From an uncultured Oscillospiraceae bacterium (GTDB taxonomy: Bacteria > Bacillota > Clostridia > Oscillospirales > Oscillospiraceae): a stretch of DNA of 53,573 bases. The DNA lies in the NCBI GenBank assembly GCA_947589545.1, contig CANQBA010000021.1:1-53573 (forward strand). Reading direction: 5' to 3'. Positions 1-53,573 of the stretch are shown one piece after another (within the stretch, counting starts at the first letter, position 1; each line of letters begins with the position of its first letter). The position numbers were made by a program, and so were the translations under genes. The notes beneath the pieces were generated by a model that saw only the letters and a program-made list of their open reading frames with translations, did not search any database and had not been told where the DNA came from.

Positions 1-1670
1 TCCCAGTAGATGGGCAGGCCGGACGGGATCACCGCCTGCTCCGTGCTTCCGTCGGTGGAGCCGGTGACGAATTCGATATACTGCTCGTGGATGCGCACGT
101 AGTTGTCGTCAGAGTCGTCCCGGGCCAGGTACTTGACGATCCGCCGGGATGTAGACAGCCTGTCCACCGTCAGATCCGCGATGTCGCCCATGGCCGCGTA
201 CAGCGCGTCGGCGCTGAGCTGCCCTGACACGTCCACGTTGCCCTCAAGCTTGATATACCCCGAGTAGCTGTTGGGCCCGATCTTGATGGTGATCCGTGCA
301 TACACCTGCCCGTCCGCCCCCGCCTCGTTAGCCACCTCCAGCCGTATCCCGTCAACCTTAGTCTCGATCTCCGCCGTCTTAGCCTCCCCGTCAGAGATCC
401 GCTGGAGGATCGCTTGGAGCGAGATATCTATCTCCGCTATCGCCCCGGTGACCCGGTTCTCAACAAACAACCGCAGCTCGTCGGCCTTTTTGTCTATCTC
501 GGAGTGGATGAGCGCCCACTTGCGCTTAAATTCCCTCGTCAACGGGCCCTGCGTGGGGTATTCGTCCTCCAGCTCCGCCTCGCCGGGGGCGGAGATGTCC
601 GGGTAGCCGGTGCCGTCGTCGTCGATTTGAGCCAGGACCGAGAGGATGCCATCCGCCTCCACCAGGTCCCCCAGCTCCGCCGCCGGGTCGATGTTCACCG
701 CCGCGGCGGTAAACATCTGGTATTGGTACCCCGCAAGCCTCGCCAGGATCTCGTCTGCCATGGCCTGAGTGGCGTATGGGCAATCCGCCGTCAGCTCCAG
801 CCCCGTGTCGTCCCCCGCCGTAATGGCGTTCTCATCGTCGAGCAGGAGCGTCACACGGGATATGGGCCGCATGAGCCCGTTATTTTTGGCGCTGACAAGG
901 TCCTGCCCTGTCTCATGGGTGACCTGATCGTCCGCGCCGTCCCCGCTGTCCGCTGCCGCGCCCACGTCCAGGGCGATGTCCCCAAACAGGAGCACATCCC
1001 CGTCCTCGGTGCCCAGCAGCGTCTCCTCGACCGCGCCGATCCTCCTGACCGGCACGAGCCGCAGCTTGCCCTCCGCCGTCATTATCCAGTTGCCGCCGTG
1101 GGCCGCCGCTATCCACTGGAGCACCTGCCGGATGGTGTAATACTCCCCCGTCTCGCTCTCCGGGTCGCTGGCCGGGTAGTCGATAGTGTATGCCGGATTG
1201 AGCGCCGTGCGCTCATCCAGCTCACAGCCCATGATGCGGCAGAACTCCTCCACCGCGTCCGGCATGGGCAACGGGAATTCCAACGATTGGTCCGGCTCCC
1301 ATCTTTGCTCGGCCTTGCGCATAGCGTCGAAAGCCTCGATGTCCCAGACCCCATCCTCAGCCTGCCGGCGGTTGATAAAGTACACCCCGGCGGGCAGCCA
1401 CTCGGAGGCCTCGCCGGTATACCGGTCCGAAAGCCGGACGAACCGCTTGATCTGCGCCCCGCGGGGGATGTCCTCCGCCTCAAGGGTGTACGTAAGCTTG
1501 CCGCAGCAGGCGTTCCCGAAGCCGAATTTCTCAAAAAGCTGACTGCTTACCCCGTGGGATATTTCCACCCTTTCTTCGTAGGTTATGCCGTCTACTTCAA
1601 ACTTGTACTCCGGGTGCGCCTGCTTTGTGCGCAAAAGTTTTTTCCAGCGATCACTCGTCTGCTGCGCCAT
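1..1670 (-). CDS. Phage tail-tip / minor structural protein, partial (C-terminus beyond left edge)
   Basis: An open frame runs from an ATG at 1670 to the window edge (556 codons) without a stop. The start MAQQTSDRWKKLL, an N-terminal domain ending near ALNPAYTIDYPASD, and a later coiled segment (EIDKKADELRLFVENRV) fit the tail-associated minor structural proteins that follow the tape measure in Firmicute siphophages. It starts 5 bp after the stop of the preceding gene, so it is part of the late operon. Family knowledge: such proteins sit at the tail tip and may carry a peptidase or receptor-binding region further on; that part is outside the window. The family call is by position and general resemblance only. 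Confidence 0.7.
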   Translation of the reverse strand, partial: MAQQTSDRWKKLLRTKQAHPEYKFEVDGITYEERVEISHGVSSQLFEKFGFGNACCGKLTYTLEAEDIPRGAQIKRFVRLSDRYTGEASEWLPAGVYFINRRQAEDGVWDIEAFDAMRKAEQRWEPDQSLEFPLPMPDAVEEFCRIMGCELDERTALNPAYTIDYPASDPESETGEYYTIRQVLQWIAAAHGGNWIMTAEGKLRLVPVRRIGAVEETLLGTEDGDVLLFGDIALDVGAAADSGDGADDQVTHETGQDLVSAKNNGLMRPISRVTLLLDDENAITAGDDTGLELTADCPYATQAMADEILARLAGYQYQMFTAAAVNIDPAAELGDLVEADGILSVLAQIDDDGTGYPDISAPGEAELEDEYPTQGPLTREFKRKWALIHSEIDKKADELRLFVENRVTGAIAEIDISLQAILQRISDGEAKTAEIETKVDGIRLEVANEAGADGQVYARITIKIGPNSYSGYIKLEGNVDVSGQLSADALYAAMGDIADLTVDRLSTSRRIVKYLARDDSDDNYVRIHEQYIEFVTGSTDGSTEQAVIPSGLPIYW

Positions 1671-1674
1671 AAAG

Positions 1675-2088
1675 CTACACCTCGATCATATTGAACGGTT
1701 TACTCTCCCACAGCTCGGTTGTGGTCGTGCTGTCCCCATCTCCGCCTTCGTCCTCATTGTCGTGGGCCACGACCAGCGTCGCCTCAAACTCGGAGCAATA
1801 AAATTCGGATTCGCGCTGACCGTGCAGATCGGCGTAGACTGCCCGGAATGTCTCCTGCCGCAGATCGTCATCCAGCTGAGCCGCGTTCTCCCGGGTTGTC
1901 TGGAGCAGAGAATATGTACAGGTTCTCTTCTCGCCCAGCTTTCCGCGGCGCATATGCAGATCTTTAGTGCGGCCGGCCTTTGCGTTGTCTATGTCGTTTC
2001 TTTTCCAGCCGGCGCCGCGGAGTTTGATCAGCGGCGTATAGTCGTGCCATTCCCCGGACGCGGACAGTATCTTGAGTACGTTTGCCAC
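1675..2088 (-). CDS. Small tail protein after the tape measure (distal tail type)
   Basis: A protein of about 137 residues between the tape-measure gene and the tail-tip gene. A GTG at 2097 is possible, but the GAGGTGG ribosome binding site best fits the GTG at 2088, giving MANVLKIL. It is rich in Asp/Glu near its end. No domain was recognised with certainty. The place is where siphophages keep the distal tail protein or a short tail hub adaptor, so a structural role at the tail end is inferred from order alone. Confidence 0.6.
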   Translation of the reverse strand: MANVLKILSASGEWHDYTPLIKLRGAGWKRNDIDNAKAGRTKDLHMRRGKLGEKRTCTYSLLQTTRENAAQLDDDLRQETFRAVYADLHGQRESEFYCSEFEATLVVAHDNEDEGGDGDSTTTTELWESKPFNMIEV

Positions 2089-2098
2089 GCAGACCACC

Positions 2099-5000
2099 TC
2101 ACATCAGCAGGACGGGCCTGCCGGCCTGTCTCGACATATCGTTAATGTGCTTGATCAAATTCCTGGCGACCACTCTGCCGTCCAGCGTTGATTCGACCGT
2201 GACGTTAATATCCCCGCCGTTGTTTGCATCGTCAAGCGCCGACAGGATCTCACGCAGTGCGGCCAGTATTGCGGTGAGGTTCTCCCCGATCTCAAGCGTC
2301 GCGCTCTGGCCCGCGCCCACTCGTGCGCGATAGGGCGCCACGGTGCCCTCAGCAATAGCGGGGATTTGGAGTCCGCCCATAGACGCCAGGGCGTCAGATA
2401 TGGAGACAAAGGTTTTTGCGATACTGGAGAGGGAGTCGGCTACTCGTGCGATACCGCTGGCCGTGGCCGTTCCGGCGATGTCAAACTTCGCGGATACCTC
2501 CCCCGCCGCGTCGGACACGCTGCTCGCGAGGTTTTTGGCCGTTGACAGCACCTTACCCATACCGGAGCCGAGACCAACAACGAGGCCCTTATCCAGGTTT
2601 TCGCCGATCTCAGCAAAGACTCTTGAGGGGGAGTGTGTGTCAAACACATCTTTTACAGTATCTACCAGGCTGCTGAACTTTTTCTTTGCCCAGCTTTTAA
2701 AGCTGCCCCACGCGTTGGATATGCCGTTTTTCAGGCCGGAGACTAAGTTGGATCCAATGCTGGCCCAGTCTGTGCGGCCCATCGACGATCTCAGGCCCTC
2801 CCAGAGATTTGTGACCGTACTTTTGATGTCGCCCCATTTTTTGGACGCCGTTTCCTTGACGCTTGACCAGGTGTCGGACAACTTTGACTTGACCTTTTCG
2901 GCAGTCGAGGACAGGCTGTCTTTTGCGCTGTTGAATTTTTCCACAACGCTTGCTTTGAGGCTGTTCCAGGCATTGGAGGCGCCGGTTTTAATGGTGTCCC
3001 AGGCCCCGGACAGTCGTTTTGTGAGATCACCCAGCGCACCGGAGCCGGAGAAAAAGTTGGTGATGACGTGCCACGCGTTAGTGATACCCGCGAAAAGCCC
3101 GTCAACAATAAATCCGCCCAGATCCGCAAATACGGTAGACGGAGAATGTATGCCGAAAAAGTCTTTGACTGCGTTCACAACCGGGTCAACGATATGCTCT
3201 TTGATCCACGTTGCGGCGGTACTCATAGCGTCGGCAATGCCTTGGAAGAATCCGGCAATCGCGTCGCCGCCCACAGACAAAAACGCGTCGGCAAGCTGTT
3301 CGGCGATCCCGCCGATTAAGCCTAAAAGCGCCTCGACAGCTCCACCGACACAGCTTATAATGCAAGAGCCTAATGTTGCCAGAATTTGAAGCCAGTCGAT
3401 GTTCATTATCATGTCGATGATGCCTTTGCCGAGGGAAGATGCCACGGAATACCAATCAATATCAGCCAAAAGGCTCATACACAGTTGAAGCAAAGCCAGA
3501 ATTGCGTCGGATAATAGCCCGCTGATTTCGCCCCAATCAATCGTAGTGAATAGCGTTGTTATGGCGTTTGCGAGCTTTGTTCCGATTTCGCCCCAATTTA
3601 TGTTTTGGATGGTATTTCTCATGGCCGTAACGATACCGTTAATGCCTGTTATGATTGCGTCGGCCATCTTTGTCCAGTTTATGGTGTCAAACCAGCTCTG
3701 GATAGATACGCCGATACCCGTGCCGAGGTTAGCCCAATTCGTGCGGTGGACAAAACCGTAAATCAGATCCACCAGGGCTTGCCATTTCGCCGCAAAGGAC
3801 GCGCCTATGAGTTTCCAGTTTGCGTTATTTACAAACCCGTTCAAGCCGTCACCCAGCTTTGTACCCAACTTCTCAAAATCGAAGGTGGTCATAAACGTGT
3901 TGTAAATATCCAGGATGGTATTCAAGCCGTCCGCTACGGTTTTACCGGCGAGGGTGAAGTCAAGACCGTCAACGAGGCCGTTAAGGATGTCGGCTACACG
4001 GCCGGCCCAGGTGACGCCCAGAGGCCGGAGTGTGCCGTTTATCCAGTTGTCCACCGTTTTCATCCCGGCGTTCAGGCCGGCGGCAATGGTCTTTCCTACG
4101 CCGCTCCAGTCCCCGTTTTTCCACGCGTCCTTGAGCTTTTGCGCCCACTCCAGCACATCTGCCGGGAGGTCAATGGGCACCTCCTGGTAGGATATACCCC
4201 CCTCGTCACCGGCTCCGGCGCTGTCTTTTTCGCTGTCGTCCTGCTGCTTTGTAAGCTGGTCAAAGCCAAATAACTCGGCGTTGAGTTCTTCCTGCGCCTC
4301 TGCCGATGCCTCGGTCGCTTTTGCGTAGGACTCCTGCCCTTTTTTGGCTACAGTAATGGTTTTCTTACCGTTCAAAAGTGCGAAAAACATATTGACATAT
4401 GTCATCGCCTTGGACAGGACGCTCAACAGCCGCGTCACCACCGGCTCGACAGTCTCGATCAGCGAGCCGAATGCCACCGCAATGTCACCGGTCAACTGTG
4501 TGGACGTATTCTGTATCTCACTCATCGACCGATTAAATTCGGTCGAGAATTGCGCAAGAGACTGCATACCATCCCGCAAATTGTTGACGATTGCGGAGAT
4601 AAACATGCGCTTGACTCGACTGATCAGCATGGTCTTTACACTGGTCAGCGCCTTAACAAGGCCGTTGGAGGTGAGCGTCGCGCTCTTGTTTGCCTTAACC
4701 AGAGACAGCAACTTGGACGTATAGTTTTTTGCCCTGTTGCCGATAGCCTTAAATCCGATTTTTGCAAGGCTCCTGCCCGTTTTGGCGGCGTTTTTCGCAA
4801 CGGTCAAAAGAGCGCCGGCGCAGCCCCGCAGCACACCTCCCAGGGCCGTCCACCGCGATGCCGCCTCCGGGGGAGGCGCTCCGCCGCCCTTTTGCGTAAG
4901 CTCCGCCGCCAGGGTATTCAGCTCCTGCTGCGCCGCCCGCAAGCGCACCAAAGCGGCCTGCCGCTCACCATCATTTTTCGCCCGTATGACGGCCTCCTGG

Positions 5001-5854
5001 GCCGCCTGGACGTTGAGCCGCGCCTGGGCGAGGGTCTCGTTGTCGATAAGCGCACGCCCGCGCTCAATCTGTGTATCGGTCTGCCGCAGAGTGGTCTCCA
5101 GCGTCTTGTACTGCTCCGTATCGGATCCCCGGATAAAGGCCCCGCCGGACGCCTCAAGCCCGGCCATATCCGCCTTGTAGTTTGCGATTTGCCCTCGAAC
5201 CTGCTCAATGTCATAGGCCAGCGACTGCCACTGCTTGGAGTTTTCGGCGACGCCCATCTCTCTGAGCTTGTCCTGCCGGTCTTTCAGCATGGACAGTCTG
5301 TCCCTGGCCTCCTTGATGGCGTTGGACAGGAAGGTATAATCCTCCGTGGGCACGCGCTGGGCCGCCAGCTCCGCCATGCGTGCGCGTAAATCACGGGCTT
5401 TGATCTCCGCGCTGTCCAGGAGATCCTGGAATCTGAGGACGGCCCCGGGATTGGCAAAGCCGCTCTGGATGCCCGTCTCGATTTTGGCGAGGTCTCCACT
5501 CAGCGATGCAGCGTCCCGATCCAGGGACGCTACACCGGCGCTGAGTGCGGCGGCGCCGGAGCGGGCGGAAGCCATAGCCGCACCGGCCTGCTGAACCGCT
5601 CCGGCTACCTGATTCGCCGTGCCCACGGCCTGTGCGCCGCCGCTCGACATACTGGCATACGCCTGCCCCGCACCGGCGGACACGCTTTGCAGGAGCGGAA
5701 GTACGCCCTGAAAAGCGCCGGTCAGCTTATCGCCCAGGCTGTCTACGGACGCGGTTAATTTCTCCAGGCTTTTTATGAGCTTGTCGCTGCCCGCGTCAAA
5801 ACCGTCCCGGTCAAGCTCGGTGTCGATAACTACGGATCCGTCAGAGCCGCTCAT
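2099..5854 (-). CDS. Tail tape measure protein
   Basis: 1251 residues, the longest gene here. The N-terminal third is helical with coiled-coil character (LRARMAELAAQRV, repeated Ala/Gln/Glu). The middle has a run of repeats of about 32 residues built on an (I/N)(N/D)W..(I/L)G pattern, for example INWGEIGTKLANAI and IDWGEISGLLSDAI. Hydrophobic stretches and the twice-seen HSPS(T/R)VFAE/D motif follow; these are typical of tape measures in Firmicute phages. The protein sets tail length and is injected with the DNA; by the usual rough scaling this size suggests a long siphovirus tail. The start ATG follows GGAGGTGGGGGATA and overlaps the stop region of the Gp15 gene. No lytic transglycosylase or peptidase domain was seen in it. 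Confidence 0.93.
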   Translation of the reverse strand: MSGSDGSVVIDTELDRDGFDAGSDKLIKSLEKLTASVDSLGDKLTGAFQGVLPLLQSVSAGAGQAYASMSSGGAQAVGTANQVAGAVQQAGAAMASARSGAAALSAGVASLDRDAASLSGDLAKIETGIQSGFANPGAVLRFQDLLDSAEIKARDLRARMAELAAQRVPTEDYTFLSNAIKEARDRLSMLKDRQDKLREMGVAENSKQWQSLAYDIEQVRGQIANYKADMAGLEASGGAFIRGSDTEQYKTLETTLRQTDTQIERGRALIDNETLAQARLNVQAAQEAVIRAKNDGERQAALVRLRAAQQELNTLAAELTQKGGGAPPPEAASRWTALGGVLRGCAGALLTVAKNAAKTGRSLAKIGFKAIGNRAKNYTSKLLSLVKANKSATLTSNGLVKALTSVKTMLISRVKRMFISAIVNNLRDGMQSLAQFSTEFNRSMSEIQNTSTQLTGDIAVAFGSLIETVEPVVTRLLSVLSKAMTYVNMFFALLNGKKTITVAKKGQESYAKATEASAEAQEELNAELFGFDQLTKQQDDSEKDSAGAGDEGGISYQEVPIDLPADVLEWAQKLKDAWKNGDWSGVGKTIAAGLNAGMKTVDNWINGTLRPLGVTWAGRVADILNGLVDGLDFTLAGKTVADGLNTILDIYNTFMTTFDFEKLGTKLGDGLNGFVNNANWKLIGASFAAKWQALVDLIYGFVHRTNWANLGTGIGVSIQSWFDTINWTKMADAIITGINGIVTAMRNTIQNINWGEIGTKLANAITTLFTTIDWGEISGLLSDAILALLQLCMSLLADIDWYSVASSLGKGIIDMIMNIDWLQILATLGSCIISCVGGAVEALLGLIGGIAEQLADAFLSVGGDAIAGFFQGIADAMSTAATWIKEHIVDPVVNAVKDFFGIHSPSTVFADLGGFIVDGLFAGITNAWHVITNFFSGSGALGDLTKRLSGAWDTIKTGASNAWNSLKASVVEKFNSAKDSLSSTAEKVKSKLSDTWSSVKETASKKWGDIKSTVTNLWEGLRSSMGRTDWASIGSNLVSGLKNGISNAWGSFKSWAKKKFSSLVDTVKDVFDTHSPSRVFAEIGENLDKGLVVGLGSGMGKVLSTAKNLASSVSDAAGEVSAKFDIAGTATASGIARVADSLSSIAKTFVSISDALASMGGLQIPAIAEGTVAPYRARVGAGQSATLEIGENLTAILAALREILSALDDANNGGDINVTVESTLDGRVVARNLIKHINDMSRQAGRPVLLM

Positions 5855-6435
5855 TATCCCCCACCTCCTCGTAAGAGTTCTTCAAAGATCTGCTTGGCCT
5901 GCGACTCCGGCGCGATGCGCTCTTTCGGTCGATCCACGTCGCACAGCCGCTTATTGGCGGCGTAAAATTCTTTTTCGTGCTTTGCCAGTGGCTTTCCCTG
6001 CGCCCGTTTTTGGCGGATGGTGAGGATCGTCGCCCAGAGGCTCTCCGGATCCGGGGATTGAAAGTATCCCAGGAGTGTCCACCAGTGCATATAGGGGACC
6101 CCCCGGACTTCAAAGCCCGCCGTCTTGTTGATGGCGGCGAAAATGAGCTGCTCGTCCTTCTCCCAATTCACGACCCGCGGGCTGGGTTTGTCGCTTTGCA
6201 TGTCGCACTCGATAAATTTTGCCGCCGCCTCGTATGCCTCCTTGTAGTCCTCTCTCGGCAAGAGGGGAAAGTCTACAAAAAGCCGCCTCAGACACACATA
6301 GAGCTTTTCGTTGTCCGAAAGCTCCTCGGCGTCAAAGGCGGCAAATATTCTGAGTATGTTGCGGTAATCGGTGTTGATTTTGTATGTGACACCGTTAATT
6401 TCCAGTGTTTGCGGCAGCTGTCCCAGCATCGGCAT
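5854..6435 (-). CDS. Gp15-family phage protein (tail assembly chaperone partner)
   Basis: 193 residues. The pattern of an N-terminal TLEINGVTYKINTDYRNIL followed by DNEKLYVCLRRLF and a conserved central YMHWWTLLGYF is that of the Bacteriophage Gp15 family, found directly upstream of the tape measure. It is likely the second tail assembly chaperone, which coats the tape measure during tail building. It overlaps the preceding chaperone gene by 41 bp in the +1 frame and has its own Shine-Dalgarno (AGGAG) nine or so bases before the ATG, so independent initiation is possible. It ends inside the start signal of the tape-measure gene. Confidence 0.85.
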   Translation of the reverse strand: MPMLGQLPQTLEINGVTYKINTDYRNILRIFAAFDAEELSDNEKLYVCLRRLFVDFPLLPREDYKEAYEAAAKFIECDMQSDKPSPRVVNWEKDEQLIFAAINKTAGFEVRGVPYMHWWTLLGYFQSPDPESLWATILTIRQKRAQGKPLAKHEKEFYAANKRLCDVDRPKERIAPESQAKQIFEELLRGGGG

Positions 6436-6895
6436 TCACCTGCTCCTGATCCCGGAGGTACTTTGCCATGCGCTTCTCGGACAGGGCCGTCTCCTCCTTG
6501 ACGGCCTGCTCAATCACCCCACCCAGGGCGGTGAGAATGCGGGTGCAGAAAAACTCCCCGCCCACACTGGAAAAGGCGTTGCGCTTGGCGAAGATATCGT
6601 CCGCCTCCTCCATGTCAAAAAGCTCATTGATGCGCCGTTTCAGCTCTTCCTCCGCCTTACGGATGGCGGTCATACCATCCTCGTAATCCGCCGTGCCGTC
6701 GTTTTTGATGCTGAGATCCTCCAGGGGCTTGACGATCTCCGGCAGATCCTTCATAAGCGTCTCATACCGCGCCAGAATAGAAAAGACATCGGCGGGGCGC
6801 ATATAGACGTTGCAGATGAGCTTCCCGAATTTGTTGACCAGGGGGATCTCCCGTGTGCCGTCATCTACGACGGCCCGAAGTGCTTTGTTTGCCAT
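6395..6895 (-). CDS. Tail assembly chaperone (gpG-like position)
   Basis: 166 residues, acidic and helical, between the major tail protein and Gp15 genes, the place of the first tail assembly chaperone in siphophages. The start ATG has a good GGAGGCAAATC ribosome binding site. The last 41 bp overlap the Gp15-family gene in another frame, the arrangement in which many phages make a G-GT type fusion by frameshifting. No clear slippery heptamer was seen in the overlap, so fusion is not shown. Residues 30-90 (YMRPADVFSILARYE and on) resemble clostridial phage chaperones, but the family name is given by position. Confidence 0.75.
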   Translation of the reverse strand: MANKALRAVVDDGTREIPLVNKFGKLICNVYMRPADVFSILARYETLMKDLPEIVKPLEDLSIKNDGTADYEDGMTAIRKAEEELKRRINELFDMEEADDIFAKRNAFSSVGGEFFCTRILTALGGVIEQAVKEETALSEKRMAKYLRDQEQVNADAGTAAANTGN

Positions 6896-6959
6896 GATTT
6901 GCCTCCTAAATTAAATGGATGGACGGAGGAGCATCAGCTCCTCCGCCCGATATGGCCGC

Positions 6960-7697
6960 TTACGCCGCCTCGTCGGTGATCGTGGCCTCGTTGGTCTTCA
7001 TATCGTAAACGATATGCTTGCGCGTCATCGCGCCGATGGGGTGAATGGTGTACGGGACGGCCGCGCCGGCGGTGTCCCCGCCGTCGGACTCCGGCACAAA
7101 CCAGGCGCGGCGAACATAGCAGTAGCCCTCCATAGTCTGCGCCTCCTCATCGGCGGACTCATAAAACGCCTCGGCGAACCAACCTACACAGTCCTCCTCG
7201 GAGTATTTCTCCTGCATCGCGATGTCCCGCAGGTGCGGGTACATGACTCTGGCGGGATCCATGTAGTAGAGGTCAACATTGACCTCCGGCTCGTAGCCGG
7301 AGTGGTTGAAGGTCGTCTCGCCCAGGACGTTCTTTCCGGTCTCGGTGTCCGGATTCAGCTCCTTGCTCAGGTCGTCGTTGTCCTTGCCGATGGCCTCCCA
7401 GCCGGTGGACTTGGCGGTGTACGTCACGGTGATAATGTCGCCGTCCTGGGCGCTCTCGTCGCCCCCGGTGATCCCGTAGGTGTCCAGCTTGACCGCGACG
7501 CCGTTCAGCGTCCAGGAGCCGCCCTTGTGCTTGAAAAGATACACCCCGGAGAGGCCGCTGACCGCCGTGCCGAAGGTCTTGGCGGTGACCTCCGCGGACT
7601 GTACCCCGGTGCCCTTGACGGTGGCAGCCGCGGCCTCCTCGACGGGCTGCGCAGTCCAGGAGCCGAAGTACATGATGCGGTTTCTTGCGATTTTCAT
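6960..7697 (-). CDS. Major tail tube protein
   Basis: 245 residues beginning MKIARNRIMYFGS, preceded by GGAGGGACTAAAGT. It is a beta-rich acidic protein with a middle section of short strands (SGVYLFKHKGGSWTL, GDIITVTYTAKS) and a phage tail tube-like ending. It lies between the tail completion protein and the chaperones, which is the fixed place of the tail tube subunit. It should polymerise around the tape measure to form the tube. The assignment comes from gene order and composition together. Confidence 0.82.
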   Translation of the reverse strand: MKIARNRIMYFGSWTAQPVEEAAAATVKGTGVQSAEVTAKTFGTAVSGLSGVYLFKHKGGSWTLNGVAVKLDTYGITGGDESAQDGDIITVTYTAKSTGWEAIGKDNDDLSKELNPDTETGKNVLGETTFNHSGYEPEVNVDLYYMDPARVMYPHLRDIAMQEKYSEEDCVGWFAEAFYESADEEAQTMEGYCYVRRAWFVPESDGGDTAGAAVPYTIHPIGAMTRKHIVYDMKTNEATITDEAA

Positions 7698-7700
7698 ACT

Positions 7701-8144
7701 TTAGTCCCTCCTGTATGTTATACGGATTTGGATTTGGTACTTTGCGGCGCTGCTTCCGATCTCGGTAGGGCTGCCCGTCAGCGTGGGCACGATCGACCGG
7801 ATGCGGCCCCCTACCATTTTTGGGAAATTTCGCCGCTGGTTTTGACGGAGTATCCATGCGATGACCTCGTCAAAAAATAGGAGATTTGCTTGATTTGTCA
7901 CCACATCCGCGCCATAAGTCTCTCTGGACGCAAAGATGTAGTTGACGGTCTGGATGTCTGCGGGAACCTCCTCGCCGAGGACATTCTCCCGGTACTCAAT
8001 AGAGCTGGGCACCGCAAAAATGGAGTACTCCGTCGGCGTCTCCGCCAGGTAGTCGGTTTGCAGACGGCGATCCTGCTGGAGTACGGGGCACGCCCGGAAC
8101 CACTCCCACAGATACCCGATATTACTTTCTTCCTGCCGCTGCAT
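7701..8144 (-). CDS. Tail terminator / completion protein (phage minor capsid-annotated type)
   Basis: 147 residues, start ATG after GGAGGCAACGG, ending 3 bp before the tail tube gene start. It contains the segment WEWFRACPVLQQDRRLQTDYL and a basic tail (IQIRITYRRD). Proteins of this size and place, just before the tail tube gene, are usually tail terminators or are annotated as minor capsid proteins of Firmicute phages. It would cap the tail tube and join it to the head. The 5-prime end overlaps the previous gene by 23 bp, as is usual in this module. Confidence 0.65.
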   Translation of the reverse strand: MQRQEESNIGYLWEWFRACPVLQQDRRLQTDYLAETPTEYSIFAVPSSIEYRENVLGEEVPADIQTVNYIFASRETYGADVVTNQANLLFFDEVIAWILRQNQRRNFPKMVGGRIRSIVPTLTGSPTEIGSSAAKYQIQIRITYRRD

Positions 8145-8586
8145 CCGTTGCCTCCTTGATGATGTCGCTCATGTGATCGGCTTTCATCCGATCCACCCAA
8201 AACGGCCCGGCCAGAGGGCCGTTTTTCGCCTGGCTTTTGGAGTAGTCCAAGGGCCGCCCCGTGGGGTGCTTGATCTGCCCCGGGGGGCTGAAAAAGCCCG
8301 TGGGTTCTCCGCTGTTGTCTTCAAAGACGGGGATGTTCGGCCCGTACACCTCACCGTAGTACTGGTAATGGGCCCACGGTACTTGATATACAACCCTGCC
8401 GCTGCCGATGACGGTGGCGCTGTACGGGCTTCGCGCCAGTACGCCGGTATCCCACGGACAATAGGGGAGGCTCCAGTCTATCACCGATTTATCGATGACC
8501 TGTTGGACTCTCCCGCCCTTTTCGAGGCCGAAACGCTTTGCAAGGTCCCCGCGGAGGCGGAATTTGACCTTTACCTTGATCTCCAC
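8122..8586 (-). CDS. Minor capsid / head-tail joining protein (Minor_capsid_2-like)
   Basis: 154 residues from a GTG that shares one base with the stop of the preceding gene. The N-terminus is basic (MEIKVKVKFRLRGDLAKRFGL), followed by CPWDTGVLARSPY and VPWAHYQYYGEVYGP, which is the DTG...YYG pattern of the minor capsid 2/HK97 gp10-like neck proteins. It should sit in the head-tail neck. A Trp-rich end (GPFWVDRMK) is also typical. Overlaps on both sides show tight translational coupling. Confidence 0.75.
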   Translation of the reverse strand: MEIKVKVKFRLRGDLAKRFGLEKGGRVQQVIDKSVIDWSLPYCPWDTGVLARSPYSATVIGSGRVVYQVPWAHYQYYGEVYGPNIPVFEDNSGEPTGFFSPPGQIKHPTGRPLDYSKSQAKNGPLAGPFWVDRMKADHMSDIIKEATDAAAGRK

Positions 8587-8999
8587 TACTTCCCCACCAC
8601 TTTCCAGTGCTTCCCGTGCGGTGCGTTCCGGTCGTCCGTAACGGCCAGGACCGTCACCATCTCGTCAAACCGTTTTTTGAGGTCGTCTAACCGCAGGTCC
8701 GCGTCCGTGACGGCCTCGTGTACGATGATGTCCCCGGCCCGGATGGTGAACACGCCGTCTCCCGTGGGGTGCGCGGCGTACTCCAGCGGCTTGAGATACG
8801 TCTTACCGCCAAAGTCCGCGTCCACGGGGATGCGCACGGTGAACTGATTGGCCGCCCGGAGGCCGGAGCTGTCAACGGTGGTAATGGTCTGCAAAAACCA
8901 CGACACGCCGGAGATCACCGTAGGGATGTACCTGTCATAGCCCAGCGCGGAGTCGTATTTGGCGTTAAACAGCGTTATGGTCTCCTCACAGTGCTTCAT
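8586..8999 (-). CDS. Small neck-module protein of unknown fold
   Basis: 137 residues using the ATG at 8999, which overlaps the upstream stop in an ATGA arrangement; the longer reading frame to 9035 has no ribosome binding site. The sequence starts MKHCEETITLFNAKYD and contains YIPTVISGVSWFLQTI. Similar proteins of about this size lie in the same place in clostridial siphophages between the connector and the gp10-like gene. The function is not known to me; a structural role in the neck is inferred from position. Confidence 0.65.
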   Translation of the reverse strand: MKHCEETITLFNAKYDSALGYDRYIPTVISGVSWFLQTITTVDSSGLRAANQFTVRIPVDADFGGKTYLKPLEYAAHPTGDGVFTIRAGDIIVHEAVTDADLRLDDLKKRFDEMVTVLAVTDDRNAPHGKHWKVVGK

Positions 9000-9385
9000 C
9001 GGTATACCCCCCGGTAGAGGAGCGGATAGCCGCACAGGTCAACCTCATCCGCAAGATACATCCGGATAATACTGTTCATGGCGGCCTCCGCCTCCTTTGC
9101 GGTCATAGCGTTGCCGTAATGCTCACTGTACCCGTCCGTCGTAAACGACGTGACCACCGGGGTTTCCACCTGCGCGTTGGCGCCCACGCGGGACTCCAAA
9201 CCGACAAGGGCGAACATACACCGGAGGACTGCTTCGGGCAGCTTGTCCGCCTGAGCCAGGCGAGCTACACGGCCAAAGGTCACGGCGTCGATGCGTTTCC
9301 GGCAGGCAAATTCCACCTGGTTGAATTCCGTTTCCGGCAGCTTTCCGCCGTAGTCCCGGTATTGGTCATAAGTGAGATACGTCAT
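8996..9385 (-). CDS. Head-tail connector protein (gp6-like position)
   Basis: 129 residues starting MTYLTYDQYRDYGGKL, a common opening for connector adaptors (a short helical domain that begins with a Y/F..Y pattern). It has alpha-helical content through FACRKRIDAVTFGRVARLA and a C-terminal MNSIIRMYLADEVD. It is the first neck gene after the capsid genes. It should bind under the portal and form the first ring of the neck. Coupled to the next gene by ATGA. Confidence 0.68.
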   Translation of the reverse strand: MTYLTYDQYRDYGGKLPETEFNQVEFACRKRIDAVTFGRVARLAQADKLPEAVLRCMFALVGLESRVGANAQVETPVVTSFTTDGYSEHYGNAMTAKEAEAAMNSIIRMYLADEVDLCGYPLLYRGVYR

Positions 9386-9416
9386 ACATGGCCCTCCGAT
9401 ATGCTGTGGCAGAGAC

Positions 9417-9815
9417 TTAGGCCGCCGCCAGTGTGGCGCCGGTGAAGTCCAGGGTAAAGATCGTGCTTCCGCCCACCTTCACCGTGAGCTTTTTGCTGCC
9501 CGCGTAAAGCTCGTCCAGCCGGATGACCCATCTGCGATCCTGGGCGGTCTTCTGGTGGGCGCCGATAGTGGTCACTTTCTGCCCCTCATACTGTTCGTCC
9601 AGCTCAAAAGCAAAGTAGTGTCCACTCTGCTCGGCTTCCACGCCGGAGAAGTCCTTCCAGCCCTCGACTTTCGGGAAATTGCCGGTCACTTTACCGTTGT
9701 ACTCCGTCCACTCGATGGACACATCCGCGCCCATGATCTCGGAGATTTGCTTGCCTCCCATGTCTGAGAGGGACTGATCCTGGGAGATTACTTTGACGCG
9801 ATCAGCCCCTGTCAA
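9417..9815 (-). CDS. Capsid-associated protein, possibly decoration protein
   Basis: 132 residues right after the major capsid gene. The frame begins at a TTG (9815) that overlaps the capsid stop; an ATG at 9761 is the alternative start and neither has a strong ribosome binding site. The second half is strand-rich (WVIRLDELYAGSKKLTVKVGG, STIFTLDF). Proteins of this length between capsid and connectors are often head decoration proteins or Ig-like head fibres. I do not recognise a named family, so the decoration role is a guess from position. Confidence 0.5.
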   Translation of the reverse strand: MTGADRVKVISQDQSLSDMGGKQISEIMGADVSIEWTEYNGKVTGNFPKVEGWKDFSGVEAEQSGHYFAFELDEQYEGQKVTTIGAHQKTAQDRRWVIRLDELYAGSKKLTVKVGGSTIFTLDFTGATLAAA

Positions 9816-10741
9816 GGGGACGACTCAGTGACGTTGAACTGGAGGGCGTCCTGCATCTTGTTGAGGATGAAAACGTCCTCGTAGGACTCCTCGAAGTAGA
9901 TGTACTTGCCCTCGGTCACGCCGGAAGGCTCGTCCAGCTGCACGTTCTCGTAGCTGACGGGCGTGATGACGGCGCTGGGATGCACCAGGAACATGTTGAT
10001 CTGGGCGGCGCTCTCATCGACCTGCCAGCCCTTGTCAAACTTGTACTTGGTCTTCATGAGCGCGGAGGGGACGGTGACGATCTCCACCTCGTCCAGGCGC
10101 GAAACGTCACGGTTGACGGTGGCGCTGTTGCCGGACTTGACGTCGATGTGGCGCACCAGCCCCTCGGCCTTCTTCAGGAGCTTCCGGATCTTGGAAGTCA
10201 CATAGAGAATACGCCCGTCAGGCGGGACGTTGGCCTCGTCCATGTTCTCCATCAGGGTGTCGAAAACGTCCAGAATGTTCTCCGCGGTCAGGGCCGTCTT
10301 GTCCGGCGTCATGGCCTTCTTCTCGCTGTCCTTGGCGTCCGTGGTAGACCACAGCGTGTAGAGGGTGGAGACGCAGTAGGCGTCCATCTCGGGGAACTTC
10401 TGCTGCTCGTTGAACGTCCTGGTGATGTTGGTGATGGACGTGACCGCGTTGGTCTGGTCGATGTCCGCGGGGTGAACCAGGGTAGACCACTTGCGCTGAT
10501 GGGTCAGGGACTTAGGCTCCCAGGTGTTGTCGTAGTTGCGGGTGGCCATCGCGATGGTGTCGCGATCCGCGTCTACGCGCCCGGTGGTGCTGATGCGGGG
10601 GATCTCGATTGTCCGCGCATTGAGAAAACGGTAGCGGCCATTGTTCGGCGTGGCGTAGAGCCGGCCGAAATGCAGTACATACGGATAGGCGTTTGCCAGC
10701 TCCGTGGAGTACTGAGTTGCGTAATTGAGGGGAGTACCCAT
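9812..10741 (-). CDS. Major capsid protein
   Basis: 309 residues from the ATG at 10741, which has GGAG eight bases upstream; the frame extends two codons further to a TTG. It follows the scaffold gene and shows the usual capsid features: an N-terminal arm (GTPLNYATQYSTEL), a long helix region (LTAENILDVFDTLMENMDEA), and strand-rich C-terminal part ending FILNKMQDALQF. It builds the icosahedral head together with the scaffold protein just upstream. No protease gene is present, so the arrangement is the scaffold type rather than the HK97 delta-domain type. Confidence 0.88.
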   Translation of the reverse strand: MGTPLNYATQYSTELANAYPYVLHFGRLYATPNNGRYRFLNARTIEIPRISTTGRVDADRDTIAMATRNYDNTWEPKSLTHQRKWSTLVHPADIDQTNAVTSITNITRTFNEQQKFPEMDAYCVSTLYTLWSTTDAKDSEKKAMTPDKTALTAENILDVFDTLMENMDEANVPPDGRILYVTSKIRKLLKKAEGLVRHIDVKSGNSATVNRDVSRLDEVEIVTVPSALMKTKYKFDKGWQVDESAAQINMFLVHPSAVITPVSYENVQLDEPSGVTEGKYIYFEESYEDVFILNKMQDALQFNVTESSP

Positions 10742-10779
10742 TTTCAATTGCTCCTTTCATGATTTGGTGATTTTTGGGT

Positions 10780-11463
10780 TTAATCCTGCTTGTCGCCGTG
10801 GGGTCTCACGCCCAGGAAGTTGAAATGGAACCCGTTGTCTGCGCCGGCGGGGCCTTTGCCTCCGCTGGGCAGGACGATTTGCGGGGGAGGGGTTGTCGTA
10901 CCCACCGGTTTGCTCTCCGGCTCCGGCTTGGGCGGCTCATCGGGCACAAAGGCGCCGGGATCGTCCGCCTTGTACTTGGTCACGAAATCCTCGTAACCCA
11001 GCAGCGTCTCGCCGTCGCGCTTGAACTCCTTGCCCATCGCCTCCGCGATAAACGCCTTGCGCGCCGCGGCGGAGGAGAACTTCAGCTTGCCGGCCCGCTC
11101 CCGGATGTCAAACTCATACGCCTGCCGGGTAAGCTTGGCCTCCAGGGCCTGGGTGTCGGCTGCGTACTTGTTCTGGAGATTCGTGAGCTGGGTCTGGGCT
11201 TCGGTCAGCTTCGTAGCGTCCCCCTGGGCGGCGGCGAGCTTGCCCTGGACGTCCGCAATATCGGTATCGCGCTGCTTGAGCTGTCCCTTGAGCGTCTCGA
11301 CCTGGCCGCTGAGAGCGTTTGTCTTGTCGTTGTACTTTTCAAGACTGACGTACTTCCCCTCGGACAGATCCACCGCATTGATGTTGGCGGCTTTGGCCTT
11401 TTCCACGAGCTGGTCAAAGGTCAACGCCTCCCCATCCCCGAAAAGCTTCTTGAGAAATTCCAT
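10780..11463 (-). CDS. Capsid scaffold protein (phage GP20 family)
   Basis: 227 residues. Start MEFLKKLFGDGEALTFDQL, then a long coiled coil with Gln/Lys/Leu heptads (NALSGQVETLKGQLKQRD), a conserved basic helix (KLKFSSAAARKAFIAEAMG), and a Pro-rich tail. This is the Phage minor structural protein GP20 pattern, known as the scaffold of Firmicute phages. It directs capsid assembly and leaves or is degraded before DNA packaging. The ribosome binding site GGAGG lies six bases before the ATG. The gene is 38 bp upstream of the capsid gene. Confidence 0.88.
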   Translation of the reverse strand: MEFLKKLFGDGEALTFDQLVEKAKAANINAVDLSEGKYVSLEKYNDKTNALSGQVETLKGQLKQRDTDIADVQGKLAAAQGDATKLTEAQTQLTNLQNKYAADTQALEAKLTRQAYEFDIRERAGKLKFSSAAARKAFIAEAMGKEFKRDGETLLGYEDFVTKYKADDPGAFVPDEPPKPEPESKPVGTTTPPPQIVLPSGGKGPAGADNGFHFNFLGVRPHGDKQD

Positions 11464-11860
11464 CTTTTACCTCCTGTTTTTCCGGCGTAGATTTAACTTG
11501 TATTTCCGCGGCCACTCCGCGGCGCGCCGTCCATGCAGTTATGTCCCGGCATGGTGGGGTGATATGTGATAAGCCCCCTGGTTTCCCGGAGGCCCTTCAC
11601 CGATTTTATTTGCCCGTCATTTGCCGCGGGCAGGAGAATTGCGCGAAAAAGTAAAAGAAAATAGCGGTTTTCTTTCATTAAGCCCGGAAAACCGCCGCGA
11701 ATGTAAGCGGGCTTTATTTGCGTCTATCCCATTGGCGATAAGACCCGCTTTCCCTTGGGCCCTGTCTCCCTCCCGGCTGTTGCGTTCTCCAGGTACTTCT
11801 CCGGCCCCCGCCGTCGTATGCGCCCCTGGATCCGGCGCGCCTGTGCCCGACCAACACAGG
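11464..11860 (-). other. 397-bp stretch without a firm gene between minor capsid and scaffold genes
   Basis: This gap is long for a packed structural module. On the minus strand it holds an open frame of 61 codons (11493-11678, starting MKENRYFLLLFRA) with no ribosome binding site, and another frame ending near 11735 without a start codon. A hairpin with nine-base arms (GCGGTTTTC/GAAAACCGC at 11664-11672 and 11687-11695) is followed on the minus strand by a T-rich run, which could be a weak terminator. A short stem GCCTGTG/CACAGGC sits at about 11837-11860, right after the minor capsid stop. I see no convincing promoter. Confidence 0.4.
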
Positions 11861-13021
11861 CTAAACCTTCACCATCCGAAAGCCCTCTACCCGCATCCGA
11901 TCCCGGCGCGTGGGCAGCCCCGCCGCCTCCGCCAGATTGCCGTATCGGGCGGATATCCGGTTGATTTTTCTCTGCAGCGCCCGGCGCTCATCCATATCGT
12001 CATTAACACGGGCGGCGTTTGCGGCGTCCTTCAGCCGCCGGACGGATGTCTCGAGGGCACGCATCTTCTGATCCGCCTCATACTTGGTGTAATGCCGGCC
12101 GCCGAATTCGCATCCGGCGGCGTTGGCTTTTCGCCACTCCTCCAACTGCTCCGGCGTGTACCGCCGGATAGAATACTCGGTGGAAAAGGCCATAGCGATG
12201 TGCCCGCAATTCCACTCGCCGATAGGGCGGGCAAAGCCGGAATAGCGCTTGCCATCCACGTCCAAAAAGTCCTGCCCGGCCTGCATTTTGTCAAATTCGG
12301 AGCGCAAAAAGACGCGCCCCTGGACCGGTTCGTGGTCCGGAGCGCTGTTGTGGTGCGCGGATATCTCCACGGCGTCATAGCCCAGGGCGTCCCCCATCAT
12401 AAGGGACCCCTCCTGCGCTATCTGGTTCGTCGCGTCAATGATGTTTTGCCGGACGGCGGTGTCCAGCCGCCGGTGGTAGCCGGAGGCGTAGACCACCTGG
12501 AGGCCGTTATAGCCCATATCCCGGATGATCTCTCGTGCGGCGGATCTGTAATCGGTGAGTCCGGAGCTGACGGCCAGCACCGCCCGGTCTACGGCCTGTT
12601 GATAGGCCGCGGAGACGGCGGTAGTGTTAGACAGGTTTTGCATGGTCTGCGCCGATTGGACGGCGACGCGCTGTGCGTATGCGTTAAGCCGCTGACGGGC
12701 CGTCTCCGCCGCCACAGGCGTCTGGGTGGAGCGCATAATGGCGGCAAAACGCCGGTCTGTATAGACGGCATCCAGGGCCTTCCGGTAAAGCGCAAAAAGC
12801 GTCTGGGTGTTGAGGCCCGTGGCCTCCCGGAGCGCCGTGTTGATCTCCAGCACATCCGCCCCCAGATCCATCATGGTCAAGAGCCGGTGGGCGCTGGACG
12901 GCCCCAACTCGCCTATTTTTGCGATTTGCGCGGCTACCTTGCGAATGAAAAGCAGATTGACGCCGCGCAGCCGCTCCGTTATGGCGGCGATTGCGGCCTC
13001 AAGCTCCTTTTCACTCAGCAT
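11861..13021 (-). CDS. Phage minor capsid protein 2 (gpF-like, MuF-type)
   Basis: 386 residues from an ATG at 13021 that overlaps the portal stop; the upstream ATG at 13036 lacks a separate ribosome binding site. N-terminal part is helical; the C-terminal half has SAHHNSAPDHEPVQGRVF, then IGEWNCGHIAMAF and a YTPEQLEEWR helix, the pattern of Phage_min_cap2 proteins. These bind the portal inside the head and some are injected. Coupled to the portal gene by an 11-bp overlap. No toxin domain is fused to the end, unlike some MuF proteins. Confidence 0.85.
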   Translation of the reverse strand: MLSEKELEAAIAAITERLRGVNLLFIRKVAAQIAKIGELGPSSAHRLLTMMDLGADVLEINTALREATGLNTQTLFALYRKALDAVYTDRRFAAIMRSTQTPVAAETARQRLNAYAQRVAVQSAQTMQNLSNTTAVSAAYQQAVDRAVLAVSSGLTDYRSAAREIIRDMGYNGLQVVYASGYHRRLDTAVRQNIIDATNQIAQEGSLMMGDALGYDAVEISAHHNSAPDHEPVQGRVFLRSEFDKMQAGQDFLDVDGKRYSGFARPIGEWNCGHIAMAFSTEYSIRRYTPEQLEEWRKANAAGCEFGGRHYTKYEADQKMRALETSVRRLKDAANAARVNDDMDERRALQRKINRISARYGNLAEAAGLPTRRDRMRVEGFRMVKV

Positions 13022-14513
13022 CGCCCTCGCCTCCATCGCCGCCGGCGCCGCCCATACCCTCCAGCATGGCCTGGAGGGCGGCGGCGTTCATTTGCTCGTT
13101 GAGGATTTCCTGGATCGCCGCGGCGGCCTGGTCTTTTGTTTCCGAAAAATACCATTCCCGGAATTCCGCACGGCCCATAAGTCCCTGGGCTACCAGGGCG
13201 AGCCGCTCGTTCATCTGCTGCTCCGTGTCGGTAATGATGCTGTCATCCCATGTAAAGGTCAGCTCATATTCTCCCGGGGGCGCCAGATTATAGAGCGTCG
13301 CGTACTTGTCCATGACGCGGACAACACTTCTCAGACACCGCTCCAGCGCCTTTTGGTTATCCGCTATCGTAGCATAGGAGCGTTGCTTGTTGATTTTAAG
13401 CTCCGTAGCCGTCCGGGCGTCCACCTGGTTCATATCCGCGACGGTTCCGCGGGACAGCCCGGACAGGTCCTCCACACGCATGAGGATTTGATTAAGTCCG
13501 TTTACCAGGGACGCGTCGCGGATAGGCGGGGAGTAAACGTGATAAGTCTCATCTGTACCCAGATCCACGGCCCGGAAAAGCCGCTTGTTGAGCCGCGGCA
13601 TCTCCATGACTTTTTTGCCGTTGCAATCCACCGTATCTTTGGGCCGGAGAGCCAGCGGATCAACATCAACGGCCAGCTCGGATCCCTCAAACTCCCACAA
13701 AAGCCGGGAATACTGGAGATCCGCCTGCTCGATCGCGCCGCGGGCCTTAGCGAAAAAGGACGCGCCCATCGGGCAGTTGATGTCCACCGTGTTCGCCGCC
13801 GCTACACAGTACCAGCCAAACATCTGGCCGCCGCTGTCCTTTACGGTCACTTCGGGTAAGAGGTCAGACCATATGGGTACCTCCTTCAGCGGTATCTCCG
13901 TACCCACAAAATCCCGGTTGTTGGACTTAAAGGCCCGCTGGGTAATGACGACATTTTTCCCGTCCCATCTGTGCCGCTCCAGGCGGGTGTAAAAGACTTT
14001 GCCCTCCTGGAAGCCGTCGCGGAAAATGATGTCGGTGGGTTCCCGCTCATCGTCAAATGCGGCGGGATAAAGCTCCCAGGCCGTGGCCCAGTCGAAATAG
14101 AGGTGCCCGTCTTTGGGATAGGGCTTTATGCTCATGGCGCCGGAGGCGCCGCCCTGCTCCAGTTTTTTCCGCAGGTCGAAAAAGAGCTTTTCAAGCTCCG
14201 CCTTGAGGTATTCCGCCCTGGGATTGGCGGTGAGATTGCCCTCCGCGTCCGTTTTGCCGGTGATATCCCACTGCAGCTCCAGCGTAATCTGCCGTGCAAG
14301 CTCAGAGCATATAAAGGCCGGCAGCCCCAGAGAATGGACCTCATCCGTCTTGAGCCACGGGGCCTTGTCCGTGTACATCTGATACCACAGATCCAAAGCA
14401 GTGACCATTTCCGAGGACAGGGGGGACTCCACCTTCTCCACCGTCTCAACGTCCTTATGCCCTATCATTCTCGCAATCACCTGCCTTATTATCTGGATCA
14501 ACCGGGAAAACAC
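13011..14513 (-). CDS. Portal protein
   Basis: 500 residues from a GTG at 14513 with a G-rich ribosome binding site. It has the clostridial SPP1-like portal pattern: an N-terminal helix with basic residues, GLPAFICSELARQIT, a central YHVYSPPIRDASLVNGLNQI, then VDARTATELKINKQRSYATI (the helix seen before the clip domain) and a Gly/Glu-rich tail. The dodecameric portal is the DNA channel and the terminase dock. It starts the structural operon, just after a terminator and a candidate late promoter, both on the same strand. Confidence 0.88.
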   Translation of the reverse strand: MFSRLIQIIRQVIARMIGHKDVETVEKVESPLSSEMVTALDLWYQMYTDKAPWLKTDEVHSLGLPAFICSELARQITLELQWDITGKTDAEGNLTANPRAEYLKAELEKLFFDLRKKLEQGGASGAMSIKPYPKDGHLYFDWATAWELYPAAFDDEREPTDIIFRDGFQEGKVFYTRLERHRWDGKNVVITQRAFKSNNRDFVGTEIPLKEVPIWSDLLPEVTVKDSGGQMFGWYCVAAANTVDINCPMGASFFAKARGAIEQADLQYSRLLWEFEGSELAVDVDPLALRPKDTVDCNGKKVMEMPRLNKRLFRAVDLGTDETYHVYSPPIRDASLVNGLNQILMRVEDLSGLSRGTVADMNQVDARTATELKINKQRSYATIADNQKALERCLRSVVRVMDKYATLYNLAPPGEYELTFTWDDSIITDTEQQMNERLALVAQGLMGRAEFREWYFSETKDQAAAAIQEILNEQMNAAALQAMLEGMGGAGGDGGEGDAE

Positions 14514-14540
14514 GCCGTTTCACCGCCCCTCCACAGGTAC

Positions 14541-14572
14541 AAAAAAGCGGAGCGCCCGCACTGGGCGCTCCG
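14541..14572 (-). terminator. Rho-independent terminator upstream of portal
   Basis: On the minus strand a perfect 10-bp stem (CGGAGCGCCC / GGGCGCTCCG, loop of 5) is followed, after one base, by six T. It lies between the BRO gene and the portal gene. It should end transcripts from the BRO cassette. It also lies directly downstream of the candidate late promoter at 14597-14636, so late transcripts would need to read through it. Confidence 0.85.
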
Positions 14573-14596
14573 TTCCATCGTTCTTCGCTGTTTTAT

Positions 14597-14636
14597 ATTC
14601 TATCACAGATGATTCGGGACAAGGGGGGACACTTTC
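14597..14636 (-). promoter_or_regulatory. Candidate late promoter (paired TGTCCC boxes plus -10)
   Basis: On the minus strand two TGTCCC boxes with 10-bp spacing lie in a 23-bp element (14614-14636). Eleven bases after it comes TAGAAT (14597-14602), a -10 box. The same element, with one base difference, and the same 11-base gap to a TATGAT occurs at 21567-21606. There is no usual -35 box, so activation by a protein bound to the boxes is likely; the ArpU-like gene at 21568-22005 is the obvious candidate. The element lies inside the 3-prime end of the BRO gene. Confidence 0.6.
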
Positions 14637-15469
14637 ACAAACCCGTGCCGCAAGCCATATTCGCTCCCCGCACGCACCGTCTGCTGCTTCCACCCCGGCA
14701 TGACGGAAAGAACACTGTTGATGCGCCGGATATGCCCGGAAACGTCTCTCAGATTGCCGCCGTAAAGCTCACACCAGACCTCCGCCGCCGTGATCCTGTC
14801 CCGATCCACCAAAACCACCTTCTCCGCCTCCGCTTCGCCGGCCCAGAACCGCCGCCGGTCCTGTATGCTCCACGCGGCCCAGTCCGACGGGACCTGCCTT
14901 GCGGCAAAATCCCGGATTTCCGTGTAAACCGTGTCCGGGATAACGTCCTCGGATCTGTCGCAGGACCTCACCGGCAAACAGGAAAGCCCCGATACGTCCA
15001 GCCCGCTCCGCTCCAAAAGCGTGATAACGGACTGGAGCCGCGCCGCCTTGCACGTCGAAATGATGCTGGCCGCCCGGATGTAATCCCCCGGCGTCAGCTC
15101 CCCGCACACCACGGGGATCGCCGCCTCGATTTCCGGCAGCTCAAACCGGCCCGTCCGGCGGAGGGTCGGCAGAACCTCGCTCGTGATCCAGCGCTTGAAC
15201 CGCTTTGCTGTGGGGAGCTTGCTGGACAGAATGAGCGAATAAAGCCCTGATTCGTTGATGATGACCATGTTCGGGTTGCCCGGAGTTCCGTCGGGATTTA
15301 CGACGGTATTTTTGTCCTCGTCGTCAACGTGTCTGGAAAGCGCGTCGCGGGTGTTGCTATACCCTAACGCCCCGGCCACATCCCGGCCCACAAACCAGGG
15401 CAGGCCGTCAATTTCTACGGATCGCACGGCCCCGAATTCCGGGTTACTGAATACCTGGATATCGTTCAT
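14603..15469 (-). CDS. BRO-N antirepressor with VapE-type C-terminal domain
   Basis: 288 residues. Residues 1-110 are a BRO-N domain (MNDIQVFSNPEFGAVRSVE, WFVGRDVAGALGYSNTRDAL, HVDDEDK, NESGLYSLIL, FKRWITSEVLPTLRR), the DNA-binding part of phage antirepressors. Residues about 190-285 are not the usual KilA-C or ANT domain: they match the last 100 residues of the VapE protein of this same phage (shared VPSDW, LVDRDRI, EVWCEL, INSVL, PGW..QTVR). It would counter a repressor during induction or anti-immunity. It overlaps the small upstream gene by 4 bp and is followed by a terminator. Its place between terminase and portal is not that of a core gene, so it looks like an accessory insertion. Confidence 0.85.
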   Translation of the reverse strand: MNDIQVFSNPEFGAVRSVEIDGLPWFVGRDVAGALGYSNTRDALSRHVDDEDKNTVVNPDGTPGNPNMVIINESGLYSLILSSKLPTAKRFKRWITSEVLPTLRRTGRFELPEIEAAIPVVCGELTPGDYIRAASIISTCKAARLQSVITLLERSGLDVSGLSCLPVRSCDRSEDVIPDTVYTEIRDFAARQVPSDWAAWSIQDRRRFWAGEAEAEKVVLVDRDRITAAEVWCELYGGNLRDVSGHIRRINSVLSVMPGWKQQTVRAGSEYGLRHGFVKVSPLVPNHL

Positions 15470-15630
15470 GCCGCCCTTGCCTCCTCCGTCCGGAGCGCCG
15501 AGGCCAGGGCCCCGATAAGCTCCAGAATGCTCACATAGACGGAGGGGTCCATCGTCCCCCGCTCCGCGCTGTCCTGCGTGACCAACGCCAGATCCTCGAT
15601 GTAAGTGGCAAGCTTTTCTTTGTCAAACAT
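15466..15630 (-). CDS. Small protein of 54 residues before the BRO gene
   Basis: Start MFDKEKLATYIEDLALV at the ATG 15630, eight bases after GGAGG; a longer frame to 15732 exists but has no ribosome binding site. The protein is acidic and helical with an Ala-rich end. It overlaps the BRO gene by ATGA-type coupling, so the two are made together. Its ribosome binding site lies in one arm of a perfect 11-bp inverted repeat, which would hide it in the mRNA. No family recognised. Confidence 0.7.
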   Translation of the reverse strand: MFDKEKLATYIEDLALVTQDSAERGTMDPSVYVSILELIGALASALRTEEARAA

Positions 15631-15635
15631 AATAA

Positions 15636-15681
15636 ATTCCTCCGAGTTAAATATTTTTTCTTGATTTCCGCTCGGAGGAAT
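15636..15681 (-). promoter_or_regulatory. Hairpin that covers the ribosome binding site of the 54-residue gene
   Basis: The minus-strand RNA has ATTCCTCCGAG (15681 to 15671), a 24-base loop, then CTCGGAGGAAT (15646 to 15636). The two arms pair perfectly over 11 bases and the second contains the GGAGG of the gene that starts at 15630. Pairing would block initiation, as in translational attenuators or RNA thermometers. The repeat could instead be a protein-binding palindrome in DNA. Confidence 0.6.
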
Positions 15682-15766
15682 GGTATAATGAGATTTACCA
15701 AGGCCTCCGGGCGGCGGGATGAAGGTGGACAACCTGCGACTTTGACAGAGGGGCGGGTTGTCCTCA

Positions 15767-15940
15767 TCATTTTTCCAACTCAGCTTTTATCAGTTGAACG
15801 CCGCGATTTATTACGTTAGTCTTACTGATTTTCAGCTTTTCAGCACAGAATTGTAAATCGCTTGCCTCTTCTGGCGTTAACCGAATTTCAAGACGCTCAG
15901 TCTTTTTATTGCTGGTTGGGCGTCCCATTTTTGCGGTCAC
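15767..15940 (-). CDS. Ribbon-helix-helix regulator (CopG/Arc type)
   Basis: 57 residues from a GTG at 15940, five bases after GAGGTG; an ATG lies four codons inside. The sequence (MGRPTSNKKTERLEIRLTP, EEASDLQFCAEKLKISKTN, VINRGVQLIKAELEK) is the classic ribbon-helix-helix layout: basic N-arm, one beta strand ERLEIRL, two helices with the SKTNVINRG turn. Such dimers bind short direct or inverted repeats. The gene has its own promoter with two 11-bp direct repeats placed on the -10 and spacer, so it is likely autoregulated. It heads a small operon with the 54-residue gene and the BRO gene. Confidence 0.85.
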   Translation of the reverse strand: MTAKMGRPTSNKKTERLEIRLTPEEASDLQFCAEKLKISKTNVINRGVQLIKAELEK

Positions 15941-15957
15941 GTTTTCACCTCACTTTC

Positions 15958-15998
15958 GCCCGTACAAATATAATAATTTATGCCCGTACAAAAGTCAA
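15958..15998 (-). promoter_or_regulatory. Promoter and operator repeats of the RHH gene
   Basis: On the minus strand: TTGACT (15993-15998), a 17-base spacer, TATTAT (15970-15975). Two direct repeats of TTTGTACGGGC lie at 15982-15992 (in the spacer) and 15958-15968 (at the start site), 24 bp apart. Repeats on both sides of the -10 fit a repressor of the ribbon-helix-helix type encoded by the first gene. Confidence 0.8.
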
Positions 15999-16092
15999 GT
16001 GTTTTTTCAAAAAAGTTTGAAAAAATGACGGTTAAAATAATTTAACAGCATTTTTCGTCCAGTTAAGTTTATTTGCATGTGGGAGGCACAAA

Positions 16093-16941
16093 ATGAATTG
16101 TCCGAGATGCGGCGGCAATAGGGTTAAAGTAGAGTTGAGAGCGGCTGGCACGAAATCTTCTACGGAATACTACCGTCACGGAGTAAAAAGCAGTTGGTTT
16201 GTACCCGCTGGGCGCAGGTCGTACCACAGTACCCGAAAGCAAAAATCCGTCGGACTGTGCCAAGATTGTGGATACCATTGGGATATTGACAGCAGTGAAA
16301 AGGGGTGCCTTTTTTATCTGCTTTGTCTTTTATTCCTCCCAATAACTTTGTCAGTTCTTTTTTACCGATCCTCTGTTTTTCACCTGGAGAAGAAATGGAA
16401 AGCTCTAATTCTCGCCACTGTTTGGGTTGTGGTATTCATCTTTTTAATGTTTAATAAGGATAATATTACTGCACCCCCAAACGACGGCATTTCGCAAGAC
16501 GCTACACAGATTTGGGCAACAGAATACACTTCATTGGACGATTTTGACTATTACATAGACGGAAACGAAATCGTCTTAAAAGAATATACTGGAAGGTCAA
16601 AGCGAGTCTATGTCGCACCCTCTTATGAATATGAGGGTAGAACGCTCGTCGTTAGAAGACTTGAGGGTGTTTTTGCACTCGACAGTATTGACAGCGTTAT
16701 TATTTCGGAAGGTATAACAGCGATTGCGAACAATGCCTTTAATAGCTGTGGAATAAAGTATTTATATCTGCCAAGTACATTAACAGATTTTTCCGGCTGG
16801 AGCTACTTTCATGATGCAGATAAGCTGTTTTATGGAGGAAACGCTGAAGCGTGGCATAACCTATGCCCGGAGGACAGATCGGAAATTGATTTCGTAGATA
16901 TAATATATAGCGCATCAATAAGTAGTTTAATGGGCAAATAA
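16093..16941 (+). CDS. Zinc-ribbon, membrane-anchored LRR-like protein (moron)
   Basis: 282 residues, the only plus-strand gene inside the late region, start ATG seven bases after GGGAGG. Residues 3-6 (CPRC) and a later CQDC form a zinc ribbon. Two hydrophobic segments follow (GCLFYLLCLLFLPITLSVLF and ALILATVWVVVFIFLMF). The rest has LRR_5/BspA-type repeats, for example SVIISEGITAIANNAFNSCG and IKYLYLPSTLTDFS. It is clearly richer in A+T than its neighbours, so it came from elsewhere. Transcribed against the late genes and closed by a bidirectional terminator, it fits a lysogenic-conversion gene: cell-surface change or superinfection exclusion are possible roles, not shown. Confidence 0.8.
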   Translation: MNCPRCGGNRVKVELRAAGTKSSTEYYRHGVKSSWFVPAGRRSYHSTRKQKSVGLCQDCGYHWDIDSSEKGCLFYLLCLLFLPITLSVLFYRSSVFHLEKKWKALILATVWVVVFIFLMFNKDNITAPPNDGISQDATQIWATEYTSLDDFDYYIDGNEIVLKEYTGRSKRVYVAPSYEYEGRTLVVRRLEGVFALDSIDSVIISEGITAIANNAFNSCGIKYLYLPSTLTDFSGWSYFHDADKLFYGGNAEAWHNLCPEDRSEIDFVDIIYSASISSLMGK

Positions 16942-16942
16942 A

Positions 16943-16985
16943 AAAAAAGAAGAGGGTGAATATTTTGTTCACCCTCTTCTTTTTT
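16943..16985. terminator. Bidirectional terminator
   Basis: A perfect 18-bp inverted repeat (arms 16943-16960 and 16968-16985, core GAAGAGGGTGAA, loop of 7) ends in A-run on one side and T-run on the other. It serves the LRR gene on the plus strand and terL on the minus strand, whose stop codon lies inside it. Confidence 0.93.
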
Positions 16986-18237
16986 ACTGCCCGCGGCGTT
17001 TCCAGATGCTGTTTGTGGCATACCGCACAGCGTCTATGGAGTGATTGTCCGCATCCGGGTAGGCGCTCATGACCTCGCCCTCCGCCGTCCGCTCGTACTC
17101 GTACCGGGAGAACTCCCGCGCAGTGTGTGGGCAGCGCACAGGATCAATGACGATTTTAACCCGTGACTGGAGCCACTTCATAGAGTACCGCACGCTGTCC
17201 GGCCCCTTCTCCGCCCCGCGGCAAAACGCCCCGTAAACCTTAAAGTCCGCGATGCTTTTTGGCTCCGCGCTGTCTGCGATAATAAGGTCAGAGCCGGTGA
17301 CGCCCTTTGTCATAACGAGCATATTCCACAGCTCCGGGTTGCCTGTCTTTATGACCCGCAGCTCGTCAAAAATGTAAAGGGTCATCTGCGCCGGATTGTA
17401 GCAGAGCTTTGTCCAGTGCGCCGGATCTGGATACCAGCCAAAGTCGAGGCCCTGGTAGACGTGGCCGAAAGTGGCGATCTCCGCGTCCGAAATCTCCCGG
17501 ATCTCCAGGTTTTCAAACACTTCGCCGCCGGTTCCCACGGCAATCCCCAGATACTCATGCTCATACGCCCGGGGATTTGCGCTCTTGAGGGCTTCCGCGT
17601 CGTCAAAAAAGGGCTGTCCCAGCCACTCCCTGGGCACATCCAGATAACAGGATTTGTGCCGGTATGCTCCCGGCCGGGGCGTTGCGACGTACTCGTTGGC
17701 CCAGTTGGAGCGGGATATAGGCGGGTTGAAAGATTTAAAGACGACAAACTTACTTCCACCGCGCATGACGGATTGCTGGACGGATCGGATCTCCTCGTCG
17801 CCGGCGAATTCGTCAAGCTCCTCAAACCACAGATACTTGATGTACCCGTGTGAGACCTTGATGGACTTCATCTTCTTCGCCTTATCAAGTCCGCGGAAAA
17901 GGATGACCTGCCCCGTGGGCTTGTAAGTCAATTTGTAGGGGCTTGTGGTACACTTCCACAGCTCCCGGACGCCCAGGGCATCAATGGCCCACAGCATCTG
18001 CTCGTAGACGCTGGTGCCGATGGTGTTGCCCACTTTCCGGAATACGGCGGCGTTCGCCTGCGGATCCTGCATGATACCCTTCACCAGCATAATGCTGATA
18101 AATGAGGATTTCGTGGAGCCGCGCCCGCCGAAAAGGTCGTAGTAGGTGTGCTTGCCGTCCTCGATATCCCAATAGACCGGGTAAAATGCCGGGGCTATCA
18201 GATCCGTAAGCTTGACGGCATTAACTGCCTCCGCCAT
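16984..18237 (-). CDS. terL: Terminase large subunit
   Basis: 417 residues. The ATPase has a Walker A of the type GGRGSTKSS (residues 38-46) and Walker B YLWFEELDE. The nuclease half shows GLDFGWYPDPA (first Asp), IIADSAEP (second Asp) and DADNHSIDAVRYA (third Asp), the RNase H-like metal site of Terminase_6/PBSX-type large subunits. It packages DNA through the portal. It overlaps terS by 17 bp. Transcription from it ends at the bidirectional terminator, so the portal operon downstream needs its own promoter. Confidence 0.95.
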   Translation of the reverse strand: MAEAVNAVKLTDLIAPAFYPVYWDIEDGKHTYYDLFGGRGSTKSSFISIMLVKGIMQDPQANAAVFRKVGNTIGTSVYEQMLWAIDALGVRELWKCTTSPYKLTYKPTGQVILFRGLDKAKKMKSIKVSHGYIKYLWFEELDEFAGDEEIRSVQQSVMRGGSKFVVFKSFNPPISRSNWANEYVATPRPGAYRHKSCYLDVPREWLGQPFFDDAEALKSANPRAYEHEYLGIAVGTGGEVFENLEIREISDAEIATFGHVYQGLDFGWYPDPAHWTKLCYNPAQMTLYIFDELRVIKTGNPELWNMLVMTKGVTGSDLIIADSAEPKSIADFKVYGAFCRGAEKGPDSVRYSMKWLQSRVKIVIDPVRCPHTAREFSRYEYERTAEGEVMSAYPDADNHSIDAVRYATNSIWKRRGQ

Positions 18238-18718
18238 TTGTGTCGCCTCCAGAGGGCGCTACACCGTCCGCGGGCTTTTCCTGCGCGTCGGCGCTGCCGG
18301 CGTCCGGTCGGGGGATGTCACATATGATCTTGACGACGGGGCCGGCGCTCTCGCCGCCCCTGTCGCCGTTCCAGCCAAAATTGGCCGCCAGCGCCCACTT
18401 CGCGCCGTTCGCGCCGTCTCGGTCGAAAAGGCGCTCCTCCATGTACTTCTCCACCCGCGACTTCGCCAGGGTGATAACGTCCGCAAATTCTTTTTTCGCC
18501 TGATACTTGAGGAGGCCATTGCGGGAAGCAAAGCCCAGGGCCAGGGCCAGGCCCGTGATCGTGGGTGGGTGAGCGTCCATAATAACGGGCCGCCCGTACT
18601 TATCAAACACGAGCTTCCCCTCATCGTCGCGGAAAATGTACCCCTCGCAGGAGGCGAAATAGGCGTCCGCCTTCTCCTGGATCTCCTCGGCGCTGTTGTA
18701 TTTAGCTTTACGGCCCAC
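18221..18718 (-). CDS. terS: Terminase small subunit
   Basis: 165 residues from the GTG at 18718, which is seven bases after GGAGG; a TTG eight codons upstream has no such site. The start VGRKAKYNSAEEIQEKADAYF is typical of clostridial phage small terminases, with a helix-turn-helix like region near TITGLALALGFASRNGLLKY. It recognises the packaging site. A terminator is placed directly in front of the gene, separating it from the ADP-ribosyltransferase cassette. Confidence 0.85.
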   Translation of the reverse strand: MGRKAKYNSAEEIQEKADAYFASCEGYIFRDDEGKLVFDKYGRPVIMDAHPPTITGLALALGFASRNGLLKYQAKKEFADVITLAKSRVEKYMEERLFDRDGANGAKWALAANFGWNGDRGGESAGPVVKIICDIPRPDAGSADAQEKPADGVAPSGGDTNGGGS

Positions 18719-18740
18719 GGTCACACCTCCTTCCGGATGC

Positions 18741-18776
18741 AAAAATACCGTCAGCGGCCCTCACCGCTGACGGTAT
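18741..18776 (-). terminator. Rho-independent terminator upstream of terS
   Basis: Perfect 13-bp stem (ATACCGTCAGCGG and its complement, loop of 6) with a T-run on the minus strand. It closes the accessory gene set at 18781-20708 just before terS. Confidence 0.88.
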
Positions 18777-18780
18777 GATC

Positions 18781-18927
18781 TCATTTACCCCTCTTCTTCG
18801 CCCCGGTTGCCTTTTTCGCCGGAGCGGTCTTTTTACCCTTGGTGATAGCCTCGTTCGTGCGAGACATCCCCCGCGAAAAAGCCTCCATCTCCTCTCGGGT
18901 GAAGTGGGGTTCCTTGTATTCTGCCAT
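18781..18927 (-). CDS. Small lysine-rich protein (48 residues)
   Basis: Start ATG at 18927 after GGGAGGCGAATTT; the longer frame to 18981 begins inside the previous gene without a site. The sequence opens MAEYKEPHFTREEMEAFSR and ends in a basic Lys/Ala tail (KKTAPAKKATGAKKRGK). It follows an ADP-ribosyltransferase-like gene, as the other Lys-rich gene here does. The tail resembles histone H1-like or nucleic-acid-binding tails. Last gene before the terminator. Confidence 0.65.
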   Translation of the reverse strand: MAEYKEPHFTREEMEAFSRGMSRTNEAITKGKKTAPAKKATGAKKRGK

Positions 18928-18940
18928 AAATTCGCCTCCC

Positions 18941-19726
18941 TTACGCGTTGCTGTCACGATATACGAGCGCCGCCCGGTCAATGACGTTGTGATAGCTGCC
19001 GTCTGTTATGACGTTATAGCCCATCGCCAAGGCGTATATGCTCTTTGTCTCATTGGTGAGTCCGCCCACTGCCCGCGCAAACTGCGGATGTGAGGCCTGG
19101 AAAGCGCCCACGCGCTGCCGGAGGGCGTAATCGTCAATGGCACGGGCGGTCTTGGGGTTGAGTACCGCAATGGCTGTGGCACCTCGCCCGTAGCCGGTGT
19201 TTGCGCCGCCGTTTTGGTCAAAATAGGTTCCGGCCCCGTGGAGCTTGCCGCCGTACTTGCCGCCGATGTAATTAAACCGGCTGTACTTGAGCATATCGAT
19301 TATGTCTTTGGGCGTCATTTTAACGTGCGTACCGTATGCGTTGTGGTAGTCGTTCGGGTCGATGGATCGGGACAAGACCTCGGATTGATCAATGCCGTTA
19401 TCCCGCATAAACTGCTGGAATTCGGAGTCGCTCAACACTGCCGGCTTCTCGTTCAGGCCCGCCGCGTAAACAAACTCCTGCGTCCGGTCGGGCGCGTCCG
19501 CCAGCATGTTAGGCATATCAATGCCCCTTGCACGCCGCGCCAGCGCCGCGAGTTGGGCGTCATCCATCTGTGATATCGCCGTAAGCGCCCCCGCGACAAC
19601 AGGCGTATTCTGCGCGGTAGGAGGCTGCTGACTTATCGGGATTGCCTGGGGCGGCGGGGTCGCGGCGCCCTGGGCCGTTGCCGGCGCGTATGCCGTCTTT
19701 GACAGTCCGCTTCTCGTTTTAGCCAT
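18941..19726 (-). CDS. ADP-ribosyltransferase-like phage protein, second copy
   Basis: 261 residues. The first 18 residues (MAKTRSGLSKT, A, YAPATA) are the same as in the protein at 19932-20708. Then a Pro/Gln-rich linker. From residue 110 on: EVLSRSIDPNDY (an Arg on a strand), GGKLHGAGTYFDQNGGANTGYG, ATAIAVLNPKTARAI, a helix, AMGYNVI and VIDRAALVYRD. This order (strand with Arg, G.(Y/I)(Y/F), strand plus final RAALV) is the pattern of ADP-ribosyltransferase-like domains in phage and toxin proteins. A catalytic Glu in the usual place was not found with certainty, so the activity is in doubt. It lies in the late region before the terminase genes. Confidence 0.6.
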   Translation of the reverse strand: MAKTRSGLSKTAYAPATAQGAATPPPQAIPISQQPPTAQNTPVVAGALTAISQMDDAQLAALARRARGIDMPNMLADAPDRTQEFVYAAGLNEKPAVLSDSEFQQFMRDNGIDQSEVLSRSIDPNDYHNAYGTHVKMTPKDIIDMLKYSRFNYIGGKYGGKLHGAGTYFDQNGGANTGYGRGATAIAVLNPKTARAIDDYALRQRVGAFQASHPQFARAVGGLTNETKSIYALAMGYNVITDGSYHNVIDRAALVYRDSNA

Positions 19727-19744
19727 TCAGGGCACCGCCTTTCC

Positions 19745-19915
19745 TTACTTCTTTTTCCCGCCGGTGGACTTGCCGCCGGTGGACTTGCCGCCGGTGGACT
19801 TGCCGCCGGTCTTAACCTTTGCGGGGCTGTCCAGGACAATGCCCTTGCCAATGTCGCGATCGTCGAAAAAACCGGGCAAAGGCTTTTCCTGCTTTGTGGT
19901 TTTCTTTCCAGCCAT
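19745..19915 (-). CDS. Small lysine-rich protein with GGKST repeats (56 residues)
   Basis: Start ATG at 19915 after AAGGAGGAAAAGGA. The protein begins MAGKKTTKQEKPLPGFFDD, goes on RDIGKGIVLDSPAKVK, and ends with tandem GGKST units (a 15-bp DNA repeat, three exact copies) and KKK. Low-complexity basic tails of this type bind nucleic acid or serve as flexible linkers. Placed between the two ADP-ribosyltransferase-like genes, with short spacings, so in the same transcript. No family recognised. Confidence 0.7.
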   Translation of the reverse strand: MAGKKTTKQEKPLPGFFDDRDIGKGIVLDSPAKVKTGGKSTGGKSTGGKSTGGKKK

Positions 19916-19931
19916 TTCCTTTTCCTCCTTA

Positions 19932-20708
19932 TCAGCGTACCTCTACGGTAAGCTCAACTCGTTTATAGGTGGATCCCCCGGAGCGGCCCGTACCGCCGGG
20001 GAATTTCACGTCAGTGATAACATAGTGCTGACCGGGGGCCAATACGATCTCACCCAGAGCGCCGCCAGGGCCGTTTCCGGGCATGAGTGCCTGAGTTTTG
20101 GCCGGGGCCTTGTAGATGATTTTAACGGCCTTGTCCGTAAATGCGTTTCCGGGAGGGGCGGTCTTAAAATCATTGTAAGACGTACTCACAAAAGCCTTAT
20201 CGACAAAGCCCTTTCCCACGAGCACCTTTTGCAGCTGCGCGATGGACATATTCTCGTAATTCCCCGCGCCCAGACCCTGCATAAAGTCAACACGCGCATA
20301 GCGGTAGAGGTTTACGTTGTAGCCCAGATTGTGCATCCCCGCCTTCATGGAGTCCACCATAAACTGCTGATTGGCCGTCAGCGTCTGCCCGTTCCGCATG
20401 GCATAGTTGAGAATTTGGGAGGGCGCATACAAACTGCCGGAGACGGCCTGATCGTGCAGGTAATCCTGGAGCGCCATCCGGGTATCAATATCAAAAGTTT
20501 GACTCTGATAGTACTGCCTGCCGGCGTAGAGGTCATGGTGGGGGGCGTTATCGGTATCAGCAAACGTCTGCGCATTTGCGCTTTGCGCCGCCGCTACGGT
20601 CGCCGCCATCTGAGTATCCGGGAGAGGTTGAGCCGCCGTCACCGCGGCCGCCGTTGCGGTCGCCGGCGCATAAGACGTCTTCGACAAGCCGCTTCTCGTT
20701 TTTGCCAT
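19932..20708 (-). CDS. ADP-ribosyltransferase exoenzyme-like protein
   Basis: 258 residues from ATG 20708 after AAAGGTGTGATAAA; the frame could start 16 codons earlier but without a site. N-terminus MAKTRSGLSKT, S, YAPATA is shared with 18941-19726. The C-terminal domain has NVNLYRYARVDF (the motif-I Arg), VDKAFVSTSYND (the S-T-S motif) and GGALGEIVLAPGQHYVITD (the Glu strand), which match ADP-ribosyltransferase exoenzymes (VIP2/C3 group). The residue two before that Glu is not Gln or Glu (it is Leu), so the target may not be a typical Arg. It follows DUF4417 by 4 bp. Confidence 0.75.
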   Translation of the reverse strand: MAKTRSGLSKTSYAPATATAAAVTAAQPLPDTQMAATVAAAQSANAQTFADTDNAPHHDLYAGRQYYQSQTFDIDTRMALQDYLHDQAVSGSLYAPSQILNYAMRNGQTLTANQQFMVDSMKAGMHNLGYNVNLYRYARVDFMQGLGAGNYENMSIAQLQKVLVGKGFVDKAFVSTSYNDFKTAPPGNAFTDKAVKIIYKAPAKTQALMPGNGPGGALGEIVLAPGQHYVITDVKFPGGTGRSGGSTYKRVELTVEVR

Positions 20709-20712
20709 TTTA

Positions 20713-21510
20713 TCACACCTTTCCCTTGCCGTCAATCGTGCGCCATTTGTCCACAAAAGACGGAATTTGCTGTATAATACCCCGGTCGCGTTCGCACTCC
20801 GGGAAAATAATGCCCTTCCAGAGTATCTTTGTAGGATGGAGCCGGTCTATCATTTGCTCGTAGCCGTCCAAAAACCAGCGCTTGGATTCCTTCGTCCTTG
20901 CCATTCCCAGGGAGGACAGCGCCACCACACCGCCCTCCGGCTCTCCGTCAAAGCACCACTCCAGCGTGGATTTGTCAGACCACGTTATTGTGGGTATGAC
21001 CGTAATACCCTGGAGCTGCCAATAGGCCCCCAGCCAGTGCTTGCGATAGTGGTTATATAGCTGGATTGCCTTGGGAAAATCCGCATATGGAGAGAAGTCC
21101 GGGGTACACACCGCTTGAAATTTCTGTAAGAGCGGCACATACACATTGGGGTTCGTCCACACGCGGTTGAATTGATAATCATCCACAAAAAAGTGGACAC
21201 CGTGGATCTCCGGATCCATACATCCCCGCGCATAGTTCCACCCGATCCAGTTTTCAACGTCGCACTCGTAGACGGGGTTCAGCCGCGGGATGCCGTACTC
21301 GCCCACACCGTCAAACAGGGCGTTTTGCAGGTTCTCGTAGTTGCGTTGCTGCCTGTACATTTCCGCCTCCATATACGGCGAGACGCCCAGCCGGGGGAAG
21401 TCATACCGGCAAGGCGTCTCCTGTAGGGCCTTTGGGCGGGGCCTTGCTTGCCGCGGCGACTGTGTTGGCGGAGGAGTAAACCCGGCGACGTGTCGAAAGT
21501 GCGGCGGCAT
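20713..21510 (-). CDS. DUF4417 family phage protein
   Basis: 265 residues. The core has GIPRLNPVYECD, VHFFVDDYQFNRVWTNP, CTPDFSPYADFPKA, YNHYRKHWLGAYWQ, ITVIPTITWSD and FDGEPEGGVVALSSLG. These are the conserved blocks of DUF4417, frequent in clostridial phages near the late switch. Its biochemical role is not known. It is the first gene after the candidate late promoter at 21567-21606 and is followed by the ADP-ribosyltransferase-like gene. The N-terminus of about 50 residues is Pro/Arg-rich and the start is uncertain (ATG at 21510; M residues at about 47 and 51 are alternatives). Confidence 0.82.
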   Translation of the reverse strand: MPPHFRHVAGFTPPPTQSPRQARPRPKALQETPCRYDFPRLGVSPYMEAEMYRQQRNYENLQNALFDGVGEYGIPRLNPVYECDVENWIGWNYARGCMDPEIHGVHFFVDDYQFNRVWTNPNVYVPLLQKFQAVCTPDFSPYADFPKAIQLYNHYRKHWLGAYWQLQGITVIPTITWSDKSTLEWCFDGEPEGGVVALSSLGMARTKESKRWFLDGYEQMIDRLHPTKILWKGIIFPECERDRGIIQQIPSFVDKWRTIDGKGKV

Positions 21511-21566
21511 ATCAAGGCAGGGGTGGAGGCGGCCCCTTTACACCTCGCCCATCGTACCCAAGTTGT

Positions 21567-21606
21567 ATCATACCACGCCCTCGTCGGGACAAGGAGGGAC
21601 ACTTTC
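21567..21606 (-). promoter_or_regulatory. Candidate late promoter (paired TGTCCC boxes plus -10)
   Basis: The 23-bp element at 21584-21606 holds two TGTCCC boxes 10 bp apart and is followed after 11 bases by TATGAT (21567-21572) on the minus strand. The layout matches the element before the portal. It would drive DUF4417, the ADP-ribosyltransferase cassette and, if read through, the terminase genes. It lies at the 3-prime end of the ArpU-like gene, the likely activator. Confidence 0.6.
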
Positions 21607-22005
21607 GTTTTTCCGGCGCAAATATCTGTAGCACCGCTTTTTGACTGCCTCCATCGCAAAGCCCTCGCCCATGCTCGCCGCCACCTGCGTCCACGGTAAG
21701 CCGTTGACAAACCGGAGCTTAAAGATCCAGCGCAGCTCGCTGTCTTCAATGTCCGCTATGTACCGCTCCAGCCGTGCCCGCTCGTGGATGCACTGAATCT
21801 GCTTTGCGGCGATAATAGCCTGGAGATCCACGATCTCCGCCGCATACCGCTCTATAAGGCTCGCGTTGTCGTGCGTCCGGGGCATCCCGGTCATTTGGGG
21901 CGTTGCGGGAGCGCTTGCCTTGCGCTCCAGCTCCCGGAGCCGCTCCTGGTCAAACTCAATCTCCCGGTTGAGGTAATAAAGCTGTGATAATTCGTCCACG
22001 GTCAT
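21568..22005 (-). CDS. ArpU/RinA-like late transcription activator (DUF1492 type)
   Basis: 145 residues. A long N-terminal coiled region (LNREIEFDQERLRELERKA) leads to YIADIEDSELRWIFKLRFV and NGLPWTQVAASMG, a sigma region-4-like helix-turn-helix common to ArpU and DUF1492 phage proteins. These act as late-gene activators. It is the last gene of the early operon; its stop codon overlaps the -10 region of the candidate late promoter, which is a natural place for a protein that turns on what follows. It overlaps the helicase gene by 4 bp. Confidence 0.82.
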   Translation of the reverse strand: MTVDELSQLYYLNREIEFDQERLRELERKASAPATPQMTGMPRTHDNASLIERYAAEIVDLQAIIAAKQIQCIHERARLERYIADIEDSELRWIFKLRFVNGLPWTQVAASMGEGFAMEAVKKRCYRYLRRKNESVPPCPDEGVV

Positions 22006-23402
22006 GCCGCTTGCCCTCCTTTGACTCTTTGCACCCGGACTCGCAAAGCCTCCAAGAGGCCCTCCTGGGTCGCGTTGCGTGTTTCAAGCACCTGGATAAC
22101 ATCCTCATCCGCGCCGCCTTTCACGGCCAGCAAGTGGATCATAACGGGCTTTTCTTGCCCTTGCCGGTGGAGGCGTTTGTTGCCCTGCAAAAACAGCTCC
22201 AGTGAATATGTGAGTCCAAACCAGATTATGTGCCGCCCGCCCGCTTGCAGGTTCAGGCCGTAACAGCAGGACGCCGGATGTGCCAAGAGGATATCAACCT
22301 CGCCCGCGTCCCACGCCGCTTTATCGTCCGGCCCCGCGTACACCCTCACCCGGAGGCCCGTGGGCCGCAGAGCGGCTTGTAGGCGTTCCAGGTCGTGCTT
22401 GTAGGTGTAAAACACCAGGGCGTGTTCACCGTGGAGGCCCTCCACCGTCTCCATAAATGCCTCAATTTTGGCGCTGTGGATTTCATGCACCTCCCCGTTT
22501 TCATCATACACTGCGCCGTTGCAAAGCTGGAGGAGCTTGCCGGCCAGGATCCCCGCCGTGTTCGCCGTGATCTCTGTGGCGTCGGTTCCGTCCTTCGTGA
22601 CGTCAAGCACCATATCCCGCTCCATTTGGTCATAGGCTCGCTGCGCCGCGCCGTCAAGCACCACGGGGATTGTCTGATACATGATAGGCGGGAGGGTCAG
22701 ATAATCCTCCGCCCGGAGGGATACGCAGATGTCTGCCAGCCGTGAGTCGATCTCCTCTTTGGCGCCGGATTTGAGCCGGTATGAAAATATCGTCGTTCGG
22801 CTCCTCTGATCCGGCTCAAAATAAATATCCCTATAGACCGATAGCGTCCGGCCCAGGCGGTTTCCACCGTCCAAAAGGTAAATCTGCGCCCATAAATCCT
22901 CATAACCTTTGGGTGAGGGCGTGCCCGTCAATTCGATGATCCGCTGTATCTTCGGCAGGACGGAGCGGATGGCCTTAAAACGCTTCGTCTGCGAATTTTT
23001 AAAGCTTGTACTCTCGTCAAGTACCACGGCGTCAAAAGGCCATTTTCTACCAAAATAGCGGACAAGCCACTGCACGTTATCCCGGTTTATCACATACACG
23101 TCCGCCGGCGTGGCCAGTGCCGCGATGCGCTGTTTTTCGGTCCCCAGGACTTTTGCCACCCGTAGCCCGCGCAGGTGATCCCACTTAGCCGCCTCCGTTG
23201 TCCAGGTATCCTCCGCTACTTTCTTCGGGGCAATCACCAGCGCCCACCGCAGGGCAAAGTAGTAATACTTGAGCTTGTAAAGGGCCGTCAACGTAACCAC
23301 CGTTTTCCCCATGCCCATGTCGAGAAACAGGGCCGCTTTCGGCTGCGATATCAGCTTGTCCTCGCAATATTGCTGATACGGGTATGGATTATAAGCTTTC
23401 AT
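22002..23402 (-). CDS. SNF2-type DEAD-box helicase
   Basis: 466 residues. Walker A DMGMGKTV near residue 30, Walker B VVLDEST (motif II is DEST instead of DEAH), motif III LTGTPSPKG, and the C-terminal motif QGNKRLHRQGQEKPV (motif VI). This is the phage SNF2 helicase/ATPase fold usual in clostridial siphophages. It remodels protein-DNA complexes or helps replication or recombination. Followed by the ArpU-like gene; preceded by the VRR-NUC gene with a 4-bp overlap. Confidence 0.92.
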   Translation of the reverse strand: MKAYNPYPYQQYCEDKLISQPKAALFLDMGMGKTVVTLTALYKLKYYYFALRWALVIAPKKVAEDTWTTEAAKWDHLRGLRVAKVLGTEKQRIAALATPADVYVINRDNVQWLVRYFGRKWPFDAVVLDESTSFKNSQTKRFKAIRSVLPKIQRIIELTGTPSPKGYEDLWAQIYLLDGGNRLGRTLSVYRDIYFEPDQRSRTTIFSYRLKSGAKEEIDSRLADICVSLRAEDYLTLPPIMYQTIPVVLDGAAQRAYDQMERDMVLDVTKDGTDATEITANTAGILAGKLLQLCNGAVYDENGEVHEIHSAKIEAFMETVEGLHGEHALVFYTYKHDLERLQAALRPTGLRVRVYAGPDDKAAWDAGEVDILLAHPASCCYGLNLQAGGRHIIWFGLTYSLELFLQGNKRLHRQGQEKPVMIHLLAVKGGADEDVIQVLETRNATQEGLLEALRVRVQRVKGGQAA

Positions 23403-23722
23403 TCGTCATTACCTCCGCGCCGCCGCATATCCTCATCAACCAGCGCCCGCGCATACGCGCAGATCGCGTCAACCTTTTCGTAGCTGTCCACCGTGTTAAA
23501 AACCGTAAAGCCCAATCTCCGGAGGTCCCGGTGAACCAGCTTTTGCCGCTTCCGCTCAGTTTCGCCAGGGCGCTTGGTCTCAGCAAAGAACGCTACACCG
23601 CCGGGGAGCAGGATCAGGCGGTCGGGCACTCCGTTCATACCGGGGCAAATCAGTTTCAGGCACAGCCCGCCCGCAGCCTTTATCCCATCCCGCAGCCTTG
23701 CTTCTATGGTTTTCTCCAACAT
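23399..23722 (-). CDS. VRR-NUC domain nuclease
   Basis: 107 residues from the ATG 23722, nine bases after GGGAGG; an ORF extends further upstream without a site. The domain has CLKLICPGMNGVPDRLILL (G.PD) and GGVAFFAETKRPGE (E.K), the PD-(D/E)xK core of the VRR-NUC family, followed by LGFTVFNTVDS. Single-domain VRR-NUC proteins are common in phages and are likely Holliday-junction or flap nucleases acting with the next gene, a SNF2 helicase. Confidence 0.9.
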   Translation of the reverse strand: MLEKTIEARLRDGIKAAGGLCLKLICPGMNGVPDRLILLPGGVAFFAETKRPGETERKRQKLVHRDLRRLGFTVFNTVDSYEKVDAICAYARALVDEDMRRRGGNDE

Positions 23723-24051
23723 TGCCCAAAACCTCCCACGCGTAAATCCGCACCCCTTCTCGCCCTCCGTCCCCGGCAAATTCCGCACTTGTAATTTTGT
23801 AAGCCTCGCGTGCGTATTGAGCGCAAATACAGGCGGATTAGGCGTATCAGGCGGGTATTTTACGCCCTATTCTCTCTAATTTCTCAAAAGTTTATATATT
23901 GTATTACAAAATTACAAAACAGGTAAAACCCTTGTGCGCCAAGGCTTTCGCCGTAATTTTGCATTGTAACAAACCCGCATTTTGTAATTTTTCTCTTACA
24001 CGCTTTGTAATTTTTATTTTGAAAAATTACATGAAAAATTACATTATTACG
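23723..24051. repeat. AT-rich intergenic region with ATTACA-type repeats; possible origin
   Basis: About 320 bp with no gene. Within 23903-24051 there are eight copies of the core ATTAC (either strand): tandem ATTACAAA at 23903 and 23911; GTAATTTT at 23953; TTTGTAAT at 23981 and 24004; then GAAAAATTACAT twice in a perfect 12-bp tandem (24021-24044); and ATTACG at 24046. The region is much richer in A+T than the coding DNA and lies between VapE and the VRR-NUC/helicase genes. Iterons at a replication origin or an operator array are possible. Confidence 0.5.
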
Positions 24052-26500
24052 AGATAAATCTTACAGCGTGGACATACCCGTGGACGGGGCCATAGTCCGC
24101 TCCTACGCGCACCGTTTGACGCCTCCATCCGGGCTGGCGGCCCAAAACTGAGTTGATAAAGCGGGTATCTTTATCTGCGTCCTTCGGGCTGCCGTTAAAC
24201 AGCTCACACCAGACCTCGATTGCGGATATGCGGTCGCGATCCACCAGTGTCAACGGGGCGCCGCTGTCCTGGACACCTCCAGACCAAAAGACGCGCCGCC
24301 GGTCAAGTGTCCACTTCTGCCAATCGGAGGGCACCTTCCGGGCCAAGAAATCGATGATCATGCCCTCGCGGGCGGAGGTTTCGCGGTGTTCTTCTTGATA
24401 GATGCGGGCGGTTTCCTCCATTTCGCCGGTCAAATAAAGGTTCTCCCCCATCTGCCAGCGGAATTTTGCTTCGGCCCAAACCTGGTCGATAACGTCATCC
24501 GTTAGGTCAGTCCACACCCGCTTTTCGTGCGACGCCTCACCCACATCCACCGGCCAAAAGCGCCGGTTGCCGGTGGTGTCTTGAAGAAAATCAGATTGAT
24601 TGCAAGTCCCAAAAAACACGCAGCACCGGGGCCGCTCCTGCACAAACCGGCCATACGCCGCCCGGTAGCGGTCAGACCGTAGACTTAGGAATTGTTTGAT
24701 CCGGGCCACGTCCGTCCGCCGGAACGCGTCAAGTTCCGCCACCTCTACAAGCCACACGCCCTGGAGCAGCTCGGACGCCTCCTTGCCCTCAAAGGTTCGG
24801 ATCGAGTCATTAAACCACCCGCGGCTCATTTTGTCCAAGATGGTACTTTTGCCGATGCCTTGAGGCCCGCAGAGTATCAGCATTTGGTCGAATTTGCATC
24901 CCGGACTCATGACGCGGGTCACGGCTGCCGTAAAACTCTTGCGGCAAACGGCCCGATTGTACTCATTGTCAACGGCACCCAGGTAGTCAATAAAAAGGGT
25001 ATCGAGCCTCGGTACTCCGTCCCACGTCAAACCGTCGAGGTATTCCTGCACCTCATTGAACGCGTGTGTAGCCGAGTGTATGTCCAGCGCTGCGTCAATG
25101 CTGCCGCGCTTTGTGATGTTGTAAACTTTTTCCATGTACCAGTAGAGGCCGTTTGTGTCGGTGTCAGTCCACAGCCGACGCTTGCCGTCAAGGCTCCAAG
25201 GGAGCGGGGCCAGGACTTCCCCACGGCCGGCAAATTTATTAAGGGCGAATTTGCCCTTGAGGCGCGGGTCATTCTCCAGGATCATGCACACGTTGTCGAT
25301 GGTTCCCAAAACTGCGCCCGTCTGGGTATTCTTGCGGAGCTTCGTATACCACTCCACTCCGTCACCGCTGCCCCTGTCGCTTCCCTCGCTTGTATCCACG
25401 GGCGGGGAGCCGGTAACACCGGTAAAATCCAAGACTGCGCCGTCCACCCGCTCCTGGGCCATTCTGGACGCCACAGCGGGGTCTGCAACAGCAAACGCCC
25501 GCATTGCCGAATAGGACGGGAGGCGGTTGTCTGGTGTCCCCGGGGCGGCCTCATCATCCAAATCGCCAAATTTGTGCCAGCGGACTAAATCAAAGCTGTT
25601 GACCAGCCGCCCGCTGCACGGGTCGGTCGCATGATAAGAGTAAAGAAATTTGCCGTTGTCGTAAACAACAGCGCCGCCGGTAGTGGAGCCGCCCAAATAA
25701 GTAAAGCGGTTAGGGTCATCGCCCACCGGCTCGTAGATGCCGGGGATCAGCTCATCCAGCGCCTTGAAGATATCGTAAGTCCGGCAAAAGGCGCCCACAA
25801 CTCCGGGTTTCGCCTCCGGATCGCCCTGCTTCGCCGCCAACTTTTGAAAACGCACGGCGCCAGGAACCTGCGGCCAGCTCGTGGTATCGTGCCAATCAGC
25901 ATAGGTGGACAGCACAAAATCCACGCTGATAAAAGGCGCATCCTTGTATTTAAATATGTATTCTCCGTCGGAGCTGCAGGAGGGCCAGTACATAAGGCGG
26001 CAGGCCTCAAAGGTCGTAGGATCCGCCCACGATATGCCGATCCACTCCGCCAGCCGCCGCGCAACAGGTTCGTGTTCGTCAGCGGTCATCGTTCGGTCGG
26101 TCACAAACATAACCCGGAGCCGGGGTGCCTCCTCCCGATGTTTGCGGGTCGAGTAGATGCAATAGCCGCAGCCCAGCGCTTCCGCCTTACCGATCACCTT
26201 CTCCGTGCAATAGGGCGGGATGCTGTCAAAGTCCAGGGTCACTACGTCACGCCCTGCCACGTTAACAGCCTTGCGCCGCGGGCCGGTCAGAGCGCCGCCA
26301 ACAAAACCGCCCACATCTTTAAGCGCATCCTGCTGAGCCTTTTTCATGGCGAGGTAGGCCGTCAATGTTTCCGTCCCACGCACTGGGGCCGAAAAGCGGT
26401 TATAAAAGTCGCCCACGGATATCTGCGCCGCGTTCCATTGCGTTGACTTGCTGCTTGCCCCGAGGGATATCGTTATTTGTCTCTCATTCTGCAATATCAT
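24047..26500 (-). CDS. VapE-type primase-helicase
   Basis: 817 residues. The N-terminal 200 show a primase-polymerase-like fold: VTLDFDSIP (the metal-binding D.D), then YSTRKHREEAPRLRVMF. The middle has a VapE (virulence-associated E) ATPase with LILCGPQGIGKSTIL as Walker A, VAELDAF, and CVFFGTCNQSDFL. The last 100 residues form a separate domain (VPSDW, LVDRDRIS, EVWCEL, INSVL, PGWRRQTVR) that is also at the end of the BRO protein. It probably starts phage DNA replication. It has its own strong promoter at 26569-26597 and its 3-prime end abuts the repeat region that could be the origin. Confidence 0.88.
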   Translation of the reverse strand: MILQNERQITISLGASSKSTQWNAAQISVGDFYNRFSAPVRGTETLTAYLAMKKAQQDALKDVGGFVGGALTGPRRKAVNVAGRDVVTLDFDSIPPYCTEKVIGKAEALGCGYCIYSTRKHREEAPRLRVMFVTDRTMTADEHEPVARRLAEWIGISWADPTTFEACRLMYWPSCSSDGEYIFKYKDAPFISVDFVLSTYADWHDTTSWPQVPGAVRFQKLAAKQGDPEAKPGVVGAFCRTYDIFKALDELIPGIYEPVGDDPNRFTYLGGSTTGGAVVYDNGKFLYSYHATDPCSGRLVNSFDLVRWHKFGDLDDEAAPGTPDNRLPSYSAMRAFAVADPAVASRMAQERVDGAVLDFTGVTGSPPVDTSEGSDRGSGDGVEWYTKLRKNTQTGAVLGTIDNVCMILENDPRLKGKFALNKFAGRGEVLAPLPWSLDGKRRLWTDTDTNGLYWYMEKVYNITKRGSIDAALDIHSATHAFNEVQEYLDGLTWDGVPRLDTLFIDYLGAVDNEYNRAVCRKSFTAAVTRVMSPGCKFDQMLILCGPQGIGKSTILDKMSRGWFNDSIRTFEGKEASELLQGVWLVEVAELDAFRRTDVARIKQFLSLRSDRYRAAYGRFVQERPRCCVFFGTCNQSDFLQDTTGNRRFWPVDVGEASHEKRVWTDLTDDVIDQVWAEAKFRWQMGENLYLTGEMEETARIYQEEHRETSAREGMIIDFLARKVPSDWQKWTLDRRRVFWSGGVQDSGAPLTLVDRDRISAIEVWCELFNGSPKDADKDTRFINSVLGRQPGWRRQTVRVGADYGPVHGYVHAVRFIS

Positions 26501-26568
26501 ACCGCGTACTCCTTATATCCGCCCGTGGGGGGGGGACATCACAGTAAATACTATTGAGCTATAATCAT

Positions 26569-26631
26569 AGTATAGCTTAAAATGTTTAACAAGTCAACGG
26601 GACAAAGGGCTTTTGTGTCCCGTTTGTCCCG
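26569..26631 (-). promoter_or_regulatory. Promoter and operator-like region of vapE
   Basis: Minus strand: TTGACT (26592-26597), 17-base spacer with GTTAAACAT, TATACT (26569-26574). Just upstream, three GGGACA/TGTCCC half-sites: CGGGACAAA (26598-26606), TGTCCCG (26616-26622) and TTTGTCCCG (26623-26631); the outer two are a perfect 9-bp inverted repeat. The spacer resembles that of the leftward promoter at 40105-40133, so the same regulator may act on both. A run of nine C (minus strand) lies in the leader. Confidence 0.75.
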
Positions 26632-26648
26632 ATTTTAGTTAAATATAT

Positions 26649-26798
26649 TTACCTACCGAAAATCCGGGTCAGGGTAAGACAGGCAATCGACACTCCGGCC
26701 AGAACCAGAGACGCGCCGACGTGTTTATCGTCAACGGACTTCGTCATCTGCCCAAAGCTTGCGAGCGCCAAAACGGCGAGAAAGATTTCTACCCACAT
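26649..26798 (-). CDS. Small two-pass membrane protein (49 residues)
   Basis: Start ATG at 26798, eight bases after GGAG, whose bases overlap the end of the preceding gene. The sequence MWVEIFLAVLALASFGQ, then MTKSVDDKHVGASLVL, AGVSIACLTLTRIFGR has two hydrophobic segments separated by a charged turn. A phage inner-membrane microprotein of unknown function. It is the last gene before the vapE promoter. Confidence 0.7.
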   Translation of the reverse strand: MWVEIFLAVLALASFGQMTKSVDDKHVGASLVLAGVSIACLTLTRIFGR

Positions 26799-26803
26799 AC
26801 GAT

Positions 26804-27106
26804 TTACTCCTTCTCGTCTTCGTCCAGGGGCACGCCAAAAATATCGGCGACGGCCTTTTTTATTTCCCCGTCCTCCGCTGGAATTACCTCCACTGGAATT
26901 TTCTCCGCCGGATCTTCCTCATCCACCGGCTCTTCCTCATCCGCCGGGGCTGCATCCAGCATGGCCAGGATGTACTGCGCGGGGACGTCGTGTCGGAGCG
27001 CGTTTTCCATAAGCTCCGCTTTCGCGCTTTCCCGCATAAGGTTGTAAAAATCAGTAAAGGTGACTTCAACTCTGTCTTCCTTGCTGATTGCGTCCAAAAA
27101 TCCCAT
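26804..27106 (-). CDS. Acidic phage protein (100 residues), unknown
   Basis: Start ATG 27106 after GGAGATTTTGTC. Begins MGFLDAISKEDRVEVTFTD; the middle has helices (YNLMRESAKAELMENALRH, DVPAQYILAMLDA); the second half is Glu/Asp/Pro-rich (EEEPVDEEDPAEKIPVEVI). Similar acidic proteins occur in clostridial early operons without known function. Confidence 0.65.
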   Translation of the reverse strand: MGFLDAISKEDRVEVTFTDFYNLMRESAKAELMENALRHDVPAQYILAMLDAAPADEEEPVDEEDPAEKIPVEVIPAEDGEIKKAVADIFGVPLDEDEKE

Positions 27107-27147
27107 GACAAAATCTCCTTTCAAAATTGTCGCTCGCCGGGAGCCTG

Positions 27148-27516
27148 CTACACAGCGTGGATGTCCCGCCAGGCCTTATAAATCTTCGGCCCTTGGATGG
27201 CTATCCAGTCAACCATTTCCTCGTTCCTCGTCCAGGCCCGCTCAGTAAACCGAAGGGCGCTGTCCTGCAATCCACTTTCGTTTAGAAAAGCGTGGACGAT
27301 TTCATGCCGGAGTGTTTCCTTTCGTGCAGTACGCACGGTGCGCGTAGGCTCATGCTCCCAGCCGGGGTAGGTAGCCATATCGCATACTACAATTATTTTT
27401 TGGTGTGAATCGCAGTAGCCGTCAATGCTACTCCGCTCAAAGGCCGGCTCTTCTTTGTACTTTTTCATAAGCACCCGATAGGGCGTCCCCAAAACGTCTA
27501 CGGTTCCGATTTCCAT
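27148..27516 (-). CDS. IrrE/ImmA-like zinc metallopeptidase-type protein
   Basis: 122 residues from ATG 27516 after GAGGAGGTGATTTA; an ORF reaches further but lacks a site. The motif LRHEIVHAFLNESGL is an HExxH zinc metallopeptidase signature; two upstream blocks (KEEPAFERSSIDGYCD, KIIVVCDMATYPGWEHEP) suit the small ImmA-type fold. In other mobile elements ImmA cleaves the repressor. Here the gene is in the middle of the early operon and not beside the repressor. The next gene starts 5 bp away. Confidence 0.75.
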   Translation of the reverse strand: MEIGTVDVLGTPYRVLMKKYKEEPAFERSSIDGYCDSHQKIIVVCDMATYPGWEHEPTRTVRTARKETLRHEIVHAFLNESGLQDSALRFTERAWTRNEEMVDWIAIQGPKIYKAWRDIHAV

Positions 27517-27520
27517 TAAA

Positions 27521-27868
27521 TCACCTCCTCTTTTTAATATCCGCCGACGCAACCCAGGGATAGCGCTCTTCAAACGGCTGGAAGTTTTCACCGAATATCC
27601 TCTGAAGCTTTTCGTCAAGCTTTGCGCGGTAGTAGTCCGCCTCCGGACGGGTGGTCAACGCCGTCGCCCACTCATCGTGGGCCTCGCCATATGCCCTAAG
27701 AATGCGGACCAGACGCTTCCCGCCGAAAACATCCTTGCCCATAACGTCCGGATCGTTAAGCACAAGGCAGAGCAGGTCGATTGAATATTGCTGTTCCGTG
27801 TCCGCAGCGGCTTGCTTGTTTACAAGGATGCGGTTTTCTCTCCGTTGCAAATACCCGTTTGCGCCCAT
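27521..27868 (-). CDS. Phage protein of 115 residues, unknown
   Basis: Start MGANGYLQRRENRILVNKQ, seven bases after GGAGG. It is helical and charged (EQQYSIDLLCLVLNDPDVM, AHDEWATALTTRPEADYY). A small gene in a packed operon. I recognise no domain. Confidence 0.65.
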   Translation of the reverse strand: MGANGYLQRRENRILVNKQAAADTEQQYSIDLLCLVLNDPDVMGKDVFGGKRLVRILRAYGEAHDEWATALTTRPEADYYRAKLDEKLQRIFGENFQPFEERYPWVASADIKKRR

Positions 27869-27883
27869 GCCTGTGCCTCCGTT

Positions 27884-28081
27884 TTACAGATATCCGTGAT
27901 TGCGCTTTTTGGCCGCGATGTTATCGTTTACCTCTTTTCGGTCAAAGGTGCCGACGCTGGCATGGCATTTCCAACGGGTCGCACCGTGTTCGCGAAAGAT
28001 GCAATTTTGGCAGCTCGGTTGCTCCTTGCAAAACTGCGCGAGGGTTTCCATACAGGCCAGAGCCTTCTTGTCGCTTATCAT
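27884..28081 (-). CDS. Small Cys-containing phage protein (65 residues)
   Basis: Start MISDKKALACMETLAQFCK. The cysteines in CKEQPSCQNCIF and WKCHAS are spaced like a small metal-binding site. It starts 2 bp after the stop of the preceding gene, whose G-run serves as the ribosome binding site region. Function unknown. Confidence 0.6.
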   Translation of the reverse strand: MISDKKALACMETLAQFCKEQPSCQNCIFREHGATRWKCHASVGTFDRKEVNDNIAAKKRNHGYL

Positions 28082-28082
28082 T

Positions 28083-28349
28083 TCAGGTTTCCCCCCCCCA
28101 ATCAGATAGCTTGCTTTCCGATTTTGCCGGGGACAAAAGCCAGTTGATCACGTCATCCGGGGTCCGCCATAGGGCGTGACGGATACCAAACAGCGCAAAG
28201 CCCATGTCCCGCTCATCCATGTTGCTAAGCACCTCCGCGTTGTCCGGCTCAAGCCACGGCGCGTTTTCGGCTCGGGCGTGTCTGCACGCCGGACCTAAAT
28301 GGTCCAACCAGCATTTTACTGCAAGTGGGCATCTGTCACAGAGTTTCAT
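28083..28349 (-). CDS. Small Cys-rich phage protein (88 residues)
   Basis: Start MKLCDRCPLAVKCWLDHLG at 28349, eight bases after GGAGG. The N-terminal C..C....C and CRHARAENAPW look like a zinc-binding knuckle. The rest is helical. The end codes WGGET from a run of nine G (28091-28099), so the frame of the last residues depends on the run length. Unknown function. Confidence 0.6.
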   Translation of the reverse strand: MKLCDRCPLAVKCWLDHLGPACRHARAENAPWLEPDNAEVLSNMDERDMGFALFGIRHALWRTPDDVINWLLSPAKSESKLSDWGGET

Positions 28350-28993
28350 TTTTTCAACCTCCAACGTTCGATCCACCGATCCAGCTTTTCCTGCTTGACC
28401 TTTTCAGCCTCCAGTACTATGTTCGGCCAGCCGGCTTCAAGGACGTCAATACAGAGCTTAACGTCTGCAATCTCCTCCGCCAGGTGGTTCCACGCTTGCT
28501 CAAATGTGACCGGCGTAGGATTTTCGCCCCGTTCTATCCGCGACAGCTTCAAAGCGGCCTGCGCCAATTCCGCCGCCTCCTCCGCCGTCTGTTCCATGAG
28601 GGCCGGCAGACTAAGCCGCCCCGCGAGGCTCAATAGCTTCTCCTCATTCGTCAGCATGGCATGGCTGCGGGGACTGACTTTCACCGCCCGGTCGTCCCAA
28701 TATTCGGTCGCGCCGATCTTTCGGGGGTCGTTGCCCCAGGCGGCTTTCCATTCCGGGAGGCTTTCGTTGATGGCGTCAAAGTGGAGCCCCCATCTTTCGG
28801 CGGCGTTGACCGCCTCCTCAAGCAGCTTGCCCTCGCGGCAGGTCCAAAGGATAAGACCGGCGCCAGCCGTCTGACGTTGCCGGGCGGCCACGATGACATC
28901 CCAATTTGGGGCGCCGATATCGGGGTAGGCGTTTGCGCAGAGGCACCCGTCAAAATCAATGGCAATAGCCTCGCGCTTTCGTTTATCGTTCAT
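28346..28993 (-). CDS. HAD-type hydrolase fused to MazG-like pyrophosphohydrolase
   Basis: 215 residues from ATG 28993. Residues 1-120 are HAD-like: AIAIDFDGCLC (DxD nucleophile), LILWTCREGKLLEEAV, and IGATEYWDDRAVKV (acidic motif). Residues 130-210 are MazG-like: LMEQTAEEAAELAQAALKL (E..EE..E) and HLAEEIADVKLCIDVL (EE..D). The HAD half resembles phage 5-prime nucleotidase or polynucleotide 3-prime-phosphatase types; MazG proteins hydrolyse NTPs. The two together would clean a nucleotide pool. In phages these are mostly separate genes; one chain is less common. Confidence 0.8.
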   Translation of the reverse strand: MNDKRKREAIAIDFDGCLCANAYPDIGAPNWDVIVAARQRQTAGAGLILWTCREGKLLEEAVNAAERWGLHFDAINESLPEWKAAWGNDPRKIGATEYWDDRAVKVSPRSHAMLTNEEKLLSLAGRLSLPALMEQTAEEAAELAQAALKLSRIERGENPTPVTFEQAWNHLAEEIADVKLCIDVLEAGWPNIVLEAEKVKQEKLDRWIERWRLKK

Positions 28994-29339
28994 ATCTTCC
29001 TCCGTCTTCCGGATCCGGCACCGTGACGTAAACCACAATGGCCGTCTTCCAGGGCAGGGATCTGTAAAACTCCAGCCGTGCCTCGTCGCTCATATCGTCC
29101 GGGTCCCCGCCGGCAAAGGTGTCGTAAAGGCAATCATCCATATCCTCCTCATCGTAGAAGTGTACAGCTTCCTCACCCATAACGTATCGGTCCACCCCGG
29201 AGCCGCCCAAAGCGCCTCTCCAGTAGCGGAAATCGTCCAGTACCAGGTTTCCGTCCACCATGAACATAACCGGCAAATCCGGGTATTGCCGTAAGAGTTC
29301 AAAAAGTGTCTCCCTGTTTTTCCTTTCCGTTTCAGTCAT
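28983..29339 (-). CDS. Phage protein of 118 residues, unknown
   Basis: Start MTETERKNRETLFELLRQYP, ribosome binding site AAGGAGGCAAGCT. Acidic with an Asp/Glu-rich middle (YDEEDMDDCLYDTFAGGDP). Overlaps the HAD-MazG gene by 11 bp. No family recognised. Confidence 0.6.
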   Translation of the reverse strand: MTETERKNRETLFELLRQYPDLPVMFMVDGNLVLDDFRYWRGALGGSGVDRYVMGEEAVHFYDEEDMDDCLYDTFAGGDPDDMSDEARLEFYRSLPWKTAIVVYVTVPDPEDGGRYER

Positions 29340-29350
29340 AGCTTGCCTCC

Positions 29351-30751
29351 TTAAATCTTCCAGTCATCCTCCCGGACCTGAAAAGCGTTTCCGAGCTGCA
29401 CCGTGTCCGGGAAATTATGCTGTGTGGTTTTGATTGCGTGTTTGTCAATTTCGGTCGCGTAGTAGCGGGTAACGGTGACGCCCAGCTTGTTGAGGGCCAG
29501 CCGTCCGCAGCTCATCCCGTCGTACATGGACAGGACCTCCACGGGCTCCGCCGTGACGCTGATTTCGGGGATATGCGCCAGGATGTGAGCGATCACGTCC
29601 ACCGTCCAGCCGTTTCCCAGCATCCTGTAAGCCTGGGTATCGCTGACCGGGAATTCGTAGCTTTCGGGAACCGTCTGAAGCCTCTTACATTCCGTGACAG
29701 TCAATTTGCGGATTATGTAAAATCCGTCCAGGAGCTTGATGGGGTATTGCGCCCCGCCGATGGTGATCTGACCGCCCCGGACTTCATAAACGGGTTTGTC
29801 CACGGTTCCGCAATATTCGTAATACTCGTTAGACGTGGTAAGGTAATTCGATTTTTCCCGCATTGCCCGCCCTCTCCTGGTTTTGCTTCCCGGCCGTGTC
29901 AGATCCACACACTCTCCCGCGGCAATCTCCGTATACCCCTTCGTTGTCGCTTCCCGAACAACAAGCGGCTGCAGGATGGAGTAGAGCGGGCCGTCCGCGC
30001 CGCCGCCGTTTGGCCGAGCCGTGAGTGCTACACCCTTGCCGTTGATGTCGTACACCCGATGGGCCTGCCCGCCGCGGACTTCCCCGGCCGCATTTGGCGT
30101 ATCGCCTACCCGTACCGGGGCGGCATAGAGTCCGGTTTTGGCCCCCACGCCGCCGCCTTGGCCGCAAAGGGTCACGCTCTTGCCGTCCGGGGAATAGACC
30201 CGGTATTGTTGACTGTCAAGCCCCGCGTCCTGGGCCTCGCTTTTGATAGTCCCGATTCTGACGGGTTCCGCCACGCCGTTTGCGGAGAAATGCCCGTTTG
30301 TCGCAATTGCCTTCAGGATGTTTGACGGCCCGTTTTGGTGACACATCGATGCTTTCAGGGTATACGCCTTTTCCCTCCAGCAAGCCCCGGTCTCCAGGAT
30401 ATCCCGCAAGAGGATGCCCCGGTCTTCCGGCTGCTCCACGGATACTTGACTGTAGGATTCGTCCGGTTCCCGGCGGCCCACCCAATAGAGCCGTTGCCGA
30501 CTCTGGGCGGACACGAGCGCCGAATTGATAAGGATCGGTTTCACCCCCAAAAGTCGGGTGATTTGCTCCCGGATCGCAGCGGACATGGATTTGTTGTTTT
30601 CGTACAGAAAATAGTCCGGCTGATATTTGTCGCGGGAAATGACATAATTTAGGAACAGCTCCCACCCTACCCCGGATGCCTCCGTCTCCCGGTTTTTGGT
30701 CTGCGCTATGCTCCAATAGGTACACGGGCTTCCGCCCATAAGCAGCCTCAT
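29351..30751 (-). CDS. Cytosine-5 DNA methyltransferase, circularly permuted
   Basis: 466 residues. The protein begins with motif IV (MRLLMGGSPCTYWSIAQ, PC catalytic Cys), then ENNKSMSAAI (motif VI), VSAQSRQRLYWVG (VIII), a long repetitive target-recognition region (two units of RVY..(D/N)GK.V.L), and LGNGWTVDV (motif X region). Then, after that normal end, motifs I-III appear: VEVLSMYDGMSCGRLALNK and RYYATEIDKHAIKTTQHNF, stopping at LGNAFQVREDDWKI. In relatives this part is N-terminal and leads into motif IV. So the gene has its ends moved: a permuted methyltransferase. The start has a G-rich ribosome binding site. A run of nine C lies in the leader. Confidence 0.88.
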   Translation of the reverse strand: MRLLMGGSPCTYWSIAQTKNRETEASGVGWELFLNYVISRDKYQPDYFLYENNKSMSAAIREQITRLLGVKPILINSALVSAQSRQRLYWVGRREPDESYSQVSVEQPEDRGILLRDILETGACWREKAYTLKASMCHQNGPSNILKAIATNGHFSANGVAEPVRIGTIKSEAQDAGLDSQQYRVYSPDGKSVTLCGQGGGVGAKTGLYAAPVRVGDTPNAAGEVRGGQAHRVYDINGKGVALTARPNGGGADGPLYSILQPLVVREATTKGYTEIAAGECVDLTRPGSKTRRGRAMREKSNYLTTSNEYYEYCGTVDKPVYEVRGGQITIGGAQYPIKLLDGFYIIRKLTVTECKRLQTVPESYEFPVSDTQAYRMLGNGWTVDVIAHILAHIPEISVTAEPVEVLSMYDGMSCGRLALNKLGVTVTRYYATEIDKHAIKTTQHNFPDTVQLGNAFQVREDDWKI

Positions 30752-30813
30752 AGGCCCTCCCCTCCGCCCGCCACCGCAGGGTGACAGCGGGGGGGGGCGT
30801 ACTATTTAATTAT

Positions 30814-31110
30814 TTACCGCTCCATGTTGACCGGCGTGCCCACGGTTCCGACGCTTCCGCGATCGTCCGTGGCCTTGAATAGCTCCCCCGGCAGGGGGTA
30901 CATATACCGGAACATCAGATAATTCGCGGCGTCCACCAGATGCTCTGTGTTGTGATCCCGCTTGAACGCCTCCAGGCAAAGCTCCGCGGTCTTGAGCGCG
31001 TCCACCCGGCCCTCACCAAAGTTTTTGCGGGCGGGGCCGTATTTGAAAAAGGACACCTCCACCCGGTTTTTGCGGAGACGATCAAATTCTTCGCTGTATT
31101 CTCCAGGCAT
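30814..31110 (-). CDS. Phage protein of 98 residues, unknown
   Basis: Start MPGEYSEEFDRLRKNRVEVS; then FFKYGPARKNFGEGRVDAL and NTEHLVDAANYLMFRYMYPL. A well conserved type in clostridial early operons (the FKYG.A..NF pattern), function unknown to me. It precedes the methyltransferase. Confidence 0.65.
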   Translation of the reverse strand: MPGEYSEEFDRLRKNRVEVSFFKYGPARKNFGEGRVDALKTAELCLEAFKRDHNTEHLVDAANYLMFRYMYPLPGELFKATDDRGSVGTVGTPVNMER

Positions 31111-31139
31111 GTTCGCAGTTCCTCACTTTCCTGCAGCAG

Positions 31140-31370
31140 CTATGCGATGCCGGCAAAATCCGATGCCGCGGAGGGCCGCAGCGCACGGGTGCAACTGGGG
31201 CAGAAATGCTCCCATTCGCCGGAGAACGCGTCCTTGCGAAAAGACCAGCTCTTCTCGTGCATCGCGTCAACGGCATACTCAAAATCCCATTCGGAGGCAA
31301 GGGTCGCGCCGCAACGGTCGCAGACCGGCAAGTACTTTCTCTCGCCGTACTCTCGAATTCTTTTGATCAC
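31140..31370 (-). CDS. Small zinc-ribbon protein (76 residues)
   Basis: From a GTG at 31370 after AGGAATAGACC. CDRC near residue 17 and CPSC near residue 58 form a four-Cys zinc site; the sequence between (DFEYAVDAMHEKSWSFRKD) is amphipathic. Likely a nucleic acid or protein-binding adaptor. Follows the Dam-type gene with 3 bp between stop and start. Confidence 0.65.
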   Translation of the reverse strand: MIKRIREYGERKYLPVCDRCGATLASEWDFEYAVDAMHEKSWSFRKDAFSGEWEHFCPSCTRALRPSAASDFAGIA

Positions 31371-31373
31371 GGT

Positions 31374-32170
31374 CTATTCCTCCCTGGGCGGCAGATAGAA
31401 AAGCCGCTCCATAACGACGAATTGATTGTTTTTATTCCTGTCCAGCGTCCGGGTAAAAGGTTTTTCCCAAACGCAGGTAATATCCGGTGGGGCCTCTTGC
31501 TCGCTGACGTAGACCCGGTGCCCCGTGTCCGCCAGAAGCCTCATAGCGGCCCAGAATTCGCCGGTGTCAAACTTTTCGCCGCCGTACCCCGTGGTATTGT
31601 TGTACGGCGGATCCGCGTAGATGACCGCCCCTGGCGGGATGGGCACGGCTCGATAATCCCCGCAGATAAATTCCGCGTCCATCAGCGTTTCCATATCACG
31701 GAGCAGTGACCGGCGGCTCTGCGCGGCATAATTCGTACCCTCGGCGTTCCTGGCGTATCCGCCAAACCACTTGCCGCCAAAGCTGCACCCAAAGCCCACA
31801 AACCCGGCAAGCACGGGATTTTCGGCCCGATGCTCACGGAGGTATTGATATTGCTCCGGGCTGACCGTCTCCGGCGGCGTCCACCCACACTGAAGTCCGT
31901 GGTACATGGCGATGAGGTACTGGTGCTTATCGTTCAGGATCTTCCGGGCAAAGCCCCGGACCCGACTCTCCACGGCGCAGGAGCCGCAGAAAAGGCTGAC
32001 AAAGCAGGAGTCCCCCCCCCGTCCGTCCGGAGCCAAAAGGGGAGCTATCGCGCCGGCTATCCTCGACTTCCCGCCCTGATATTGCGTGGCGCTCCCCCCC
32101 CCCTCAGTGTCGTATTGATGATTTCCGCGATCGCCGTGGCGATCCGGCTTTTTCCACCCACATACCGCAT
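31374..32170 (-). CDS. Dam-type DNA adenine methyltransferase, interrupted by G10 run (phase-variable or frameshifted)
   Basis: Translation should start at ATG 32170, two bases after the polymerase stop, with AAAGGA upstream: MRYVGGKSRIATAIAEIIN. This frame meets ten G at 32094-32103 and stops at 32057 after 37 codons. The rest of the enzyme is in the -1 frame: QYQGGKSRIAGAIAPLL, FVSLFCGSCAVES, VIYADPPYNNTTGY (the DPPY motif), KPFTRTLDRNKNNQFVV. Eleven or eight G would join both; so would a -1 slip on G. A second run of nine G (32012-32020) is in frame. As printed the gene is off unless a frameshift happens. Confidence 0.8.
32094..32103 (-). repeat. G10 homopolymer in the Dam-type gene
   Basis: Ten C on the plus strand (G on the coding strand), 66 bases into the gene, exactly where the reading frame breaks. 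Simple repeats of this length slip during replication, which makes on/off switching likely if the tract is real and not a sequencing artefact. Confidence 0.85.
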
Positions 32171-32172
32171 TT

Positions 32173-34176
32173 TTAGTCCTTTTTAAAATATTGTCCGACC
32201 CAGCCCTCGGCGTTGAGCGGCAGGCCCGGCGCCCAGGGAATTGGCTGGCGCATGAGGCTACACACCTGCTGGAGCATGGTCTTCTCGTCGGCCCAGGGGC
32301 GAGCGTCAATAACGACCTCGTCGTGGACGTGGAAAACGATGGGCAGCCCCGCCGCCTCCAGATTGTCGATGGCGTAGGCAAGACAGTCGCGGGCGATGGC
32401 CTGAACCACATTCTCGGTCAGCTTCCCGCCGTATGTCTCGATGCGGCGCCATTTCTTTGTCCCTTGCTCCTGGCCGGCGTAGCTGATGGACGGCTCGCCC
32501 CAGCGGTTTTGCCCGATCTTCGGGGATATGTAATAGAGCTTCCGCCCGGAGGGCAGCTGGATGGTCATGCAGTCGATGCCCTGCCCCGGGTCATACTCGC
32601 GGGCAAAGGTAAGGCACTCGACCCGCGCCCGCCCGCCGTTTTCAATGACCTGGAGCGCCGCCGCCTCCATCGCGTACCACAGCTCCCGGATGCCGCTGTT
32701 GGCCTGGCGCCACCGCGTCACAATGTCCTGCACCTCATCATCCGACAGCTCGTCGAGCTGGTGTCCGGTGTCCATCCGCCGCATAGCACCCACACCGCCC
32801 TGATAGCCCAGGGCCAACTCGGCCACCTTGCCCCGCTGCCGGAGGGCATACTCGGGATTGCCCTTGACGATCTTTTCGATGGGCACGCCAAACATCTGCG
32901 ACGCCGACGCCTCATAGATTTTCCCGTGCGTCCGAAAAACCTCCAGCTTCCACTCCTCCTGCGCCAGCCACGCGATGACCCGGGCCTCGATGGCCGAAAA
33001 GTCCGCGTCGATCAGCACGTTGCCCGGAGCGGCCACAAACGCCGTCCGGATAAGCTGTGACAGGGTATCGGATACGGAGCCATATACAAGCCGCAGGGCC
33101 GCCCTCTGGCGTGTCTTGACCAGATCCCGGGCCACGGGCAGCGCCTCCAGATACGTCCGGGGGAGATTCTGCACCTGCACCAAAGCCCCGGCCCACCGGC
33201 CCGTCCGATTGGCCTTGTAGTATTGCAAAAGCCCCCGCACCCGCCCGTCCGCGCAGACGCACGTCTCAAGGGCGTTGTACTTTTTTGTACTCGTCTTCCC
33301 CAGCTCCTGCCGTATCTCCAGGATGCGCCGAACCTCCGGAGAATTGCTCTCCCGCCCCAAAAGGCTGCTGACGTTATCCTTGGATAGGCTCGTGATCTCT
33401 TCCTCGTCGTCCGCGGACGCAGAATTGAGCCAGCGGATGAGCTGCTTGATGCTGTTTGGATTATCCAGCCCGCTTATCCGGCGGGCCTCCTCCAGAAGCT
33501 CCGTGTTCTCCTCCGCGCCGACAGCCAGGGCGCCCTGAACGAGATCCGTGTCCACGGCTACACCGCGGGCGTTGATGAGGAGATCCGTTTCCCACTGCCG
33601 CTGGATCCAGTCGGGGACGGGGAAAGCGGACAGCCGCCGCTCCACTTCCATCTCCGTGACAACATCCTGCCGGTTGTACTCCTTAAAGAGCTGCCATTTT
33701 TCCGGATCGTGCTGGGGGTAGTTCCGTGTCCGCCCGCCGTTTGCTTTTGTGGGGGCGCAGGGGACGCAGAAATAGCGGATAAGCGCTTTGCCGACGGAAT
33801 CCTTGCGTTTATCCTCCGGCAGCCCCAGTGCCGGCCCGATGCTCTCCAGGCTTGCCGGATAGCCGCAATAGAGGCCGTGCATACGGGTACACCGCCATTG
33901 ACCCGGCGGGAGCGCCCCAAAGTACTTTGAGAGACAGCCCCACTCAAACGAGGCGTTGTAGGCGTGCTTTATATATTCTGGACTTATGAGGGCCTGGTGT
34001 ATCCACGACGGCAGCACCTCGCCGCAAGCGATGTCGATGACCTCCACGGGGCCGCCGTCCAGGGAGTAGGCAAAAAGCAGGATGGCAAAATCGTCGCTCG
34101 CGATATATTTTTGCGCACCGGCAAGCTTGATGGGCACGCTGCTGTATGTCTCAAGGTCAATACTCAGATGGTGCAT
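32173..34176 (-). CDS. Family A DNA polymerase
   Basis: 667 residues from ATG 34176 after AAGGTGAGAGT. N-terminal 3-prime to 5-prime exonuclease: SIDLETYS (DxE) and EYNRQDVVTEMEVE. Polymerase motif A DADFSAIEARVIAWLA, motif B RGKVAELALGYQGG, motif C FHVHDEVVID. It replicates the phage genome with the clamp-like protein, the DUF2815 protein and VapE. It ends two bases before the Dam gene start. Confidence 0.95.
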   Translation of the reverse strand: MHHLSIDLETYSSVPIKLAGAQKYIASDDFAILLFAYSLDGGPVEVIDIACGEVLPSWIHQALISPEYIKHAYNASFEWGCLSKYFGALPPGQWRCTRMHGLYCGYPASLESIGPALGLPEDKRKDSVGKALIRYFCVPCAPTKANGGRTRNYPQHDPEKWQLFKEYNRQDVVTEMEVERRLSAFPVPDWIQRQWETDLLINARGVAVDTDLVQGALAVGAEENTELLEEARRISGLDNPNSIKQLIRWLNSASADDEEEITSLSKDNVSSLLGRESNSPEVRRILEIRQELGKTSTKKYNALETCVCADGRVRGLLQYYKANRTGRWAGALVQVQNLPRTYLEALPVARDLVKTRQRAALRLVYGSVSDTLSQLIRTAFVAAPGNVLIDADFSAIEARVIAWLAQEEWKLEVFRTHGKIYEASASQMFGVPIEKIVKGNPEYALRQRGKVAELALGYQGGVGAMRRMDTGHQLDELSDDEVQDIVTRWRQANSGIRELWYAMEAAALQVIENGGRARVECLTFAREYDPGQGIDCMTIQLPSGRKLYYISPKIGQNRWGEPSISYAGQEQGTKKWRRIETYGGKLTENVVQAIARDCLAYAIDNLEAAGLPIVFHVHDEVVIDARPWADEKTMLQQVCSLMRQPIPWAPGLPLNAEGWVGQYFKKD

Positions 34177-34180
34177 ACTC

Positions 34181-34564
34181 TCACCTTGCCTCCGGCCAGT
34201 ACACCGACGCAATCCCGTGGGCGTACTTATTCCCGCTCTTGTCATAGGCAAAATAGCGCTCTCCGGGCTGGACAGGTCTCTCCACACATGACGGGATGAC
34301 ACCGCTCACGTCCTGCGCCGGGCCGCCGCATTTGCAGGCGATTATAAACGGCGTAGGCTGGTGGGGCCGCCCGTGTGCGCCCCAGTCCTCAACGCCGTAT
34401 TCCAGCCCCATAGCCCAGGATCGCCCGCACTTTCTGCAGCGGTAGATCATGTGCCCGTGGATGCGCGGGGCGTCTCCGGCGGCGGACGCGCAAGCTTGAC
34501 GAGCTTCTGCCAAAGCCTTCTCAAAGAGACGCAGCCCTTCCGGCGTCTCACTCCTCCTTTTCAT
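34181..34564 (-). CDS. Phage zinc-binding protein (127 residues)
   Basis: Start MKRRSETPEGLRLFEKALA after GGAGGCAAGGC. Cys pairs CRKCGRSWAMG and ACKCGGPAQ suggest a zinc ribbon. The end has YFAYDKSGNKYAHGI. Placed just ahead of the polymerase. Function unknown. Confidence 0.65.
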   Translation of the reverse strand: MKRRSETPEGLRLFEKALAEARQACASAAGDAPRIHGHMIYRCRKCGRSWAMGLEYGVEDWGAHGRPHQPTPFIIACKCGGPAQDVSGVIPSCVERPVQPGERYFAYDKSGNKYAHGIASVYWPEAR

Positions 34565-34623
34565 GCCTTGCCTCCTTTCCCGTCACGCGGCGGAGCTGTA
34601 CCCCCGCCGCGTGTAAACGCGCT

Positions 34624-35403
34624 TCAGCCGCCGATGGGCGCGCCGCCGGTGATATATGCGATGTAGGCCGCGGGATCCACCCCCGCAGGGATCGTTGGAG
34701 CGGGGACGGTCGGAGAGGCATACCCAACAGCGGGAGCGGGGACGGCGTACCCCGCCGGAGCGGCAGGGGCCGGCGCCGCAGCGCCCCAGGGAGCCGTAGC
34801 AGGCGCGGATGCTACACCGCTGCCGGGGAGTCCGACAGGAGCGGCGCCCGGCTGCTCAAGTCCGGCAAAGTCGGACTCCGCGGATGCGCCGCCGGACAGC
34901 GGCTCACCCTCCGCAACCTTCAGGACATTGCCCAGGCCGCACCCGACGCCCTTCTTGCCCGCCGTGTTAAAGCCGAAGAAATTGACCGTCACGCGGGCAT
35001 ACATCCCGGAGTAGATGTCCTGGGGTGCCAGCTCCGTCCGGATGTTGGAAATATCCACCACCTGGGGCTTCTGCTCGCTGGAGGCGGTGAGGACGTAGTG
35101 CCCCTTGCACTCATCGCCGTAGGGCGTCCCATCCCCGCGCACGCCGTCACCGTCATGGATGATGTCGGGGATGACCGGGGGCCGGACACCGCCCCACTTT
35201 TTGTTGACCGCCTCGCGGGCCGCCGCCTCAAAGGAGGCGCGCAGATCCGCGACGGTCGCGGTGTCGGTCTTGGGGATGAGGAGGGTGACACTGTACTTGG
35301 CCTTGCCGTTAGGCTGGTTGGGGTTGACCCAGGGCGCGGTCAGATGGGCGTAGGACAGCCGGACAACGCCGGTGAGGGATTTGGTCGCAATGTTCTGATA
35401 CAT
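34624..35403 (-). CDS. DUF2815 family ssDNA-binding protein
   Basis: 259 residues. N-terminal domain with VVRLSYAHLTAPWV, KYSVTLLIPKTDT, VVDISNIRTELAPQDIYSG and ARVTVNFFGFN is the DUF2815 pattern, an OB-fold protein related to T7 gp2.5. The last 90 residues are Ala/Pro-rich and flexible. It should coat single-stranded DNA at the fork; the tail may bind partners. Ribosome binding site AAAAGGAGAAAAAAAC. Confidence 0.9.
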   Translation of the reverse strand: MYQNIATKSLTGVVRLSYAHLTAPWVNPNQPNGKAKYSVTLLIPKTDTATVADLRASFEAAAREAVNKKWGGVRPPVIPDIIHDGDGVRGDGTPYGDECKGHYVLTASSEQKPQVVDISNIRTELAPQDIYSGMYARVTVNFFGFNTAGKKGVGCGLGNVLKVAEGEPLSGGASAESDFAGLEQPGAAPVGLPGSGVASAPATAPWGAAAPAPAAPAGYAVPAPAVGYASPTVPAPTIPAGVDPAAYIAYITGGAPIGG

Positions 35404-35423
35404 GTTTTTTTCTCCTTTTCGTT

Positions 35424-35771
35424 TTATTCGTTTTTCGCATTTACGGGTATCGCGTTAAGGATGTCAAGCACGCTGTCCAGCTTCCGGAGGATCTCCGGCA
35501 GCTCCTGGGCGTACTCTTCGCCGCAACCCGCGGCGTAAGTGTTTACGACGCGGCGCAGGGCGGCTTCTATTCCGATTTTCTTGATCAACAGGGTTCGCCG
35601 GATCTTTTCCGGCTCATCCTCCGCGGTGTCCACGAGTACTTTCAAGACGGAGACCATAAGGTCTTCCCGTGCCGTACTCACGATCTCGTTCTCGTAGAGC
35701 CGCTGTTTCAGCTCGGCGCACCGATTCTCGATTTCATTCGCCATGTTATTTATGTCTCCTTTTGTCGCCAT
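35424..35771 (-). CDS. Small helical phage protein with duplicated start
   Basis: 115 residues (106 from the second start). The first 27 bp, including ribosome binding site and ATG, are a tandem duplication: ATG at 35771 and ATG at 35744, each with AAAAGGAGAC upstream, giving MATKGDINN and then MANEIENR in the same frame. The rest is helical (LYENEIVSTAREDLMVSVL, EEYAQELPEILRKLDSVL). Unknown function. Confidence 0.7.
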   Translation of the reverse strand: MATKGDINNMANEIENRCAELKQRLYENEIVSTAREDLMVSVLKVLVDTAEDEPEKIRRTLLIKKIGIEAALRRVVNTYAAGCGEEYAQELPEILRKLDSVLDILNAIPVNAKNE

Positions 35772-35792
35772 GTTATTTGTGTCTCCTTTTGT
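35739..35792 (-). repeat. 27-bp tandem duplication of a ribosome binding site and start codon
   Basis: Copies 35739-35765 and 35766-35792 differ at one base. Each holds AAAAGGAGAC and an ATG. Because 27 is divisible by three the frame is kept. Translation could begin at either ATG. Confidence 0.85.
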
Positions 35793-36357
35793 CCCTCGCT
35801 TCCGGATCCCTTGTTGGCAAAACCAGCGCCTTTTGCGTCCGCTTGAAGTCGGAAATCACAGCAGCGTTGCGCGGGTTCGCAAATAATTCGATCTTAACGG
35901 GTTCCGCCGGGTCAAAGGTCGAAAGCGCCCCCGCCAGGAGCTTCGGCGAGAACCAGAGGACGGCGTCCGGCGTGCCGCTGGGATAGAGCTTCATGAGGTC
36001 AGCTTCCAAGTAGCCCTCCGGGATCTCCAGCTCGTGCCGCTCGCCGGTGGCCTCAACAGTGACAATGATGTTCGAGCCGCTACACACCAGCACAGGATCC
36101 GTGGTTTTGACCTTGCGGATGGGGTTGACAACCGGCATGACAATGTCAAAAAAGCCGCTGGAGCTTTCCAGGATCGGCTCCCAGACGGAGCAGACGGAGG
36201 CGCCGTTCAGGGCCGTGGCGCAGACCTCCCCCGGCTTGCAGGCCAGTCGAACTATGCCGTTATCGGCGTACCTCCGGCGGTCATAGGGCGCGGAAATGAC
36301 TTTCGCCATTTTCATGATGCGGTTAAAACTCGCCGCGCTGAGTTTCACGAATTCCAT
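35773..36357 (-). CDS. Sliding-clamp-like protein (short)
   Basis: 194 residues. The C-terminal third has FSPKLLAGALSTFDPAEP, VKIELFANPRNAAVIS and KALVLPTR, the order seen in domain III of the bacterial DNA polymerase III beta clamp (F..K.L..AL, a strand with Pro/Asn, then V.P.R). The N-terminal half (LSAASFNRIMKMAKVIS, VCATALNGASVCSVW) fits a clamp half. It is about half the length of a full clamp. A clamp-like processivity factor for the polymerase three genes further on is likely but not proven. Confidence 0.5.
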   Translation of the reverse strand: MEFVKLSAASFNRIMKMAKVISAPYDRRRYADNGIVRLACKPGEVCATALNGASVCSVWEPILESSSGFFDIVMPVVNPIRKVKTTDPVLVCSGSNIIVTVEATGERHELEIPEGYLEADLMKLYPSGTPDAVLWFSPKLLAGALSTFDPAEPVKIELFANPRNAAVISDFKRTQKALVLPTRDPEARDKRRHK

Positions 36358-36600
36358 TCACCTTGCCTCCTGATCTGCGGCGCGCACGTCGGCTAAACGC
36401 CGATACGGGAAAATCGCCAGTACCTCACAGACCGCGTTCAGGGACTTCCGAAACACGGAGAAGTCCACGCCGTCCGGGCAGTCCACGTTGCAAACCACAT
36501 GCGTGAGCGTCTGCCGGTCGATGATCTCATCGCATTTGAGACGGTCAAAGGCGTGGGGATTCCGTTCAAGCTCCCACTCGATAAATTTTTGCTTGCCCAT
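36358..36600 (-). CDS. Small phage protein (80 residues), unknown
   Basis: Start MGKQKFIEWELERNPHAFD. Basic/acidic mix with strand-like CNVDCPDGVDFSVF. It ends directly at the start of the clamp-like gene. No domain recognised. Confidence 0.6.
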   Translation of the reverse strand: MGKQKFIEWELERNPHAFDRLKCDEIIDRQTLTHVVCNVDCPDGVDFSVFRKSLNAVCEVLAIFPYRRLADVRAADQEAR

Positions 36601-36612
36601 TTTCGTTGCCTC

Positions 36613-36978
36613 CTAAAGTGTGTCGTTGATCACTTTGACCTGCCTGTCCAGGGCGCGGGCCAGCTTCTGTCGGTCGATGCGCCCGCCGGATCGCAGGCCC
36701 TCCACTAAGGCCACCAGCTCCATTTGGACGGCGCAGAGAATCTGGCGGTAGTTATCGCAATCCAGCTCGTAGTGATCAGCCTCGGGGTCGTAGCATTTCT
36801 GCGCGGTCTCATCGATGACATAATCCGCAAGACGGTCAAACCAATTCGCCATCTCATCCCCCAGCCGCTCCCGCAGGATGCGCTCCATTGCGACGCGCTC
36901 CTCATCGGCGGTGCTGTCAAAGTTGGCGTGCGGGATAATGATATCCTCGTGAGATCCGTCGGGGAAATGTATCCTCAT
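36613..36978 (-). CDS. Phage protein of 121 residues, unknown
   Basis: Start MRIHFPDGSHEDIIIPHANF, overlapping the DUF2800 stop (ATGA). Helical C-terminal half (CAVQMELVALVEGLRSGG). The function is not clear. Confidence 0.6.
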   Translation of the reverse strand: MRIHFPDGSHEDIIIPHANFDSTADEERVAMERILRERLGDEMANWFDRLADYVIDETAQKCYDPEADHYELDCDNYRQILCAVQMELVALVEGLRSGGRIDRQKLARALDRQVKVINDTL

Positions 36979-38204
36979 GTGGCGTCCACCCCCGCAAAAT
37001 CCGCCTCCGCGGCGCTGTATGGGGGCCGCTTGTCGCTTGCGGGTACGAGGGTAGGCTTGCCCACCGGCTTGATGACCTGGTCGCCCAGGATCTCCGCAAA
37101 GCTCTTTTTACCCATGAGCTTTTCGATTTCGGACAGGGACAGCGGTTCACGCTTGTACAAGACGGCCTCGTTGTATCCGCACTTGACCAGGGTGTTGATG
37201 GCCCTATCGGTGTCGGCAAACGCCCGGTTCGACCGGCCGGCTACACACTTGTAGCCGGGGATCTCGCGGCCGGCCAGCAGCGCCGAAAGCGCATACTCCT
37301 GTAAGTCCTTGTACCAGGCTATCAGCTCCGCGCCGCGGGTAAGCAGGTCGCCCACCTCCTCGTCGGTCAACAGTCCGGACGTATCCGCGCCGCCGTCCTG
37401 CTCGATTTGCTCAAGGCGCTCCGGCGTCGCCTTCCCGGCGGGCACGCAATCCTTGAACTCCTCCAGCGCCGTGTTGATATTCGCCCGCGCCCGGCAGAGG
37501 GATCGCCCCCGGCAAAACCGGCAGTGTTCGCCCGGCGTAAAGGTGCCCATACCGTAAAAGGCCAGCTCGGCGGCGGGCTTGATAGACGCACCCCACGCCA
37601 AAAGCTCCTCCACGGTGATCTCCTCCTCAGAGACGTCCTCGGTGATACGCGGCTGGATGATTGCCATTTTTATCCGCTTTATCCGATCCCCGTAGATGGG
37701 CCGGAATTTCTTCAGCGCCCCCAGACCGTAAAGCCGCATTTGGGGATTTTCAACGGCGCTGACTTCCACGCCCCGCCCGTGCTTATAATCCACCACCTGC
37801 AAGAGATCCCCGCCGAACATGATGCAGTCCGCCGTCCCAAAGCCCTCCGGCGCCCAATCGTCGTAGGGGACTTCCACCTCAAAGGCCGCGAACGGCATCT
37901 CGTCGTACACCATAGACATCCGGTGCAGGGAGTCCACATAAAACTTACCTGTCCGGAGCATTTCCGGGTCATACTGCGGCTCAGCCTGGAGCTTCTCCAG
38001 CTCCTCAAGATAGACGCTCCTCTTCATGGTTGTGAAGTGCTTGCGGGCCATAAGCTCGCAGATGCTGTGGGCCAGCGCGCCCTCCTCCGTGTAAACGGAG
38101 GACTCCACCGGCAGCCCCTCCTCAAACCGTGGGGCCGCCGTACACTTCAGCCACCGGTGCGCCGCAGACGCGGACAACAGCGCGTGTCTTTTCTCCTCAG
38201 CCAT
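36975..38204 (-). CDS. DUF2800 PD-(D/E)xK nuclease
   Basis: 409 residues from ATG 38204; the longer frame starts at a TTG without a site. Conserved SASAAHRWLKCTAAP, HSICELMARKHF, FGTADCIMFGGDLLQVVDYKHG (the D...D.K nuclease core), then CRFCRGRSLCRARAN (Cys for an Fe-S cluster) as in Cas4/RecB-like enzymes. DUF2800 proteins are standard in clostridial early operons and probably process DNA ends. Confidence 0.88.
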   Translation of the reverse strand: MAEEKRHALLSASAAHRWLKCTAAPRFEEGLPVESSVYTEEGALAHSICELMARKHFTTMKRSVYLEELEKLQAEPQYDPEMLRTGKFYVDSLHRMSMVYDEMPFAAFEVEVPYDDWAPEGFGTADCIMFGGDLLQVVDYKHGRGVEVSAVENPQMRLYGLGALKKFRPIYGDRIKRIKMAIIQPRITEDVSEEEITVEELLAWGASIKPAAELAFYGMGTFTPGEHCRFCRGRSLCRARANINTALEEFKDCVPAGKATPERLEQIEQDGGADTSGLLTDEEVGDLLTRGAELIAWYKDLQEYALSALLAGREIPGYKCVAGRSNRAFADTDRAINTLVKCGYNEAVLYKREPLSLSEIEKLMGKKSFAEILGDQVIKPVGKPTLVPASDKRPPYSAAEADFAGVDAT

Positions 38205-38223
38205 ACTCGCCTCCAAGTACGCC

Positions 38224-38760
38224 TCAGATGTTCGCGCCCAGGGCGCGGAGGCCCGCCGCGAACGCCGGGTAGTTCTCCCGCTTGAGCTGGGTTATGGCCT
38301 GCACGCCAAATTGCTTGAGCAGATCCATAACGTCCGCCATGCGCCCGGCCATAACAAGCCCGGAGCCGGCACGCGAGAGCGTTTCGATGGTGATAGTGGA
38401 TTCAGCCGCCGCAGGAGCCGGTGCGGGAGCGGGAGCCGGCGCAGGCGCCTGGACGGGTGCAACGGGCGTCACGGGAGCCGCGGGAGCGGGAGCCACAGGG
38501 GCCGGAGCAATGGGGGCCGCGGGAGTCGCAGGGACGGCCACAGGGGCCGCGGACTCGGGGGCCTTTTTCGTGCGCGTCCTTTTGATGGTCGCGGGGGCGG
38601 ACTCCGCCGGTGCCTGGGCCGGAGCGTTCGCGGGAGCCTCGGCGGCGGCATCGGCAGTGACGCTACACGCCGACGCTTCGGCGATTTGCGCCAGCCGCTG
38701 CAGGTCGGCCACCGCATCCGACGCGACTTCGCTCTCGATGGTAATGTTGATTCTGATCAT
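38224..38760 (-). CDS. Ala/Pro-linker phage protein (178 residues)
   Basis: Start MIRINITIESEVASDAVADL after AGAGGAGGCAATCACA. The middle (about 60 residues) is low-complexity Ala/Pro; the end DLLKQFGVQAITQLKRENY, PAFAAGLRALGANI is a conserved helix pair. Likely a two-part adaptor. Function unknown; placed in front of DUF2800. Confidence 0.65.
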   Translation of the reverse strand: MIRINITIESEVASDAVADLQRLAQIAEASACSVTADAAAEAPANAPAQAPAESAPATIKRTRTKKAPESAAPVAVPATPAAPIAPAPVAPAPAAPVTPVAPVQAPAPAPAPAPAPAAAESTITIETLSRAGSGLVMAGRMADVMDLLKQFGVQAITQLKRENYPAFAAGLRALGANI

Positions 38761-38780
38761 TGTGATTGCCTCCTCTGTTG

Positions 38781-39548
38781 TTAAGATGATTTTGTGTTTC
38801 GGATAACCGCGCTCCAGCTTTGGGCGTGGGCGACAACGGAACGGGAATAGCGGGAGCTTGTATATCCGTCACTCCACTGTCTCCTTGCACTGGCTGCCCC
38901 GCAGTTATAGGCCATGAGCGCTAAATTCCAATCCTCGTAGTCCTTGAGGTGCCCGCTGAGGATGTAAACGCCGGCCTCGATATTCCCCTCCGGCGTCTCC
39001 GGATCGATGCCCAGATCACGCAGCCAGTCAAAATTAACCCGGTTTATCTGCATAAGGCCCAGGCAAAGGCCATTGTCCGCCTCCGGGTCAAAGGTGCTTT
39101 CCGCCTCAGCTACGGCCAGGGCCAGCTCAAAGGGCACGCCGTATTTTTCGCAGGCCTCCTGCATAACCAGCTGGAGCTTACCGTCCAGGGGGATGTCGTC
39201 ATAGACCGCATACTCCAGCGTTTCCGGTGCCGCCGGCGTGTCCGCCTCCGGCGCGATCTCCGCCCGGATTTCCCACTGCGCTGTGGTCGGCGCGATCTCC
39301 ACGGTTTTCTGTTCCTCCGCGGGAGCGGCCGGGACTTCCGCCTTTTTGTCTGCCTGGATTTCCCACGACGCCGTTTCAGCGGGCTGCGGCGCCTCGGGGC
39401 CGCTGGTCATCCCGGGATTGTCTGGCGCTTCGGTGTCCTCGCTGTTGATTGCCAGCGCCACCGCCAGGGCGATCACGAGTACATACCCCACGAGCCAAAG
39501 GATCAGGGCCGTGCCGAACGCCCGGCGCGGCTTTGCGTCATTCTGCAT
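38781..39548 (-). CDS. Membrane-anchored lytic transglycosylase (SLT)
   Basis: 255 residues. One membrane helix near residues 14-34 (LWLVGYVLVIALAVALAIN), a charged linker with a repeated W-E-I-(Q/R)-A unit, then an SLT domain: AVAEAESTFDP (the catalytic Glu), LGLMQI, EAGVYIL and ALMAYNCGAASAR. It would cleave peptidoglycan from the outer face of the membrane. In phages such genes are usually in the tail or lysis set; here it is the third gene of the early operon. Effects on host envelope or phage entry at the start of infection are conceivable. Confidence 0.88.
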   Translation of the reverse strand: MQNDAKPRRAFGTALILWLVGYVLVIALAVALAINSEDTEAPDNPGMTSGPEAPQPAETASWEIQADKKAEVPAAPAEEQKTVEIAPTTAQWEIRAEIAPEADTPAAPETLEYAVYDDIPLDGKLQLVMQEACEKYGVPFELALAVAEAESTFDPEADNGLCLGLMQINRVNFDWLRDLGIDPETPEGNIEAGVYILSGHLKDYEDWNLALMAYNCGAASARRQWSDGYTSSRYSRSVVAHAQSWSAVIRNTKSS

Positions 39549-39708
39549 TTTGATACCTCCGATTTTTCAGCCAGTCTTCAAAGGCCCGCACGTTCTCGGG
39601 ATCCTCAAAAAACCGCTCTGTTGCCGCCAGGGTTGTCCTGGATAAGTTTTTGACGTCCGGTTTCGGTATTTTCGAGACGTCAATGCCGCTCGACCGGCCG
39701 GCGCTCAT
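39538..39708 (-). CDS. Small phage protein (56 residues)
   Basis: From ATG 39708, overlapping the Cro-like stop (ATGA), and its stop overlaps the ATG of the transglycosylase gene. Sequence MSAGRSSGIDVSKIPKPDV, KNLSRTTLAATERFF, EDPENVRAFEDWLKNRRY. The helical part looks like a small adaptor. Function unknown. Confidence 0.7.
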   Translation of the reverse strand: MSAGRSSGIDVSKIPKPDVKNLSRTTLAATERFFEDPENVRAFEDWLKNRRYQNAE

Positions 39709-39932
39709 ACATCAACCTCCTCCGGGGGAGGCGCCGTGTCCTGCGCTTTTTGCTCCAGCCTCTTCAGCGCCGCGATGATTTTTTCCCGCGTCCCCGGCGT
39801 CCCCTTGTGCCCGTTAAGCACCGTGGACAGATACGCCGCCGTGATCCCCGATTCCGCCGCCAGCATCTTGCCTGTGATACGGCTCTTGTGCATCCGGCCC
39901 ACCACGTCGGCAGTCCAATCCTCCACCGCCAT
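39705..39932 (-). CDS. Cro-like HTH protein
   Basis: 75 residues. The helix-turn-helix is in GKMLAAESGITAAYLSTVLN. It is the first gene transcribed leftwards from the immunity region and is short, so it should be the Cro-type switch. The leader from the promoter (40105-40133) contains an inverted repeat TTTCAAT-5-ATTGAAA near 39960-39980 and the palindrome AAATATATTT at 40081-40090. Confidence 0.8.
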   Translation of the reverse strand: MAVEDWTADVVGRMHKSRITGKMLAAESGITAAYLSTVLNGHKGTPGTREKIIAALKRLEQKAQDTAPPPEEVDV

Positions 39933-40080
39933 AAGATCCCACCTCCTCAGTTAAAAAATTTTCAATCAGCCATTGAAATTTATTTAACTCCGTGGTATAA
40001 TTTGATTGCCACATCATGCTATACCCTTTTACGCCGCCCTTATGCAGTCCCGAATTCTGCGCTGCCGGAGCGGGTTTGTT

Positions 40081-40133
40081 AAATATATTTTGCTGACTAC
40101 ACACAGATTAGCATAATATGTTTAACTTGTCAA
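40081..40133. promoter_or_regulatory. Immunity region promoters
   Basis: Leftwards: TTGACA (40128-40133), 17-base spacer containing GTTAAACAT, TAATCT (40105-40110). Rightwards, over the same bases: TTGCTG (40090-40095) with CATAAT or TAATAT around 40112-40119. A perfect palindrome AAATATATTT lies at 40081-40090. Overlapping divergent promoters between Cro-like and CI-like genes are the lysis-lysogeny switch. Confidence 0.75.
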
Positions 40134-40172
40134 GGGGTTTAGTAAATAATTTTTTACGAGGAGGCAAAAATA

Positions 40173-40574
40173 TTGAGCTTCTATGATCGCTATCTGACCC
40201 TTTGCAAGGATCACGGACTCCAGCCCCACTCCCAACGTGCGGCGGAGCTGTTCGGCGTCACCCGCGCCACCCTGTCCACCTGGGGCAAGGGCGGTATGCC
40301 GAGGAGCGATACTCTCATCCTCATTGCAAACCATTTCAAGGTCTCCGTGGACTACCTCATTTGCCGGACTGACGACCCAACAGATTACACCCTTGGGACT
40401 CCGTCTCCGGTTCCGGCTCAGACCCCGACGCTCACGCCGCCCCAAGCCCCGCCGCGGATATTGGCGCTGTGGCAGCAGCTGGATCAGATGGATCAAATCC
40501 GGGTGGAGGCATACGTTGAGGGTATGCTTGTCTCGGACAAGTACCGGATCCAAAACGCCAAAAAGACGGGCTGA
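40173..40574 (+). CDS. CI-like repressor
   Basis: 133 residues from a TTG at 40173 with GAGGAGG upstream. N-terminal HTH (AAELFGVTRATLSTWGKGG), then VSVDYLICRTDDPTD, a Pro-rich linker and a helical C-terminal part (ILALWQQLDQMDQIRVEAY). It has no S24 peptidase domain, so it should not self-cleave; induction may work through the BRO antirepressor or the IrrE-like protease. Divergent from the Cro-like gene and followed by the recombinase. Confidence 0.85.
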   Translation: MSFYDRYLTLCKDHGLQPHSQRAAELFGVTRATLSTWGKGGMPRSDTLILIANHFKVSVDYLICRTDDPTDYTLGTPSPVPAQTPTLTPPQAPPRILALWQQLDQMDQIRVEAYVEGMLVSDKYRIQNAKKTG

Positions 40575-40666
40575 TAAACAAAGAGGGCGATGTCTACCGC
40601 GTAAACTTCGCCGCTATGCACAAATCACAGTAACCGGGCCGCGGGAAATCCTCTGCGGCTACACAG

Positions 40667-40697
40667 AAAAAAAGCTCCGCCCGATAAGGGCGGAGCT
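40667..40697 (-). terminator. Leftward terminator before the recombinase
   Basis: A perfect 10-bp stem (AGCTCCGCCC / GGGCGGAGCT, loop 5) with seven T on the minus strand side. It would end transcripts coming from the right, before they enter the repressor gene in antisense. It also sits just upstream of the recombinase ribosome binding site. Confidence 0.75.
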
Positions 40698-40714
40698 GCG
40701 GGAGGCGAAAAAAA

Positions 40715-42397
40715 GTGAAAGATGAAAATTGTCCCGGCACCGTGTTTTTCCCCGGTGGCGAGCCGGCCGCCGCATACTACCGCTACTCCAGTCACGGGCA
40801 GACGGAGCAATCCATCGAGGGCCAGCGCAGCAAGGCCAGAGAATATGCCATCGCCCACCGGTACAATATCGTCCAGGAGTACGCAGATCGTGGCATGACG
40901 GGCCGGAACGACGACCGGGAGGAATTTCAGCGGATGCTCTCGGACGTGTCAAAGCACAAATTCAAGGTCATTATCCTCTGGAAGGTTGACCGTTTTGGGC
41001 GCAACCGGGAGGAGATAGCCTTTAACAAGTATCACTGCAGGAAAAACGGCGTTCGGGTGGAGTATGTGGCGGAGAGCATCCCCCAATCCCCGGAGGGCGT
41101 GATCCTGGAGAGCGTCCTGGAGGGTATGGCCGAATATTTCAGTCTCCAGCTTTCCCAAAACGTCCGCCGCGGCCAGCTTGAGAGCGCCCGCAAGGCCCAA
41201 AGTACCGGCGGCAACCGGCCCCTGGGTTATTTAACAGGCCCGGACAAAAAATTTGTTATCGACCCGGATACCGCGCCCACAGTCCAGACCATTTTTGCTA
41301 TGTACGCCCAGGGCTATACGGTCACGGAGATCGTAAACCACCTAAACGATAAGGGCCTGCGGACTCTCCGGGGAAAACCCTTCACAAAGAGCAGCCTGCG
41401 GTCGATACTCAAAAACGAGAAATACATCGGCGTGTACGCCTACAAGGACATCATACGCATGGAAGACGCCATCCCACCCATTATAGACGAGGACACCTTC
41501 AACCGGGTTCAGGAGCTTTTAAAAATCAATCAACGCGCCCCCGGACGCAAGTGGACAAAGGCAGAATACATCCTGAGCGGCAAGCTGTTTTGCGGCCACT
41601 GCGGCGCCCAAATGGTGGGCGAGAGTGGCACGAGCAGCACCGGTGCCAAGTACAACTACTATCTCTGCGCAAACCACAAAAGGGATCACTCCTGCCCCAA
41701 AAGAGCCGTCAAGCAGGAGTGGATCGAAAAGCTGGTATTGGATGCCACCATCGGCCTTTTGCGGGACGACGTCTTCATGGAGTACATCGCCGACAAGACC
41801 TGGGAGTTTTACCAAGCCCAGGACGAGTCCCGCATTCGGGTGGAGAGCTACACAGCGCAGCTGAAAACAGTGACCGCCAGCATTGACAACCTGGTTCGGG
41901 CGGTGGAGTCCGGCTTTTTCATCGACATCATAAGCAAGCGCCTTTCTGAGCTGAACGAAGAAAAAGCGCAGATTGAGGAGGCCATAGCCAAGGAAAAAGT
42001 CCAGCGTGCTGTGGATCTGACGCGGGATCACATCCTCTATTTTCTCCAACAGTTCCGCAACCGCGATTACACCGACCGCGACGAACAAAAGCGCCTTGTT
42101 GAGATCTTCGTCAACGCCATCTTCGTTTACGATGACAAAATCACACTAACCTACAACTACGGCGCCGAAAACACCACCATCTCCCTATCCGATCTACCCT
42201 CCGACGCGTTCGATTACCGCGCTGAATGTTGTACCAAAATCCCCGGATTCCGTAAGGATTCCGGGGATTTTGCTGTCTATTTGTTGCTATTTTGTGGTCA
42301 TGTCTCATCGTGCCGTGTCTCATCGGACAGTATCTCCATCATCATTCTCGCTCCGAGGATGAAGGCGTCTTTAAAGCGCTCCAGTGTGACGAGGTAA
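40715..42397 (+). CDS. Large serine recombinase (phage integrase)
   Basis: 560 residues from a GTG at 40715 after GGGAGGCGAAAA. Resolvase domain: AAAYYRYSSHGQTEQS (catalytic Ser near 25), EYADRGMTGR, VIILWKVDRFGRNREE, EYVAESIPQSPEGVILES. Recombinase domain NRPLGYL..., zinc ribbon FCGHCGAQM with LCANHKRDHSC, and a coiled coil near residues 375-440 (ESYTAQLKTVTASIDNL, then EEKAQIEEAIAKE). It integrates the phage DNA. The last 40 or so residues run through a strong hairpin and into antisense of the neighbouring gene, which is odd. Confidence 0.93.
   Translation: MKDENCPGTVFFPGGEPAAAYYRYSSHGQTEQSIEGQRSKAREYAIAHRYNIVQEYADRGMTGRNDDREEFQRMLSDVSKHKFKVIILWKVDRFGRNREEIAFNKYHCRKNGVRVEYVAESIPQSPEGVILESVLEGMAEYFSLQLSQNVRRGQLESARKAQSTGGNRPLGYLTGPDKKFVIDPDTAPTVQTIFAMYAQGYTVTEIVNHLNDKGLRTLRGKPFTKSSLRSILKNEKYIGVYAYKDIIRMEDAIPPIIDEDTFNRVQELLKINQRAPGRKWTKAEYILSGKLFCGHCGAQMVGESGTSSTGAKYNYYLCANHKRDHSCPKRAVKQEWIEKLVLDATIGLLRDDVFMEYIADKTWEFYQAQDESRIRVESYTAQLKTVTASIDNLVRAVESGFFIDIISKRLSELNEEKAQIEEAIAKEKVQRAVDLTRDHILYFLQQFRNRDYTDRDEQKRLVEIFVNAIFVYDDKITLTYNYGAENTTISLSDLPSDAFDYRAECCTKIPGFRKDSGDFAVYLLLFCGHVSSCRVSSDSISIIILAPRMKASLKRSSVTR
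42235..42272. terminator. Strong hairpin with A/T flanks near the end of the recombinase frame
   Basis: Arms of 13 bp (CAAAATCCCCGGA and its complement) then one mismatch and three more pairs, loop GTAA. A-run and T-run flank it on both sides, so it can stop transcription in either direction between convergent genes. It is inside the recombinase reading frame, which may mean that the frame end is not the natural one. Confidence 0.75.
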
Positions 42398-42582
42398 TTT
42401 ACCTCATCCCTGCCCGCCTGGTAGGTGCGGAGGGTTTCGGCGGTGTTTTCGTCCAACTGGGACAGGAGCTGCTCCTCCTGCGCCACCACCTCTTTCATAA
42501 GCTCTGATGCCTCCGGGGTAAGTCTGGCGGATTGCTCGAAGGGGCAGATGTCGCCGTCGAAGAGGGATTTGAGTACGTCCAT
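42298..42582 (-). CDS. Integrase-associated small protein (DUF6809-like)
   Basis: 94 residues from ATG 42582, directly after the tyrosine integrase stop. Starts MDVLKSLFDGDICPFEQSA; then helical with Glu-rich sequence (LMKEVVAQEEQLLSQLDEN) and FKDAFILGARMMMEIL. Small proteins of this type often follow integrases of clostridial elements. It overlaps the recombinase frame by 100 bp in antisense. Exact function unknown. Confidence 0.7.
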   Translation of the reverse strand: MDVLKSLFDGDICPFEQSARLTPEASELMKEVVAQEEQLLSQLDENTAETLRTYQAGRDEVNYLVTLERFKDAFILGARMMMEILSDETRHDET

Positions 42583-42583
42583 C

Positions 42584-43759
42584 TCACACCTCCAACGCTT
42601 CCTGAAGCTTCTCGCTGGCCGCGCGTTTGTTCTTGTCGAAGGCGTGGGTATAGATGTCCAGGGTCGTGCTGACCTGGGAATGGCCCAAAAGACCGGCGAC
42701 AGTGGCGGGGTCGGTGCCGGTGGCAATCATCAGGCTCGCCGCCGTGTGGCGAAGGCTGTGGACGTTCAGGTTGTCCGGCAGACCGTATTTGCGGAGGATG
42801 TTTTTGAAGCGCCACGTGAAGGAGGTGGGCGTCATGGGGAGGCTCGTGCCCTTGCGGCGAAAGAGGTAGTCGTCGTCGGTGATCTGCCTTTTCTCGTACT
42901 GCTCCGCCTCGTCCTCGCAGTATTTTCGATAGTCCTCCAGCAGGGCCTCCATCTCGGCGGAGAAGTAGACGTATCTATCCCCGGCGGCGGTCTTTGGCGC
43001 TTTCACGATGATGTCCTCGCCCGTGAGCTTCACCACGTTGCGGTGAATGTGGATGGTGTGGTCATTGTAGTCGAAGTCGCTCCACTTGAGGCCGCAGCAT
43101 TCCCCTCTTCTCATGCCCGTGGAGATGACAAGCTTGAAGTATGTCTCGTACTTGATGTTCTCCTGCCCCAGCGCGGTAATGATCTGCGCCGCCGTATCCT
43201 CGTCGGCAACAGGGCGCTTGAACTTCTTTCCGGCATATTTGAAAGTCCTCCAAGCCGGGTTCCTGTCAAGATAACCGCCCTCCACGGCGTCGGAGAGGAT
43301 TCCACACAAGCACGCGTGGACTCCCTCGATGGTCGCCTCGGAGAGCGGTTTTCCCGTATTCTTGTTTTTCTTGCGGCGCATGTCCGCATAGAGCTTGCGG
43401 AAGTGGTCGGCTGTCAGCTCCGTGAGCTTGTACCCGCCGAGGACAGGGAGAAAGCGTTCTGTGTCCTGTTTTTCCCGTATGACGGTGGACTTCGCCAGCT
43501 TAGTGGGCGCTATGTCCCGGAGCCAAATTTCCGTGTACTCGGCTAACGTGGTATTCGGGTTTCTTTTCGGCGTGACGTTTTTGCAGGTCATCTCGAACAG
43601 CGTCGCCTGCTCCTGGAGCCATTTGTCCGTCTGCTTTTGGGTCAGGCCCTCCGGCGGGTGGAAGGTCTTCTGCTGGGGTGGGCGGCGTTTGCCGTTGTGG
43701 TCGCAACCCATGGATACGATGATCATGTACGCGCCGCCCCGTTTTCTGATGCTTGCCAT
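42584..43759 (-). CDS. Tyrosine recombinase / integrase
   Basis: 391 residues from ATG 43759 (a longer frame lacks a site). N-terminal arm-binding part MASIRKRGGAYMIIVSMGC, SAM-like core domain, and catalytic residues STGMRRGE (Arg), HSLRHTAAS (His-x-x-Arg), LLGHSQ (His), DIYTHAF (Tyr). It is intact. Standing beside the serine recombinase it suggests that two mobile elements meet here: the phage with the serine enzyme, and another element or remnant with this integrase. Confidence 0.93.
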   Translation of the reverse strand: MASIRKRGGAYMIIVSMGCDHNGKRRPPQQKTFHPPEGLTQKQTDKWLQEQATLFEMTCKNVTPKRNPNTTLAEYTEIWLRDIAPTKLAKSTVIREKQDTERFLPVLGGYKLTELTADHFRKLYADMRRKKNKNTGKPLSEATIEGVHACLCGILSDAVEGGYLDRNPAWRTFKYAGKKFKRPVADEDTAAQIITALGQENIKYETYFKLVISTGMRRGECCGLKWSDFDYNDHTIHIHRNVVKLTGEDIIVKAPKTAAGDRYVYFSAEMEALLEDYRKYCEDEAEQYEKRQITDDDYLFRRKGTSLPMTPTSFTWRFKNILRKYGLPDNLNVHSLRHTAASLMIATGTDPATVAGLLGHSQVSTTLDIYTHAFDKNKRAASEKLQEALEV

Positions 43760-43886
43760 ACTGCAGCCCTCTCTCCTTTTGTGATTTGCCCTGTGGAGGC
43801 AAACACACAATACCCCAAACGTCGCGGAAAAGCTACTACTTTTTTACTTTTCTACATAACCAACAAAATCACAGCGCAAACGAGTG

Positions 43887-44498
43887 TTACGCATGACCCG
43901 CTTCCCGGTCAGGCTTCATCTTCACTGTGGGATTCGCCTCGTTGATCCTCCCATAACATGGGCAGTCGGAGGCGTGGTCGTTGATGATGCCGCAGGCCTG
44001 GAGGTGCGCGTAGACGGTCACCGCCCCCACAAACTTTAAGCCACGCTTTTTGAGATCCCGGCTGATCTCATCTGAAAGGCCGTTGCTGACGGGGATTTTA
44101 CCCTCCGCATGGCCATCGTAGAGGACGGTTTTCCCGCCCGTATAGCCCCACAGATACGCGCAGAAGCTGCCAAACTCCGCCCGAACCGTCTGATAACACC
44201 GGGCGTTGTTGATAACGGCCCGGACCTTTCGTTCAGATTTCAACATTCCCTCTGTGTTCAAAATTCGCTGTACGTCCTCCTCGCCGTAAGCGGCGATCTT
44301 ATCGTACTTGAAATTATCAAAGCATTGCCGGAAGATCTCCCGTTTTTTCAGCATCAGCCCCCAGCTCAGCCCGCACTGGAGACACTCCAGCGTCAGATGC
44401 TCGAACATCTGCCTGTCGTCATGCACCGGGACGCCCCACTCCCTGTCGTGGTAGGCCCGCATCGTCTCATTTGAAAGCGCCCAATCGCAATGTCCCAT
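43887..44498 (-). CDS. tag: DNA-3-methyladenine glycosylase I
   Basis: 203 residues. MGHCDWALSNETMRAYHDRE is the usual Tag start (metal-binding Cys near the start), then WGVPVHDDRQMFEHLTLEC, QCGLSWGLMLKKRE, and LKKRGLKFVGAVTVYAHLQ near the zinc-binding His/Cys end (DHASDCPCY). It removes 3-methyladenine from damaged DNA. A chromosomal gene. Confidence 0.93.
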   Translation of the reverse strand: MGHCDWALSNETMRAYHDREWGVPVHDDRQMFEHLTLECLQCGLSWGLMLKKREIFRQCFDNFKYDKIAAYGEEDVQRILNTEGMLKSERKVRAVINNARCYQTVRAEFGSFCAYLWGYTGGKTVLYDGHAEGKIPVSNGLSDEISRDLKKRGLKFVGAVTVYAHLQACGIINDHASDCPCYGRINEANPTVKMKPDREAGHA

Positions 44499-44573
44499 GA
44501 AGATCCCTCCTGTTCTCTCCCCAATGATAGCACAAAAATCGCTTTTTGCATATCCGCAATATGGAGTTCTCGA

Positions 44574-44969
44574 TCAATACGATGACAAAATGCTCTGCAT
44601 CATGACCTCCGCGGCGTGTTGCTTCAGCTCCATCTGGGGGTGGCAGTATGTGCGCTCCAGGAAAGATGTATCGCCGTGTCCGGCGAGCTCCGCGACAGTC
44701 TGCTTATCCACGCCGTTGTGCAGGAGGGTCGTCACAAAATAGTGGCGGAGGGTGTGGAGATGAAACTCACTGGGGAAGCCAAGCTCCTCATAAATCTTCC
44801 GCAGGTGCTTTGTGAAGGTGTCGGGGTGGATGAGGCTTCCGTCGTCGTTCGTGAAGCTGTTGATCTCTTTCGGGCCGCCCCTCATAGATATCCCGCCGAA
44901 TCCTATCATGATCAGCGGAATGAGCATCTCCATGAAAAACATAGCGATCCACGTCGCGGTCATTTTCAT
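44574..44969 (-). pseudogene. Chimera: start of a membrane protein fused to the end of a tyrosine integrase
   Basis: 131 residues from ATG 44969 (overlaps the anti-sigma stop, ATGA). The first 36 residues MTATWIAMFFMEMLIPLIM, IGFGGISMRGGPKEIN look like the start of an SdpI-like membrane protein, in which the same segment normally leads into FYGYRT. Here, after SF, the sequence is integrase-like: HPDTFTKHLRKIYEELGF, LHTLRHYFVTTLL, ELAGHGD, TYCHP, the C-terminal catalytic third of a tyrosine recombinase. The original gene was cut by an insertion and a remnant of the insertion was left in frame. The enzyme lacks its N-terminal domains and its first catalytic Arg region, so it is inactive. Confidence 0.75.
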
Positions 44970-45586
44970 CGCTCCGTCCACTCTGAGATCGCCCCGCTCC
45001 AGTCGTAGGTGTCAAACCAAATCCGCTGGCCCACAAAGCGCACTCTTTCCGTTACCGTCCCCCACTCCGTGTGCTCATACCGGATATCAAATTCCAGGAA
45101 AATCGTCCGGCCCTCCCACGCGGCCTCCTGCGTTCCCCGCACCGCCTGCGCGTTGACAATGTCCGCTTCGTCCATGGATCCGTTCACGAATTTCCGCGTA
45201 AGCTCCTGGCTGTACTTGTCAAAAATGAAGGTGGCATACCCGCCGCCGCAGGCGCCGGCGTCCCGTTCAACGGGCATATTGCGGACGTATAAAATCCCGC
45301 CCGCCGCCAATAACAGTACCGCCAGGAGCACCGCCGCCGCAAGCACCGCCCCTTTTCTGAAAGCCCGGCGCGTTCCTTTCTTCCACGCCCGGGAGGCCGC
45401 GTTGGCCGCTTCTTTTTCTCCCGATTGGACGGGGCGGGCCGGGAATTGGCCGTCCATGCTGTTAAGCTCGTTTTTACAGTCCTCGCACTGCTCCAGGTGT
45501 TCTTCCACCAGCCGCCTGCTCTCTGTACTGCAAACCTCGTCGTGGTAGAGCGGCAGCAGATCACGGATCACGTCACAGGGTACCAT
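44966..45586 (-). CDS. Anti-sigma factor, zinc-finger membrane type
   Basis: 206 residues. MVPCDVIRDLLPLYHDEVC, then HLEQCEDCKNEL form the putative zf-HC2 (H..C..C) anti-sigma domain. A membrane helix AVLAAAVLLAVLLLAAGGIL follows, then an outer domain. It should hold the ECF sigma factor of the next gene at the membrane. Overlaps the sigma gene by 14 bp. ATG preceded by GGAGGCATCTGG. Confidence 0.9.
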   Translation of the reverse strand: MVPCDVIRDLLPLYHDEVCSTESRRLVEEHLEQCEDCKNELNSMDGQFPARPVQSGEKEAANAASRAWKKGTRRAFRKGAVLAAAVLLAVLLLAAGGILYVRNMPVERDAGACGGGYATFIFDKYSQELTRKFVNGSMDEADIVNAQAVRGTQEAAWEGRTIFLEFDIRYEHTEWGTVTERVRFVGQRIWFDTYDWSGAISEWTER

Positions 45587-46061
45587 CCAGATGCCTCCTT
45601 ATCTCCTTCTTCGCGCGATAGAAAATCAGTCTTGCCCAGCTGTCCGTTTTTCCAAACAGCTCGCCGATTTGTGAGAAGGAAAGCTCCCCGAAAACACGCA
45701 GGGAGAACACCTCCTTGTAGGGTTCCCGGAGCCTGTGCAGCAGCTTGTGAAGCGTCCATGCCGCGTCTTTGTCAAAAACCCCGTCCTCAAAGCCCGGCCC
45801 CGGCAGCTCCGGATAGTCCATGCCACCCTTTGATACCGCGCGTTTTTGCTTTTTCGCGTAAGAATAAAATGTGTTTTTCGCGATCTGGCACAGCCAAACA
45901 TACAGCTTGCACCTGCCGTCAAACCGGTCCAGGTGCTCCATGGCCCGGTAAAACGCCTCCTGGGTGATCTCCTCGGCGGTGGATTCATTGCCGCAGAGGG
46001 AAAAGACGTATTTATACACACCGTCGTAATAGCTTTCGTAGATCGCCTCAAAATCCGACAC
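45573..46061 (-). CDS. ECF RNA polymerase sigma factor
   Basis: 162 residues from a GTG at 46061. Region 2 (FEAIYESYYDGVYKYVFSL, ESTAEEITQEAFYRAMEHL) and region 4 (SLRVFGELSFSQIGELFGK with HTH). It directs transcription of its own operon and unknown targets. Coupled to the anti-sigma gene. Confidence 0.92.
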   Translation of the reverse strand: MSDFEAIYESYYDGVYKYVFSLCGNESTAEEITQEAFYRAMEHLDRFDGRCKLYVWLCQIAKNTFYSYAKKQKRAVSKGGMDYPELPGPGFEDGVFDKDAAWTLHKLLHRLREPYKEVFSLRVFGELSFSQIGELFGKTDSWARLIFYRAKKEIRRHLDGTL

Positions 46062-46133
46062 CGTCTCACCTTCTCAGCTATATGACTCCACGCGCCCCGA
46101 TCCGTTTCAAAAAAATTTCTCCACCGATGCTTT

Positions 46134-46784
46134 TCACTCCGTCTTCCCATGCCTCCTGTAGTAAACATACGAGTACCCCACAGGCAGAAGCGCCATCAGC
46201 ACCGTCAGCGTCAGATAGACCCGGAAAAACGGCTTAAGCGGGAAGAAGGAGCCGAGGATGATGAGAAGTCCCCCCACGACCCAGACCTTCCCGGCGAACC
46301 GGTGGGTGGCGTTCCAGTTGGCCTCGTCCTCCAGGGCCCACATGACCTTGATGCCGATGGTGTAGTTGCGCTTGCATTTGGGCATGTAGTTCCCCAGGGC
46401 TGCAAACAGGAGCCCCGTGGCCGCAAAGATCACAGAGGCCACGTTGAAGCTGGCCCCCAGCGCCGTGGCATAGACCACCGCCCCCAGCAATACGGACATA
46501 AAGGGGCAGATCCAGAACACCAGCCCCAGCGCCTTTTTCGTCTGATCCTTGACCTTGGGATCCAAGCTCGTACACAGCACGCAGAAAAGATGAATCCCCG
46601 TGAGGAACCCCGGGATGGCGAACACCGCGAAGGCCCTGCCCGTCCAGCCGTCCAGCTCCCCCGCCGCGTTCCAGTGGATGGGCATCCGCTCCGGGAGTCT
46701 CGTCCACAGCATCAGCCCCGCCAGCATGGGCAGCAGCGTCACCAGCGTCGTAAGCAATATTTTCCACTTATTCTCCCTGATCAT
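46134..46784 (-). CDS. SdpI/DUF1648 membrane protein
   Basis: 216 residues. N-terminal DUF1648 MIRENKWKILLTTLVTLLP, PERMPIHWNAAGELDGW, later NYTIGIKVMWALEDEANWN, the SdpI domain. Several membrane helices. SdpI proteins are immunity or signal proteins of the SDP toxin system. Overlaps the ArsR-type gene by 17 bp, the same sdpR-sdpI order as in Bacillus. Confidence 0.88.
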   Translation of the reverse strand: MIRENKWKILLTTLVTLLPMLAGLMLWTRLPERMPIHWNAAGELDGWTGRAFAVFAIPGFLTGIHLFCVLCTSLDPKVKDQTKKALGLVFWICPFMSVLLGAVVYATALGASFNVASVIFAATGLLFAALGNYMPKCKRNYTIGIKVMWALEDEANWNATHRFAGKVWVVGGLLIILGSFFPLKPFFRVYLTLTVLMALLPVGYSYVYYRRHGKTE

Positions 46785-47052
46785 TGTCCTTTTCTCCTTT
46801 CAGATCGGCGATCCACAGCAGGATCTCCTCCAATACCGAGGCGTTCAGCTCGTAGTAGATGAACTTCCCCTCCCGGGTGTCCCGAATGAGCCCGGCGTCC
46901 TTCAAAACCGACAGGTGCCGGGAGATACTGGCCGCCGTCACGGGAAAGCGCTCCGCGATCTCCCCCGCCGGCAGCCGGCCCCGCTTCAGCAGCTCCAAAA
47001 TCTCCCGCCGTATGGGATCCGCCAGAGCCCTGAGCGTATTCTGCAACCCCAA
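46768..47052 (-). CDS. ArsR/SdpR-type repressor
   Basis: 94 residues. Winged HTH: LRALADPIRREILELLKRG, AERFPVTAASISRHLSVLK, EGKFIYYELNASVLEEIL. No metal-binding Cys pair. A 12-bp inverted repeat (CAATTAACATTT and complement) overlaps its promoter, so autoregulation of the sdpR-sdpI pair is likely. Confidence 0.9.
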   Translation of the reverse strand: MGLQNTLRALADPIRREILELLKRGRLPAGEIAERFPVTAASISRHLSVLKDAGLIRDTREGKFIYYELNASVLEEILLWIADLKGEKDNDQGE

Positions 47053-47073
47053 CCCATCATCCCCTTCCTTTCA

Positions 47074-47132
47074 CAATTAACATTTAACCTAAATGTTAAT
47101 TGTATGATACCATCTCACCCCCTTCCTGTCAA
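47074..47132 (-). promoter_or_regulatory. Promoter and operator of the sdpR-like gene
   Basis: Minus strand TTGACA (47127-47132), 17-base spacer, TATCAT (47104-47109). Immediately downstream the perfect 12-bp inverted repeat (47074-47085 and 47091-47102, spacer 5). Typical of an ArsR/SdpR operator at the start site. Confidence 0.85.
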
Positions 47133-47172
47133 GGGGGTGAGAAAAATTTTTTAAAATAATTAAAAATAATGC

Positions 47173-47262
47173 TTGACAAGTACTTACGAATATGTTATAA
47201 TACGTAGCGTAAAGGCTCGGGAGAGGACAAGCTCCGGGGTTGAGCGAAGCTTTGCCTTTTTT
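47173..47262 (+). ncRNA. Candidate small RNA with consensus promoter
   Basis: Plus strand TTGACA (47173-47178), 17-base spacer, TATAAT (47196-47201). A start near 47208 leads to a short sequence with a GCTC-loop-GAGC hairpin and pairing AAAGGC/GCCTTT (47211-47216 / 47254-47259), then six T (47257-47262). No ORF with a ribosome binding site fits. About 55 bases. It lies opposite to the sdpR and mtaD strands. I do not recognise a known RNA family. Confidence 0.6.
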
Positions 47263-47285
47263 GGGGGACCCCCGGGAGCGCGACC

Positions 47286-48590
47286 TCAGCGGTCTTTGTA
47301 GATCTCCCTGACGGACCGCTCCACGTCCCGGTAGATCCGTTCCGGCTCCAGGGTGGTGAAGCGCCCGTGGTCGTAGAGGATTCTGCCGTCCACCACGGTC
47401 ATTACCACGTCGCTTCCCTGGGCCGAGCTTGTCATCAGCGCCAGCGGGTCGAGGCAGGGGCGCATGTGGGGCCCCGCCAGGGAGACGGCGGCGATGTCGG
47501 CCTTTTTCCCCACGCGCAGCTCCCCCGTGTCCTCCCGCCCCTGGGCCCGCGCGCCGTTGACCGTGGCCATTCTCAGGGCCTCGGCGGGCGTCAGGGCGGT
47601 GGGGTCGCCGGCCTTGCCGCAGTGGATCAGGGAGGCCAGATGAAGCTCCTCCAGCATATTCAGATTGTTGTTGGAGGCCGCGCCGTCGGTGCCCAGGGCC
47701 ACGTTGATTCCGCCGTCCAACAGCTTCCGCACCGGAGCAAAGCCGCTGCCCAGCTTCATGTTGCTGGAGGGACAGTGGACGGCGGAGACGCCGTACTTTC
47801 TCATGAGCGCCCTGTCCTCCTCCGTCACCCAGACGCAGTGGGCGGCGAAGGCGCGGGCATCAAAGGCGCCCAGCCCGGCAAACCACCTGGCCGGGGTGAC
47901 GCCGTACTTTTCCACGCACTCGTCATGCTCCTTTTTCGTCTCGGACATGTGGATGTGCAGGTTTCCGTCCCGCTCCCGCACCAGGGCGGCGTAGTATTTC
48001 ACCACCGGCGCGGTGCAGGTGTACTCCGCGTGGACGCAGAAATCCACCTTCAGCCGCCCGTTTCCGGCGTTGTGGTACCGGTCAAAGAGGGCCAGGGACT
48101 CCCGGATCCGGAAGTTCTCCTCCACGGGCTCGGCGGGGTCGAAGCACTGCACCGGGCGGCAGATGTTGGCCTTGATGCCGCTTGCCAGCACCGCCTCCGC
48201 CGTCTCCCCCGGCTCCATATACATATCCGTAAAGGAGGTGGTGCCGGTGGAGAGCATCTCCAAAAGCGCCAGCTCCGACCCGGCTCGGATCATGGCGGGC
48301 GTCAGCCTGTCCTCGATGGGGAACACGGCGTCAAAAAGCCAGCTCTGCAGGGGCAGGCCGCTGCCCACGCCTCGCAGGAGCGTCATGGGCGTGTGGGTAT
48401 GGGCGTTCACAAGGCCGGGGATCAGCACGGTCCCGGCCATATCCCGCGTCTGGTCGTAAACGGCGGCCGGTTTTTCGGCGCCGATGTAGTCGATGGTGTC
48501 CCCGTCAACGCCCAGGTACCCCTCGGGGATGTAGGAAAATCCGGCGTCGGTGCTGTGCAGGATGCCGCCGTGGGCAAAAAGAAGCTTCAT
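47286..48590 (-). CDS. mtaD: 5-methylthioadenosine/S-adenosylhomocysteine deaminase
   Basis: 434 residues. Metal site: PGLVNAHTHTP (HxH), FCVHAEYTCTA, LHIHMSETKKEHDE, AAHCVWVT, LGTDGAASNNNLNM, all of the MtaD/TrzA amidohydrolase group. It deaminates methylthioadenosine, adenosylhomocysteine or adenosine to inosine forms. Next to a purine nucleoside phosphorylase that can split methylthioinosine or inosine, and near ahcY, so one pathway. Confidence 0.93.
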   Translation of the reverse strand: MKLLFAHGGILHSTDAGFSYIPEGYLGVDGDTIDYIGAEKPAAVYDQTRDMAGTVLIPGLVNAHTHTPMTLLRGVGSGLPLQSWLFDAVFPIEDRLTPAMIRAGSELALLEMLSTGTTSFTDMYMEPGETAEAVLASGIKANICRPVQCFDPAEPVEENFRIRESLALFDRYHNAGNGRLKVDFCVHAEYTCTAPVVKYYAALVRERDGNLHIHMSETKKEHDECVEKYGVTPARWFAGLGAFDARAFAAHCVWVTEEDRALMRKYGVSAVHCPSSNMKLGSGFAPVRKLLDGGINVALGTDGAASNNNLNMLEELHLASLIHCGKAGDPTALTPAEALRMATVNGARAQGREDTGELRVGKKADIAAVSLAGPHMRPCLDPLALMTSSAQGSDVVMTVVDGRILYDHGRFTTLEPERIYRDVERSVREIYKDR

Positions 48591-48599
48591 AGTCGCACC

Positions 48600-49439
48600 T
48601 CACAGATGGGAAAGGATGTCCCGGACATAGGCGGTAAAGGGCTTTTCGATGGCGTTGGCCGTCTCGATGACCTCCTCGCTGGTCAGCGGGACCGGCAGGA
48701 TGCCGGCGGCCATATTGGTCATGACGGACAGCGCCAGCACAGGCAGGCCGCAGTGGGCGGCGGTCAGCGCCTCGGTGACCGTGCTCATCCCCACGGCGTC
48801 GCCGCCCAGGGCACGGATGGCCCGGATCTCCGCCGGCGTCTCGTACTGGGGCCCCGGAGAAAACCAGTAGACGCCCTCGTGGACGGTGAGAGGCGAGCGC
48901 TCCGCCAGCTCCAGCGCCAGCCTTCGGAGGGACGGCGTGTATGCCGAGCCCATATCGAAAAAGCGCGGCCCGAACTCCTCCACGTTGGCTCCCCGCATGG
49001 GCGAGCCCAACGTGAGCTTGATATGGTCGGAAATGACCATGATATCTCCCGGCTGATAGCTCAGATTCACCGCCCCGGCGGCGTTGGTAAGCAGGAGCGC
49101 CCGGATCCCCAACAGCTTCAGCACCCGCACGGGGATAGCCAGCTGCTCGAAGTCGTACCCCTCGTAGTAGTGGAACCGGCCGGACATGCACACCACCTTT
49201 TTCCCCGCCACGGCGCCGAAAAGCATCTGGCCGGCGTGGCCCACGGCGGTGGAGCGCAGGAAGTTGGGGATCTGGACATACGGCACCACCACGGGATCTT
49301 CAAGCTCCCCGGCAAAATGCCCCAGCCCGGAGCCCAGGATGATCCCGATCTCCGGCCTGTCCCCGAACCGCTCCAGGAGATAATCGGCGGATTTTTTGTA
49401 ATCGTCAAAGGTATAGGTCATTTTTTCGCTCCTTTTCAC
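48600..49439 (-). CDS. punA: Purine nucleoside phosphorylase, trimeric class
   Basis: 279 residues (start also possible at the MTYTFDDY Met). Motifs GSGLGHF (phosphate site), GRFHYYEGYD, LTNAAGAVN, GVYWFSPGPQYETPAEIR, GMSTVTEAL, MTNMAAG. It splits inosine or guanosine (or methylthioinosine) with phosphate. Nine bases before mtaD, so one transcript. Confidence 0.93.
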   Translation of the reverse strand: MKRSEKMTYTFDDYKKSADYLLERFGDRPEIGIILGSGLGHFAGELEDPVVVPYVQIPNFLRSTAVGHAGQMLFGAVAGKKVVCMSGRFHYYEGYDFEQLAIPVRVLKLLGIRALLLTNAAGAVNLSYQPGDIMVISDHIKLTLGSPMRGANVEEFGPRFFDMGSAYTPSLRRLALELAERSPLTVHEGVYWFSPGPQYETPAEIRAIRALGGDAVGMSTVTEALTAAHCGLPVLALSVMTNMAAGILPVPLTSEEVIETANAIEKPFTAYVRDILSHL

Positions 49440-49441
49440 TG

Positions 49442-49822
49442 TTATCGCTTCTTCTCCGCAAACTCATAGGCCTCTCTCAGCCAGCCCAGCAGCTCTTTGT
49501 CGATCTCCTCCGGCGAACCCACCAAAACATGGTGCGTCCAGCGGTTCGGCGCGGCCTCGGTGGAGGCGGCGATGCGCGGAGCGCAGACCGGGCGGCCCAG
49601 GCCGAAGGTGACCGTCAGGTACGGATCCGGCCTCTCGGCCCTGGGCCTCACCGGCAGGAACGACGCGCAGGCAAACAAATGCCGGTTCTTAAAGGATATC
49701 TGTGTTTTCCGCGCCTCGATTTTCGTGTCCGGAAATAACCGCGCGATCTCCCCCTCCAGCCGCTCATAGAGGGGCAGGGCCGCCATATGGCCGGAGAAGA
49801 ACAGCAAAACGTCGTCGGACAT
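49442..49822 (-). CDS. DUF5655-type protein
   Basis: 126 residues from ATG 49822. Start MSDDVLLFFSGHMAALPLYE, then FPDTKIEARKTQISFKNRH and RWTHHVLVGSPEEIDKEL. The DUF5655 pattern (K.QI.F). Function unknown. First gene of the operon with punA and mtaD. Confidence 0.8.
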   Translation of the reverse strand: MSDDVLLFFSGHMAALPLYERLEGEIARLFPDTKIEARKTQISFKNRHLFACASFLPVRPRAERPDPYLTVTFGLGRPVCAPRIAASTEAAPNRWTHHVLVGSPEEIDKELLGWLREAYEFAEKKR

Positions 49823-49856
49823 CCGCGCGCCTCCCTTTCGTCTTCGTTTGAAATCC

Positions 49857-49924
49857 ATTTTACTACACCCGGGCGCAAATCACAACAAAAATCTCTTTAC
49901 TTGCCCCCAAAAGGGTGCTAAAAT
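49857..49924. promoter_or_regulatory. Divergent promoters for the mtaD operon and ahcY
   Basis: Minus strand: TTGTGA (49880-49885), 17-base spacer, TAAAAT (49857-49862). Plus strand: TTTACT (49896-49901), 17-base spacer, TAAAAT (49919-49924). The two point away from each other with 10 bases between their -35 boxes. Confidence 0.7.
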
Positions 49925-49953
49925 TGGGTCAACAACGATATTTGGAGGCTCCC

Positions 49954-51201
49954 ATGAGTGAAATACGCGACATAAACCTGGCCCCCTCCGGCGAGAAGAA
50001 GATCGCCTGGGCCAAGCGCTACATGCCCCTTTTGAACTCCATCGAGGAGGATTTCCGGCGGGATCGGCCCTTTGCGGGCCTGAAAATGACCGTCTCCCTG
50101 CACCTGGAGGCCAAATCCGCCGTGCTGTGCCGGGTGCTGATGGCGGGCGGGGCCGACTTACGTATCACCGGCTGTAATCCCCTGTCCACCCAGGACGACG
50201 TGGTGGCGGCGCTGGTCAGGGAGGGCGCCCAGGTTTGGGCCTGGTACGACTGCACCCAGGCCGAGTATGACCGCCATATGGCGGAGGCCCTGTCCTTCGG
50301 CCCCAACATCATCATCGACGACGGCGGGGATCTGGTGAGTATGCTCCACCGGCAGCTGCGGCCCCTGCTCCCCGGCGTTATCGGCGGCTGTGAGGAGACG
50401 ACTACCGGCATCATCCGGCTCCACGCCATGGCCCGGGAGGGGGCCCTTCAATTCCCCATGCTCACCGTCAACGACGCCCGGTGCAAGCACTTCTTCGACA
50501 ACCGCTACGGCACCGGCCAGTCGGTGTGGGACGGCATCAACAGGGCCGCCAATCTGGTAGTGGCCGGCAAGAACGTGGTGGTGGCCGGGTACGGCTGGTG
50601 CGGCCGGGGCATCGCCCTGCGGGCCAAGGGGCTGGGCGCCAGGGTCACGGTGACGGAGGTGGATCCCGTCAAGGCTCTGGAGGCCATGATGGACGGCTAC
50701 GAGGTCAAAACCATGGACGAGGCCGCCCTGTACGGCGATCTCTTTGTCACCTCCACCGGCTGCTGCAAGGTCATCACCGACAGGCATTTTGAAAAGATGA
50801 AGGACGGGGCCATTTTGTGCAACGCCGGCCACTTCAACGTGGAGGTGGACGTGGATTGGCTGGAGCGCCATGCCATTTCCCAAAGCGAGGGCCGTACCCC
50901 GGTGACCCGCGGCTACACCCTCCCCAACGGCAGGACGCTTTTTGTCCTGGCGGAGGGCCGGCTTGTGAATCTGGCCTCCGGCGACGGTCACCCGGTGGAG
51001 ATCATGGATATGTCCTTTGCCATCCAGGCCCTGGCCGCCCGGTACATCGCCGATCACCGGGACTCCCTCCCCGCCGGCGTTTTGGCCATCCCCGACGAGC
51101 TGGATTATGACGTGGCCCGCCGGAAACTGCGGGCCGAGGGCCTTTCTATCGACACCCTCACCCCCGAGCAGGAGAAATATCTGGACTCCTGGGCCATATG
51201 A
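49954..51201 (+). CDS. ahcY: Adenosylhomocysteinase
   Basis: 415 residues from ATG 49954 after GGAGG; the longer frame lacks a site. Motifs: VSLHLEAKSAVLCRVL, GGCEETTTGIIRLHAMA, NDARCKHFFDNRYGTGQS, VVAGYGWCGRGIALRAKG (NAD site), ATSTGC-like VTSTGCCKVI, ending EQEKYLDSWAI. The short type, without the insertion of long forms, as in Thermotoga and archaea. It splits adenosylhomocysteine. A role with the inosyl form is possible given mtaD next door. Confidence 0.92.
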   Translation: MSEIRDINLAPSGEKKIAWAKRYMPLLNSIEEDFRRDRPFAGLKMTVSLHLEAKSAVLCRVLMAGGADLRITGCNPLSTQDDVVAALVREGAQVWAWYDCTQAEYDRHMAEALSFGPNIIIDDGGDLVSMLHRQLRPLLPGVIGGCEETTTGIIRLHAMAREGALQFPMLTVNDARCKHFFDNRYGTGQSVWDGINRAANLVVAGKNVVVAGYGWCGRGIALRAKGLGARVTVTEVDPVKALEAMMDGYEVKTMDEAALYGDLFVTSTGCCKVITDRHFEKMKDGAILCNAGHFNVEVDVDWLERHAISQSEGRTPVTRGYTLPNGRTLFVLAEGRLVNLASGDGHPVEIMDMSFAIQALAARYIADHRDSLPAGVLAIPDELDYDVARRKLRAEGLSIDTLTPEQEKYLDSWAI

Positions 51202-51244
51202 CCCCTTTATTTCCATAGAAAACACGGTTGGGGAGGCGCGTTTT

Positions 51245-51562
51245 ATGCTGATCTATTCTGTCATCATGCTTCTGGCGGCGGCGCTTTTGTCAGCCTTCAG
51301 CATCGCGATCTATAAGGGCAGGACTGACCTTATTCACGACTACCACCAAAGCAAGGTCACGGATAAAGCCGCTTACGGGAGGGCCTTCGGCAAGGCTCTG
51401 GCCGTCGTGGCCCTGGCCCCGCTGGTCAGCGGCGTCATCGGCCTATTCGCCGCGTCCCGCCCGCTTCGGCTGACCGCCGTGGCGGCGCTGATCGTCTGCC
51501 TGTGCCCCGGCATCGGCTGTCTCGTCGCGGTGCAGAGGAAATACAACAAAGGCGTGTTCTGA
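51245..51562 (+). CDS. DUF3784-type membrane protein
   Basis: 105 residues, start ATG 51245 after GGGGAGGCGCGTTTT. MLIYSVIMLLAAALLSAFSI, a KGRTDLIHDYHQSKVTDK turn, then two more hydrophobic segments. The pattern (a helix, I.DYH, helices) is that of DUF3784. Function unknown. Follows ahcY on the same strand. Confidence 0.75.
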   Translation: MLIYSVIMLLAAALLSAFSIAIYKGRTDLIHDYHQSKVTDKAAYGRAFGKALAVVALAPLVSGVIGLFAASRPLRLTAVAALIVCLCPGIGCLVAVQRKYNKGVF

Positions 51563-51617
51563 AAGGCCGCTGTGCGGCGGAAGCGCGCTTTTGACGGCGG
51601 TTGTTAACGCGCGTTGC

Positions 51618-51646
51618 TTGCGGCAACGGGCAGATTTGCTTACAAT
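51618..51646 (+). promoter_or_regulatory. Promoter of the HTH gene
   Basis: TTGCGG (51618-51623), 17-base spacer, TACAAT (51641-51646). About 30 bases before the start codon of the HTH gene. Confidence 0.6.
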
Positions 51647-51677
51647 GGGGGTGACAACAGAAAGGAGGTCGTCCCCA

Positions 51678-52187
51678 ATGCTCAGGGAAAACATCAAAAA
51701 CATCAGAAAATCAAAGGGACTTTCTCAGCAGGAGCTTGCCGTCAAGCTGAATGTGGTGCGGCAGACCGTTTCCAAATGGGAGCAGGGACTGTCGGTACCC
51801 GACGCGGATATGCTGATTGACCTGTCGGACGCGCTGGAAACACCCGTAAGCACCCTGCTGGGCGAGACGGTCGCCGAGGCGGAAGCCGCCAGCCTGAAGG
51901 CCATCTCCGAAAAGCTGGAGGTGATCAACTTGCAGATGGCACAGCGAAAAACCGCGTGGAGAAAAGTCCTCCACTGGATGTTCATCTTCATCAGCCTTGC
52001 CGTCACGGCGGCGTTTGTGGTCTTGTTTTTTCTGAAAAGTCCCTATCTGGAATGGGATTACAGCGCCCCTGAAACGGCGTTTCTGGGCGTTCTGATCCAC
52101 GCTTTGGAGTGGGCGTTTGTCAGAGCCGCGCCGCTGGTACTGACCGGCGCGATCATTGGGATCTTCCTGACAAGGAAGAAAGCGTAA
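51678..52187 (+). CDS. Xre-type HTH protein with membrane segments
   Basis: 169 residues from ATG 51678 after GGAGGTCGTCCCCA. HTH KNIRKSKGLSQQELAVKLN, VVRQTVSKWEQGLSVPD in the first 60; two hydrophobic segments later (WMFIFISLAVTAAFVVLFF and LVLTGAIIGIFLT). Membrane-bound HTH regulators of this layout are common in clostridia. Target unknown. Confidence 0.85.
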   Translation: MLRENIKNIRKSKGLSQQELAVKLNVVRQTVSKWEQGLSVPDADMLIDLSDALETPVSTLLGETVAEAEAASLKAISEKLEVINLQMAQRKTAWRKVLHWMFIFISLAVTAAFVVLFFLKSPYLEWDYSAPETAFLGVLIHALEWAFVRAAPLVLTGAIIGIFLTRKKA

Positions 52188-52266
52188 GACGGCGGGCCGG
52201 CCGGGTGTCCGGCCCGTACAGGCGCGTTGTACATAATGTGTCGGGAATTCGTAACCGGTTCCGTAG

Positions 52267-52312
52267 GGGCCGATGACCACATCAGGCCCACAGCAGGGCC
52301 GATGACCACATC
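52267..52312. repeat. Two copies of a 17-bp palindrome-like repeat
   Basis: GGGCCGATGACCACATC at 52267-52283 and 52296-52312, 29 bp apart; the second continues as CATCGGGCCC, so it can fold on GGGCCGATG/CATCGGCCC. Similar short palindromic repeats are seen many times in some Oscillospiraceae genomes. Confidence 0.75.
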
Positions 52313-52864
52313 GGGCCCAGCACAACCGGACAGCCCCCGACAACGGCGACGGCCGCCGCGAACCTTCCCCCCCCTGTACAAAAACGCGGCGGCCGGAGAG
52401 CGGCGGCGGCAACGCTTTGCCGACGCCGCCAATTCGAGCGACCGGGGCCGACCGGGGCCAGCGCGGCGGAACACGCCCGGACGCCACACAGCCCAAGGGC
52501 CGCAGGGGCCACGGACGGCCCGGGCGCGGAATAAGCCCGCGCGGGGGGCGCGTCAGCAGGCCCCGACCGGGGAAAAAGCCAACAAAACAGCAGAGAACGG
52601 GCGGGGCCGTGAGGGGGGGCCGCGCGGGCAACCGCTTTTGTGTCCGCGATAATAGAGCTTCCGGTTAGAAGCAGAGATTCCCGACACAGGCCGACTTCCG
52701 CACCGGCTATCATATCCCGCTCCTCTACCGTAAAAATTCTAAATTACTCAGTAAAGTACTGTTAAAGTATATATGACACCCGCTCTTGCACCATATTCGG
52801 TATGTTTTCCGGGTAATTGAACGGGTAAAGAGCGGGATACCGCAACATTTTGTGGCTCGCCTAC

Positions 52865-52967
52865 TTGACAGCCTCCGGATTTTGTGCTATACTGTGTATG
52901 CAATACTGGGAAAAGAGTACCCGGATAGCCCTCCTACAATACCCGGGGCCGACTACCCCGGGTTTTT
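52865..52967 (+). ncRNA. Candidate small RNA or leader with strong promoter and terminator
   Basis: TTGACA (52865-52870), 17-base spacer, TATACT (52888-52893). The transcript starting near 52900 ends at CCCGGGG-7-CCCCGGG (52942-52962) plus five T (52963-52967). About 68 bases with no good ORF. It is followed by an 11-bp tandem repeat. Confidence 0.6.
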
Positions 52968-52968
52968 G

Positions 52969-53033
52969 CTTTCCACGGCTTTCCCACGGCTTTCCCACGG
53001 GTTTCCCATGGCTTTCCTACGGCTTTCCAACGG
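52969..53033 (+). repeat. 11-bp tandem repeat (six units)
   Basis: Consensus CTTTCCCACGG. Units start at 52969 (10 bp), 52979, 52990, 53001, 53012 and 53023; two are exact, the others differ in one or two bases. Spacing of one helical turn suits binding of one protein along one face of the DNA. Confidence 0.8.
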
Positions 53034-53130
53034 GTTATCACCCGACTTTCCACAATGGGATTAATGCAGAACGTGAATTAATCCGGCCTATTCAGAAGCA
53101 GGGGCCAACCCGCGCGGGGCCGGGGGGCCG

Positions 53131-53421
53131 TCATTTGAACGGATACCATTCACCCGCGTAGTAGTCCGAGACGTATTCGACGCACGCTTGTTCAACGTCT
53201 GCTTGCGTGCACACGCCGGGGTATACGTCTATGCCGTGGGCTTGGGCGTGGCACTTGGAGCAGAGCGTTATCAGGTTTTCGGGGAAGTCCGAACCGCCCT
53301 CCCCGCGTGGAATGACGTGGTGAATTTGCAGAGTGTCGTGGCAACCGCACAGGGCGCATTGCCAGCCGTCGCGCCTGTAGACCGCCTTGCGCGCGCTGTT
53401 GGGTATGTTTGCTGATACCAT
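53131..53421 (-). CDS. HNH endonuclease
   Basis: 96 residues from ATG 53421 after AAAGGATGGAACAAC. Motif RRDGWQCALCGCHDTLQIHH, VIPRGEGGSDFPENLITLC, CHAQAHG is a compact HNH (CxxC ... HH ... N ... CxxCH). Small HNH genes often border phage terminase genes; here no such gene follows on the left, so it may mark the edge of another element to the right of the window. Confidence 0.88.
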   Translation of the reverse strand: MVSANIPNSARKAVYRRDGWQCALCGCHDTLQIHHVIPRGEGGSDFPENLITLCSKCHAQAHGIDVYPGVCTQADVEQACVEYVSDYYAGEWYPFK

Positions 53422-53573
53422 GTTGTTCCATCCTTTCTGGGCCTCCTTGGGCCTCACAGCCCTTGGAACACGGCGAGTCAAGGGCCGCCTTGCGGGGCGT
53501 AGCCTTTACCCTTGACCGACGTGTTACAATGGGATGGGGGCAAAGGGGGAACTCCGACGCGCAAGGGGGGGGG

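Follow-up and report, generated by a model that had tools for sequence, protein, structure and literature searches.

Positions 29351..30751 of the minus strand encode, in a single-frame open reading frame of 466 amino acids, a C5 DNA methyltransferase whose conserved motifs appear in an unusual order. The locus raises the question whether this protein is one working enzyme with a rotated chain and, if so, how the rotation arose and what such an enzyme does in a phage. The term window is used here for the whole stretch of DNA analysed (53,573 nucleotides), rotated for proteins in which motifs IV-X precede motifs I-III, and canonical for the order I to X. The evidence presented below makes it probable that the gene encodes a functional, once-derived orphan C5 methyltransferase, circularly permuted between motifs III and IV, most likely multispecific and acting in anti-restriction. 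The features of the locus are:

29351..30751, minus strand: circularly permuted C5 DNA methyltransferase gene, 466 aa (open reading frame, PF00145, part profiles)
30755..30765, minus strand: purine-rich ribosome-binding site GGAGGGGAGGG (sense), upstream of the ATG (read from the sequence)
30722..30736, minus strand: motif IV GGSPC, residues 6-10, catalytic cysteine C10 (translation, alignment)
30593..30601, minus strand: motif VI ENN with E51 (invariant in the 41-sequence alignment)
30491..30505, minus strand: motif VIII QSRQR (alignments)
29792..30391, minus strand: variable target-recognition region, residues 121-320 (alignment)
30116..30265, minus strand: recognition cassette b, residues 163-212 (profile, E 8.8e-26)
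29984..30118, minus strand: recognition cassette c, residues 212-256 (profile, E 3.5e-17)
29795..29968, minus strand: recognition cassette e, residues 262-319 (profile, E 2e-36)
29675..29710, minus strand: motif IX RKLTVTECKRLQ (translation, alignment)
29594..29620, minus strand: motif X LGNGWTVDV (translation, alignment)
29504..29536, minus strand: motif I VLSMYDGMSCG, SAM-binding loop, after motif X (translation, alignment, profile)
29444..29464, minus strand: motif II YYATEID (translation, 41-sequence alignment)
29381..29416, minus strand: motif III region NFPDTVQLGNAF, 9 residues ahead of the C-terminus (translation, alignment)
31374..32411, minus strand: D12-class adenine methyltransferase, upstream on the same strand (PF02086, E 9e-15; phrog_56)

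Motif order, start and predicted fold of the window protein

The protein begins with motif IV (MRLLMGGSPCTYWSIAQ), followed by ENN (VI), QSRQR (VIII), a variable recognition region of about 200 amino acids, RKLTVTECKRLQ (IX) and LGNGWTVDV (X), and continues after motif X with VLSMYDGMSCG (I), YYATEID (II) and NFPDTVQLGNAF (III region), each block being present once. The motif numbers were assigned from the resemblance to the C5 family, to which PF00145 links the protein with two matching stretches (E 1.5e-28); motif VI reads ENN instead of the usual ENV. An earlier note on this DNA had claimed a circular permutation with the break between motifs III and IV, and both points are borne out: motifs IV-X precede I-III in one open reading frame, the N-terminus lies at motif IV and the C-terminus after motif III. 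The chain would accordingly open with the strand of the catalytic cysteine and close after the SAM-binding motifs I-III. When all six frames of the whole window were searched with profiles for IV-VIII, IX-X and I-III, one copy of each was found, all inside this open reading frame, which agrees with the single copy of each motif claimed before. With exactly one copy per part in one frame there is neither a second I-III set nor a separate I-III gene in the window, the two arrangements that the note had named as counter-evidence.

A GGAGG-type ribosome site lies directly upstream of the ATG. An in-frame TAA precedes the ATG by 57 bases, and the interval is free of in-frame ATG, GTG and TTG codons. 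Of the 105 rotated proteins having GGSPC, 67 have their last in-frame methionine 5 or 6 residues ahead of it. The start point rests on the ribosome site, the upstream stop and the same start in relatives. A run of nine C (sense strand) at window positions 30789-30797, some 40 bases ahead of the start codon, could alter expression via slippage.

In AlphaFold models the protein can be superposed on M.HhaI and, by way of its C-terminal end, on plant DRM, the superposition ranges being given by the first and last aligned residue only. The models predict a single Rossmann-type catalytic core, in line with the common fold of N- and C-terminal parts for which structure prediction had been suggested, and the rotated chain would thereby fold back into one ordinary methyltransferase core. 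Much of residues 122-318 has pLDDT values below 50, so that the recognition region is poorly predicted.

Rotated relatives and known permutants

A search of viral contigs with peptides from the window yielded 49 loci, in which the order is rotated in one open reading frame (34 loci), rotated and interrupted by a stop (1), rotated over two open reading frames (8) or truncated by contig ends (6). None is canonical, contrary to the earlier statement that relatives have the order I to X. Three further viral scans (best 80 of 143, best 80 of at least 590 and best 80 of at least 589 confirmed stretches) were made, together with a genome scan that delivered 59 loci, mostly from Clostridia as judged by their titles. 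The total set of 316 loci includes the window's own locus, its host and five phage records, and some contigs are present more than once. In the first 157 loci one rotated open reading frame occurs in 118 and one canonical in 7, the others being split, cut or multiple; motifs IV-VIII and IX-III lie on separate open reading frames in 9 of the 157 (on opposite strands in L110), and some of these nine may be broken. In the other 159 loci, read on the plus strand only, 149 carry one canonical open reading frame and 2 a rotated one, the latter (L161 and L162) on the same contigs as L150 and L030. After removal of identical proteins 108 rotated, the window protein included, and 135 canonical single-frame proteins were compared (243 in total). 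The window enzyme belongs to a large clade of rotated enzymes and is no lone oddity.

Among 150 genomes of the host family the rotated gene occurs as a full-length match in four, the window's own among them; any match at E 0.001 is present in 45 of the 150, mostly partial, and the one of these others that was examined is canonical. An assembly artefact fusing two gene pieces, the default doubt for any single contig, found nothing in its favour and is refuted by these independent copies: the same order recurs across many contigs, in 108 different proteins, and in the four family genomes, which leaves it a negligible chance. In a sample of the phylum 1 of 398 genomes passes E 1e-60, which is the window's own, and a plasmid collection contains 29 matching records, all below 60% identity. 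Phage records matched by tblastn number 271, and the order was established in eight of them: nd4 and MT836645 are rotated in one open reading frame, MT835543 has the rotated order spread over two, and Vibrio 1.133.O, Proteus Saba, uvMED S42-C7, Flavobacterium FPSV-S27 and MT835730 are canonical. Since these last five had been joined-row matches, joined tblastn rows mislead about motif order.

The segment lengths fit a rotation. The stretch from motif X to motif I, which would bridge the old termini, measures 22-24 residues in 99 of 99 rotated proteins measured (99 of the 108); canonical enzymes have a tail after motif X with a median of 14 residues (131 of 135) and a median of 3 residues from the last methionine to motif I (112 of 135). 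From motif I to the protein end rotated enzymes have a median of 65.5 residues (100 of 108), and from motif I to motif IV canonical enzymes have a median of 65 (117 of 135); 20 of the 100 measured rotated proteins run more than 75 residues beyond the start of motif I.

That the gene is inactive or in decay and survives in the prophage by chance would be compatible with the split loci and with the product name 'hypothetical protein' given to the rotated methyltransferase of the named phage nd4. This is very improbable in view of residues E51, R87, N380 and E434, which are invariant in an alignment of 41 sequences, and of C10, which is present in at least 90% of these, some rows beginning after it. 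The median dN/dS of the catalytic parts (0.10; 260 pairs, dS 0.02-1.2) likewise argues for function. In a separate observation, the rotated methyltransferase L155:2858-5497 (+) has an intein inserted right at the motif IV catalytic cysteine (GGSP / C...HN / CTKWS; Pfam Intein_splicing 1.9e-9, Hint_2 4.3e-8), with a match to the intein C-terminal region.

In the accessible part of a 2018 survey of 20,677 REBASE entries, 27 natural permutants are counted, all cut in the variable region; M.BssHII, M.Alw26I, M2.Eco31I, M.Esp3I and M2.BsaI are of type H, with motifs IX-X ahead of I-VIII (PMC5944983). The precedent of M.BssHII named in the note is therefore a loose one: both enzymes are permuted, but the window enzyme is cut between III and IV and does not belong to type H as described there. 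In laboratory permutants of M.HaeIII (types B or C) the chain starts within motif III or at the junction on either side of it, II/III or III/IV, and such enzymes, III/IV starts included, are reported active (PMC5944983); they comprise the break of the window enzyme, but are products of directed evolution and not natural. According to the same portion of the text, engineered C5 methyltransferases accept many cut points, one type with near-native activity, and it was discussed why natural permutants seemed confined to the variable region (PMC5944983). No report of a natural III/IV permutant was recognised in the literature searched, most subscription papers lying outside reach. As far as these searches reach, a naturally occurring clade with its break between III and IV is therefore new; permutation itself is known.

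In plant DRM (4onj, 4onq, 7l4f) motifs I-IV follow motifs VI-X. Positions 1-106 of the canonical profile match residues 231-349 of a 357-residue chain, so motifs I to IV form an unbroken series towards the C-terminus and the cut lies after IV; the window protein differs in having its catalytic cysteine at residue 10. Scores that would speak for a link of descent to plant DRM are raised already by the X-I order common to DRM and the rotated enzymes.

Origin of the rotation and recognition cassettes

Motif IV reads PCT in 105 of the 108 rotated proteins (unreadable in 3), and in the canonical proteins PCQ in 123 of 135 and PCT in 12. In FastTree analyses, with supports taken from unrooted trees, the 108 rotated proteins are monophyletic with 0.999 (whole), 0.83 (IV-X) and 0.979 (I-III). 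They are joined by nine canonical PCT enzymes at 1.0 (whole) and 0.996 (IV-X), by ten at 0.9 and 0.871, and in the I-III tree by ten canonical PCT enzymes plus one PCQ enzyme at 0.955. In a subset of 41 sequences the rotated clade received UFBoot values of 96 (IV-X) and 97 (I-III); together with 9 of 11 PCT-pattern canonical enzymes the values are 100 (IV-X) and 75 (I-III), and with 7 of 11 the value is 99 in the IV-X tree. A single origin of the rotated enzymes is well supported by these sequence trees, which also place canonical PCT-type enzymes as clear neighbours of the IV-X half. These enzymes, for example those of L140, L141, L143 and L149, are the nearest in the IV-X tree and have the motif IV signature and cassettes in common with the rotated enzymes, but follow the order I to X and start at motif I. 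Near the intact canonical-order enzyme of L140, the protein 6685-7986 (+) combines an HNH endonuclease match (PF13392) with a later methyltransferase-like half without the motif IV PC, and is perhaps an inactive partner.

The source of the I-III half appears less certain than that of IV-X. Its mean identity is 0.488 to PCT-pattern canonical enzymes versus 0.491 to other canonical enzymes, and the nearest canonical enzyme by identity is of PCT type for 20 of the 108 rotated proteins and of another type for 88. The protein could then be a mosaic, with IV-X from one methyltransferase fused head-to-tail to I-III from a different neighbouring one; this lack of an identity preference and the tandem C5 methyltransferase arrays of related phages speak for it. 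It is unlikely, given that both I-III trees, the UFBoot analysis on 60 alignment columns as well as FastTree, group the rotated clade with PCT-pattern canonical enzymes, and the product would be one rotated enzyme in either case. The earlier claim that the enzyme is not a fusion of two can be upheld only in part: canonical PCT-type enzymes are clear neighbours of the IV-X half, but as the I-III trees agree only moderately and identity shows no preference, a fusion of two adjacent related copies keeps some probability.

In the preferred reading, that of a once-derived permutant, a canonical-order phage enzyme of PCT type was most likely duplicated in tandem; the copies would then have fused and lost both outer ends, resulting in permutation by duplication. 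Five related loci carry tandem canonical methyltransferase genes, so the raw material for such a process exists; no in-frame duplicated or fused intermediate was seen in the loci examined. Tandem genes were also noted elsewhere: L094:5266-8037 (+) has two rotated methyltransferase genes with different recognition regions, and L301, L304, L311 and L316 have three same-strand canonical C5 methyltransferase genes per phage locus.

With 15 seed segments (cassettes) the recognition regions of 105 rotated proteins are covered to a mean of 0.60; a protein contains up to five cassettes, and 60 different strings result, counting the empty string of 4 proteins. Mean coverage is 0.40 in canonical PCT and 0.29 in canonical PCQ enzymes, in a library that is biased because all seeds come from rotated enzymes. 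The window protein has the string b-c-e by profile, preceded by an a-like fourth segment seen by eye. Each cassette may represent a separate recognition domain. The C5 methyltransferases of the Bacillus phages SPR, phi3T, rho11 and H2 have the canonical order. They contain several tandem recognition domains per enzyme, according to the part of the source available (PMC8936443), and the rotated enzymes would resemble them if their tandem cassettes are such domains. Cassette b of rotated L157 and canonical L159 is 84% identical, with 52% in the catalytic parts; when pairs with the same cassette and a catalytic identity under 0.6 are considered, cassette identity exceeds the catalytic one by more than 0.15 in 64 of 3,952, so a strong excess is uncommon. 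The recognition region has a median length of 187 in rotated (n=105) versus 118 in PCQ canonical enzymes (n=123; Mann-Whitney p 2e-17), a comparison that ignores shared ancestry and is not usable as proof. G tracts between the recognition and IX-X parts (8 in L031; 10 in L035, L039 and L040; 9 in L025) place the two halves in different frames in the first four as compared with L025, possibly by phase variation or sequencing error. G/C tracts of at least 8 occur in 8 of the 108 rotated open reading frame regions, at 0.053 per kb versus 0.027 elsewhere.

Genomic setting and proposed function

The window contains prophage genes for tail, head, portal and terminase, then helicases, primase, DNA polymerase A, annealing protein and exonuclease, and the location in a phage early operon claimed before is confirmed as a prophage replication cluster. 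Two small open reading frames separate the window gene from the D12 methyltransferase. Two weak matches were observed in the window, the downstream protein 28346-29038 (-) to a HAD-phosphatase (NF046079, 74 bits vs cut-off 165) and 19935-20756 (-) to an ADP-ribosyltransferase phage family (phrog_3895, E 0.00036).

The neighbour survey covered 107 of 207 listed immediate neighbours, with 25 of 48 Pfam and 25 of 98 PADLOC families among the matches listed. Among these, Pfam matches comprise N6/N4 methyltransferases (5), PAPS-reductase domains (5), D12 (2), and PF04851 ('type III restriction enzyme, res subunit'), Helicase_C and DEAD (3 each), the last three being read as phage helicases. Orphan methyltransferases can regulate genes, and the enzyme might be a host epigenetic regulator or the modification half of a restriction-modification system instead of an anti-restriction enzyme; PADLOC models of type II methyltransferases in up to 5 of the 107 neighbours, and SspD, mads_2 and BrxP in 4 each, among the matches listed, would suit this. 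The setting in a phage replication cluster makes it rather improbable, as does the result that none of the 25 of 98 PADLOC families among the matches listed is named as an endonuclease. Sequence context points to an orphan anti-restriction enzyme. Its targets are most likely cytosines at a number of short sites determined by the exchangeable cassette array, and their methylation would shield phage DNA from host restriction.

Some rotated enzymes carry a further domain fused at the new C-terminus, among them a D12 adenine methyltransferase in L072 (3.3e-21) and a Mom-like XF1762 domain in L057 (1.2e-65), which meets the Pfam Mom family exactly at cut-off. Mom-type enzymes modify adenine in phage DNA, as stated in the part of the source consulted (PMC7824862). 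In L037:1-1563 (+) the end of a rotated methyltransferase is fused to a stretch in which an SYGKDS-like PP-loop motif was noticed by eye; Pfam gives no hit for it at 0.01, and the NCBIfam hits are weak.

We tentatively propose, as a possibility short of an even chance, that the III/IV rotation is a natural topology of its own, which arose a single time, mostly among phages of gut Clostridia, and serves as a modular platform against restriction, with cassette swaps in mid-chain and docking of enzymes at the C-terminus. If this is true, the new C-terminus on the SAM-binding lobe receives an adenine methyltransferase or a Mom-like XF1762 domain, and one protein would make several kinds of mark. 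The natural III/IV clade suggests that the earlier limit to the variable region reflects sampling. Rotated and canonical enzymes with common cassettes offer material for measuring the effect of rotation, and in the cassette arrays and fusions phage counter-restriction may be seen as visible module shuffling.
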